A program made the translations under genes and the position numbers. The notes under the pieces are model-generated. The model saw nothing but the letters and a program-made list of their open reading frames with translations, did not search any database and was not told the DNA's origin. From Ignavibacteria bacterium (GTDB lineage: Bacteria; Bacteroidota; Ignavibacteria; Ignavibacteriales; Melioribacteraceae): a stretch of 36,897 nt of DNA. The stretch lies in NCBI GenBank assembly GCA_009773205.1, contig WPAE01000023.1, positions 1 through 36,897 on the forward strand, in the 5' to 3' direction. Positions 1 through 36,897 of the stretch are shown in pieces; positions within the stretch are counted from its first letter, which is position 1; each line of letters begins with the position of its first letter.

Positions 1-288
1 TCAATAAAGAATTACATTGATGCTCTTAAAAAGCATTTTGAGATAGAAAGTGTTTTTCTTTTTGGCTCATATGCAACTGGTCTAGCCTCTAATGACAGCG
101 ATATAGATTTGGCAATTGTATCCAAATCTTTTGGAGACAACCGCTTTAATGATAACGTAAAACTCGGAAAACTAACATGGGGAATTGACACAAGAATTGA
201 ACCTATAGGTTTTACACCTGAAGAGTTTGAGAGCCGCTTACTCGCTCAAGAAATCAAAAAGAAAGGTTTAAAAATTCCTATCAACTAA
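1..288 (+). CDS. MNT-type nucleotidyltransferase, 3' part only
   Basis: The reading frame is open from base 1 and stops with TAA at 286-288, giving 95 residues whose N-terminus lies outside the window. It carries the pol-beta superfamily signature: a GSYATG turn followed by SDIDLAIV, which supplies the two metal-binding aspartates, with a possible third acidic residue in WGIDTRIE. Proteins of this size and motif are minimal nucleotidyltransferases (MNT/MntA), often the antitoxin or AMPylating partner of a HEPN protein. No HEPN gene follows; the partner, if any, would lie upstream. The family call is firm and the physiological role is not known from what can be seen. Confidence 0.8.
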   Translation, partial: SIKNYIDALKKHFEIESVFLFGSYATGLASNDSDIDLAIVSKSFGDNRFNDNVKLGKLTWGIDTRIEPIGFTPEEFESRLLAQEIKKKGLKIPIN

Positions 289-298
289 TGATTGCCTG

Positions 299-333
299 TT
301 GTGGCTAAATCATAATCTCATTTTTTATATTTG
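299..333 (+). promoter_or_regulatory. Candidate promoter of the moxR-bat operon
   Basis: A -7 box TATATTTG at 326-333 exactly matches the Bacteroidetes-type TAnnTTTG consensus. A TTG at 299-301 could be the -33 element, but its distance (27 bases from TTG to TA) is longer than the 23 seen in other promoters here. Transcription would start near 340 and leave a leader of about 100 bases. Confidence 0.5.
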
Positions 334-376
334 TCCCGCAAAAATTTACTTTTAACAGTTATTAACATTTTTTTCG

Positions 377-398
377 AAACCGAAATTCGTTTCGGTTT
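377..398 (+). promoter_or_regulatory. Perfect 9-bp hairpin in the moxR leader
   Basis: AAACCGAAA (377-385) and TTTCGGTTT (390-398) pair perfectly around a TTCG tetraloop. The hairpin sits between the candidate promoter and the moxR start. No T-run follows on the + strand, so it is not a standard terminator. It may stabilise the mRNA, bind a regulator, or be a relic of a palindromic element. Confidence 0.6.
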
Positions 399-437
399 GT
401 AGAAGACACACGAAATTAAAAATCAGTGAGGGAAACC

Positions 438-1421
438 TTGGATATTACAGCACTTAATGAAAGAATCAGAAAAGAGAGTGAATTTATTGACATTCTGTTC
501 AATGAAATTGGTAAAACGATTGTTGGACAGAAGCAAATGCTTGAGCGTTTGGTAGTTGGTTTGCTTGGCAACGGACACGTTTTACTTGAAGGCGTTCCGG
601 GATTAGCAAAAACTCTTGCGATAAAATCTCTTGCATCCTCGATGAAGGCAAAATTCCAACGTATTCAGTTTACACCGGATTTGCTTCCAGCAGATTTACT
701 TGGAACAATGATATACAATCAGAAAGATGGAAACTTTGCAATCAAAAAAGGTCCGGTTTTCGCAAATTTTATTTTGGCTGATGAAATTAACCGTGCACCC
801 GCAAAAGTTCAGAGCGCACTACTTGAAGCAATGCAGGAGCGTCAAGTAACAATTGGCGAAAATACATTTAAGTTGGATGAACCGTTTCTTGTTCTTGCAA
901 CACAGAACCCAATTGAGCAGGAAGGAACGTATCCTTTGCCAGAAGCTCAAGTGGATAGGTTTATGCTGAAAGTTAAAATTACTTATCCAACCCGCGAAGA
1001 AGAACAAAAAATTATGAAGTTAAATACTTCTGGAATCGTACATGCAATCAATGCCGTCATTTCTCCGGAAGATATTCTTCGCGCACGCAAACTTGTAAAT
1101 GAAATTTATGTTGATGAAAAGATTGAAAAATATATTCTTGATATAGTTTTTGCTACACGCTCACCAAAAGATTTTGGCTTAGATGAATTGACAGATTTAA
1201 TCAGTTACGGCGGTTCGCCGCGAGCTACAATTAACCTTGCACTTGGCGCACGTGCTATGGCTTTCATTCGCCGAAGAGGTTACGTAATTCCAGAAGATGT
1301 TCGTTCAATTTGTGCTGATGTGCTGCGCCACAGAATTGCTGTTACTTATGAAGCCGAAGCTGAAGATATAACTTCCGAAGCAATCATTACAAAAATTTTA
1401 AATAGAGTAGAAGTGCCGTAA
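438..1421 (+). CDS. moxR: MoxR-family AAA+ ATPase
   Basis: This is a MoxR-type AAA+ ATPase, a chaperone-like protein that typically works with VWA-domain partners encoded next door. The Walker A region is GVPGLAKT with LLEG before it, the Walker B region is FILADEINRAP, and sensor 1 is ATQNPIEQEGTYPLPEAQ, all typical of MoxR; the arginine-rich sensor 2 (GGSPRATINL) is also present. Length (about 327 residues) is normal. The frame could start at GTG 426, but GAGGG at 428-432 is well placed for TTG 438, so 438 is preferred. It heads the bat operon and is followed by the DUF58 gene after 71 bases. Cytoplasmic. Confidence 0.95.
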   Translation: MDITALNERIRKESEFIDILFNEIGKTIVGQKQMLERLVVGLLGNGHVLLEGVPGLAKTLAIKSLASSMKAKFQRIQFTPDLLPADLLGTMIYNQKDGNFAIKKGPVFANFILADEINRAPAKVQSALLEAMQERQVTIGENTFKLDEPFLVLATQNPIEQEGTYPLPEAQVDRFMLKVKITYPTREEEQKIMKLNTSGIVHAINAVISPEDILRARKLVNEIYVDEKIEKYILDIVFATRSPKDFGLDELTDLISYGGSPRATINLALGARAMAFIRRRGYVIPEDVRSICADVLRHRIAVTYEAEAEDITSEAIITKILNRVEVP

Positions 1422-1450
1422 TACAATAGCTGTTAGGTTTTAGCCTTTAA

Positions 1451-1485
1451 CTAATACCTAATACCTAATACATAATACCTAACGA
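1451..1485 (+). repeat. Heptanucleotide tandem array CTAATAC
   Basis: Five consecutive 7-base units fill the moxR to DUF58 gap: CTAATAC three times, then ATAATAC, then the degenerate CTAACGA. The array ends 7 bases before the ATG of the DUF58 gene and so lies where its ribosome binding site should be, leaving only a weak AGAG. Confidence 0.8.
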
Positions 1486-1492
1486 CAGAGAA

Positions 1493-2368
1493 ATGATTAC
1501 AAAAGAATTATTAAAACAAGTAAAGCAAATTGAAATTCGCACACGCGGACTTGTAAACGAAGTCTTCAGCGGTGAGTATCATTCTGTATTTAAAGGACGC
1601 GGAATGGAGTTCTCTGAAGTGCGCGAGTATGATTTTGGCGATGATATACGAAACATTGATTGGAATGTTACGGCTCGCTTCGGTCATCCTTACGTAAAGA
1701 TTTTTGAAGAAGAGCGAGAGCTTACTGTAATGCTTCTTGTTGATATGAGCGGATCTCTTGGGTTTGGCTCGGTAGAAAAAACAAAGCAGCAGATTGCAGC
1801 AGAGCTAAGCGCCATTCTTGCTTTCTCAGCTCTTAAGAATAACGATAAAGTCGGATTGATTTTATTTTCTGATAGAATAGAAAAATTTATTCCGCCTAAA
1901 AAAGGAAAAACACACTCGCTAAGAATTATAAGAGAAGTACTTTCTTTTGAGCCTCAGGGAAAGCATACAAATATCAAAGAAGCACTTGAGTATTTTAATC
2001 ATACAATTAAGAAGAAAGCAATCGTGTTTCTGATTTCTGATTTCATTGATGGCGGTTACGAAAAAATTTTGAAAATTGTTGGGCGCAAACACGATTTGAT
2101 TGGAGTTGTTCTTCAAGACAAAAGAGAAAATGCTTTGTTTGATGCCGGGCTTATGAAGTTTAGAGATTCAGAAACAGGAGAAATTCGTTACTTAGATACT
2201 TCTGACAAAATTGTTCAGAAAACAGTTTTAGAACACAGCCGAAGGTGGAATGAAAGCAGAAGACAACTTTTTCTTTCCAGCCGGTTGGATGCTATCGAAA
2301 TTGAAGCATCACAATCTTATGTTAAGCCGCTCGTAGATTTCTTCAAACAAAGGGAGAAAAGATGGTAA
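1493..2368 (+). CDS. DUF58 domain protein of the bat operon
   Basis: A 291-residue DUF58 protein, the usual second gene of MoxR/Bat operons. The diagnostic segment is seen near residues 36-60: GRGMEFSEVREYDFGDD followed by IRNIDWNVTARFG. It is followed by a VWA-like fold with LLVDMSGSLGFG, where D-M-S-G-S fits a DxSxS metal site, and FLISDFIDGG in the place of the VWA TDG loop. No signal peptide or membrane helix is evident, so it is probably cytoplasmic and may be recruited to the membrane by its partners. It overlaps the next gene by 7 bases. The exact function of DUF58 proteins in aerotolerance or envelope maintenance is not established. Confidence 0.93.
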   Translation: MITKELLKQVKQIEIRTRGLVNEVFSGEYHSVFKGRGMEFSEVREYDFGDDIRNIDWNVTARFGHPYVKIFEEERELTVMLLVDMSGSLGFGSVEKTKQQIAAELSAILAFSALKNNDKVGLILFSDRIEKFIPPKKGKTHSLRIIREVLSFEPQGKHTNIKEALEYFNHTIKKKAIVFLISDFIDGGYEKILKIVGRKHDLIGVVLQDKRENALFDAGLMKFRDSETGEIRYLDTSDKIVQKTVLEHSRRWNESRRQLFLSSRLDAIEIEASQSYVKPLVDFFKQREKRW

Positions 2369-3312
2369 AAATTTTTCGCTTAACTTTTCTTCTATTTGCA
2401 CTTAGTTTTGTTTCGGTTGATGCACAATCAATTTCCGTTTCTGCTGCAACGGATACTACTTCATATAAAGTAGGCGATTACATTACTTTGGCTTTAGAGT
2501 TCAGCTACAACAAAAGTATTAAAGTTGAAATCCCTTCGGTTAAAGACAGCATAAAAGTTTTGGATTACATTCAAACACTTCCATCGGAGAAAAAAGAAAG
2601 TGAAGGAATGATTGTAGAGCTTCATAAATTTATTTTCTCAAAATATGATTCCGCAGTAGTTACAATTCCATCTCTTCTTGTTTATTACACCGAGGCAAAT
2701 AACACGGACAAAAAATTTTTAGCGACAACTCCAATTACGATTACGATAAATAAGCTGCAAATAAATCCGCAAGAAGATATTAGAGATGTAAAAGAGCCGA
2801 TGCTAATTTCGCTTCCTTGGTGGATTATTCTGTTGATTATACTTGGCATTGTGGTGTTGGCTGTAGGAATATATTATTTGTACAATTTTTTGAAGAAACG
2901 TAAAGAAGGAAAAGCTGAGATTAAAACGGAGTTAATTTTTCTGCCACACGAAATTGCTTTGGCGAAATTAGATGAATTAGATGGCAAAAAGCTTTGGCAG
3001 AGCGGAAAGATTAAAGAGTATCATACTGAGGTAACACAAATCGTGCGCGAGTATTTTGAGAATCGTTTCAAATTTCGTGCTCTCGAAATGCCTTCATCAG
3101 AAATACTTTCGGTACTGAGTTATTTGGAAGAAGCAAATACAATTGTTGAAACTGCCGATAAATTCTTCACTAATGCAGATCTTGTAAAATTTGCAAAGTT
3201 TGAACCGATGCCTCAGGTAAATGATGAAATGCTTAAACAAGCTTACGAAATAGTTAAACAAACTATTACTACTCCGGTAAATTCTACAAAAGTTGGAGAA
3301 GTAAATGTTTAG
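2362..3312 (+). CDS. BatD-like / DUF4381-like membrane protein
   Basis: A 316-residue protein with an N-terminal signal peptide ending near VSVDAQS, a beta-rich extracytoplasmic part (about residues 23-145), one strong membrane helix (SLPWWIILLIILGIVVLAVG, about 150-172), and a cytoplasmic helical tail containing KLWQSGKIKEYHTEVTQIV. That layout and the tail motif are typical of the small BatD-like or DUF4381 protein placed between DUF58 and batA in Bacteroidota bat operons. GGGAG lies just before the ATG. It overlaps both neighbours, so it is probably co-translated with them. It may anchor the MoxR/VWA machinery in the membrane; that is inference. Confidence 0.8.
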   Translation: MVKIFRLTFLLFALSFVSVDAQSISVSAATDTTSYKVGDYITLALEFSYNKSIKVEIPSVKDSIKVLDYIQTLPSEKKESEGMIVELHKFIFSKYDSAVVTIPSLLVYYTEANNTDKKFLATTPITITINKLQINPQEDIRDVKEPMLISLPWWIILLIILGIVVLAVGIYYLYNFLKKRKEGKAEIKTELIFLPHEIALAKLDELDGKKLWQSGKIKEYHTEVTQIVREYFENRFKFRALEMPSSEILSVLSYLEEANTIVETADKFFTNADLVKFAKFEPMPQVNDEMLKQAYEIVKQTITTPVNSTKVGEVNV

Positions 3313-4300
3313 CGATGTTTCATTTGCATATCCTTATGTGCTTGTTTTGCTTCTTGCTGTGCCTGCATTAGCGTATTGGTTTTGGAAGAAGAAAGAAAAA
3401 ATTTCTCCGGATGTCTCGTTCTCTTCGCTTCAAGTTTTTGGAAAAGCGCCGGTTACTTTTAAAGAAAAATTGGCTCACGTTCCAAACTACCTTCGCTTGG
3501 TTGCTCTTACTTTACTGATAATTGCGGCTGCGCGTCCGCAAAGTTTTAGCAGCGGAGAAAATATTTATACAGAAGGAATTGACATAGCTATTGTGCTGGA
3601 TATTTCCGGCAGTATGCTTGCAGAAGATTTCAAGCCAAACCGGCTTGAAGCCGCAAAAAAAGTTATTGATGAATTTATAAAAGGCAGGACAGTTGACAAA
3701 ATTGGTTTGGTAATTTTTTCCGGCGAAAGCTTTACTCAATGCCCGCTGACAATTGATTATTCCGTTCTAAGAAATCTTCTCAAAGATATACAAATGGGAA
3801 TGATTGAAGATGGAACGGCGATTGGCAATGCAATTGCCAACGGCGTAAATAGATTAAAAGACAGCAAGACAAAAAGTAAAGTGATGATTCTTTTAACCGA
3901 CGGTGTTAATAATGCTGGTCATATTGACCCACTCACAGCATCACAGATAGCACAAAAATTTGGAATTAGAATTTACTCGATTGGTGTTGGTACAATTGGG
4001 CAGGCGCCGTATCCATTTCAAACTCCATTCGGTGTGCGTTATCAAATGGTTCCGGTTGAAATAGATGAAAATATTTTGAAGCAGATAGCTGCAACTACCG
4101 GAGGAAAATATTTTCGCGCTACCAACAACCGTAAGCTTGCACAAATTTATGATGAAATTGACCGCTTGGAAAAAACACGAGTTGAAGTTACATCTTACCG
4201 CCACGCTAAAGAATTGTATTTCGGCTGGGCGCTTGCTGGGTTGCTGCTCCTTTTTGCAGAAGTCGGCTTATCAAAGTTATATTTGAGAAGACTGCCTTAA
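3305..4300 (+). CDS. batA: BatA, VWA-domain inner-membrane protein
   Basis: A 331-residue BatA protein: two N-terminal membrane helices (about 8-26 and 63-78, the latter ending AAARPQ), a VWA domain from about residue 93, and a C-terminal helix (WALAGLLLLFAEVGL). The metal-ion-dependent adhesion site is intact: D99, S101 and S103 in VLDISGSM, a threonine in the DGTAIG loop and LLTDGVNN later. The start overlaps the upstream stop by 8 bases with GGAG nearby. BatA and BatB are paralogues (similar MLAEDFKP and MAAEDIKP after the MIDAS serine) thought to form a membrane complex in the Bacteroides aerotolerance operon. Confidence 0.93.
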   Translation: MFSDVSFAYPYVLVLLLAVPALAYWFWKKKEKISPDVSFSSLQVFGKAPVTFKEKLAHVPNYLRLVALTLLIIAAARPQSFSSGENIYTEGIDIAIVLDISGSMLAEDFKPNRLEAAKKVIDEFIKGRTVDKIGLVIFSGESFTQCPLTIDYSVLRNLLKDIQMGMIEDGTAIGNAIANGVNRLKDSKTKSKVMILLTDGVNNAGHIDPLTASQIAQKFGIRIYSIGVGTIGQAPYPFQTPFGVRYQMVPVEIDENILKQIAATTGGKYFRATNNRKLAQIYDEIDRLEKTRVEVTSYRHAKELYFGWALAGLLLLFAEVGLSKLYLRRLP

Positions 4301-4301
4301 T

Positions 4302-4329
4302 GAATTGAGAATTTAGAATTGCGAATTTC
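4302..4329 (+). repeat. Heptanucleotide tandem array GAATTNN
   Basis: Four consecutive 7-base units lie directly after the batA stop: GAATTGA, GAATTTA, GAATTGC, GAATTTC. The remaining gap to batB (4330-4358) is AT-rich and shows no clear Shine-Dalgarno site. Confidence 0.75.
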
Positions 4330-4358
4330 ATTTTTAAAAATTAAAACAAGAAAAGACT

Positions 4359-5405
4359 TTGATACGTTTTGCAAACAGCGATTATATTTACCTGCTTTGG
4401 CTGCTACCGATTTTAATTGTGGTATACTGGTACACATTTAAGAAGCAGAATAACATTCTACAAAAGTTTGCCGGAGTTAAACTCCATGAAATTCTTTTTC
4501 CAGAGAGAAGTTTATTTAAATCGGCAATTAAGTTTGGAATCTTCTTGTTCGGATTAACATTGCTGATTATTGCTGTTGCTAATCCGCAAATTGGAACTAA
4601 GATTGAAGATGTAAAACAAGTTGGAATCGATGTTTACATTCTGCTTGATGTTTCTAAAAGTATGGCAGCAGAAGATATTAAGCCGAGCAGATTAGAAAAA
4701 GCACGATTCGAAATTGCCAAGCTTATTCAAAAACTTGAAGGCGATAGAATAGGATTAATAGTTTTTTCTGGACAGGCTTTTGTGCAGTTTCCGCTTACTT
4801 CGGATTATGCAGCGGCAAATTTATTTTTGAATGCAGTAGATTTTAATTCTGTTCCGCAGCCAGGAACTAATATTGGCGCGTCATTAGAACTCGCGCTAAA
4901 ATCTTTTAGATATGATGATGGAACAAAGAAAGCAATTGTAATTATTACTGATGGAGAAGACCACGGAGGAAATATTGACGGCGCTTTAAGTGAAGCTGAT
5001 TCTAAGGAAGTTGCTGTTTATGCAATTGGGTTTGGCTCGCAATCTGGTACGCCAATTCCGGTTTATAACGAAAGCGGCACGCAAATCGGCTACAAGAAAG
5101 ATAACCAAGGGCAGATTGTATTAACCAAGCTTGATGAAGAAACTTTGAAAAGCATTGCTAATAAAGGAAACGGAAAGTATTACCGAGGCAGCAACACAGA
5201 GGATGAACTCGATAAAATTTATATTGACTTAGCTAAAATTCAAGAAACGGAATATGGCTCTAAAAAAGTTACTGAGTTTGAAGACAGATTCCACTATTTC
5301 TTGTTTCCGGCTATTTTTCTGTTAATCGCAGAGTTTATGATGACATCAAAAAGAACAAAATGGATTGCTAAGTTTGAGCAGATGAAAAAAGGAGAGTTGA
5401 AATGA
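4359..5405 (+). CDS. batB: BatB, VWA-domain inner-membrane protein
   Basis: A 348-residue BatB protein with the same plan as BatA: helices near residues 9-26 and 58-74 (ending AVANPQ), a VWA domain, and a C-terminal helix (YFLFPAIFLLIAEFMM). MIDAS residues are D97, S99 and S101 in LLDVSKSM, with the later ITDGEDHGG loop. The start is TTG, chosen because translation from it gives the usual BatB N-terminus (IRFANSDYIYLLWLL) and no ATG is available upstream in frame. It overlaps batC by 4 bases (ATGA), indicating translational coupling. Confidence 0.92.
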   Translation: MIRFANSDYIYLLWLLPILIVVYWYTFKKQNNILQKFAGVKLHEILFPERSLFKSAIKFGIFLFGLTLLIIAVANPQIGTKIEDVKQVGIDVYILLDVSKSMAAEDIKPSRLEKARFEIAKLIQKLEGDRIGLIVFSGQAFVQFPLTSDYAAANLFLNAVDFNSVPQPGTNIGASLELALKSFRYDDGTKKAIVIITDGEDHGGNIDGALSEADSKEVAVYAIGFGSQSGTPIPVYNESGTQIGYKKDNQGQIVLTKLDEETLKSIANKGNGKYYRGSNTEDELDKIYIDLAKIQETEYGSKKVTEFEDRFHYFLFPAIFLLIAEFMMTSKRTKWIAKFEQMKKGELK

Positions 5406-6088
5406 GAAAGAGCATTCTTCTTTTAATGTTTTTTATTTCCGGCTCTCTTATTGCTCAAAGCACAAGAGGGTTAAACAATGATGGCGTTGAATTATACAAT
5501 GAAAAAAAATATTCGGATGCAGAAGTAAAATTCAAAAAGAGTTTGGAAAAGAATCCCGAATTGTTTCAAGGGCATTTTAACTTAGGCGATGCTTATTACA
5601 AACAAGGCAGATATGATGAAGCAATCAAATCATTCAAAAACAGCATCGGATTGACTGACGATAAAGAAAAGAAATCTAAAGCGTTTCATAACATAGGCAA
5701 TTCATTTTTGAAGCAGCAAAAATTTCAAGAGGGAATTGAGGCGTACAAGAATGCGCTAAAGAGCAGCCCGAATGATTTGGACTCAAAATACAATCTTTCT
5801 TACGCTCTGAATATGCTTAAACAAAATCAAAACCAGCAGAATCAGCAGAACAAGAACGATAAAAAAGAAGATCAAAATAAAGATCAACAGCAGCAACAAA
5901 ATCAACAAGACAATAAAGAAAATAAAGACCAAAACAAAGATCGGCAGAAACAACAGCAGCAGCAAAATCAGATTTCTAAAGAAGAAGCACAGCGCATTTT
6001 GGAAGCCATGAAGAACAATGAAAAAGATATGCAGAAGAAGTTGCGCAAAGTTAAAGGCAAACCGTATGCAACGGATAAAGACTGGTAG
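5402..6088 (+). CDS. batC: BatC, periplasmic TPR protein with a Q/N/K-rich tail
   Basis: A 228-residue protein with a signal peptide (ends GSLIAQS), about three tetratricopeptide repeats between residues 25 and 140 (for example LFQGHFNLGDAYYKQGRYDEA and KAFHNIGNSFLKQQKF), and then a low-complexity stretch of glutamine, asparagine and lysine (about 142-190) before a short C-terminal KEEAQRILEAMKNNEKDMQK segment typical of BatC. TPRs probably mediate contacts with BatA, BatB or BatD. GGAG precedes the ATG, which overlaps the batB stop. The Q/N/K stretch produces a long antisense frame that is not a gene. Confidence 0.9.
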   Translation: MRKSILLLMFFISGSLIAQSTRGLNNDGVELYNEKKYSDAEVKFKKSLEKNPELFQGHFNLGDAYYKQGRYDEAIKSFKNSIGLTDDKEKKSKAFHNIGNSFLKQQKFQEGIEAYKNALKSSPNDLDSKYNLSYALNMLKQNQNQQNQQNKNDKKEDQNKDQQQQQNQQDNKENKDQNKDRQKQQQQQNQISKEEAQRILEAMKNNEKDMQKKLRKVKGKPYATDKDW

Positions 6089-6091
6089 AAG

Positions 6092-6196
6092 CAATTGACC
6101 CGCTTCCTGCCTCGTCTTGCGTCTTCGGCAAGGCGGGCGACTCGCGCCCGTCACGTCTTCGGCTTTCCGAAGCGGATCGAGCGAGGCGAGGAATTG
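6092..6196. repeat. GC-rich palindromic intergenic element
   Basis: A markedly GC-rich 105-bp block interrupts the otherwise AT-rich bat operon between batC and batD. It is bounded by CAATT and AATTG and contains nested hairpins: CCTGCCT (6106-6112) with AGGCGGG (6131-6137), GGGCG with CGCCC, and CTTCGG with CCGAAG. Related cores with GCCTCG and GGCGGGC occur near 25731 and 31892. The rest of the gap (6197-6257) holds only the batD ribosome binding site. Confidence 0.75.
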
Positions 6197-6257
6197 AGAA
6201 CTTGTCCGCTGTCTCTGTTGCGGATTGAGGATTACAGGTTAAGTTGGAGATTACAAA

Positions 6258-8084
6258 ATGTTTAGAATTATGGTAAAATATTTTTGTGCTGTTATAATTT
6301 TTGCAGTTATTACAAACACTTTGTTTGCACAAAAGTTTTCTGCTTCGATTGAAAGAACTACAATCGGGTTAAACGATCGCTTCCAAGTGGATTTTAATTT
6401 TGAAGGAGGCGATATAAACAACGTAAGTAATTTTCGCCCTCCAACTTTTTCTGGGTTCAGAATTTTAAGCGGACCAAATCAATCTTCGAGTATGCAAATA
6501 ATTAACGGAAGGGCAAGCGGCTCGCTTGGTTTTTCATACGTTTTGCAGCCATCAAGCATAGGCGAGTTTACAATTGGCTCTGCTTCGATTGATCTAGCAG
6601 GAAAAACTTATTCTACACAGCCAATTAAAATAAAAGTAGAAAAAGGCTCATCTCAGGCACAGCAGCAGCAAAACTCTGGCGGATATAGCCAGCAAGAACT
6701 TGCTAAGAATGTTTTTATTATAGCCGAAGCAAATAAAACAAGAGCGCTGCAAGGCGAGCAAATAACAGTTACTTATAAACTTTATACAAAACTTAACATT
6801 GCCTCTCCTCAAATAACTAAGCTTCCTGCATACGAAGGATTTTGGTCGGAGGAAATTGGGCCAATAAAACAAATAAATTTTGATTTAGAAATGTACCGCG
6901 GCGAAAGATACCGCGTTGCAAAGATTAAGCAAGTTGCTTTGTTCCCAAGCAAAACCGGAACTTTGAATGTAACACCTTTTGAGTTGAACGTTCCTGTTAT
7001 AGTTAAAAAGAAAAGAACCGGCAATGATATGTTTGATGAATTTTTTAATGATTCATTTTTCGGAAGATCCGAAACAGTTGAGTTTTTAGCAAAGTCAAAC
7101 ACAATTAGAGTTGTTGTTGAAGCACTTCCTTCCGGCGCACCTGCTTCTTTTAATGGTGCTGTTGGTAACTTTAATTTCAAAGCGGAAGTTGACAAAAATG
7201 ATGTAACCGCAAACGAAAGCATTACATTGCGAATGAATTTAAACGGAAGCGGAAACATAAAATTGCTAAACCCGCCAACGCCGCAGCTGCCGGGCGGAAT
7301 GGAAAAGTATGAACCCAAAACTGTTGAGAACATAAACCGCGGCACAATTGTATCCGGGCAAAAAATTATTGATTATCTCTTAATCCCACGCTCATCCGGA
7401 ACAAAAGAAATTCCGGCAATTGAGTTTACTTATTTTAATCCGGCATCGAGAAAATATGTAACTCTAAAATCCCCAACTTTCAGAATCAATGTTCGTCCCG
7501 GTATTGGAGGAGAAGCAGCTTCAAACAATTTTGCAAAAGAAGATGTGAAGCTTCTGAGCCAAGATATTCGCTACATAAAATTAGACGATTTTAATTTAGA
7601 GCCGAAGCAGGAAATTACATTTATCAAAACATGGTTTTGGGTTTCAATTATTCTGCCACTTTTTGCAATGATTGGAGCTTTTGTTTATAAGAGCAAACAA
7701 GAAAAGCTTTACGGCAATGTTAAGCTAATGAAATTCCAAAAAGCAGAAAAGGAAGCACGCAAACGCTTGAAGTTAGCTAAAGCCGCACTCGACTCTCAGA
7801 GGACAACAAGCTTCTACACAGAAATTTCACTTGCTTTATTTGGCTATCTTGAAGACAAGCTCTCGATACAAAGATCTGAGTTTACACTTGAAGGCGCAGC
7901 GGAAATATTGATTAAGAAAAATGTAAATAAAGCGCTGATTGACAGTGTTAAGAAAATTGCAGAGCGCTGCGAGTTTGCTCGCTTTGCTCCGCAAGGAGAA
8001 ATGCAAGCAGCCGCCAACGATATGCTTGAAGAAACTGTAAAAGTAATTGTTGCTTTAGATTCTTCGATAGGAGGCAAAAAATGA
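6258..8084 (+). CDS. batD: BatD, large envelope protein of the bat operon
   Basis: A 608-residue BatD protein (oxygen-tolerance family). It has a signal peptide ending TLFAQ, several immunoglobulin-like beta domains through about residue 430 (including GLNDRFQVDFNFEGG and ANESITLRMNLNGSGNIK), a single membrane helix (TWFWVSIILPLFAMIGAFVY, about 455-475), and a cytoplasmic helical domain. GGAG sits 9 bases before the ATG and supports this start. The C-terminal part (about 510-600) resembles the tail of the BatD-like protein at 2362. It overlaps batE by 4 bases. It probably presents a large periplasmic domain to the BatA/B/C proteins. Confidence 0.92.
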   Translation: MFRIMVKYFCAVIIFAVITNTLFAQKFSASIERTTIGLNDRFQVDFNFEGGDINNVSNFRPPTFSGFRILSGPNQSSSMQIINGRASGSLGFSYVLQPSSIGEFTIGSASIDLAGKTYSTQPIKIKVEKGSSQAQQQQNSGGYSQQELAKNVFIIAEANKTRALQGEQITVTYKLYTKLNIASPQITKLPAYEGFWSEEIGPIKQINFDLEMYRGERYRVAKIKQVALFPSKTGTLNVTPFELNVPVIVKKKRTGNDMFDEFFNDSFFGRSETVEFLAKSNTIRVVVEALPSGAPASFNGAVGNFNFKAEVDKNDVTANESITLRMNLNGSGNIKLLNPPTPQLPGGMEKYEPKTVENINRGTIVSGQKIIDYLLIPRSSGTKEIPAIEFTYFNPASRKYVTLKSPTFRINVRPGIGGEAASNNFAKEDVKLLSQDIRYIKLDDFNLEPKQEITFIKTWFWVSIILPLFAMIGAFVYKSKQEKLYGNVKLMKFQKAEKEARKRLKLAKAALDSQRTTSFYTEISLALFGYLEDKLSIQRSEFTLEGAAEILIKKNVNKALIDSVKKIAERCEFARFAPQGEMQAAANDMLEETVKVIVALDSSIGGKK

Positions 8085-8923
8085 AAAAGATAAATGAGCC
8101 TATTCTAAAAAGCCTCAAATTGAGTTTTTGCACTTTGAATTTGAGCAATAATCAAAGCATTTTTTCATCCGAAATACCTTTTTATAGTTTGTTAACGATA
8201 ACTTTATACAACAGCGTAAGTGCTCAGACTCCGGAAGAGTTGATGGACAAAGCAAACAAGTTTTATCAAGAGCAAAATTTTTCTGAAGCAATTGCTAACT
8301 ACGATAAAATTTTAGCGCAAGGATTTGAAAGCGGAACTTTGTATTATAACCTTGGTAACGCTTACTTTAAAGAAGGAAAAATCGGCAAATCAATTCTTTA
8401 TTTTGAAAAAGGGCTTAAGCTTGAACCAAACGATGAAGACTTGCGCTACAATCTGACGATTGCAAATTCCAGAACAATTGACAAGATTACCGAAGTACCG
8501 AAGTTGTTTTTAGTTTTATGGTGGGAAGGTTTAGTTACCGCATTTGGAATTATCGGCTGGTCAATTTTCGTTGTTATTACATTTTGGATACTGCTTGCCA
8601 GCATTGCTGTTTACTTTTTCTCTCGTAAAACCGCATGGCAGAGATTTACTTTTATGAGCGGCTCTATTTCACTTTCCATTCTTGTATTTCTGATTGTGGT
8701 TTTGTTCGCCCGCGTTAATAGAGAAACTGCTACAGATTACGGCATTCTAACAGAACTTACTTATTCAGCAAAAGTTTCTCCAGATGAAGACAGCAATGGC
8801 GCTTTTGTTATTCACGAAGGTGTTAAATTCAGTATTGAAGATTCCGTAGGTGAATGGGTTAAAATTCGCTTGATAGATGGAAAAATAGGCTGGGTTAAGA
8901 AAGAAACTTTTGGGCAAATCTAA
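8081..8923 (+). CDS. batE: BatE, TPR and SH3-like membrane protein
   Basis: A 280-residue BatE protein: two or three TPRs (about 50-130, including GTLYYNLGNAYFKEGKIGKSI), two membrane helices (GIIGWSIFVVITFWILLASIAVYFF as the first, FMSGSISLSILVFLIVVLFA as the second), and a C-terminal bacterial SH3-like domain (VIHEGVKFSIEDSVGEWVKIRLIDGKIGWVKK, shown here in part). The strong GGAGG before ATG 8081 and the ATGA overlap with batD support the start. The pre-sequence is odd: about 48 residues precede the SVSAQ cleavage-like site and the hydrophobic run is short and broken. It ends the bat operon. Confidence 0.88.
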   Translation: MKKINEPILKSLKLSFCTLNLSNNQSIFSSEIPFYSLLTITLYNSVSAQTPEELMDKANKFYQEQNFSEAIANYDKILAQGFESGTLYYNLGNAYFKEGKIGKSILYFEKGLKLEPNDEDLRYNLTIANSRTIDKITEVPKLFLVLWWEGLVTAFGIIGWSIFVVITFWILLASIAVYFFSRKTAWQRFTFMSGSISLSILVFLIVVLFARVNRETATDYGILTELTYSAKVSPDEDSNGAFVIHEGVKFSIEDSVGEWVKIRLIDGKIGWVKKETFGQI

Positions 8924-8970
8924 TTTTATCTCTAACATAAAACTTCGTTGTAGAATTGCTGTTGTGCAGC

Positions 8971-9020
8971 TCTGCCGTAATACGTTCATATAATTTTTTT
9001 ATTTATATTTGAACGGCAGA
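8971..9020 (+). promoter_or_regulatory. Promoter inside an 8-bp inverted repeat, upstream of the VWA lipoprotein
   Basis: TATATTTG at 9004-9011 matches the TAnnTTTG -7 box. It lies between TCTGCCGT (8971-8978) and ACGGCAGA (9013-9020), a perfect 8-bp inverted repeat with a T-run in the loop. No convincing TTG is found at the usual upstream distance. The T-run and dyad could also end bat-operon transcription. Confidence 0.45.
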
Positions 9021-9035
9021 TCAATCGGATGGTCA

Positions 9036-10349
9036 ATGAAGAAAGTAATTGAAAAATATAGTTTATTAGCAATAGTAATGTTGCTGTTTGTTCCCGGTTG
9101 TTCTTTTGATAATGGAACTACTAGCCCAACAGAAAGCAGCAATAATTCGATTATTAGTTTGCAAATGCCGAAAGATGGTACTACGGGTATTTCTGTCTTT
9201 GGTACAAACCTGCAATGGTCAACTACTGCTGCCATTGGAACTTCATTTCAAATTTTTATTGAACCTACTACTGGGAAAAATGTACTGCCTGTATCTTCAA
9301 GCTGGAATACAACTCCTAAAGCTGTTGGTTTAACATCTACCTCTTACAACACTGGACAGTTAACTTACGCTGCTTGGTATGCGTGGAAGGTAAGAGCACT
9401 GCTCACTAACGGTTTTTGGACTGACTCTCATGTGCAGTATTTTCAAACAGAAGACATTCCGCCATCTGCTTCTAACATTCTAAAAGTTTATGATTACGCA
9501 ACAAACTATGACCCGAATAACTTAAATCAAGACAGAGTTATAAATATAATTTTACAGGTTACAGATCCCGCAGGAAACGGAATTGTAAATTTATCCAAAG
9601 AACAATTTGAAGTTTTAGAAGATGGCGAACAGCTTCGCGAAGCGGAAGTTAAATTTTCTGCAATGCCGGCTTCAAGAATAGTTATGCCCGTAAGCATTTT
9701 AATAGACAACAGCACGAGCATTAAAGCAAACAATCGTCTGCCTCAAATGAAAACCGATGCTACAGAAATAGTAGCTCGATTATCATCAATTTCAACATTG
9801 AAATCATATTTTAATATTTATCAATTCAGCGAAAATTTATCGCCTCAAGTTGGAACTATAACACCTCCAGGCGTTTCGTCCGATCAAGCAAAGTTAGAAA
9901 TCTCCAACATTCAAAATGGAGTTGCTTCTACAGATTTGTACGGCGCTGTTGCCGATGTTGCAAACTCTATGTTTAATTCTTATACAGTTAATGAAGTCAA
10001 AAATCACGTTATGGTTGTTCTATCTGATGGAGATGATACTGCCGGTAAAAGAAATTTAGCAGAAGCTACAAATGCGGTTGCGGCTAAAAGAGTTTATACA
10101 ATTGGTTACGCTGGAGATCTCCGCGAAGATATTCTGAAGATGATTGGTGTTTCCGGCTACTTTAACCGCAGCTTAAACACAGATTTTAGCTCGTACTTGC
10201 TTAACTTAAAAACTTATCTCGAAAACTTTTCGAAAAGTTTTTATATGCTCACTGTTACAAGTCCAAAGCGTGGTTTTAAAAACCGCACTATCTCAATTCG
10301 TATGCACGGAAGTTTATATCCGGTAAGTGTAAATTATCCAGGCTGGTAA
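9036..10349 (+). CDS. VWA-domain lipoprotein with FN3-like domain
   Basis: About 437 residues. The signal peptide KKVIEKYSLLAIVMLLFVPG leads to a lipobox-like VPG-C with Cys22, so it is probably a lipoprotein. Next come a fibronectin-like beta domain (about 40-140, with YAAWYAWKVRALLTNG), a strand-rich linker with EQFEVLEDGEQLREAEV, which is common before extracellular VWA domains, and the VWA domain with D224, S226 and S228 in ILIDNSTSI and VVLSDGDDTAG later. A longer frame begins at TTG 9009, but that codon overlaps the promoter -7 box, so ATG 9036 is chosen. It follows the bat operon but has its own promoter. The ligand is unknown. Confidence 0.8.
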   Translation: MKKVIEKYSLLAIVMLLFVPGCSFDNGTTSPTESSNNSIISLQMPKDGTTGISVFGTNLQWSTTAAIGTSFQIFIEPTTGKNVLPVSSSWNTTPKAVGLTSTSYNTGQLTYAAWYAWKVRALLTNGFWTDSHVQYFQTEDIPPSASNILKVYDYATNYDPNNLNQDRVINIILQVTDPAGNGIVNLSKEQFEVLEDGEQLREAEVKFSAMPASRIVMPVSILIDNSTSIKANNRLPQMKTDATEIVARLSSISTLKSYFNIYQFSENLSPQVGTITPPGVSSDQAKLEISNIQNGVASTDLYGAVADVANSMFNSYTVNEVKNHVMVVLSDGDDTAGKRNLAEATNAVAAKRVYTIGYAGDLREDILKMIGVSGYFNRSLNTDFSSYLLNLKTYLENFSKSFYMLTVTSPKRGFKNRTISIRMHGSLYPVSVNYPGW

Positions 10350-10360
10350 AAAGGTAAATT

Positions 10361-10651
10361 ATGTCTGTTACACAAAAAGATGTAGAATATATAGCATTGT
10401 TAGCCAAACTTAAATTTGAGCAAACCGAGTTAGATAATTTTACTCATCATCTGAACGATATTCTTGCTTATGTAGAAAAGCTGAATGAGCTTGATACAGA
10501 AAGCATTGAACCTCTTTCTCATCCAGTAGAAAACAGTAATGTTTTCCGCGAGGATGAACTTAAGCATTCAATTTCAACTGAAGAATCTTTGAAGAACGCT
10601 CCAGATAAAACGGAAGAATTTTTCAGAGTACCAAAAGTAATCAACCAATAA
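10361..10651 (+). CDS. gatC: Aspartyl/glutamyl-tRNA amidotransferase subunit C
   Basis: A 96-residue GatC, the small subunit that holds GatA and GatB together in the GatCAB amidotransferase, which converts Glu-tRNA(Gln) or Asp-tRNA(Asn) to the amidated form. The family motifs are clear: DVEYIALLAKLKFEQTE at the start, LNDILAYVEKLNELDT in the middle and EPLSHPVE with a C-terminal FRVPKVI. Length is typical. It stands 11 bases after the VWA lipoprotein and 12 before kdsB; gatA and gatB are not in the window, so the complex is encoded at more than one site. Confidence 0.95.
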   Translation: MSVTQKDVEYIALLAKLKFEQTELDNFTHHLNDILAYVEKLNELDTESIEPLSHPVENSNVFREDELKHSISTEESLKNAPDKTEEFFRVPKVINQ

Positions 10652-10663
10652 TTTTTATAGAGA

Positions 10664-11419
10664 ATGATTGTAGGAATAATTCCCGCCCGCTTCGCCTCAT
10701 CGAGATTGATGGGAAAACCGCTTGCAGTAATTGGCAGCAAACCAATGATACAGCACACTTACAACAGCGCTAGGAAATCGAAACTGTTAGATAAAGTAAT
10801 AATTGCAGTTGATGATGAAAAAGTTTTTCAAGTTGTAAAAAGTTTTGGAGCCGAAGCTTATATGACACCTAAAGAATGCGCCAGCGGCTCTGATAGGATT
10901 GCGCTTGTAACAGAAAAAATTCCAGATGCTCATATAATCGTTAATATTCAAGGTGATGAGCCGTTCATAAAAGGAAAGATGATTGATCAAGCAATCGAGC
11001 CGCTCTTGTTCGATAAAAAAGTAAATCTTTCTACACTTGCAAGAAGAATTACAAATGTGGAAGAGATGAAATCTCCAGCAGCAGTTAAAGTTGTTTTTGA
11101 TTATCACAACTTTGCGATGTATTTCTCTCGATCCCCAATTCCTTTTGTACGCGATGCAAGAACTAATCTGGATAGGGTTCAATCGGCAGAAATTTACAAA
11201 CACATTGGCTTATATGTTTACAGAAGAGACTTGCTTCTAAAGTTTACTACGCTTAGACCGACAGATCTTGAACAAATTGAAAAATTAGAGCAGCTTAGAT
11301 TTTTAGAACATGGCTTCAAAATGAAAATTGTTGTTACCGAATATGACAGCCTTTCCGTTGATACTCCGCGCGATCTTGATTTGGCACGCCGTTTTTACGA
11401 CAGGCAGATTAAAAGGTAG
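10664..11419 (+). CDS. kdsB: 3-deoxy-manno-octulosonate cytidylyltransferase
   Basis: A 251-residue KdsB, which activates Kdo with CTP to give CMP-Kdo for lipid A-core synthesis in the cytoplasm. It begins IIPARFASSRLMGKPLAVI, the nucleotide-binding signature of the family, and continues with IIVNIQGDEPFI (metal-binding aspartate), KVVFDYHNFAMYFSRSPIPF, YKHIGLYVYRR and LEQIEKLEQLRFLEHG, all expected in KdsB. It lies in the same direction as gatC with a 12-base gap, and about 3 kb before the main Kdo/Lpt cluster. Confidence 0.96.
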   Translation: MIVGIIPARFASSRLMGKPLAVIGSKPMIQHTYNSARKSKLLDKVIIAVDDEKVFQVVKSFGAEAYMTPKECASGSDRIALVTEKIPDAHIIVNIQGDEPFIKGKMIDQAIEPLLFDKKVNLSTLARRITNVEEMKSPAAVKVVFDYHNFAMYFSRSPIPFVRDARTNLDRVQSAEIYKHIGLYVYRRDLLLKFTTLRPTDLEQIEKLEQLRFLEHGFKMKIVVTEYDSLSVDTPRDLDLARRFYDRQIKR

Positions 11420-11440
11420 TGTTTTATAAGTCCAAATTAA

Positions 11441-11471
11441 TTGTCTTTTCAAGCCGTCAATGCTATTTTTG
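11441..11471 (+). promoter_or_regulatory. Promoter of the B12-binding subunit gene
   Basis: TTGTCT at 11441-11446, a 17-base spacer, and TATTTTTG at 11464-11471, an exact TAnnTTTG box. Transcription would begin near 11478. This places the longer upstream ATG (11460) before the transcription start and supports ATG 11496 as the translation start. Confidence 0.6.
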
Positions 11472-11495
11472 AGTAAGAAAATTTGGAGTATTAAG

Positions 11496-11903
11496 ATGGA
11501 TCAAAAAATTAGAGTTCTTGTTGCCAAAGCTGGATTAGATGGACACGATAGAGGCGCAAAAGTTGTTGCCGCGGCGCTTAGAGATGCAGGTATGGAAGTT
11601 ATTTACACAGGGCTGCGTCAAACGCCGGAAATGATTGTTGAAGCTGCAATTCAAGAAGATGTTCATGCTATTGGAATTAGTATTCTTTCCGGCGCGCATA
11701 TGACAATCTTTCCCAAAATTTTGCAATTGATGAGAGAAAAAGAAGTAGAAGATATTTTGTTATTTGGCGGTGGAATTATTCCCGAAAGTGATTTGGTAAA
11801 ATTAAAGGAAATGGGAATTGGAATGCTCTTTACACCGGGCACTTCTACGCAAGATATTATTAAGTACTTAACTGAATGGGTTGAAAAGCACCCGAAGAAT
11901 TAA
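11496..11903 (+). CDS. Cobalamin-binding domain protein (methylmalonyl-CoA mutase small subunit)
   Basis: About 135 residues forming only the B12-binding domain of the methylmalonyl-CoA mutase type. The cobalamin-ligating motif is present as DGHDRG (DxHxxG) near the start, followed by [13 protein letters not shown] and [12 protein letters not shown], which line the corrinoid and nucleotide tail. In split mutases such a subunit pairs with a separate catalytic chain and rearranges succinyl-CoA and methylmalonyl-CoA; no catalytic chain is in the window. GGAG lies 9-12 bases before ATG 11496. A longer frame from 11460 exists, but that ATG lies upstream of the predicted transcription start. Confidence 0.88.
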
Positions 11904-11928
11904 AACAACAAACTGCGATAAGCTATAA

Positions 11929-12153
11929 GAAGTAAGCAATTATACTGCAATTCACCAAAGTGAGCATGTTACACTAAAAGTTTACGATTTGCTTGGCAGA
12001 AAAGTAGCGACTCTTGTTGATGAATACAAACAAGCCGAAACATATAATTATAAATTCTCAATTATAAATTATAAATTGTCTTCGGGTGTTTATTTTTACC
12101 TTTTGCAAGTCGGCAGTTACAGAGAAACGAAAAAACTCGTAGTTCTGAAGTGA
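11929..12153 (+). pseudogene. Relic of a type IX secretion C-terminal sorting domain
   Basis: One frame reads 74 codons to TGA at 12151-12153 with no start codon and a stop directly before it (11926-11928). It encodes HVTLKVYDLLGRKVATLVDE, then LSSGVYFYLLQVGSYRETKK and LVVLK: the hallmark of the T9SS type A sorting domain that ends secreted proteins in Bacteroidota and Ignavibacteria. The usual preceding segment (NYPNPFNPxT) is reduced to a short unrecognisable stretch. There is no cargo protein in front. A five-unit heptanucleotide repeat runs through the middle. Best read as a leftover of a deleted secreted-protein gene. Confidence 0.8.
12046..12080 (+). repeat. Heptanucleotide tandem array AATTATA within the T9SS relic
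   Basis: Five consecutive 7-base units: AATTATA, AATTCTC, AATTATA, AATTATA, AATTGTC. Further on, 12179-12216 contains looser units near CACTTCT and CACCTTT, again spaced mostly by seven. Confidence 0.75.
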
Positions 12154-12242
12154 GAAGTGAGAGTTTAGCGTATATTTTTCACTTCTCACCTTTGACTTTC
12201 ACCTTTCACTTCTCATCCCAAAGAGCTTGGCACAGGCTCTTT
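12150..12242 (+). terminator. Two hairpins after the T9SS relic, possible terminators
   Basis: GTGAGAAGTGA (12150-12160) pairs with TCACTTCTCAC (12179-12189) as a perfect 11-bp inverted repeat. AAAGAGC (12220-12226) pairs with GCTCTTT (12236-12242). Neither is followed by a clean T-run, so termination is only a possibility. The rest of the gap to 12284 holds pyrimidine-rich repeats and no gene. Confidence 0.4.
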
Positions 12243-12284
12243 CACGTCTTTCGTTTTTCATCTCACTTCTTCCGTTTTCCTCGC

Positions 12285-12316
12285 TTCAATTAATGCCTTT
12301 CTTTATTTATTTTTCG
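12285..12316 (+). promoter_or_regulatory. Candidate promoter of the DUF1624 gene
   Basis: TTCAAT at 12285-12290, a 17-base spacer and TATTTTTCG at 12308-12316. The -7 box has the same TAnnTTTCG form as the rRNA and aldehyde dehydrogenase promoters. The start codon follows about 20 bases later. Confidence 0.45.
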
Positions 12317-12336
12317 GCAGTTATTAATAGGGTTCA

Positions 12337-13440
12337 ATGACAAAAAGTACAAGAGAAAGAATTTTCTTTATAGATTTTATGCGTGCCTTTGCCGTAATAA
12401 TGATGGTTCAAGGACACACAATAGATGCTTTTCTTGCAGATGAATACCGTACTTACGATTCATTAGTTTACAGCTTTTGGGTTACAATACGAGGCTTTAC
12501 AGCCCCAATTTTTATGGTTTCATCCGGTGTAGCCTTTACCTATATGTTTCGTTCGGTTAATCTCCCTTTTAGTCAAAATCCTCGTGTAACAAAAGGATTA
12601 AAGCGCTTTGTTGTGTTGATGTTGACAGCATATTTGTTACGGTACCCGACTTATCTTTTGATCGATTTTAGCCACGTTACTCACCAGCAGTGGCTTACAT
12701 TTTTTACGGTTGATGCGCTTCACTTAATTGGAATTGGAATATTATTTATTCTTTTCTTCTCTTATTTATCGGAAATATTGAAATTGAATGAGTACTTAGT
12801 TTATACTCTTGCAGCAGCTTTTTTCTTTTTGATGTGGAATGTTACAGAATACATCAACTGGGCAAATAATTTTCCTATTCCATTTGCTGCATATTTTTAC
12901 GCTGGAACGGGTTCGCTCTTTCCAATTTTTCCTTGGAGCGGTTACGTTCTTGCTGGCGCTTTACTCGGGACTTATCTTGCTAAAAATCCGGGTATGTATA
13001 AAACAAAAAGTTTTAATTATGTACTTGCTGCTATTGGAGTAAGTTTTCTCGCTGCGGCTGGGATTGTTTCTTTTATTCAAACTAATTTTATTGGTTATAA
13101 ACATTTCTTTACCGATAATTCATTTGTTATTTTACTAAGGTTGGGTGTAGTTGCTTTGTTAATCAGCTTTATGTCTTTTCTTGCTGATTCAGTAAAGAAA
13201 ATTCCTTTGATAGTGCAGGAAATTGGCAGATATACTTTAGTGGTTTATGTTGTTCATATAATTGTTATTTATGGCAGTGCGTGGATACCCGGTTTTGCAA
13301 TGTTCTGGCCAAAATCGCTTAATTTAACTTTATCTCTGCTTGCTGCTGCTGCAATGATTGTTCTTATGGTTTACTTAGTGCATTTGATTAATAAATATAA
13401 ACCGGTGCTAAAGAAAAAACCGGTTACATCTCATTCCTAG
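12337..13440 (+). CDS. DUF1624 / heparan-alpha-glucosaminide acetyltransferase-like membrane protein
   Basis: A 367-residue protein with about ten membrane helices. The N-terminus [20 protein letters not shown] followed by HTIDAFL is the signature of DUF1624 (HGSNAT catalytic-like) acyltransferase-related proteins; the histidine after VQG is the conserved candidate catalytic residue. Further helices include [32 protein letters not shown] and [15 protein letters not shown]. The family may transfer acetyl groups across the membrane to sugars, so a role in envelope glycan modification beside the Kdo genes is plausible but not shown. It ends 8 bases before ruvB with TAGGAG at its stop, which serves as the ruvB ribosome binding site. 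Confidence 0.82.
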
Positions 13441-13448
13441 GAGTTTTT

Positions 13449-14480
13449 TTGCCGAAACGTGCAGATAATTTGAATCCATCTTTAAACGAAGAAGAAAAAA
13501 AGTTAGAGCAGTCGCTTCGTCCCAAAAGATTTGATGATTTTACCGGTCAGGCTAAGATTACGGATAATCTAAAAGTTTTTATTGGCGCTGCAAAAAAACG
13601 TGGCGAAGGATTAGATCATGTTCTTCTTACCGGACCTCCAGGATTAGGAAAAACTACACTCGCTAACATAATAGCAAACGAGATGGGTGTTAAAATCAAA
13701 ATTACTTCTGGTCCAGTTCTCGAAAAGCCTGGCGACTTAGCCGGACTTCTTACCAATCTAGAAGAAAAATCCGTTTTGTTTGTTGATGAAATTCACCGCT
13801 TAAGCCCTGTTGTAGAAGAATATCTTTACTCTGCAATGGAAGATTACAAGCTGGATATTATGATAGACAGCGGGCCAAATGCACGTACAGTTCAGATTAA
13901 ACTTCCGCACTATACTTTGATTGGCGCTACAACAAGAGCCGGGTTGTTAACTGCTCCTTTACGAGATCGTTTTGGAATTAAATCTCGTTTAGATTATTAT
14001 GAAACAGAGTTAATCAAAAAAATTGTTTTGCGCTCTTCAGGTATCTTAAATATAGCTATTGAAGATAACGCTGCAAATGAACTTGCAAAGCGTTCTCGCG
14101 GAACACCAAGAATTGCAAACCGTTTGCTTAGAAGAACAAGAGATTTTGCAGACTTCGAAAACAAAAAAATTATAGATATTGAGATTGCTCAAAAGGCTTT
14201 ACTTGCTCTTGAAGTAGATGAGTTTGGTTTAGATGAAATGGATAAGGATATTATTCTTACAATAATCGAAAAGTTTAACGGCGGACCTGTAGGTCTTAAC
14301 ACTCTTGCCGTTGCAGTTAACGAAGATTCTGGTACAATAGAAGAAGTTTACGAACCTTTTTTAATTCAACAGGGATTCATTCAGCGTACGCCCCGTGGAA
14401 GAGAAGCTACTGATTTGGCTTATCTTCGTTTCAATAAAAAGCGAGGAAAAATTAAGCAGCAAGAAAATCTTTTTGAATAA
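13449..14480 (+). CDS. ruvB: Holliday junction branch-migration helicase RuvB
   Basis: A 343-residue RuvB, the hexameric motor that with RuvA drives Holliday junction branch migration in recombination repair. The N-terminal [16 protein letters not shown], Walker [10 protein letters not shown], Walker [19 protein letters not shown], sensor [19 protein letters not shown] and the C-terminal winged helix ([16 protein letters not shown], then RTPRGREAT) are all present. The start is TTG, selected because GGAG lies about 8 bases upstream and the next in-frame starts would cut into the conserved N-terminus. ruvA and ruvC are not nearby. Confidence 0.97.
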
Positions 14481-14493
14481 ATAGCGTGGAGTT

Positions 14494-15309
14494 ATGGTAA
14501 AGGTTAACAAAATCGAAATAGGAGACGGCAGCCCACTTGTCTTAATTGCCGGTCCTTGTGTTGTTGAAAACGAAAAGACAACACTAAAAACTGCTGAAAC
14601 TATTAAAACTATTACAGAAGAACTTGGAATTCCTTTTATCTTCAAATCGAGTTACAAGAAAGCTAACAGAACAAGCATTCATTCCTTTAGTGGAATTCAC
14701 TTTGAGAAAGCGCTCAAAATTTTAGAGAAAGTTAAGAAGGAACTCTGCGTTCCTCTATTAACCGATGTTCATTCTGAGCAGGAAGTTGAGCATGTAGCCC
14801 ACGTTGCAGATGTTCTTCAAATACCAGCCTTTCTTTGCAGGCAAACCGATTTGCTTGTAACTGCAGGCAAATCCGGCAAAGTAGTTAATGTAAAAAAAGG
14901 ACAGTTTCTTGCGCCGCAAGACATGGCTCATGTAATTGTAAAGATTGAAACCACAAAAAGTAAAAAAATATTACTTACAGAGCGCGGCACAACTTTTGGC
15001 TATCATAATCTTGTTGTGGATATGAGAAGCTTGCAAATAATGCGCAGCTTTGGCTATCCTGTTATTATGGATGCAACTCACGCAGTTCAATTGCCAAGCA
15101 AGGGAAGTGAATCCGGCGGAGAAAGACAATTTATTTACGCATTGGCTAAAGCAGCAGTTGCTGTTGGCGTTGATGGATTATTCTTAGAAGTACATCCGAA
15201 TCCTTCTTTAGCTTTAAGCGATGCAGAAAGTCAGCTTCCGCTCGATATGTTAAAAAAACTATTGACAACGATTAAACAGATTGATGAAATAGTAAAAAAT
15301 GAAAATTGA
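14494..15309 (+). CDS. kdsA: 3-deoxy-8-phosphooctulonate synthase (Kdo-8-P synthase)
   Basis: A 271-residue KdsA, which condenses phosphoenolpyruvate and arabinose 5-phosphate to Kdo 8-phosphate in the cytoplasm. Recognisable parts are LVLIAGPCVVENE, FKSSYKKANRTSIHSFSG, PLLTDVHSEQEVE, AFLCRQTDLL, MDATHAVQLPS and EVHPNPSLALSDAESQLPL. Cys22 in AGPC is the residue that binds metal in the metal-dependent class (Aquifex type); the metal-independent enterobacterial class has Asn there, so this enzyme is predicted to need a divalent metal. It overlaps the next gene by 11 bases. Confidence 0.96.
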   Translation: MVKVNKIEIGDGSPLVLIAGPCVVENEKTTLKTAETIKTITEELGIPFIFKSSYKKANRTSIHSFSGIHFEKALKILEKVKKELCVPLLTDVHSEQEVEHVAHVADVLQIPAFLCRQTDLLVTAGKSGKVVNVKKGQFLAPQDMAHVIVKIETTKSKKILLTERGTTFGYHNLVVDMRSLQIMRSFGYPVIMDATHAVQLPSKGSESGGERQFIYALAKAAVAVGVDGLFLEVHPNPSLALSDAESQLPLDMLKKLLTTIKQIDEIVKNEN

Positions 15310-15781
15310 TATTCTCACTAAAATTAGAGATATAAAACTGTTCTTGTTTGATTTAGAAGGTGTTTTGATACATAAGAATGCAGCCAATTGTATTGAAAAC
15401 ATAGATAAATTTATTCATCAGATAAATATTGCTTGTGAAGAATTTACTAAACACAAATTAAAATTTGGAATTGTAACGGCGAGCAACGAGAATTTCTTAG
15501 AGAAAATTAAGACTAACAGTAATTGTATTGTACTTTCAAATTCCATAAATAAAGTACAAATGGTGGATGATTACTTGAAGCACGAGATAATTAATTACAA
15601 ACAAGTTCTTTACATTGGCGATGATATACTAGATATTCCATTACTTCAGAAAGTTGGAATATCGGGCGCGCCTAAAGATGGAAGAAGAGAAGTTAAACGA
15701 GTAGTAAACTTTATTACAAAATCTAACAGTGGTGAAGTATTGCCGGAAATTTTAGATTACTTAAAACAAACTAAGAAGTGA
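15299..15781 (+). CDS. KdsC-like HAD phosphatase with an altered catalytic motif
   Basis: A 160-residue HAD-superfamily protein in the place expected for KdsC, which removes phosphate from Kdo 8-phosphate. Motif I reads LFLFDLEGVL: nucleophile D18 is kept, but the acid/base position two residues later is Glu20 instead of Asp. Motif II (IVTASNENF) has Thr at the usual position, K85 is a candidate motif III lysine, and motif IV is IGDDILDIPLL (D108, D109, D112). The C-terminal GAPKDGRREVKRVVNFIT and SGEVLPEIL match KdsC tails. It overlaps kdsA by 11 bases. It is shorter than typical KdsC (about 170-190). Likely KdsC; activity with a DxE motif is uncertain. Confidence 0.75.
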   Translation: MKIDILTKIRDIKLFLFDLEGVLIHKNAANCIENIDKFIHQINIACEEFTKHKLKFGIVTASNENFLEKIKTNSNCIVLSNSINKVQMVDDYLKHEIINYKQVLYIGDDILDIPLLQKVGISGAPKDGRREVKRVVNFITKSNSGEVLPEILDYLKQTKK

Positions 15782-15786
15782 TTGCC

Positions 15787-16533
15787 ATGACAAATAACTT
15801 AGAGCATTTTCCGCGCGAATTGACTATACAAGAAAAAGAATTACTGCATACAGCGCTTCCAGAAAATAAAATTGGTTATAAATTTTATAGAGATAAAATT
15901 GAGCGAATGGTTGTACTTGGGCATGGTAGATTTGGAAACGGTAATTTTATTCTTGGTCCTATTGACAGCGAACCAGATTTGGAATCAAATTCGACTCCAA
16001 TTTTTGCTATCTCTAAAATAGTTTACGATGATCATGAAATTTATGTAACTATACATCATGAAATTGAAGAGCAAATTGAAATTGATATTCAAAATTTTGA
16101 TTTGACTCCTAAGATTAGCCAGATGAAAGAGAATTACAGGTGGACATATTCGAATTGGGTGCCCGGTCAAAAAGCTCCTTTTGATAATACTACGGTTAGA
16201 GAGATTCATCTTGTTCTTAAATCTTTAGTTCTTGTTATTGCTGCCGAGCACAGAAAAATTTGGGTTTACAGTGCAAAGGATGAAGTAAACTATCTGATTC
16301 CGGTTACTAATTTTTATAACGAACTGATGTTGCTTATGGATGAGAGAAATCCGGAAGTTGCTCTTAACCCAAACAGATTGTTTACTAATCTTAATGAGTA
16401 TTCCGATGAAAAACTTGGACAGGCATTTTTACTTTACAACAAGTATTGGAACAGAATAGATGTTGATTATTCTTTGTTCGACCCAAAGATGGTTCAACGC
16501 AAAAAATCTTTTTTTGATTTCTTGAAAAGCTAA
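15787..16533 (+). CDS. Unknown protein within the Kdo cluster
   Basis: A protein of about 248 residues that I do not recognise. There is no signal peptide or clear membrane helix; one moderately hydrophobic segment (REIHLVLKSLVLVIAAEHRK) lies around residue 140. It looks soluble, with mixed alpha/beta content, a glycine-rich VLGHGRFGNGNFILGP segment near residue 45, and acidic and aromatic residues throughout. It is placed between the kdsC-like gene and kdsD, overlapping the former if the GTG at 15778 is used; ATG 15787 is the alternative chosen here. The position suggests a link to Kdo or LPS synthesis, but the sequence does not show one. Confidence 0.6.
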   Translation: MTNNLEHFPRELTIQEKELLHTALPENKIGYKFYRDKIERMVVLGHGRFGNGNFILGPIDSEPDLESNSTPIFAISKIVYDDHEIYVTIHHEIEEQIEIDIQNFDLTPKISQMKENYRWTYSNWVPGQKAPFDNTTVREIHLVLKSLVLVIAAEHRKIWVYSAKDEVNYLIPVTNFYNELMLLMDERNPEVALNPNRLFTNLNEYSDEKLGQAFLLYNKYWNRIDVDYSLFDPKMVQRKKSFFDFLKS

Positions 16534-16542
16534 GAGGAATTG

Positions 16543-17520
16543 GTGAACAAAGAACAAATAATTTCTAAAGGTAAAGAAGTAATTCGGATAGAATCTGAGG
16601 CAGTAAAAAATCTTATTGAATCTGTTGATGATAATTTTGCTAAGACAATAGAACATATTTTTAATTCTAACGGAAGAGTTGTTTTTACTGGTATGGGGAA
16701 ATCCGGTTTAATTGCCCGAAAAATTGTAGCTACGTTAAACTCAACGGGAACAGCTGCAATTTTTATGCATCCAACCGATGCACTGCACGGCGATCTTGGT
16801 ATGGTTAGAAGCGAAGACACGGTTATTCTAATATCGAAAAGCGGCAGCACTGAAGAGCTTCTCAACTTAGTGCCGATGTTTAAGAGAATTGGCGTAACTA
16901 TAATTGGTATGTTGGGAGAATTGGATTCCAGACTTGCAAACCAATGCGATTTGATTTTGAATGTGAGCGTTAAAGAAGAAGCTTGCCCTCACGATCTAGC
17001 GCCAACGTCTTCAACAACTACCGCTCTTGTAATGGGCGATGCCTTAGCCATTGCACTATTAGAAATGCGTGGCTTTACCCCAGAAGATTTCGCTTTTCTA
17101 CATCCAGGCGGCAGTTTAGGAAAACGTCTTTCCCTAAAAATTTCTGAAATAATGACCAGCGGAAAAGATTTCCCTTGCGTTAATGTGTGGACTTCTCTTA
17201 AAGATTCTATTCTTGAAATAACTTCTAAACGTTTAGGTGTTACTTGTGTTGTAAACGATGAAGGAATATTAGCCGGAATAATTACAGACGGAGACTTGCG
17301 ACGCTTACTCGAAAAATCTTTAGACTTGCGAAACCTTGTTGCTTCCGATGCAATGACACTCAAGCCTAAAACAATTGCTAAAGAACTTTTGGCATCTTTT
17401 GCTTTGCAGCAAATGGAACAATACAATATTACTTCTTTGATAGTTGTTGATAAAGATAAAAGACCAGAAGGCATTGTTCACCTACACGATCTTGTGAAAT
17501 TAGGTTTACAATCAAGATGA
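16543..17520 (+). CDS. kdsD: Arabinose-5-phosphate isomerase (KpsF/GutQ family)
   Basis: About 325 residues: an N-terminal SIS sugar-isomerase domain followed by two CBS domains. The SIS part shows VVFTGMGKSGLIARKIV, the family segment FMHPTDALHGDLGMV, and VILISKSGSTEELLNL. The CBS pair begins near residue 205 (SEIMTSGKDFPCV and SDAMTLKPKTI). It interconverts ribulose 5-phosphate and arabinose 5-phosphate, feeding KdsA. GAGGA at 16534-16538 is better spaced for GTG 16543 than for TTG 16540. It overlaps lptC by 4 bases (ATGA). Confidence 0.95.
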   Translation: MNKEQIISKGKEVIRIESEAVKNLIESVDDNFAKTIEHIFNSNGRVVFTGMGKSGLIARKIVATLNSTGTAAIFMHPTDALHGDLGMVRSEDTVILISKSGSTEELLNLVPMFKRIGVTIIGMLGELDSRLANQCDLILNVSVKEEACPHDLAPTSSTTTALVMGDALAIALLEMRGFTPEDFAFLHPGGSLGKRLSLKISEIMTSGKDFPCVNVWTSLKDSILEITSKRLGVTCVVNDEGILAGIITDGDLRRLLEKSLDLRNLVASDAMTLKPKTIAKELLASFALQQMEQYNITSLIVVDKDKRPEGIVHLHDLVKLGLQSR

Positions 17521-18062
17521 AAAAGTTTTGCGCATTTCTAATTATTGTAATGCTTTCCGCATGCTCGGAAGAAAAAATCCAGCCTCAAATTGATAGAACA
17601 AAAACTGAAGGAGAAATTCCTTCGCACGAAAGCTGGAACTCAAAAATTATGTTTACTGATGAAGGCAGAATTAAAGCAGTCCTGTACTCTAACCACCTTA
17701 AAAAATTTGAAATACAAAAAGTAACATTGCTGGAAGGTGTTAAAATTGATTTTTATGATAAGCAGCAGAAAAGCACATCTTATCTAACTTCGTTGACCGG
17801 AAAAGTTGATGATATTATGCGAGATATGTACGCATTTGGAAATGTTGTTGCAAGAAACGACAGCGGAGTTGTACTTAAAACTGAAGAATTAAAATGGCGT
17901 AATTCAGATCAAAAAATTGTTACTGAGAGATTTGTTTCTATAACTACAAAAAAAGAAATTATTGAAGGCTACGGTTTAGAATCAGACCAAAGCTTGAATA
18001 ATTATGTTGTCTTCAATCCAACATACACTGCTTCTGCTACTAAAGAGGAGAAAACAAAATGA
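17517..18062 (+). CDS. lptC: LptC-family LPS export lipoprotein
   Basis: A 181-residue protein with a lipoprotein signal (KKFCAFLIIVMLSAC, Cys16). The rest is the beta-jellyroll of LptC/YrbK: SWNSKIMFTDEGRIKAVLYS, VKIDFYDKQQKSTSYLTS, YAFGNVVARNDSGVVLKTEEL and YGLESDQSLNNY. Enterobacterial LptC is held by an N-terminal helix, whereas Bacteroidota-type LptC proteins are often lipoproteins, as here. It bridges the LptB2FG transporter to LptA in the periplasm. Overlaps at both ends (4 bases each) place it in one operon with kdsD and the OstA-like gene. Confidence 0.88.
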   Translation: MKKFCAFLIIVMLSACSEEKIQPQIDRTKTEGEIPSHESWNSKIMFTDEGRIKAVLYSNHLKKFEIQKVTLLEGVKIDFYDKQQKSTSYLTSLTGKVDDIMRDMYAFGNVVARNDSGVVLKTEELKWRNSDQKIVTERFVSITTKKEIIEGYGLESDQSLNNYVVFNPTYTASATKEEKTK

Positions 18063-19483
18063 AGTTTTGCGCCTCGCTTTTTTTCTTCTTTCTTTGCTAC
18101 GCAGCTTTTTTAGCGCAGGATAATAACCGTATTGTTGCTATTGGAGATAGTCTTGTTGGCAAACTAATAAATGGAGAAAGCATTAGAGAACTTCATGGAA
18201 ATGTTGTAATGACTCAAGGCGCTGTTAGCATAACTTGCGATAAAGCTATTCAATATTTAGCTAAGAACGAAGCGGAGTTAATTGGAAACGTTGTTGTTAC
18301 TCAAGACAGTATAGTTATCAAAACAATACGTGGTTATTACTTTGGCAATAGTAATATTGCGTTTTCTAAAAATGGAATTGATTTATCAGACGGGCACGTT
18401 CAGCTATACTCAAAAACAGGTTATTATTATTTCGATGAGAAACGCTCCTATTTCTATGATCAAGTTAACTTGAAAGAAGGCGTTTCTAATCTTTCGGCTT
18501 TGCGGCTTAACTATTTTGATGATGAAGACAAAGTGATAGCTGGCGGAAATGTAATTGTTAGCGATACTTCATCAACTATGCTTGCCGATAGTCTCATTTA
18601 TTTTAGAAATACAAAAAACACATTTGCCTTTAACAATATTAGGCTCTATAACTATAAAGACCGTATTGCAATATTTGGAGAACGCTTAGAAGATGTCGGT
18701 CAAAATAAATACTCAAAGATTTGGGGTAATCCTTTCTTTGCCAGAATTGATACTGCCTCTGATGGACAGTTAGATACTTTAATGGTAAGCTCTATGTTGA
18801 TGGAAGCATTTGATGACAGCGTTCAAAAAATGGTTGCAACCGATTCCGTTAAAATTCTAAAAACCGGTTTTGCTTCTTCAAATCATCAGACTTTTTTCTT
18901 TAGTGCAAATAATGAGATTCGAACTTTTAAAAAAGAAGGAGATGAGCTTCCTCCTGTTATTTGGAATGACGAAACACAGCTTAGCGGAGATTCTGTTTAT
19001 GTTTTTATTAAAGATAACAGGCTAACCAGAATTAATCTTAATTCTAACGCGGTTATCATTTCCGAACACAAGGATAAGCCGTTTCGGTTCGATCAAATTT
19101 CGGGCAAAGCTGTAAAAATATTTTTTGAAAATGGAGAAATTAATCTTACAGATGTAACCGGAAACGTGCTTAGCATTTATTACTTATATGATGAAGATGA
19201 ACCGAATGGATTGGTAAAATCAAGCTCCCAGAGCGCAAAAATTTATTTTGAAAATGGAGAAGTTAAAGACGTTAGACTTTATGGTAAACCAGCAACAGAA
19301 TTTCATCCAGAAAACTTACTTGAAGGAAAAGAAAAAGAATTCACAATACCCTCTTTCAAAATTTTTACAAACAAGCCAACTAAAGAACAGCTTCTTAGCC
19401 GAAACAATAAAGTTCTTTATTACTTAACAAAGGATTCAGCCTATTATGCAGAAAAATTTAATCTTAAGGGGCGAAAGCCTTAA
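18059..19483 (+). CDS. OstA/LptA-like periplasmic LPS transport protein
   Basis: A 474-residue protein with a signal peptide (ends AAFLAQD) and repeated OstA-type beta strands: [56 protein letters not shown] and [17 protein letters not shown]. It is much longer than E. coli LptA (185 residues) and shorter than LptD, and lacks an evident barrel domain. Bacteroidota and Ignavibacteria often carry such extended OstA-like proteins. Sited between lptC and lptB, it is the natural candidate for the periplasmic bridge carrying LPS. Its end overlaps lptB by 38 bases. Confidence 0.85.
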
Positions 19484-20189
19484 AAAGATTTACAAAAAAC
19501 GCACTGTAGTAAACAGAGTTTCAGTTAAAGTTGAACAGGGCGAAGTAGTTGGACTGCTCGGTCCAAACGGAGCCGGTAAAACAACAACTTTTTATATGAT
19601 TGTTGGAATGATTAAACCTTATGAAGGAAGTGTATTTCTTAATGAAGCAGATATTACTAACGAGCCAATGTACAAACGAGCAAAAATGGGAATTGGCTAT
19701 CTGCCTCAAGAGGCTTCTGTTTTTAGAAAATTAAGTGTTGAAGATAATGTGATGGCAGTGCTTCAGATGACAGGATTACCAGCTAAAGAGAGACTTGAAA
19801 AACAAGAAAAATTGTTAGAAGAACTCGGTTTGAATCTTGTAAGAAAAACGCTCGGCTTTCAACTTAGCGGCGGAGAAAGAAGACGCTGCGAAATAGCAAG
19901 AGCTTTGGCCACAGATCCAAAATTCATTTTACTTGATGAACCTTTTGCCGGCGTAGATCCTATTGCAGTTGAAGATATTATGAGCATTGTTGCTAATCTC
20001 AAACACAAAGGAATTGGCATTTTGATTACAGACCATAATGTACACGAAACGCTTAGCATAGTGGATAGAGCTTATATTTTAATAAACGGACAAATATTTA
20101 AAGATGGCACTGCGCACCAATTGGCCGAAGACCAAGATGTACGCAAGCTTTATTTAGGTGAAAAATTTAAGTTAGACAGATATTCTTAA
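19446..20189 (+). CDS. lptB: LPS export ABC transporter ATP-binding protein
   Basis: A 247-residue LptB, the ATPase that powers LPS extraction from the inner membrane. Walker A is [15 protein letters not shown], the Q-loop region is [13 protein letters not shown], the signature is [17 protein letters not shown], and Walker B is [18 protein letters not shown] with the switch histidine in [13 protein letters not shown] 19446 gives a normal LptB N-terminus ([18 protein letters not shown]) and lies inside the preceding frame, giving a 38-base overlap. The stop overlaps tail to tail with the stop of the next gene on the other strand. Confidence 0.96.
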
Positions 20190-20383
20190 ATGAAAGAAAT
20201 AGCAAAATAAGTAATAGCTGAAACCCCGACAGCATACAAAATTATCATAACTACTATTTTAATATTCTTTTTTCTATTGAGATTTCTTTGATAAGTCCAA
20301 GTTGCCTGGTCATCTCGTTTGTAATCACCTTTCTCTATAGACCAATTCTTATCTGGCTGATACATTTTTTTGTTGTCTTTCAT
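20186..20383 (-). CDS. Small single-helix membrane protein, unknown
   Basis: A 65-residue protein: a charged, aromatic N-terminal half ([20 protein letters not shown]) and one C-terminal membrane helix ([20 protein letters not shown]). An in-frame ATG exists at 20404, but GGGAG lies just before the ATG at 20383, which is therefore preferred. Its stop codon shares bases with the lptB stop on the other strand (TTAA at 20186-20189). I do not recognise the family. It may be in one transcript with the aldehyde dehydrogenase upstream (80-base gap). Confidence 0.6.
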
Positions 20384-20463
20384 ATCTCCCACAATTATAG
20401 CCATAATTAATTCGTGAACGAATGATAAGTATCACTAATAAAGCAAATACCTCTAAACAAACT

Positions 20464-22056
20464 TTATTTTGAAAACTCCTTCATTATTTTTTTGATTTCT
20501 GTTTCCGAAATCCCACTTCCAAATTCAGCATGTTTACTTTCAGGTTTTGCCTGTGCTTCAGTTTTGCCAAATTCAATGTTTGGGTTTCCGGCTCTTGCTC
20601 TTAATCTCTCTTCAATTTGTTTTGTAAAACTGCCTTCGCTGTAACCTGTTTTGGCATTAGAAACTGCAGAATATCCTTCTAAGGAAGTTAAACTATTGCC
20701 TTGATTTATAACTCTGGATTCAAAAGCAAGAGTTTTTACATTCATTAAATGCATTGCGCTAACATTTTCGGAAATAATAGAGCCGCCCCAAGTGCCCGGT
20801 CCTAAAGTCATCGAAGGCATTAAATCTGTTGAATAACCAACTGCGCCTACTGATGAAGGAGTATTAACTACAATTCTAAAAGCAGGCTTTTCAAGAGCAA
20901 ATTTCATAATTATATCTTTATCGTTTGAGTGAATTGCAAGTGTGTGCCCAATTCCGCCAAACTCAAGCAACTCAATACATTTATGGCAGCCATCCATCCA
21001 TCCATCAACAGTATAATATGCCAGCACAGGTGAAAGTTTTTCTATAGAAAGAGGCTCTTTTTTTCCAACAACTTCACATTCAGCAATCAGAACGGTAGTG
21101 GTTTCTGGTACAGAAAAACCGGCATAGTTGGCAATCCATACAGCGGATTTACCAACAATCTCAGCATTAAGCTTTGCGCCTTTTGCAATTTTATCTTCAA
21201 GTTTTTTCTTCTCATCAGCATTTACAAAATAGCAGCCTTTCTTTTTAGCAGCTTCTTTTACTTTTTCACTAATGGCTCTATCAACAACAATTGCCTGCTC
21301 AGAAGAACAAAGTACGCCATTATCAAAAGTAGTTCCGAATACAATATCTGCTACCGCTTTTTCTATGTTTGCACTTTTTTCGATGAATGCAGGCACGTTA
21401 CCTGCACCAACTCCGTAAGCAGGTTTTCCTGAGCTATATGCCGCGCGAACCATTGGCATTCCGCCTGTTGCTAAAATTACAGCAATATTTTTATCGTGCA
21501 TTAAAGCATCTGTTCCTTCTAAAGTAGGAATAGAAAGACACTGAATTAATCCTTTAGGAGCCCCGGCTTTTTCAGCTGCCTCTGTAACAACTTTGAGAGC
21601 TTCTTTTGTACAATTAACTGCTTTTGGATGAGGAGATACAACTATTCCGTTTCTACATTTCAAAGAAATAATTGCTTTAAACATTGCGGTTGATGTTGGA
21701 TTTGTAGATGGAACTAATGCGGCAACAATTCCCATAGGTTCGGCAATTTTCAATATTTTGCCATTACTGCGAACCTCAATAACGCCAACGGTTTTTAAGT
21801 CTTTAATCGAGTTCCATACATCGCGGGTGCCAAACTGGTTTTTAATAATTTTGTCCGAAACCTTTCCAAAGCCGGTTTCTTCATAAGCCATTTTAGCAAG
21901 ACGTTCAGCTTCGTTATAGCCGGCATCAACCATTGCTTTTACAACTTTATCTACTTGCTCCTGGCTGAAGTGTTTATACTCGAGCTGCGCTTGTTTGGCT
22001 TGAGAAGCAAGATTGCGCGCCTCTTGAATTGATAAAAGATCTTTGTCTAAGCTCAT
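20464..22056 (-). CDS. CoA-acylating aldehyde dehydrogenase with C-terminal extension (EutE/PduP-like)
   Basis: A 530-residue enzyme of the EutE/PduP/AdhE-N class, which oxidises an aldehyde to its acyl-CoA with NAD+. The start IQEARNLASQAKQAQLEYKH, SFSQEQ-like segment, EETGFGKVSDKIIKN, VPSTNPTSTAMFKAI, ILATGGMPMVRAAYSSGKPA and the catalytic cysteine C250 in FDNGVLCSSEQ are clear. It is 40-70 residues longer than usual. The extra C-terminus is a polar linker rich in Ala, Lys, Glu and Gly followed by an amphipathic helix (ISETEIKKIMKEFSK), the form of a microcompartment encapsulation peptide. It has its own promoter, and no alcohol dehydrogenase, phosphotransacylase or shell gene adjoins it. 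Confidence 0.9.
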   Translation of the reverse strand: MSLDKDLLSIQEARNLASQAKQAQLEYKHFSQEQVDKVVKAMVDAGYNEAERLAKMAYEETGFGKVSDKIIKNQFGTRDVWNSIKDLKTVGVIEVRSNGKILKIAEPMGIVAALVPSTNPTSTAMFKAIISLKCRNGIVVSPHPKAVNCTKEALKVVTEAAEKAGAPKGLIQCLSIPTLEGTDALMHDKNIAVILATGGMPMVRAAYSSGKPAYGVGAGNVPAFIEKSANIEKAVADIVFGTTFDNGVLCSSEQAIVVDRAISEKVKEAAKKKGCYFVNADEKKKLEDKIAKGAKLNAEIVGKSAVWIANYAGFSVPETTTVLIAECEVVGKKEPLSIEKLSPVLAYYTVDGWMDGCHKCIELLEFGGIGHTLAIHSNDKDIIMKFALEKPAFRIVVNTPSSVGAVGYSTDLMPSMTLGPGTWGGSIISENVSAMHLMNVKTLAFESRVINQGNSLTSLEGYSAVSNAKTGYSEGSFTKQIEERLRARAGNPNIEFGKTEAQAKPESKHAEFGSGISETEIKKIMKEFSK

Positions 22057-22078
22057 CTATTAACCATTGTTTGTCTAA

Positions 22079-22110
22079 CGAAATATAAATACCGTTCTGC
22101 TGAACTTCAA
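22079..22110 (-). promoter_or_regulatory. Promoter of the aldehyde dehydrogenase gene
   Basis: On the minus strand: TTGAAG (22110 to 22105), a 17-base spacer, and TATATTTCG (22087 to 22079). It combines a fair -35 with a near-TATAAT box that also fits TAnnTTTCG. The start codon is about 23 bases further on. Confidence 0.6.
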
Positions 22111-22139
22111 TTTAAATTAATAAAGGTGGATTACGTAAG

Positions 22140-22208
22140 GGCGTCTCTAAAAACTAAAATTTCATCCCGCAGGGCGGGGCAAATGATATTGATATTTTTA
22201 GAGGCGCC
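22140..22208. repeat. Inverted-repeat element between regulator and dehydrogenase genes
   Basis: GGCGTCTCTAAAAA (22140-22153) and TTTTTAGAGGCGCC (22195-22208) are inverted repeats with one mismatch in 14. Inside is a second GC-rich hairpin, CCCGC with GCGGG. It begins 6 bases past the stop of the LytTR gene, so it may act as that operon's terminator; its nested form also suggests a small mobile palindrome. Confidence 0.65.
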
Positions 22209-22213
22209 TGTAA

Positions 22214-22960
22214 TTAAAATAAATCTTTTAGTTTAGAGTAGCCGGTTTTACTTACCGGTAGTTTTTTGCCATCGTGTAAAATAATTTGGTAAGATTCTTT
22301 TTCCAGCAATTCTATTTGCTTAATTAGAGCGAGTCTAACAATATATGAACGATGAATTCGCACAAAATCTTTTGAGTTTAGGCTCTCTTCAAAGTATTTC
22401 ATTGTTTTTTGCTTGAGAAAGTTTCCTTTCTCTGCGTAGAGCATTGTGTAATCATCCTGTGCTTCTATGTATTTAATTTCTTCAACTGGTACCAAAGTAA
22501 TTTTTTGCTGATTCTTTACAACTACACGTTCTAATGCTTCTCTGCTCGCTTCCGCTGTTTTTAGTATATCTTGAAATTTAGAAAGCGATACCGCCTTGTT
22601 GGACAAAAGTTTTTCTGCTTTTACAAGAGAGTCGTTAAATCTATCTTCTGAAAAAGGCTTGAGCAAATAGTCAGTTGCGTTTACATCAAAGGCTTTGAGA
22701 GCATACTGATCGTATGCTGTAGTAAAAATAATAACTGGAGGAGAATCAATTAATTCAAGCATTTCAAAACCGGTTAGCTTAGGCATTTGAATATCCAGAA
22801 AAATTAAATCAGGCTTCATTTCGTTAATTTGTTTTATTCCGTCAAACCCATTGTTACACTCTGCAAGCACTTCATATCCTTCATGCTTTGCGATGTAAGC
22901 TTTAATTAAATCTCTGCCAAGCTGTTCATCATCAATAATCAATGTTCTAATCTTTTTCAT
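22214..22960 (-). CDS. LytTR-family response regulator
   Basis: A 248-residue response regulator: receiver domain (1-120) plus a LytTR DNA-binding domain (about 145-245). Receiver residues are D10/D11 (LIIDDEQ), phosphoacceptor D56 in LIFLDIQMP, TTAYD and K101 in LLKPF. The LytTR part shows VEEIKYIEAQDDYTMLYAE, MKYFEESLN, FVRIHRSYIV and LPVSKTGYSKLK. It starts 2 bases after the kinase stop, so the two are a cognate pair. LytTR regulators typically bind pairs of direct repeats; targets are not identifiable here. Confidence 0.96.
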   Translation of the reverse strand: MKKIRTLIIDDEQLGRDLIKAYIAKHEGYEVLAECNNGFDGIKQINEMKPDLIFLDIQMPKLTGFEMLELIDSPPVIIFTTAYDQYALKAFDVNATDYLLKPFSEDRFNDSLVKAEKLLSNKAVSLSKFQDILKTAEASREALERVVVKNQQKITLVPVEEIKYIEAQDDYTMLYAEKGNFLKQKTMKYFEESLNSKDFVRIHRSYIVRLALIKQIELLEKESYQIILHDGKKLPVSKTGYSKLKDLF

Positions 22961-22962
22961 TT

Positions 22963-24015
22963 TTAACTCATTGGAATGTAAATAGTTATTTTGAAAGTGG
23001 AATTAGTTTTATCTACAACAACAAGGTTATCTTGGTTATAAATTAGTTTCATCCGGTTTTGAATATTTTTAATACCAATTCCAGCGCCTCTTTTAGGTAC
23101 AGATTCCGGGTCAAAATTATTTTCTACGATGATTTTAAAATATTCCTTTTCGATACTACACGAAAGTTTTATAATGACTTTTTCCAAGCTTTCGTAAACA
23201 CCATGTTTAACTGCGTTTTCAAATAAAGGCTGCAAAATCATATTGGGTACTTCTACCTCTTTACACTCGGGTTTTATTTCTTCAACAAACTCAAACTTAT
23301 CAGCAAAGCGAATCTTTTCAATATCCATATATAGCATCGCATTGTTGAGCTCATCAATAAGCCTGCTTTTTTGATTATCATTTTTAACAAGCGTGCTTCT
23401 TAGAAACGAAGAAAGCTTAATTGTCATTTCCTGGGCGCGCTGCGGGTTGCTTATTGTTAACGAGCTGATAGAATTTAGACTGTTAAAAATAAAATGTGGA
23501 TTAATCTGATATTTCAGAGCATTAAGTTCCGCTTCTTTTACTAAGCCTTTTAGTTCAACTTCCTTTAATACTTTTTCTTGGAAATTGTTGTAATAGATTA
23601 TTACATAGTTAATCGAAACAAGCGCGATGTAGTAAAGAATTCCAATTAAAAAACGCCAGATTAAAGATTGGTTTAGAAATTCTAAATAAAAATTTTCTTG
23701 AGATAAGATCTTGCTTACAATAAACTCGCTGGCAGCTACCCAAATTACTGCCGTTATAACAGCAGAGACAATGTGATCAAGAAAAATTTTTAGCGGCGTA
23801 TAGCTTTCGAGATTATTAAAGCGGACTGTGTACCAGATTCCAATACCAATTATCAAGTACAAAAAATTAAAAAAGAATGAATCAACAAGCGCAGCGTAAA
23901 ATTTTATATCTTGAACTATCATTATGATTGCAACGTGGGAAAGAAAAATCAAAAACCACATTGATGCATACGCTGCAAAAATTTTCCTATTGGTTGTAAA
24001 AGGATTGCTCATCAA
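22963..24015 (-). CDS. LytS-like sensor histidine kinase
   Basis: A 350-residue kinase with four N-terminal membrane helices (about 12-35, 44-62, 80-100, 120-142), a short coiled linker, a His_kinase domain with H174 in INPHFIFNSLNSISSL, an N-box (PLFENAVKHGVYE) and a G-box (GAGIGIKNIQNRM). There is no periplasmic sensor domain, so the signal is probably sensed within the membrane or via partner proteins. It follows the second LiaF-like gene by 5 bases and forms one operon with both LiaF-like proteins and the regulator. Confidence 0.95.
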   Translation of the reverse strand: MMSNPFTTNRKIFAAYASMWFLIFLSHVAIIMIVQDIKFYAALVDSFFFNFLYLIIGIGIWYTVRFNNLESYTPLKIFLDHIVSAVITAVIWVAASEFIVSKILSQENFYLEFLNQSLIWRFLIGILYYIALVSINYVIIYYNNFQEKVLKEVELKGLVKEAELNALKYQINPHFIFNSLNSISSLTISNPQRAQEMTIKLSSFLRSTLVKNDNQKSRLIDELNNAMLYMDIEKIRFADKFEFVEEIKPECKEVEVPNMILQPLFENAVKHGVYESLEKVIIKLSCSIEKEYFKIIVENNFDPESVPKRGAGIGIKNIQNRMKLIYNQDNLVVVDKTNSTFKITIYIPMS

Positions 24016-24020
24016 TAACC

Positions 24021-24803
24021 TTAGTTCTTTAGTTCGCCGCCGCCAAAAACGACTGAGCCTTTAATTATAAGAATAGAAGCGCTGGATGTTGCAGCATTAA
24101 AATTAGAATATCTTTGATCATCAAATCCACCAAACACAGATGATACATTTACAATCACTTTCCAATCCTGCGCGAAATATAGTTCAACACCGCCAAAGGC
24201 AACGCTGAGATCTAAAATATGTTCGCCCGGCGCAAGCTTAGCCTGCCGAAAATCTAAAAGAACGCTTCCAAAAGTAGCAGCAACCTTTCCGCCTTTGAAT
24301 GACTGAGTTGTAATTCTTTTTTCAATAGATGTAAAAGAAGCCGATTCATTTATATAATCTAACGGATATTCTGAAGTGTTAGATGAAGAAAAATTGTTTG
24401 TGTTGGCTTGTGTAAACGGATTATTATTACCGATTCCACATTTTTGTTCTTGGCTGCTGTTATTCGATTTTTCTTTTTGATTTAGTATTAACCATAATCC
24501 AAGCCCGAAAAGGATTAGTGGCCAAAGATCACGAAAGTTTAAAAAATGAGCAAATGGAACAAAAGGCATGTGTTTTAACCATCCAACTAAGCCTATGCCC
24601 AACAATAAATATCCCCAAAAGGTTTTGTTATTGTTGGAAATAATTACTGCCCCAACAATTACAAAGAATGTATGCCAAGAAAAGATTAAGTGATGAAATG
24701 GAAAGTCTAAAAATCCAAATAGATTAAAATTGTCTATAATCCATAATCCGCCAATAATCATTAAAATAATGCCTAAAATATTTCTTCCGCTAGAGTTTTT
24801 CAT
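24021..24803 (-). CDS. LiaF-like membrane protein, second of a pair
   Basis: A 260-residue protein with four N-terminal helices (about 8-115, including NILGIILMIIGGLWIIDNF and FRDLWPLILFGLGLWLIL, as in DUF5668), a low-complexity N/S/T linker (about 120-150), and a C-terminal LiaF/YvqF-like beta domain with repeated aromatic-glycine motifs: ATFGSVLLDF, AFGGVELYF, SVFGGFDD, VVFGGGELKN. In Bacillus, LiaF restrains the LiaS kinase. It ends 5 bases before a LytS kinase, which suggests a similar control role. It is a paralogue of the gene upstream. Confidence 0.85.
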   Translation of the reverse strand: MKNSSGRNILGIILMIIGGLWIIDNFNLFGFLDFPFHHLIFSWHTFFVIVGAVIISNNNKTFWGYLLLGIGLVGWLKHMPFVPFAHFLNFRDLWPLILFGLGLWLILNQKEKSNNSSQEQKCGIGNNNPFTQANTNNFSSSNTSEYPLDYINESASFTSIEKRITTQSFKGGKVAATFGSVLLDFRQAKLAPGEHILDLSVAFGGVELYFAQDWKVIVNVSSVFGGFDDQRYSNFNAATSSASILIIKGSVVFGGGELKN

Positions 24804-24813
24804 TTTAGTCTCC

Positions 24814-25488
24814 TTAGAATAAAGTTTTTACTTCGCCGCCGCCAAAGAGCGCAATACCTTTTATTAACAAAGTTTTGTTTGGTTCGTAAACTTGGTTCGG
24901 GTCTCGCAAGCGAGAGTCGCTAAAGCCGCCGAATAGTGGAAATACATCTATTAAAACATTCCAATCTTTGGGAACAATAATAGTGCATCCGCCGAAAATT
25001 GAAATTGTTTCGAGCACGTTATCTCCTTCGGCAAGTTTGCTTCCGGTAAGGTTTACTTCAGAGCCGCCAAAGATTGAAACAATACTTCCACCTTTGAAAG
25101 ATTCTGCGGTTACAAATTTATTTCCGCCTCCAAAGATGTTTACCTGCTCAATTTGGTTATTTCTTGCTGCAAAATCATTCCCTTCTTCGGGCGGCTTTGA
25201 GTTAAACTTGAACCCGAAAATGATGTATGCGCCGATTGCTACAAAGACTAATGGCCAAAGACCCGGATAAAGACTAAACAATCCAATTGCTACAAACACA
25301 GAACCTACTGTTTTGTTTTTTGCAAGAGTAATAAAGAGTAATCCGAAGATTACAAATATCACTTCCCATTGATAGAAGAAATCGGGAATCATAAAATCTA
25401 AAAATTCGCTGTTGCGGAGGAATAACATAGCCCCGACTAAAACAAGCATTATCCCGATAATTATACGGCTATGAACGCCACGTGCCAT
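24814..25488 (-). CDS. LiaF-like membrane protein, first of a pair
   Basis: A 224-residue protein with four membrane helices (about 7-105: IIIGIMLVLVGAMLFL, WEVIFVIFGLLFITLA, VGSVFVAIGLFSLYPG, PLVFVAIGAYIIFGF) and a C-terminal beta domain with five FGG motifs (NIFGGGNKF, SIFGGSEVNL, SIFGGCTIIV, PLFGGFSDSR, ALFGGGEVKTLF). AAGGAG is well placed before the ATG. It is first in a four-gene operon with its paralogue, the LytS kinase and the LytTR regulator. Probably senses or relays an envelope signal; ligand unknown. Confidence 0.85.
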   Translation of the reverse strand: MARGVHSRIIIGIMLVLVGAMLFLRNSEFLDFMIPDFFYQWEVIFVIFGLLFITLAKNKTVGSVFVAIGLFSLYPGLWPLVFVAIGAYIIFGFKFNSKPPEEGNDFAARNNQIEQVNIFGGGNKFVTAESFKGGSIVSIFGGSEVNLTGSKLAEGDNVLETISIFGGCTIIVPKDWNVLIDVFPLFGGFSDSRLRDPNQVYEPNKTLLIKGIALFGGGEVKTLF

Positions 25489-25526
25489 TTTATATATCTC
25501 CTTCTTGCTTTCATTTCTTTTGAAGG

Positions 25527-25557
25527 CAAAGTTATAGGTTGGTTATATGTTTTTGAA
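25527..25557 (-). promoter_or_regulatory. Candidate promoter of the LiaF-LytS-LytTR operon
   Basis: Minus strand: TTCAAA (25557 to 25552), 17-base spacer, TAACTTTG (25534 to 25527), an exact TAnnTTTG box. The start codon is about 38 bases downstream, with AAGGAG between. Confidence 0.5.
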
Positions 25558-25622
25558 TGAGTTTTCGGCAAGAGGCGGAAATGTATCGGTGAAAAAGGAA
25601 AAGGTTGTGTCAATTTAGATGT

Positions 25623-25794
25623 AGAGGTTGTCTCAAAAGTCATTTTCAGGGTCGTACTGAGCTGACCTTTGGTGAGCTAAGTTGAACCAGTCGAAGTTTG
25701 ATTGCAGTAAAAATTATCATTTCTCGACTTCGCCTCGCCAAAAGCACGGCGGGCAAGCTCGAAATGACATTTGACCCTTTTGAGACAGACTCTT
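25623..25794. repeat. MITE-like element with 17-bp terminal inverted repeats
   Basis: AGAGGTTGTCTCAAAAG (25623-25639) and CTTTTGAGACAGACTCT (25778-25794) are inverted repeats matching at 15 of 17 positions. The 172-bp element has no coding capacity. It holds a further palindrome, TCATTTC near 25717 with GAAATGA near 25762, around a GC-rich core. No clear target duplication was found. It fills most of the space between the LiaF promoter region and the rmuC stop. Confidence 0.7.
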
Positions 25795-25839
25795 TAAACA
25801 ACAAAGGCATGCTAAGGCTTGAGCCTTATTAAAAAAGTT

Positions 25840-27132
25840 TTACTCTTCAATCAAATATTCTTGCCCATCATTCGAGTTTGTCTCAACATTTTTAAGTTTA
25901 CGCTCAATTGCTCGCGTGCGCTTGGAGGCATCGTCAATCGTATTACTTGCTTCTTGAAGTTTTTTCTGTGTTTTTTCCAACACTTCGCCAAACTTTCCAA
26001 ACTCTGTTTTAACTGCGCTAAGCAAACTCCAAACTTCGCTGCTTCGTTTTTCTATTGCTAAAGTTCTAAAGCCCATTTGCAAGCTGTTTAATATGGCAGT
26101 AAGGTTTGTTGGTCCGGCAATAATAACTTTGTAATCACTCTGTAGTTTTTCAAACAAACCGGGACGGCGTAAAACTTCAGCAAACAATCCTTCAATCGGT
26201 AAAAAGAGAATTGCCACATCGGTTGTGTTTGGCGGATCAATATATTTTTCGAAAATAGATTTTGCTTCACCGCGTATTCTTGCTTCAAGCGCTTTAGAAG
26301 TTTCCTCAATAACAACAATATCTCCAACTTCTTGTGCAGCTAACAAACGCTGATAATCTTCCATCGGAAATTTTGCATCAATCGGAAGCCAGCAAGCGCC
26401 ATCTTTGTTTTCGCTACGTCCGGGCATTTTAATTGCGAACTCAACCCTATCGCCGCTTCCTTTTTTTGTAGCAACGTTTTTATCATATTGATCGCGTGCA
26501 AGAATTTGCTCAATCAAATTTTCGAGTTGAATTTCTCCCCAAGTTCCTCTCGTTTTAACATTAGTGAGAACTTTTTTTAAGTCGCCAACGCCAACAGCTA
26601 AGTTTCTCATTTCTCCTAAACCTTCTCGTACAGCTTCTAATCTTTCGCTTACAAGTTTGAACGATTCACCAAGGCGTTTTTCTAAAGTAGCGTGAAGTTT
26701 TTCATCTACTGTTTTTCTCATCTCTTCTAGTTTCTTTTCGTTCTTGTCTTGAATTTCTCTCAACTGAGTTTCAACTTTTTCTTGGAGCTTATCCAGCTTT
26801 TGTTCGTTGCTTTGAGTTAGAGTATTAATTTGTTTTGAAAAAATATCTAACTGATCTTTTTGCCTTTTGGAAATTTCGCCAATCGTGTTCGTTAATTGAT
26901 CGCCTAATTTTAAAATTGATTCGTTAAGCTCTTCGCGCTGAGCTTTTGAGTTGTTAGCAGTTTCATTTCTTGAGCGGGCTATTTCATCGCGGAATGATTT
27001 ATCAAGACGTAAAAATTCATCTTGATTATTACGGTTGGAAATGAGTGCAGAGATTTTTTTGTTCAGAAGAATAAATACAATAATGATTGCTAAGGCAATC
27101 AACGCTAAACCCAGTAAAACTATTTCGTTCAT
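25840..27132 (-). CDS. rmuC: DNA recombination protein RmuC
   Basis: A 430-residue RmuC: an N-terminal membrane helix (EIVLLGLALIALAIIIVFIL), a long coiled coil (about 30-190) rich in Lys, Glu and Gln, and the RmuC nuclease-like domain with GTWGEIQLENLIEQIL, WLPIDAKFPMEDYQRLL, AILFLPIEGLFAEVLRR, IIAGPTNLTAILNSLQMGFR and a second short coiled coil at the end. RmuC limits recombination at inverted repeats and has been linked to phage defence in some bacteria. It stands alone with its own promoter and is divergent from the penicillin acylase gene. Confidence 0.95.
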   Translation of the reverse strand: MNEIVLLGLALIALAIIIVFILLNKKISALISNRNNQDEFLRLDKSFRDEIARSRNETANNSKAQREELNESILKLGDQLTNTIGEISKRQKDQLDIFSKQINTLTQSNEQKLDKLQEKVETQLREIQDKNEKKLEEMRKTVDEKLHATLEKRLGESFKLVSERLEAVREGLGEMRNLAVGVGDLKKVLTNVKTRGTWGEIQLENLIEQILARDQYDKNVATKKGSGDRVEFAIKMPGRSENKDGACWLPIDAKFPMEDYQRLLAAQEVGDIVVIEETSKALEARIRGEAKSIFEKYIDPPNTTDVAILFLPIEGLFAEVLRRPGLFEKLQSDYKVIIAGPTNLTAILNSLQMGFRTLAIEKRSSEVWSLLSAVKTEFGKFGEVLEKTQKKLQEASNTIDDASKRTRAIERKLKNVETNSNDGQEYLIEE

Positions 27133-27170
27133 ATAAATCCCAAGTAAATTGAATTTGAAAACTTATTTAT

Positions 27171-27178
27171 CAAATATA
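27171..27178 (-). promoter_or_regulatory. Candidate -7 box of rmuC
   Basis: On the minus strand TATATTTG exactly matches TAnnTTTG, about 38 bases before the rmuC start. The nearest TTG upstream is spaced too closely, so only the -7 box is claimed. Confidence 0.4.
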
Positions 27179-27233
27179 TTCTTATTCAGCAAATCAATTT
27201 ATAAATTAGAGTACGCAATTCGGAAAAAGATTA

Positions 27234-29696
27234 ATGCAAAATTGGAAAAAGATAACTATTGGGCTTTCTGTTTCTCTTCTAATTATTCTCACTGTCCTTT
27301 CGGGAATAACTTTCTTCATGCTAAAAAATACTCTTCCGAAGTATGATGATGAAAAAAATCTTTCGGGGATTTCTGCAGAAGTAAAAATATTTAGAGACAA
27401 GTGGGGAATACCGATGATTAAAGCTGAGAACGACGAAGATGCGGCTTTTGCGCTTGGTTTTGTTCATGCACAAGATAGATTGTTCCAGATGGACGTAGCG
27501 CGCCGAGCAGGTGAAGGAAGACTAAGCGAAATTTTTGGAACCCAAACCATTGATGTAGATATAATGTTTAGAACAGTTGGTATTTATAAGGCTGCTAAAG
27601 AAAGTTTTCCAAAATTAAATCCGCTTTCTCAAAAAATACTTGTTGCTTATTCCAATGGCGTTAATGAATATCTGAAAGCAGCCAAAGGAAATTACACTCC
27701 CGAAATAGACGTACTTGGTTACGATCCATATACTTGGGAACCAGAGCATAGTTTAGTAATTGCAAAGTTAATGGGATGGGAATTAAACATAAGCTGGTGG
27801 ACAGATTTGATGTTCTCTCACTTGATACAAAAGTTTGGTGAAACTAAAGCGAGAGAATTAATACCAGATTTTCCTCAGAATGCACCGACAATTATTCCAT
27901 TTGGTTTGCAAAGTCTATCTTCAATTACGCGAGGCTTAATTGATGTAGATAAATCTTACCGCGAGTTTACTGGCTTTAGAGGAACTCACATCGGCTCGAA
28001 TAATTGGGTTGTAAATGGAAACAAAGCTGTTTCAGGCAAGTCTATGATTGCTAATGATCCTCATTTAGCATTTACAGCGCCAGGCAGATGGTACTTTGCA
28101 ATGATAAGAAGCAAAGAGTGGAACGTTGAAGGGTTTACTCTTGCCGGTTTGCCTGCTGTTGTTATTGGTAAGAATCAAAATATTTCTTGGGCGATGACAA
28201 ACGTGATGGCTGATGATGCAGATTTTTATGCCGAAAAAATTGATTCTTCCGGAACAAAATATTTTGTAGATGGAAAATGGCGTGAACTTGCCATTACAAA
28301 AGATACAATTCACGTAAAAGATTCTCTAAATGTTGTTTACGAAATCAAGAAAACACACAGAGGAGCAATTGTTTCAGATATTCATCAGCTAAGAAAATAT
28401 TATCCGAATATTGAAGTAGAAACCGCAACATTAAGTATGCGCTGGACTGGACAAGATTTTAGCGATGAAATGTTTGCGGCACTTTCGTTAAACAAAGCAA
28501 AGAATTGGGAAGACTTCAAAGAAGCGCTTAGTTATTTCACTTTGCCCGGTCAAAATTTTGTTTATGCAGATGCCTTTGGAAATATTGGCTATGTTTGCGC
28601 CGCAAAACTTCCTATTCGAGCTAACAATTCGCCAACCTTAGTTTTTGATGGAACAAGTTCTGCAAGTGACTGGAAAGGTTTTGTCCCTTATGATGAAATG
28701 CCTAAACTTTTCAATCCGCCGCAAAATTACATTGCTTCTGCAAACAACAAAATTGTAAATGGTTTTCCTTATCACATTTCAAACATTTGGGAACCATCTT
28801 CAAGAATCGAAAGAATTGCCGAATTACTAACTTCAAAAGAAAAGCATAGTGTATCAGATTTTAAAAAATATCAAAATGATTTTGTTTCTCCGTTTGCAAA
28901 AAAAATAACAAAACATTTGATTAGTGCATTTAAGGATGTTAAACTTCACGATAAGAATCTAAAAACTGCTTTAGATTTATTAGAAAATTGGGATGGTGAA
29001 ATGAGCATTCGAAGCCAAGCACCAACCATCTATGCTTTCTTTTTGAAAAATTTGATTAAGAATGTTATTGGTGATGAAATGAGTAATGATTTGCTCAAAG
29101 AATATGTTTTCGCAGCAAACATTCTTTACAGAAAAATTGAAGAACTCATGCAGTCAGATTCATCATTATTTGATGATGTAAAAACGCAGGCAATTGAAAC
29201 AAAAGATGACATGCTGAGAAAAAGTCTTGCTGATGCTTTGAGCGAACTTGAACGTGATTACGGCACAGAAGTTTATAATTGGCAATGGGGAGAAATTCAC
29301 AAAGTTACTTTCAAACACATATTTGGAGGAAAGTTCTCTCTGTTGGATAAGCTAATTAACATTGGCCCATTTGAAATTGGGGGCGATGGAACAACAGTCT
29401 TTAACACAGAATACTCTTTTTCAGAGCTTTACGAAACCGAACATAATTCAAACTTGCCGCATCGAACTAAAAAGTTTGAAAATAAACTTGGACCTACGAT
29501 GAGGTACATATATGATTATTCTCAGCCGGACTATTTTTATTTCATATTGCCTGCCGGGCAATCCGGACATTTTATGAGCGATCATTATAAAGACATGACT
29601 AAAATGTGGCTTAAGGGTAATTATCTTAGATTGCCATTAAAGGAGAGCGAGTTTATTCAAAATACAGAAAGTACTTTAACTCTACTTCCAAAATGA
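27234..29696 (+). CDS. Penicillin acylase family (S45) N-terminal nucleophile hydrolase
   Basis: An 820-residue precursor with an N-terminal signal or anchor (ITIGLSVSLLIILTVLSGIT). The alpha-chain part contains WGIPMIKAENDEDAAFALGF and HAQDRLFQMD, typical of the family. The nucleophile is Ser255 in HIGSNNWVVNG, where cleavage between Gly254 and Ser255 would create the beta chain; ANDPHL and the later NYIASANNKIV, which holds the oxyanion-hole asparagine, are also present. Such enzymes hydrolyse amides such as acyl-homoserine lactones, peptides or beta-lactams; the substrate here is unknown. Acts outside the inner membrane. 51 bases before metF, so possibly co-transcribed. Confidence 0.93.
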   Translation: MQNWKKITIGLSVSLLIILTVLSGITFFMLKNTLPKYDDEKNLSGISAEVKIFRDKWGIPMIKAENDEDAAFALGFVHAQDRLFQMDVARRAGEGRLSEIFGTQTIDVDIMFRTVGIYKAAKESFPKLNPLSQKILVAYSNGVNEYLKAAKGNYTPEIDVLGYDPYTWEPEHSLVIAKLMGWELNISWWTDLMFSHLIQKFGETKARELIPDFPQNAPTIIPFGLQSLSSITRGLIDVDKSYREFTGFRGTHIGSNNWVVNGNKAVSGKSMIANDPHLAFTAPGRWYFAMIRSKEWNVEGFTLAGLPAVVIGKNQNISWAMTNVMADDADFYAEKIDSSGTKYFVDGKWRELAITKDTIHVKDSLNVVYEIKKTHRGAIVSDIHQLRKYYPNIEVETATLSMRWTGQDFSDEMFAALSLNKAKNWEDFKEALSYFTLPGQNFVYADAFGNIGYVCAAKLPIRANNSPTLVFDGTSSASDWKGFVPYDEMPKLFNPPQNYIASANNKIVNGFPYHISNIWEPSSRIERIAELLTSKEKHSVSDFKKYQNDFVSPFAKKITKHLISAFKDVKLHDKNLKTALDLLENWDGEMSIRSQAPTIYAFFLKNLIKNVIGDEMSNDLLKEYVFAANILYRKIEELMQSDSSLFDDVKTQAIETKDDMLRKSLADALSELERDYGTEVYNWQWGEIHKVTFKHIFGGKFSLLDKLINIGPFEIGGDGTTVFNTEYSFSELYETEHNSNLPHRTKKFENKLGPTMRYIYDYSQPDYFYFILPAGQSGHFMSDHYKDMTKMWLKGNYLRLPLKESEFIQNTESTLTLLPK

Positions 29697-29747
29697 GTAG
29701 TTATTAAAACAAAATATTAAATTGCAGCTATATAATTTTAGGAAAGC

Positions 29748-30701
29748 ATGAAAGTAATAGAACATCTTGAGAAATCTAATAATCCGTTAATAAGTTTTGA
29801 AATCATTCCTCCCAAACGTGGCGGCAATGTTAAACAATTGCTGCACGTTTTAGATGACATTGTAAAATATCATCCTCCGTTCATAGATATTACAAGCCAC
29901 GCAGCCGAAGTAATGTATGAAGAAACTGCAGACGGCGGAATGCAAATGAAAGTTAAGCGTAAACGTCCGGGCACTCTTGGTTTATGTGCTCTCATTCAAA
30001 ATAAATATAACATTGATGCAGTTCCTCACGTACTTTGCAGTGGTTTTACACGCGAAGAAACAGAAGATTTTTTAATCGAGCTTCACTATTTAGGAATTGA
30101 TAATGTTCTTGCTGTTCGTGGAGATGATGCAGCATTTAAAAAGCCGCTCAAGTTTGGAAGAAGCATGAATGATTATGCTGTTGATTTAGTGAAACAAATT
30201 GCCGGCTTGAATCAAGGTAAATATATTGAAGACGGTTTACTGGATGCTGAACCGATGAATGTTTGTGTTGGCGTAGGCGGATATCCAGAAAAACATTTTG
30301 AAGCCCCTAATTTGAAAACAGATATTAAACATACTAAAGCAAAAGTTGATGCAGGCGCTTCTTACATTGTTACACAAATGTTTTACTCCAACAAATTTTA
30401 TTTCGATTACTTAAAACAATGCAGAATAGAAGGAATTAGCGTTCCTATTATACCCGGATTAAAAGTTATAACTTCAAAAGCTCAGATAAGATCTATTCCA
30501 AAAAACTTTTTTATAGATATTCCTCAAGAACTTGCTGATGAAGTAGAAGCCGCTAAACCGGAACACGTAATTGAAGTTGGAGTAGAGTGGACCAAAAAGC
30601 AAGTTGAAGAATTATTGAACGAGAATGTCCCATCCGTACATTTTTATGTGATGCAGAATTCCAAACCAATTAAACTTCTTATGAACAAATTAAAGTTATA
30701 A
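29748..30701 (+). CDS. metF: Methylenetetrahydrofolate reductase
   Basis: A 317-residue MetF, an FAD enzyme that reduces 5,10-methylene-THF to 5-methyl-THF for methionine synthesis. The family features are SFEIIPPKRGG at the start (catalytic Glu region), FIDITSHA, PHVLCSGFTREETEDFL, NVLAVRGDD, VGVGGYPEKHFEAP, KVDAGASYIVTQMFYSN and VPIIPGLKVITSKAQI. Length is normal for bacterial MetF. It is followed after one base by the Gfo/Idh-like gene, so the two are likely co-translated. Confidence 0.96.
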   Translation: MKVIEHLEKSNNPLISFEIIPPKRGGNVKQLLHVLDDIVKYHPPFIDITSHAAEVMYEETADGGMQMKVKRKRPGTLGLCALIQNKYNIDAVPHVLCSGFTREETEDFLIELHYLGIDNVLAVRGDDAAFKKPLKFGRSMNDYAVDLVKQIAGLNQGKYIEDGLLDAEPMNVCVGVGGYPEKHFEAPNLKTDIKHTKAKVDAGASYIVTQMFYSNKFYFDYLKQCRIEGISVPIIPGLKVITSKAQIRSIPKNFFIDIPQELADEVEAAKPEHVIEVGVEWTKKQVEELLNENVPSVHFYVMQNSKPIKLLMNKLKL

Positions 30702-30702
30702 A

Positions 30703-31713
30703 ATGATAGTAAACACAAGTAAAATTAAACTGCCTTCACCAATTCCAAGAAGGTTAAAATGGGGAGTAGCCGGCTGCGGAAATTACACAGTAGAATACTT
30801 TTTGCCTGCGCTCCAATTTGTTCAGAGAAGCAAAATTGTATCATTGTTCTGTAATAATTTGAATCGGGCAAAAGATATTGCTTCAAAGTTTAGTACAGCT
30901 AATACGTTTGATGATTATGATCTGTTTCTTAACAGCGATATTGATTCGGTGTACATATCTGGAGTAAATACTAATCATTACGAACTTGTTAATAAGGCTG
31001 CCATCGCAAAGAAAAATATTCTTTGCGAACTCCCAATTTCTGTTACGTTAGAACAAGCAGAAAAAATGATACAAGTCTGCAATGAGAACAAAGTACATTT
31101 GATTGTAAATTTCTTACATCGCTTTCATCCTCAAGTTCAAAAAGTTAGAGAGCTTCTAGAAAAACAAATTGTTGGTAAGATCGTTTCGATTTCTGCTTCG
31201 TATCATTCAGATTTTCCTCAAGCAAATATTTTTAGAACAAAAAAAGAATTGAGCAGCGGAGCACTGCACGATCTCGGCGCTCAAATGATTGATTTGTTAC
31301 ATTATTTTGGCGGCGAAATTGTTGAAACTAAAACATTCATTGATAATGTGGTTTACAAAAGTGAGATGGAGGATTTTGCCTCGGCATTGGTAAAGTTTAA
31401 AAACGGCGGCTACGGAAATTTTTCTGTTTCGTACGATTGCAAGAAACTAAACAACAGAATTGAAGTAGTTGGGCAATACGGTTCAATTATTATCGAGAAT
31501 TTTTTTGGAAAGAAAAACGCTGTTTCCAAACTGATTATTGACCTAAATGGTGAAGGCAGAAAAGTATTTCGCAAAAGAATGAACAACTTTGCTGTTATGC
31601 TTCGTTCCGTTCAAAAATCTTTTATAAAAAATGAATTGGCGCATCTTTCTACTGAAGATTTTTTAGCTGACTTTAAAATCATTGACGAAATTATAAAACA
31701 AAAAAACAAATAG
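30703..31713 (+). CDS. Gfo/Idh/MocA-family protein lacking both usual catalytic residues
   Basis: A 336-residue protein with the Gfo/Idh/MocA fold: an N-terminal Rossmann domain (LKWGVAGCGNYTVEYFLPAL) and a C-terminal beta-sheet domain. The normally strict EKP motif reads E109-L110-P111 (ILCELPISVTLEQAE), so the catalytic lysine is leucine, and the DxGxH motif reads D190-LGA-Q194 (GALHDLGAQMIDLL), so the histidine is glutamine. It begins one base after metF. It may bind NAD(P) and a sugar without classical dehydrogenase chemistry, or use another mechanism. The TAG stop abuts the repeat element at 31713. Confidence 0.88.
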   Translation: MIVNTSKIKLPSPIPRRLKWGVAGCGNYTVEYFLPALQFVQRSKIVSLFCNNLNRAKDIASKFSTANTFDDYDLFLNSDIDSVYISGVNTNHYELVNKAAIAKKNILCELPISVTLEQAEKMIQVCNENKVHLIVNFLHRFHPQVQKVRELLEKQIVGKIVSISASYHSDFPQANIFRTKKELSSGALHDLGAQMIDLLHYFGGEIVETKTFIDNVVYKSEMEDFASALVKFKNGGYGNFSVSYDCKKLNNRIEVVGQYGSIIIENFFGKKNAVSKLIIDLNGEGRKVFRKRMNNFAVMLRSVQKSFIKNELAHLSTEDFLADFKIIDEIIKQKNK

Positions 31714-31980
31714 AAACATCTGAAATATTTACGCTAAGTCATGGTGAGTCTTCGACACAATCACTGCCTTCGCAGCGATTGGCTCAGACTGACATCCAGT
31801 ACTCAATATTTTTTTGTCATGGTGATCATTCGGCAAGCTCATGACATGGCTTGTCGAACCATGACACTACAAACGAAATTGCCACACTTTCTGCCTCGCC
31901 TTCGGCTCATCAGGCGGGCGACTGGCTCAGCTTGCCTGCTGCAAGCAGGTGTGACAATAGATTAATTATTCAGATGTTTC
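31713..31980. mobile_element. Non-autonomous (MITE-like) element with terminal repeats and target duplication
   Basis: GAAACATCTGAA (31713-31724) and TTCAGATGTTTC (31969-31980) are exact 12-bp terminal inverted repeats. The 5-bp direct repeat AAATA flanks them on both sides (31708-31712 and 31981-31985), as a target-site duplication would. Inside are palindromes: GTCATGGT (31816-31823) with ACCATGAC (31858-31865), and TTGCCACAC (31879-31887) with GTGTGACAA (31949-31957, one mismatch), the second enclosing the GCCTCG/GGCGGGC core seen also near 6106 and 25731. No credible coding capacity. It separates the metF-Gfo/Idh pair from ddl. Confidence 0.75.
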
Positions 31981-32002
31981 AAATAATTAAACGGAAATAT
32001 CA

Positions 32003-32992
32003 TTGAAAATAGTTTTGTTGTTAGGCGGAACCTCGCCTGAAAGAGAAGTATCTAAGAATACAGCCAAATCAATTCTTAAAGCTCTACGAGAGTTGGGACA
32101 AGAAGTTATACTTGTAGATCCTGCTTACGGTTTAAACCAGCCAAACAATGAAGATGATTATTTTTCTGAAAAAAATTACTCCGAGCCTAATAACAGAAAT
32201 TATTTAGAAATCATTAACTCAAGCCTTTTCGATGAAGTTGATTTAGTTTTTTTAGCATTACACGGAAGATGGGGAGAAGATGGTACTATCCAATCACTGC
32301 TTGAAATGCGCGGCATTAAATATACTGGCTCCAAAATTTTAACAAGCGCTCTTGCAATGGATAAAGCAATGACTAAAGTAGTAATTCAACACTTTGGTGT
32401 TTCAACTCCAGATTGGCTCGTAGCTAATATTAGTGAACAAGATTATTCAGCTTATCCTGAAAAAATTAGAACTCAATTAGGCTTTCCATGCGTTATCAAA
32501 CCTAACGATCAAGGCTCGAGTGTGAGCTTAACAATTTGTAAGAAAGATGAAGACGTTATTCCAGCAATTATGCTTGCTTTAAGATATTCTGACAAAGCAC
32601 TAATAGAAAAATTTATACCAGGCAGAGAAATTACAGTAGCCGTACTTGATGGCGCAGCTTTACCGATCTTAGAAATTGTTCCTAAAAGCGGCTTGTATGA
32701 TTATGAAAGTAAATACACGGCAGGTAAATCAGAATACATTGTACCTGCGCCAATGCCGGAAGAAGTTAGTATTGAAATTCAAGAGCAAGCTGTTAAAGCT
32801 TATAATGCTGTCGGATGCAAATGTTATTCACGAATTGATTTTCGCCTAACCGAAAATAATAAAGCATATTGCTTGGAAATTAATACACTGCCAGGAATGA
32901 CTAATTTAAGTCTTGTGCCAAAAGCCGCTAATGCTGCCGGAATTTCTTTCTTAGAGCTGATAGATAGAATTGTAAAAGATGCGGTCAATTGA
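32003..32992 (+). CDS. ddl: D-alanine--D-alanine ligase
   Basis: A 329-residue Ddl of the ATP-grasp superfamily, which makes the D-Ala-D-Ala dipeptide for peptidoglycan in the cytoplasm. It shows LLGGTSPEREVSKNTA, LVFLALHGRWGEDGTIQ, YTGSKILTSALAMDKAMTK, PCVIKPNDQGSSVSLTI, LIEKFIPGREITVAVLDG, YDYESKYTAGKSEYIVPAP, CYSRIDFRL and CLEINTLPGMTNLSLVPKAA, which includes the metal-binding Glu and Asn. The start is TTG (family-typical KIVLLLGG follows). It overlaps the next gene by 14 bases. Confidence 0.96.
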   Translation: MKIVLLLGGTSPEREVSKNTAKSILKALRELGQEVILVDPAYGLNQPNNEDDYFSEKNYSEPNNRNYLEIINSSLFDEVDLVFLALHGRWGEDGTIQSLLEMRGIKYTGSKILTSALAMDKAMTKVVIQHFGVSTPDWLVANISEQDYSAYPEKIRTQLGFPCVIKPNDQGSSVSLTICKKDEDVIPAIMLALRYSDKALIEKFIPGREITVAVLDGAALPILEIVPKSGLYDYESKYTAGKSEYIVPAPMPEEVSIEIQEQAVKAYNAVGCKCYSRIDFRLTENNKAYCLEINTLPGMTNLSLVPKAANAAGISFLELIDRIVKDAVN

Positions 32993-33269
32993 TAACAAAT
33001 TAATTATTAGGATTGTAGTTGGTATCCTATTTTTTGCTGCTTTAGCATTTCTAGTATTTAATGAAAACGGCTTAATGAAATACTTGAATGCTAAAAAAGA
33101 ATTGAAGCAGATGGACAAAGATATTAACAAGGCTGAAGAAAAGTTAATAATGCTTTCCCGTGAAATAGATTCACTAAAGACAAGCAAAGTAAAACTTGAG
33201 CGAGTAGCACGAGAAAAGTATCACATGGTAAAAAAATCCGAGAATGTTTTTCGCATAGAAGAGAAGTAA
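32979..33269 (+). CDS. FtsB/DivIC-family septum formation protein
   Basis: A 96-residue bitopic protein: a short basic N-terminus, one membrane helix (IIRIVVGILFFAALAFLVF), then a coiled coil (about 35-75, KELKQMDKDINKAEEKLIML) and the DivIC/FtsB tail LERVAREKYHMVKKSENVF. This layout and tail are diagnostic of the FtsB/DivIC family, which joins the divisome with FtsL and FtsQ. It overlaps ddl by 14 bases, linking septum formation to cell-wall precursor supply. Confidence 0.9.
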   Translation: MRSIDNKLIIRIVVGILFFAALAFLVFNENGLMKYLNAKKELKQMDKDINKAEEKLIMLSREIDSLKTSKVKLERVAREKYHMVKKSENVFRIEEK

Positions 33270-33272
33270 TTA

Positions 33273-34571
33273 GTGAAGAGCAAATTACAAATTCCGCATA
33301 CACCTCTTGCAGAACGTTGCAGGCCTAAAACACTCGAAGATTTTCAAGGACAAATAAAACTAGTGGGGGAAGGCAAACCATTAAGAACAATGGTTGAAAG
33401 TGATACGCTGAGTTCTTTCATTCTTTGGGGACCGCCCGGAACCGGAAAAACAACACTTGCAAAAATTGTTTCTGAAACTACAAATTCTGAATTTTATAAA
33501 ATCAACGCAGTTTCTTCGGGGGTAAAAGAAATTAGAGAAGTGATAGAAAAAGCTCGATTGAATCTTCAGCATTTTAAAAGAACTATTCTTTTCATAGATG
33601 AAATTCACCGCTTCAATAAAGCGCAGCAAGATGCGCTTCTTTCATCGGTAGAATCCGGCGAAATAATTTTGATAGGAGCTACTACGGAAAACCCATCTTT
33701 TGAAGTAATTCCGGCGTTGCGTTCACGTGTTAGAATTTTTGTTCTCGATGAATTACGCAAAGTTGACCTTCAAAATATTGTTAATTATGCTCTCACAAAA
33801 GATGAGTTCTTCAGTTCGCTCAATATTAAACTAGATGATGAAGATTATCTCATTTTTATTTCTGGCGGCGATGCAAGAGTGCTGCTAAACATTTTAGAAG
33901 CATGCGTAGTACAAGAAATTTCAGATGAAGAAATCCTCATCAGTAAAACAATTATTGAAAATGTAGTTCAGCGTAAGAATATTATCTATGATAAGAATGG
34001 GGAAGAACACTACAACATTATTAGCGCCTTTATTAAAAGTGTTCGCGGTTCAGACCCCGATGCTGCTATTTACTGGATGGCGCGTATGATTGAAGGTGGC
34101 GAAGACCCTCTTTTTATTGCTCGTAGAATGGTAATTTTAGCCGCCGAAGATATTGGCAATGCCTCTCCAAATGCTTTGGTTCTTGCAGAGGCTACATTTA
34201 GCGCTGTGCACAAAATTGGAATGCCTGAAGCAAGAATTATACTTGCGCAATGCGCAACATATTTAGCTTCATCTCCAAAGAGTAATGCCTCCTATATGGC
34301 AATTGATAACGCATTAGCCGAATTAACTAAGTCTGATCTTGTTCCCGTTCCTATTCATTTAAGAAACGCACCAACAAAACTTATGAAAGAACTTGGATAC
34401 GGAAAAAATTATCAGTATCCGCATTCGTTTCAAAATAATTTTTTAGAAGAAGATTATTTGCCAAAAGAACTAAAGAATAAACAGTTTTATTTCCCCTCGG
34501 AAAACGGTAACGAAAAATCAATCAAAGAAAGACTAAAAAATTTGTGGAAAAATAAAAAGAAGTACGATTAA
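33273..34571 (+). CDS. rarA: Replication-associated recombination protein RarA (MgsA)
   Basis: A 432-residue RarA, an AAA+ ATPase acting at stalled replication forks, related to clamp loaders. It has [16 protein letters not shown], Walker [14 protein letters not shown], Walker [21 protein letters not shown], sensor 1 [13 protein letters not shown] and the C-terminal tetramerisation part with [34 protein letters not shown] and a final [11 protein letters not shown]. Start is GTG with a weak binding site; 3 bases after the FtsB-like gene. Its stop overlaps the dprA stop tail to tail (TTAA). Confidence 0.96.
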
Positions 34572-35689
34572 TCAATTGTAAAAACCTTGCCTGGCAGTTG
34601 CCTTACTATACTTTTAAATTCCATGCTTAGCAGATGTACTAAACAATCGGATGTAGATAAACCACTTAATTGAGATATTTCATCAATTTGTTTTTCACCA
34701 TCTTTCAGCACATCATATATCTTTTCCTCAAATAGATTAAGCTGAACTATAGTTGAATTTTTCGCCCTTCCATTTTTTCCATCAAACTTAATTCTTAGTT
34801 CATCTAAAATGTCCTCAACTCTAATTACTAGTTTAGCATTTCCTTTTTGAATCAATGCGTTCGGACCCTCACTTGCCCTCGAACTAATCATTCCTGGAAC
34901 AGCAAAAACTTCCCTTCCTTGATCTAAAGCATAATTAGCAGTATTGAGTGCGCCGCCGTTTATTCTTGTTTCAACAACAACTGTTCCTAATGATAACCCA
35001 GAAATTATTCTGTTCCTTCGAGGAAAGTTTTGTGAGTCTGGTTTTGTTCCTAATGGATACTCTGAAATTATTAATCCTTTTTCCGTAACCTCCTGAAACA
35101 GCTTTCTATTTTCTGAAGGATAAACTATATCCAGCCCGGACCCGATTACAGCTATCGTTCTGCCATTTGCCTTTAAAGTTGATTGGTGAACAATTGTATC
35201 AATTCCTCTTGCTAATCCGCTAACTGTTGTTATCCCTTTTTCTGCTAATCCCCTAGAAAAATTTTCCGCAACAGTTTTACCATAATTACTAGGCTCACGC
35301 GTTCCTACTATAGCCACCGAGTTAATGTCGGCTTGATGAAAATTACCTTTTACATAAAGAAATATTGGTGGGAAATAAATGTTCTTTAGTATCTCCGGAT
35401 ATTCTCCATCGAAATAAGAAATTAAACGGGCATTTAGCTTCTCTAAAGAAGATAATTCCTTATCTAATTCAGAAACTACTTTGTCTCTATTTTCTGATGA
35501 CCTTAAAATTTTTGCAGATAACTGTTTGTTGATGCCCTCAACTTCGAGTAGTTTATGTTGAGATGCATCAAAGATTTTTTCTATAGTTTTAAATTGACTA
35601 AGAAGTGAAAATATTTTTTGTGGTCCGATACCTTCGATGGAATACAATTGTTTAAGAGAGACTAACTGTTGAACTTTTTCTTGTTCCAC
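34568..35689 (-). CDS. dprA: DNA processing protein DprA (Smf)
   Basis: A 373-residue DprA, which loads RecA on single-stranded DNA during natural transformation. N-terminal helix-hairpin-helix-like region (SIEGIGPQKIFSLLSQF), then the Rossmann-like domain: VAIVGTREPSNYGK, TVSGLARGIDTIVHQSTL, TIAVIGSGLDIVYPSENRKL, NFPRRNRIISGLSLGTVVVE, NYALDQGREVFAVPG and EGPNALIQKGNAKLV. The C-terminus holds a winged-helix domain (DEISQLSGLSTSDCLVHL). It follows the EutN gene by 4 bases, so it is translated from the same transcript. Confidence 0.96.
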   Translation of the reverse strand: MEQEKVQQLVSLKQLYSIEGIGPQKIFSLLSQFKTIEKIFDASQHKLLEVEGINKQLSAKILRSSENRDKVVSELDKELSSLEKLNARLISYFDGEYPEILKNIYFPPIFLYVKGNFHQADINSVAIVGTREPSNYGKTVAENFSRGLAEKGITTVSGLARGIDTIVHQSTLKANGRTIAVIGSGLDIVYPSENRKLFQEVTEKGLIISEYPLGTKPDSQNFPRRNRIISGLSLGTVVVETRINGGALNTANYALDQGREVFAVPGMISSRASEGPNALIQKGNAKLVIRVEDILDELRIKFDGKNGRAKNSTIVQLNLFEEKIYDVLKDGEKQIDEISQLSGLSTSDCLVHLLSMEFKSIVRQLPGKVFTID

Positions 35690-35693
35690 GATC

Positions 35694-35969
35694 TTAGTCG
35701 AAAATTTCTATGTCGTCAACAACAGCTATAATCATTGTATTTACAGGGGCTTCGGAATGCCCTAACATTTGTTGAACAGCATCTCCTTCTTGTACAACTA
35801 TAACTACATCTCCAACCCCGGAGTCAACTAAATCGAGTGTAATAACATCCTTCTTGCTAAGTAGCCGCCCGCGCTCACTGATCGGGTGAACTATTAAAAG
35901 CTTATGCCCAACCAAGTGTCTGTTTTTTTGAGTTGATACTACATTTCCTATAACCTTTGCAAGAAACAT
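35694..35969 (-). CDS. EutN/CcmL-family microcompartment vertex protein
   Basis: A 91-residue EutN/CcmL (BMC-P) protein, which forms the pentamers that cap the vertices of bacterial microcompartment shells. It begins FLAKVIGNVVSTQKNRHLVG and continues KLLIVHPISERG, LDLVDSGVGDVVIVVQEGDA and a tail PVNTMIIAVVDDIEIFD; the VGDxVxVxxGxxA motif and length are typical. No shell hexamer (BMC-H), signature enzyme or cofactor gene is nearby; it sits between a small membrane protein and dprA, separated from each by 3-4 bases. A related BMC aldehyde dehydrogenase lies 14 kb away. Confidence 0.92.
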   Translation of the reverse strand: MFLAKVIGNVVSTQKNRHLVGHKLLIVHPISERGRLLSKKDVITLDLVDSGVGDVVIVVQEGDAVQQMLGHSEAPVNTMIIAVVDDIEIFD

Positions 35970-35972
35970 AGT

Positions 35973-36227
35973 TTACTTTTTGAAGAAAGAAGATTTTAGC
36001 ATTATTGCTAACGGTATAACAATCACATAACCAATCAACAAAACAATTGGAGATAAAGTTAAACTTGTAAATCCATCCCAAGGGGATTGAGCCATTAAAA
36101 TATAACCCAACACTAAAATCGCTATTCCAAATAACAATATAATGTAGTTCCTTTTAGTCCAGTACTCTTGAAAGGGTGATAAGAACCTTTTTCTTGCATT
36201 ATTAATACTTTTCTGTAGTTTTGCCAT
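35973..36227 (-). CDS. DUF3098-like small membrane protein
   Basis: An 84-residue protein with two membrane helices (NYIILLFGIAILVLGYILM and LSPIVLLIGYVIVIPLAIML), a basic N-terminus (AKLQKSINNARKRF) and a short basic tail (KSSFFKK). The first helix with GYILMAQSPWDGF and TLSPIVLLIGYV after it resembles DUF3098, common in Bacteroidota, function unknown. AGGAG precedes the ATG. First gene of the operon with the EutN-type gene and dprA. Confidence 0.75.
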   Translation of the reverse strand: MAKLQKSINNARKRFLSPFQEYWTKRNYIILLFGIAILVLGYILMAQSPWDGFTSLTLSPIVLLIGYVIVIPLAIMLKSSFFKK

Positions 36228-36243
36228 AAGTTCTCCTGTTATT

Positions 36244-36266
36244 AAAAAGCCCAGTAATTGCTGGGC
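36244..36266 (-). terminator. Terminator-like hairpin in the leader of the DUF3098-eutN-dprA operon
   Basis: On the minus strand GCCCAG pairs with CTGGGC (6 bp, all but two G-C, 6-base loop), followed at once by TTTTT, the form of an intrinsic terminator. It lies between the operon promoter (36333-36305) and the ribosome binding site near 36235, so it could attenuate the operon or end a short RNA. Confidence 0.6.
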
Positions 36267-36304
36267 ATGGCGTCGTTCAATATTAATTTAAAAGTCCCGA
36301 GTGC

Positions 36305-36333
36305 AAAATATTATCTAAAGCATAATCAGTCAA
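36305..36333 (-). promoter_or_regulatory. Promoter of the DUF3098-eutN-dprA operon
   Basis: Minus strand: TTGACT (36333 to 36328), 17-base spacer, TATTTT (36310 to 36305) followed by GC. A transcript would start near 36298 and carry the terminator-like hairpin in a leader of about 70 bases. Confidence 0.55.
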
Positions 36334-36420
36334 GCTAATTCTTAATGTTAACGTTTCTATAAATTGCCAGCCATTTTATTAATAATTAGCAAATGCGATG
36401 CAAATAATTTTTAATCAACT

Positions 36421-36439
36421 AAATCTTAAGTTAAGATTT
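36421..36439. repeat. Perfect 19-bp palindrome in the gap before 16S
   Basis: AAATCTTAA, a single G, and TTAAGATTT: 9-bp arms, no mismatch. It is operator-like in form. The rest of 36334-36663 is AT-rich with no credible gene, tRNA or repeat that I can identify; short + frames there lack ribosome binding sites. Confidence 0.55.
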
Positions 36440-36663
36440 GTATATAACTTCCCGTTGCAACTCAGGCACAAGTTAAGTTCTCCAAAACAGTAAAGATTTT
36501 GTGGAAATACCATGGTTCGCAAAAAATATTTTAAAAAGTTCTGGATTTTTAAACTTGGCTACATTACATTTGCATCTCATTTTTACAATGTTGTTCTAAT
36601 TACATACTGATATTCCCCGGCTACGAAACAAAGTCAAACCCTCAAAAATATTTTATAGGATGC

Positions 36664-36692
36664 TTGACAAACGGTAGAAAACCTATTAAGTT
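36664..36692 (+). promoter_or_regulatory. rRNA operon promoter
   Basis: A perfect TTGACA (36664-36669), a 17-base spacer, and TAAGTT (36687-36692), which continues as TAAGTTTCG and fits the TAnnTTTCG box seen elsewhere. It lies about 108 bases before the 16S start, a usual leader length. Confidence 0.7.
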
Positions 36693-36715
36693 TCGAATCC
36701 GCGTTTGAAATGAAA

Positions 36716-36725
36716 TGTTCTTTGA
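36716..36725 (+). promoter_or_regulatory. boxA-like antitermination site in the rRNA leader
   Basis: TGTTCTTTGA resembles the boxA element (TGCTCTTTA) to which NusB and S10 bind, and lies in the expected place between the rRNA promoter and 16S. Confidence 0.5.
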
Positions 36726-36799
36726 TAGAGTGAGTGACTAAAGAAAAATCTTTAGGTAGTACGACTTAAAAATAAGATTACGCGATTTTAATAAATTAT

Positions 36800-36897
36800 A
36801 CAACGGAGAGTTTGATCCTGGCTCAGGACGAACGCTGGCGGCGTGCTTAACACATGCAAGTCTACGAGAAAAAGGTAGCAATATCTTGAGTAAAGTG
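36800..36897 (+). rRNA. rrs: 16S ribosomal RNA, 5' end only
   Basis: AGAGTTTGATCCTGGCTCAG (36807-36826) is the universal 16S start; the mature end is placed near 36800 by analogy with E. coli numbering. It continues with GACGAACGCTGGCGGCGTGC and TTAACACATGCAAGTC, then a variable V1 stem region. The window ends inside the gene, with about 98 bases visible. The V1 bases suit Ignavibacteria/Chlorobi better than typical Bacteroidetes (which have GATGAACGCTAGC), but this is too little for a firm assignment. Confidence 0.97.

Follow-up and report, generated by a model that had tools for sequence, protein, structure and literature searches.

A probable IS5-type MITE family with a mosaic hairpin core in a Melioribacteraceae genome

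Between the gene for a Gfo/Idh-type oxidoreductase and that for a D-Ala-D-Ala ligase (Ddl) in an Ignavibacteria bacterium of the family Melioribacteraceae lies a short palindromic sequence with matching ends, and the question it raises is whether this sequence was brought there by a transposase and, if so, by which one. The stretch of DNA analysed (36,897 nucleotides; hereafter the window) belongs to a 4.14-Mb draft genome of 476 contigs, referred to here as G000. A sequence-only reading of the window had proposed a MITE at this place, and we followed up that proposal using searches of the genome itself and of its relatives, comparisons of the individual copies, and folding predictions.

The boundaries of the element could be read directly. 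The element proper spans window positions 31713-31980 (268 bp), with the left terminal inverted repeat (TIR), GAAACATCTGAA, at 31713..31724 on the forward strand, extending imperfectly to 31729, and the right TIR (TTCAGATGTTTC) at 31969..31980 on the reverse strand. The TIR is exact over 12 bp and imperfectly extended to 17 nt (88%), and the two copies of the target-site duplication, AAATA, occupy 31708..31712 and 31981..31985. The exact 12-bp inverted repeats, the 268-bp insert, and the AAATA on both sides were all read where the sequence-only reading had placed them, and the element is gene-free as claimed, with no ORF of at least 80 aa inside it. The same reading had the left end abutting the stop codon of the Gfo/Idh gene; the two are indeed adjacent, but the element overlaps the codon by one base, as the ORF ends at 31713 and its TAG stop consists of the TA of the left AAATA and the element's first base, G. 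Without the element and one AAATA, the Gfo/Idh reading would stop at TAA. A TAG stop of a neighbouring ORF formed from flank TA and the terminal G, as at window 31708-31713, is also found at two other places in G000 (C61:60767 and C132:133282).

Relatives show what the locus looks like without the element. The Gfo/Idh-Ddl gene pair is conserved across those compared, its genes lying 290 bp apart in G000 and 20-22 bp apart in G003 and G001; in G004 and G005 the distance is 27 bp. The spacer of G002 is 706 bp long and includes other coding sequence, and in two more distant relatives, G006 (122 bp) and G131 (115 bp), it consists of unrelated sequence. The element was absent from this locus in all seven relatives compared (five of the same genus plus G006 and G131), and the comparison that the sequence-only reading had suggested thus finds an empty site in same-genus G001, G003, G004, and G005.

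The element is also far from unique in its own genome. Used as a BLAST query against G000, it yielded at least 60 pieces merging to 41 places, and a related copy used as a second query yielded at least 45 pieces, the union of both queries amounting to at least 53 places; these numbers are lower bounds, with 40 of 74 and 40 of 61 candidates scored for the two queries. One more two-ended copy (C155:30256) came from the TIR pattern only, which had 35 exact matches in G000 and 105 matches with at most one mismatch, vs 26 for a reversed-pattern control. From the fetched loci, 39 candidate TIR pairs were collected, and 34 two-ended copies of 102-327 bp were retained after five pairs (C371, two at C398, C459:32571, and C85) were removed as spurious by eye. 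In a search of 39 genomes, same-genus G001 and G003 gave 25 and 29 BLAST pieces, which are shorter versions, and zero pieces were found in same-genus G002, G004, and G005, although G004 has short elements with a similar TIR despite that result. Single BLAST matches in G020, G023, and G037 span only the region of an inner palindrome (X2, see below), and the exact MITE end sequence had no match in named genomes, a set that possibly does not include the window's own species. Two family pieces in opposite orientation, about 160 bp apart (C214:53106-53277 and 53435-53550; L016), possibly form a composite. The case that the sequence-only reading had set against its own proposal, a single-copy element at the same locus in all relatives, is therefore the reverse of what we found, the element being multicopy and the locus empty in relatives.

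Target-site duplications recur with the copies. An exact 5-bp duplication flanks 17 of the 34 two-ended copies and is absent from the other 17, and 20 copies have one with at most one mismatch; exact duplications at other lengths were seen in 5 (2 bp), 2 (3 bp), 3 (4 bp), and 0 (6-9 bp) copies. Random re-pairing of the flanks of the 39 candidate pairs gave a mean of 0.67 exact duplications and a maximum of 5 in 2000 trials, and the 17 exact duplications are identical in the 39-pair and 34-pair sets. Nine copies from same-genus relatives divide into four with an exact 5-bp duplication (L047, L048, L053, and L067) and five without (L052 and L063-L066). A second family of IS5-like MITEs in G000, with GGGCACCTCTAAAAAT ends, served as an internal control: of its 13 pairs in 437 kb, 10 had exact 4-bp duplications, none had one of 5 bp, three had one of 2 bp, and one had one of 3 bp, so that two IS5-like MITE families of one genome leave duplications of different length, 5 vs 4 bp. 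A 71-bp MITE-like element of the GGGCACCTCTAAAAAT family lies in the window itself (22139-22209; ends GGGCGTCTCTAAAAAC.. and ..ATTTTTAGAGGCGCCT, GTAA on both flanks), and G028, G058, and G038 have transposase loci (L097, L099, and L104) that are bounded by GGGCAC(T/C)TCTAAAAAC and flanked by 4-bp duplications. A further abundant family occurs in G000 contigs C152 and C149 (L163-L182), e.g., at C149:7150-7285, with ends ATGAGCC.. and ..GGCTCAT and GCCTGCC-type palindromes inside.

An insertion sequence (IS) with such ends was found in relatives. A DDE_Tnp_1 search covered the own genome and five same-genus genomes, and a truncated (half) IS with the end GAGACATCTGAAAAATTC (TIR GAGACATCTGAA) stands at the start of contig 24 of G004; of the 164 genomes of the order, 20 (G004 among them) contain a match to the transposase fragment of this IS. 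The IS was found in G059, G116, and G079, with fragments in same-genus G004 and G001. In G059 it is complete (L086:1117-2316; 1200 bp), with TIR GAGACATCTGAA.., the two ends GAGACATCTGAAAAATTC and GAAAGCTCTGAAATAATT, and AAATA on both flanks, and its 330-aa transposase matches NCBIfam NF033581 (transpos_IS5_4) at 240 bits (cut-off 140) and lies above the cut-off also for Pfam DDE_Tnp_1 (PF01609) and DUF772. Over their full length, the G059 and G116 copies align at 86%. Among the four IS copies read at both ends, L086 alone is flanked by an exact 5-bp duplication, its AAATA; L087, L088, and L089 have none. The left TIR of the MITE has 11 of 12 bases in common with the IS left end, and each MITE end has 15 of 18 terminal bases in common with it; the longest interior word common to MITE and IS is 8 bp, so the link between the two is carried by the ends alone. 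The search for a transposase with the same termini and 5-bp duplications, which the sequence-only reading had proposed, leads by the termini to a 1.2-kb IS5-family element in relatives, with an exact 5-bp duplication at one of its four two-ended copies, and a terminal sequence that reading had not recognised is now matched to IS of the same genus, family, and order.

In the G000 draft itself, no IS5_4 transposase was found, the best tblastn match having an E value of 0.0016 and 26% identity. The six DDE_Tnp_1 matches of G000 were considered as partners and set aside, with no TIR pair around any of them and isolated two-mismatch TIR matches in L077 and L083, and no IS protein was found in viral contigs. 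Two contigs of same-genus G001 break off in one and the other IS end (one matching at 84-89% over 95 bp, the other at 85% over 68 bp or 75% over 76 bp), which shows that draft assemblies can lose the IS body in gaps. We infer that the transposase gene was either lost from G000 or is hidden in an assembly gap, and that the IS5_4 lineage seen in relatives would have supplied the transposase for the MITE.

Inside the element, where two further palindromes had been claimed, there are more than two: a 78-bp hairpin module and two outer hairpins with inserts, all placed on the forward strand. Module A (31738..31815), identified by module search and tandemly repeated in the C390 copy, is the 78-bp hairpin and holds a nested palindrome, CAATCACTGC..GCAGcGATTG. 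It is followed by hairpin H1 (GTCATGGT ... AACCATGAC; 31816..31865), here in its long-loop form and delimited by copy comparison and folding, and by hairpin H2 (CACACTT ... GTGTGAC; 31883..31955), delimited by copy comparison, which holds two extra modules. One of these, X1 (31890..31918), is in a short form here and is delimited by copies with H2 but without X1 (C155:30256 of type I; C1:87 and C61:128832 of type II), and the other, X2 (31931..31949), is the 19-nt palindrome CTTGCCTGCTGCAAGCAGG, delimited by comparison of filled and empty sites.

Across copies, H1 and H2 are held in common between subfamily-specific ends and spacers, the H2 arms being CACACTTCGAC..GCTCAGTGTG or, in the subfamily with GAGACCTCTGAA ends, CAGACTTCGAC..GCTCAGTCTG. 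A fuzzy module search distinguished 28 architectures among the 34 copies, some of which differ merely because a decayed module fell under the search tolerance; C61:117462 matched no module and C18 only one. Long forms of H1 and H2 are present in both subfamilies, and four copies (C61:60767, C390, C155:57316, and C415) have ends from different subfamilies. The C390 copy (C390:1001-1327; L022, L156), with its ends of two subfamilies, contains three tandem 78-bp modules by reading and two by fuzzy search.

Module X2 is present or absent at precisely one site: in one subfamily 19 copies have it and 6 lack it, in the other 2 have it and 8 lack it (counts that include hybrids and allow at most two substitutions). 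Allowing one mismatch, its first 18 bases were matched at 26 places in G000 and, elsewhere in the order, at 20 in G023, 3 in G037, and one in each of G020 and G131; G001, G003, G004, G059, and G116 had no match, and the reversed control gave none anywhere. In G023 and G037, X2 sits in unrelated hairpins (ATTCCCG^TTTTCACGGGAAT and ATTCCGAAACAAG^TTCGGAAT), empty versions of which were not seen in the few loci fetched, and a stretch of G023 (C3:107300-107772; L226) repeats CTTGCCTACTGCAGGCAGG, which is related to the 19-nt palindrome, head to tail in tandem. We scored whether 45 X2 contexts, not all of them independent, form a stem when X2 is left out; most were not above random positions (95% point 15, 99% point 19), seven scored at least 15, comprising five clear hairpins (L191, L219, L223, L211, and L224; 15-19) and two contexts in tandem X2 copies (L226), and L050, L230, and L209 scored 13-14. 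The notion that X2 always sits in a hairpin loop is unsupported by this test; the low scores of the MITE contexts are probably due to another module inside the enclosing H2. The inner palindromes may have been gained and lost through recombination between copies, through slippage, or by moving independently. A bolder idea, which we offer tentatively and consider rather doubtful, is that the MITE hairpins serve as landing sites for independently mobile palindromes of ~19-30 nt that are common across the order, each copy then being a nest of a DDE-moved carrier and tiny palindromes. Small dispersed repeats of cyanobacteria, reportedly described by Elhai and colleagues in 2008 as very short palindromic repeats inserted in other repeats, offer a parallel to the 19-nt unit, there in another phylum and with another sequence.

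The reading we favour, and regard as very probable, is that the feature is a non-autonomous MITE with a mosaic hairpin core, moved in trans by an IS5-family DDE transposase (NCBIfam IS5_4). Such an enzyme would act on the 12-18 bp terminal repeats and make staggered cuts 5 bp apart, the insertion between the oxidoreductase and ligase genes leaving the AAATA duplication, and hairpin units of the core would be gained, lost, and exchanged between copies. The MITE proposed by the sequence-only reading is borne out in each of its general traits: the element is multicopy, bounded by TIRs, flanked by 5-bp duplications, non-coding, and missing from the site in same-genus relatives.

A stationary intergenic hairpin of regulatory or terminator-like function, with AAATA repeated by chance, might be suspected from the strong predicted folding of the element on its two strands (z -6.3 and -6.5) and from where the copies lie. 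Counted with a single ORF threshold and with flanks that reached 4 kb unless a contig end came first, 11 of the 34 copies were placed at -3 to +8 nt relative to the stop codon of an ORF with at least 100 codons, as compared to 6.4% of 41288 intergenic control positions (one-sided binomial p 5e-6, with copies treated as independent); six were inside a called ORF, all 17-84 nt from one of its two ends (C393, C155:81997, C1, C18, C61:117462, and C152:209418), and none was deeper in an ORF, though the same caller marks 89-92% of the sampled sequence as coding. This count supersedes one using ~600-bp flanks and unequal ORF thresholds, which had put 8 of the 34 copies near stops and none inside ORFs. 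Such clustering may come from selection or from insertion being favoured at TA-rich targets where ORFs stop. Against a stationary hairpin stand the at least 53 dispersed places, the matching duplications at half of the two-ended copies, and the empty sites in relatives; moreover, no terminator-like site was found in the element, promoter-like sites were at shuffle level (one vs 1.0 in shuffles), and a search of Rfam up to E = 1 had no match. As an account of the element's origin, this explanation is contradicted by the data, and we give it very little credence, though the inserted element may have a regulatory side effect on ddl.

The palindromic, mosaic interior, together with three Y1_Tnp (PF01797) matches in G000 (C49:9174, C242:17340, and C361:25994; L160-L162), could instead suggest an array of REP/BIME/REPIN-type palindromes that a Y1 (RAYT-like) transposase mobilises. 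REP and REPIN sequences are RAYT-moved palindromes without ends of the TIR-plus-duplication kind, however, whereas here conserved outer TIRs and 5-bp duplications define the ends and point to a DDE enzyme, and in relatives the same ends bound an IS that encodes a DDE transposase, which leaves a Y1-moved array highly improbable. Somewhat less remote, yet still unlikely, is that the mosaic interiors are mainly assembly chimeras of similar repeats in a 476-contig draft: several pieces do lie at contig ends (C380:1, C421:1, and the ends of C465 and C365), but the 17 copies with matching flank duplications are each joined to one site, even if such a copy may hold a swapped interior, and copies in G001 and G003 have the same core with other loop contents.

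The element is ordinary in kind. Non-coding and 268 bp long, the element falls within the 50-1000 bp of bacterial MITEs, its TIR recurs across copies, it has target duplications, and it is multicopy and absent at orthologous loci. Type II MITEs are those with similarity to an IS limited to the TIRs, according to a review (PMC10969869), and here relatives carry an autonomous IS5-family element that has the same TIR, with the similarity confined to the ends; an autonomous element in the same genome, which the definition used does not demand, was not seen in the G000 draft, where an assembly gap is possible. The family is thus a new IS5-type, type II MITE family with an unusually mosaic core, no earlier description of it having been found in the literature among the matches listed, and it now has assigned ends and a likely transposase. 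Beyond this, one genome offers a pair of IS5-like MITE families with different duplication lengths, and in ~50 related copies one can trace at individual sites how tiny palindromes are gained and lost, a matter relevant to the spread of very small repeats.

Among known systems, the MITE termini resemble IS5-type TIRs of Porphyromonas and Neisseria, e.g., that of ISNme1 (GAGACCTTTGCAAAA), and judged by TIR the closest printed relatives are BrickBuilt/MITEPgRS and ATR/ISNme1 (PMC4596501). BrickBuilt and MITEPgRS/MITE464 of Porphyromonas gingivalis have TIRs like those of ISPg1/ISPg9 (IS5 family), and BrickBuilt, with 19 elements described, is likewise a bacterial MITE with an IS5-type TIR, no transposase remnant, and a repetitive interior (PMC4596501). 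The same source gives the BrickBuilt TIR as GAGACCTTCGCA, vs GAAACATCTGAA/GAGACCTCTGAA here, an interior of 23-nt tandem repeats (41-nt in MITEPgRS) vs mosaic hairpins here, and inconsistent target duplications in BrickBuilt/MITEPgRS (CT, GAAA, AAAAA) vs 5-bp ones here (PMC4596501). The ATR element of Neisseria meningitidis is likewise a type II MITE whose IS5-family parent, ISNme1, was proposed on TIRs alone; its host is of a different phylum, and the ISNme1 TIR differs from ours at several bases, a comparison of ends and not of interiors (PMC4596501). Tn3-derived TIMEs (PMC4133298) are similarly non-autonomous, are close to our element in length at 262 bp, and have duplications of 5-6 bp and mosaic derivatives, but they differ in having 38-bp Tn3-type inverted repeats and mosaics built with a recombination module or plasmid segments rather than nested hairpins.
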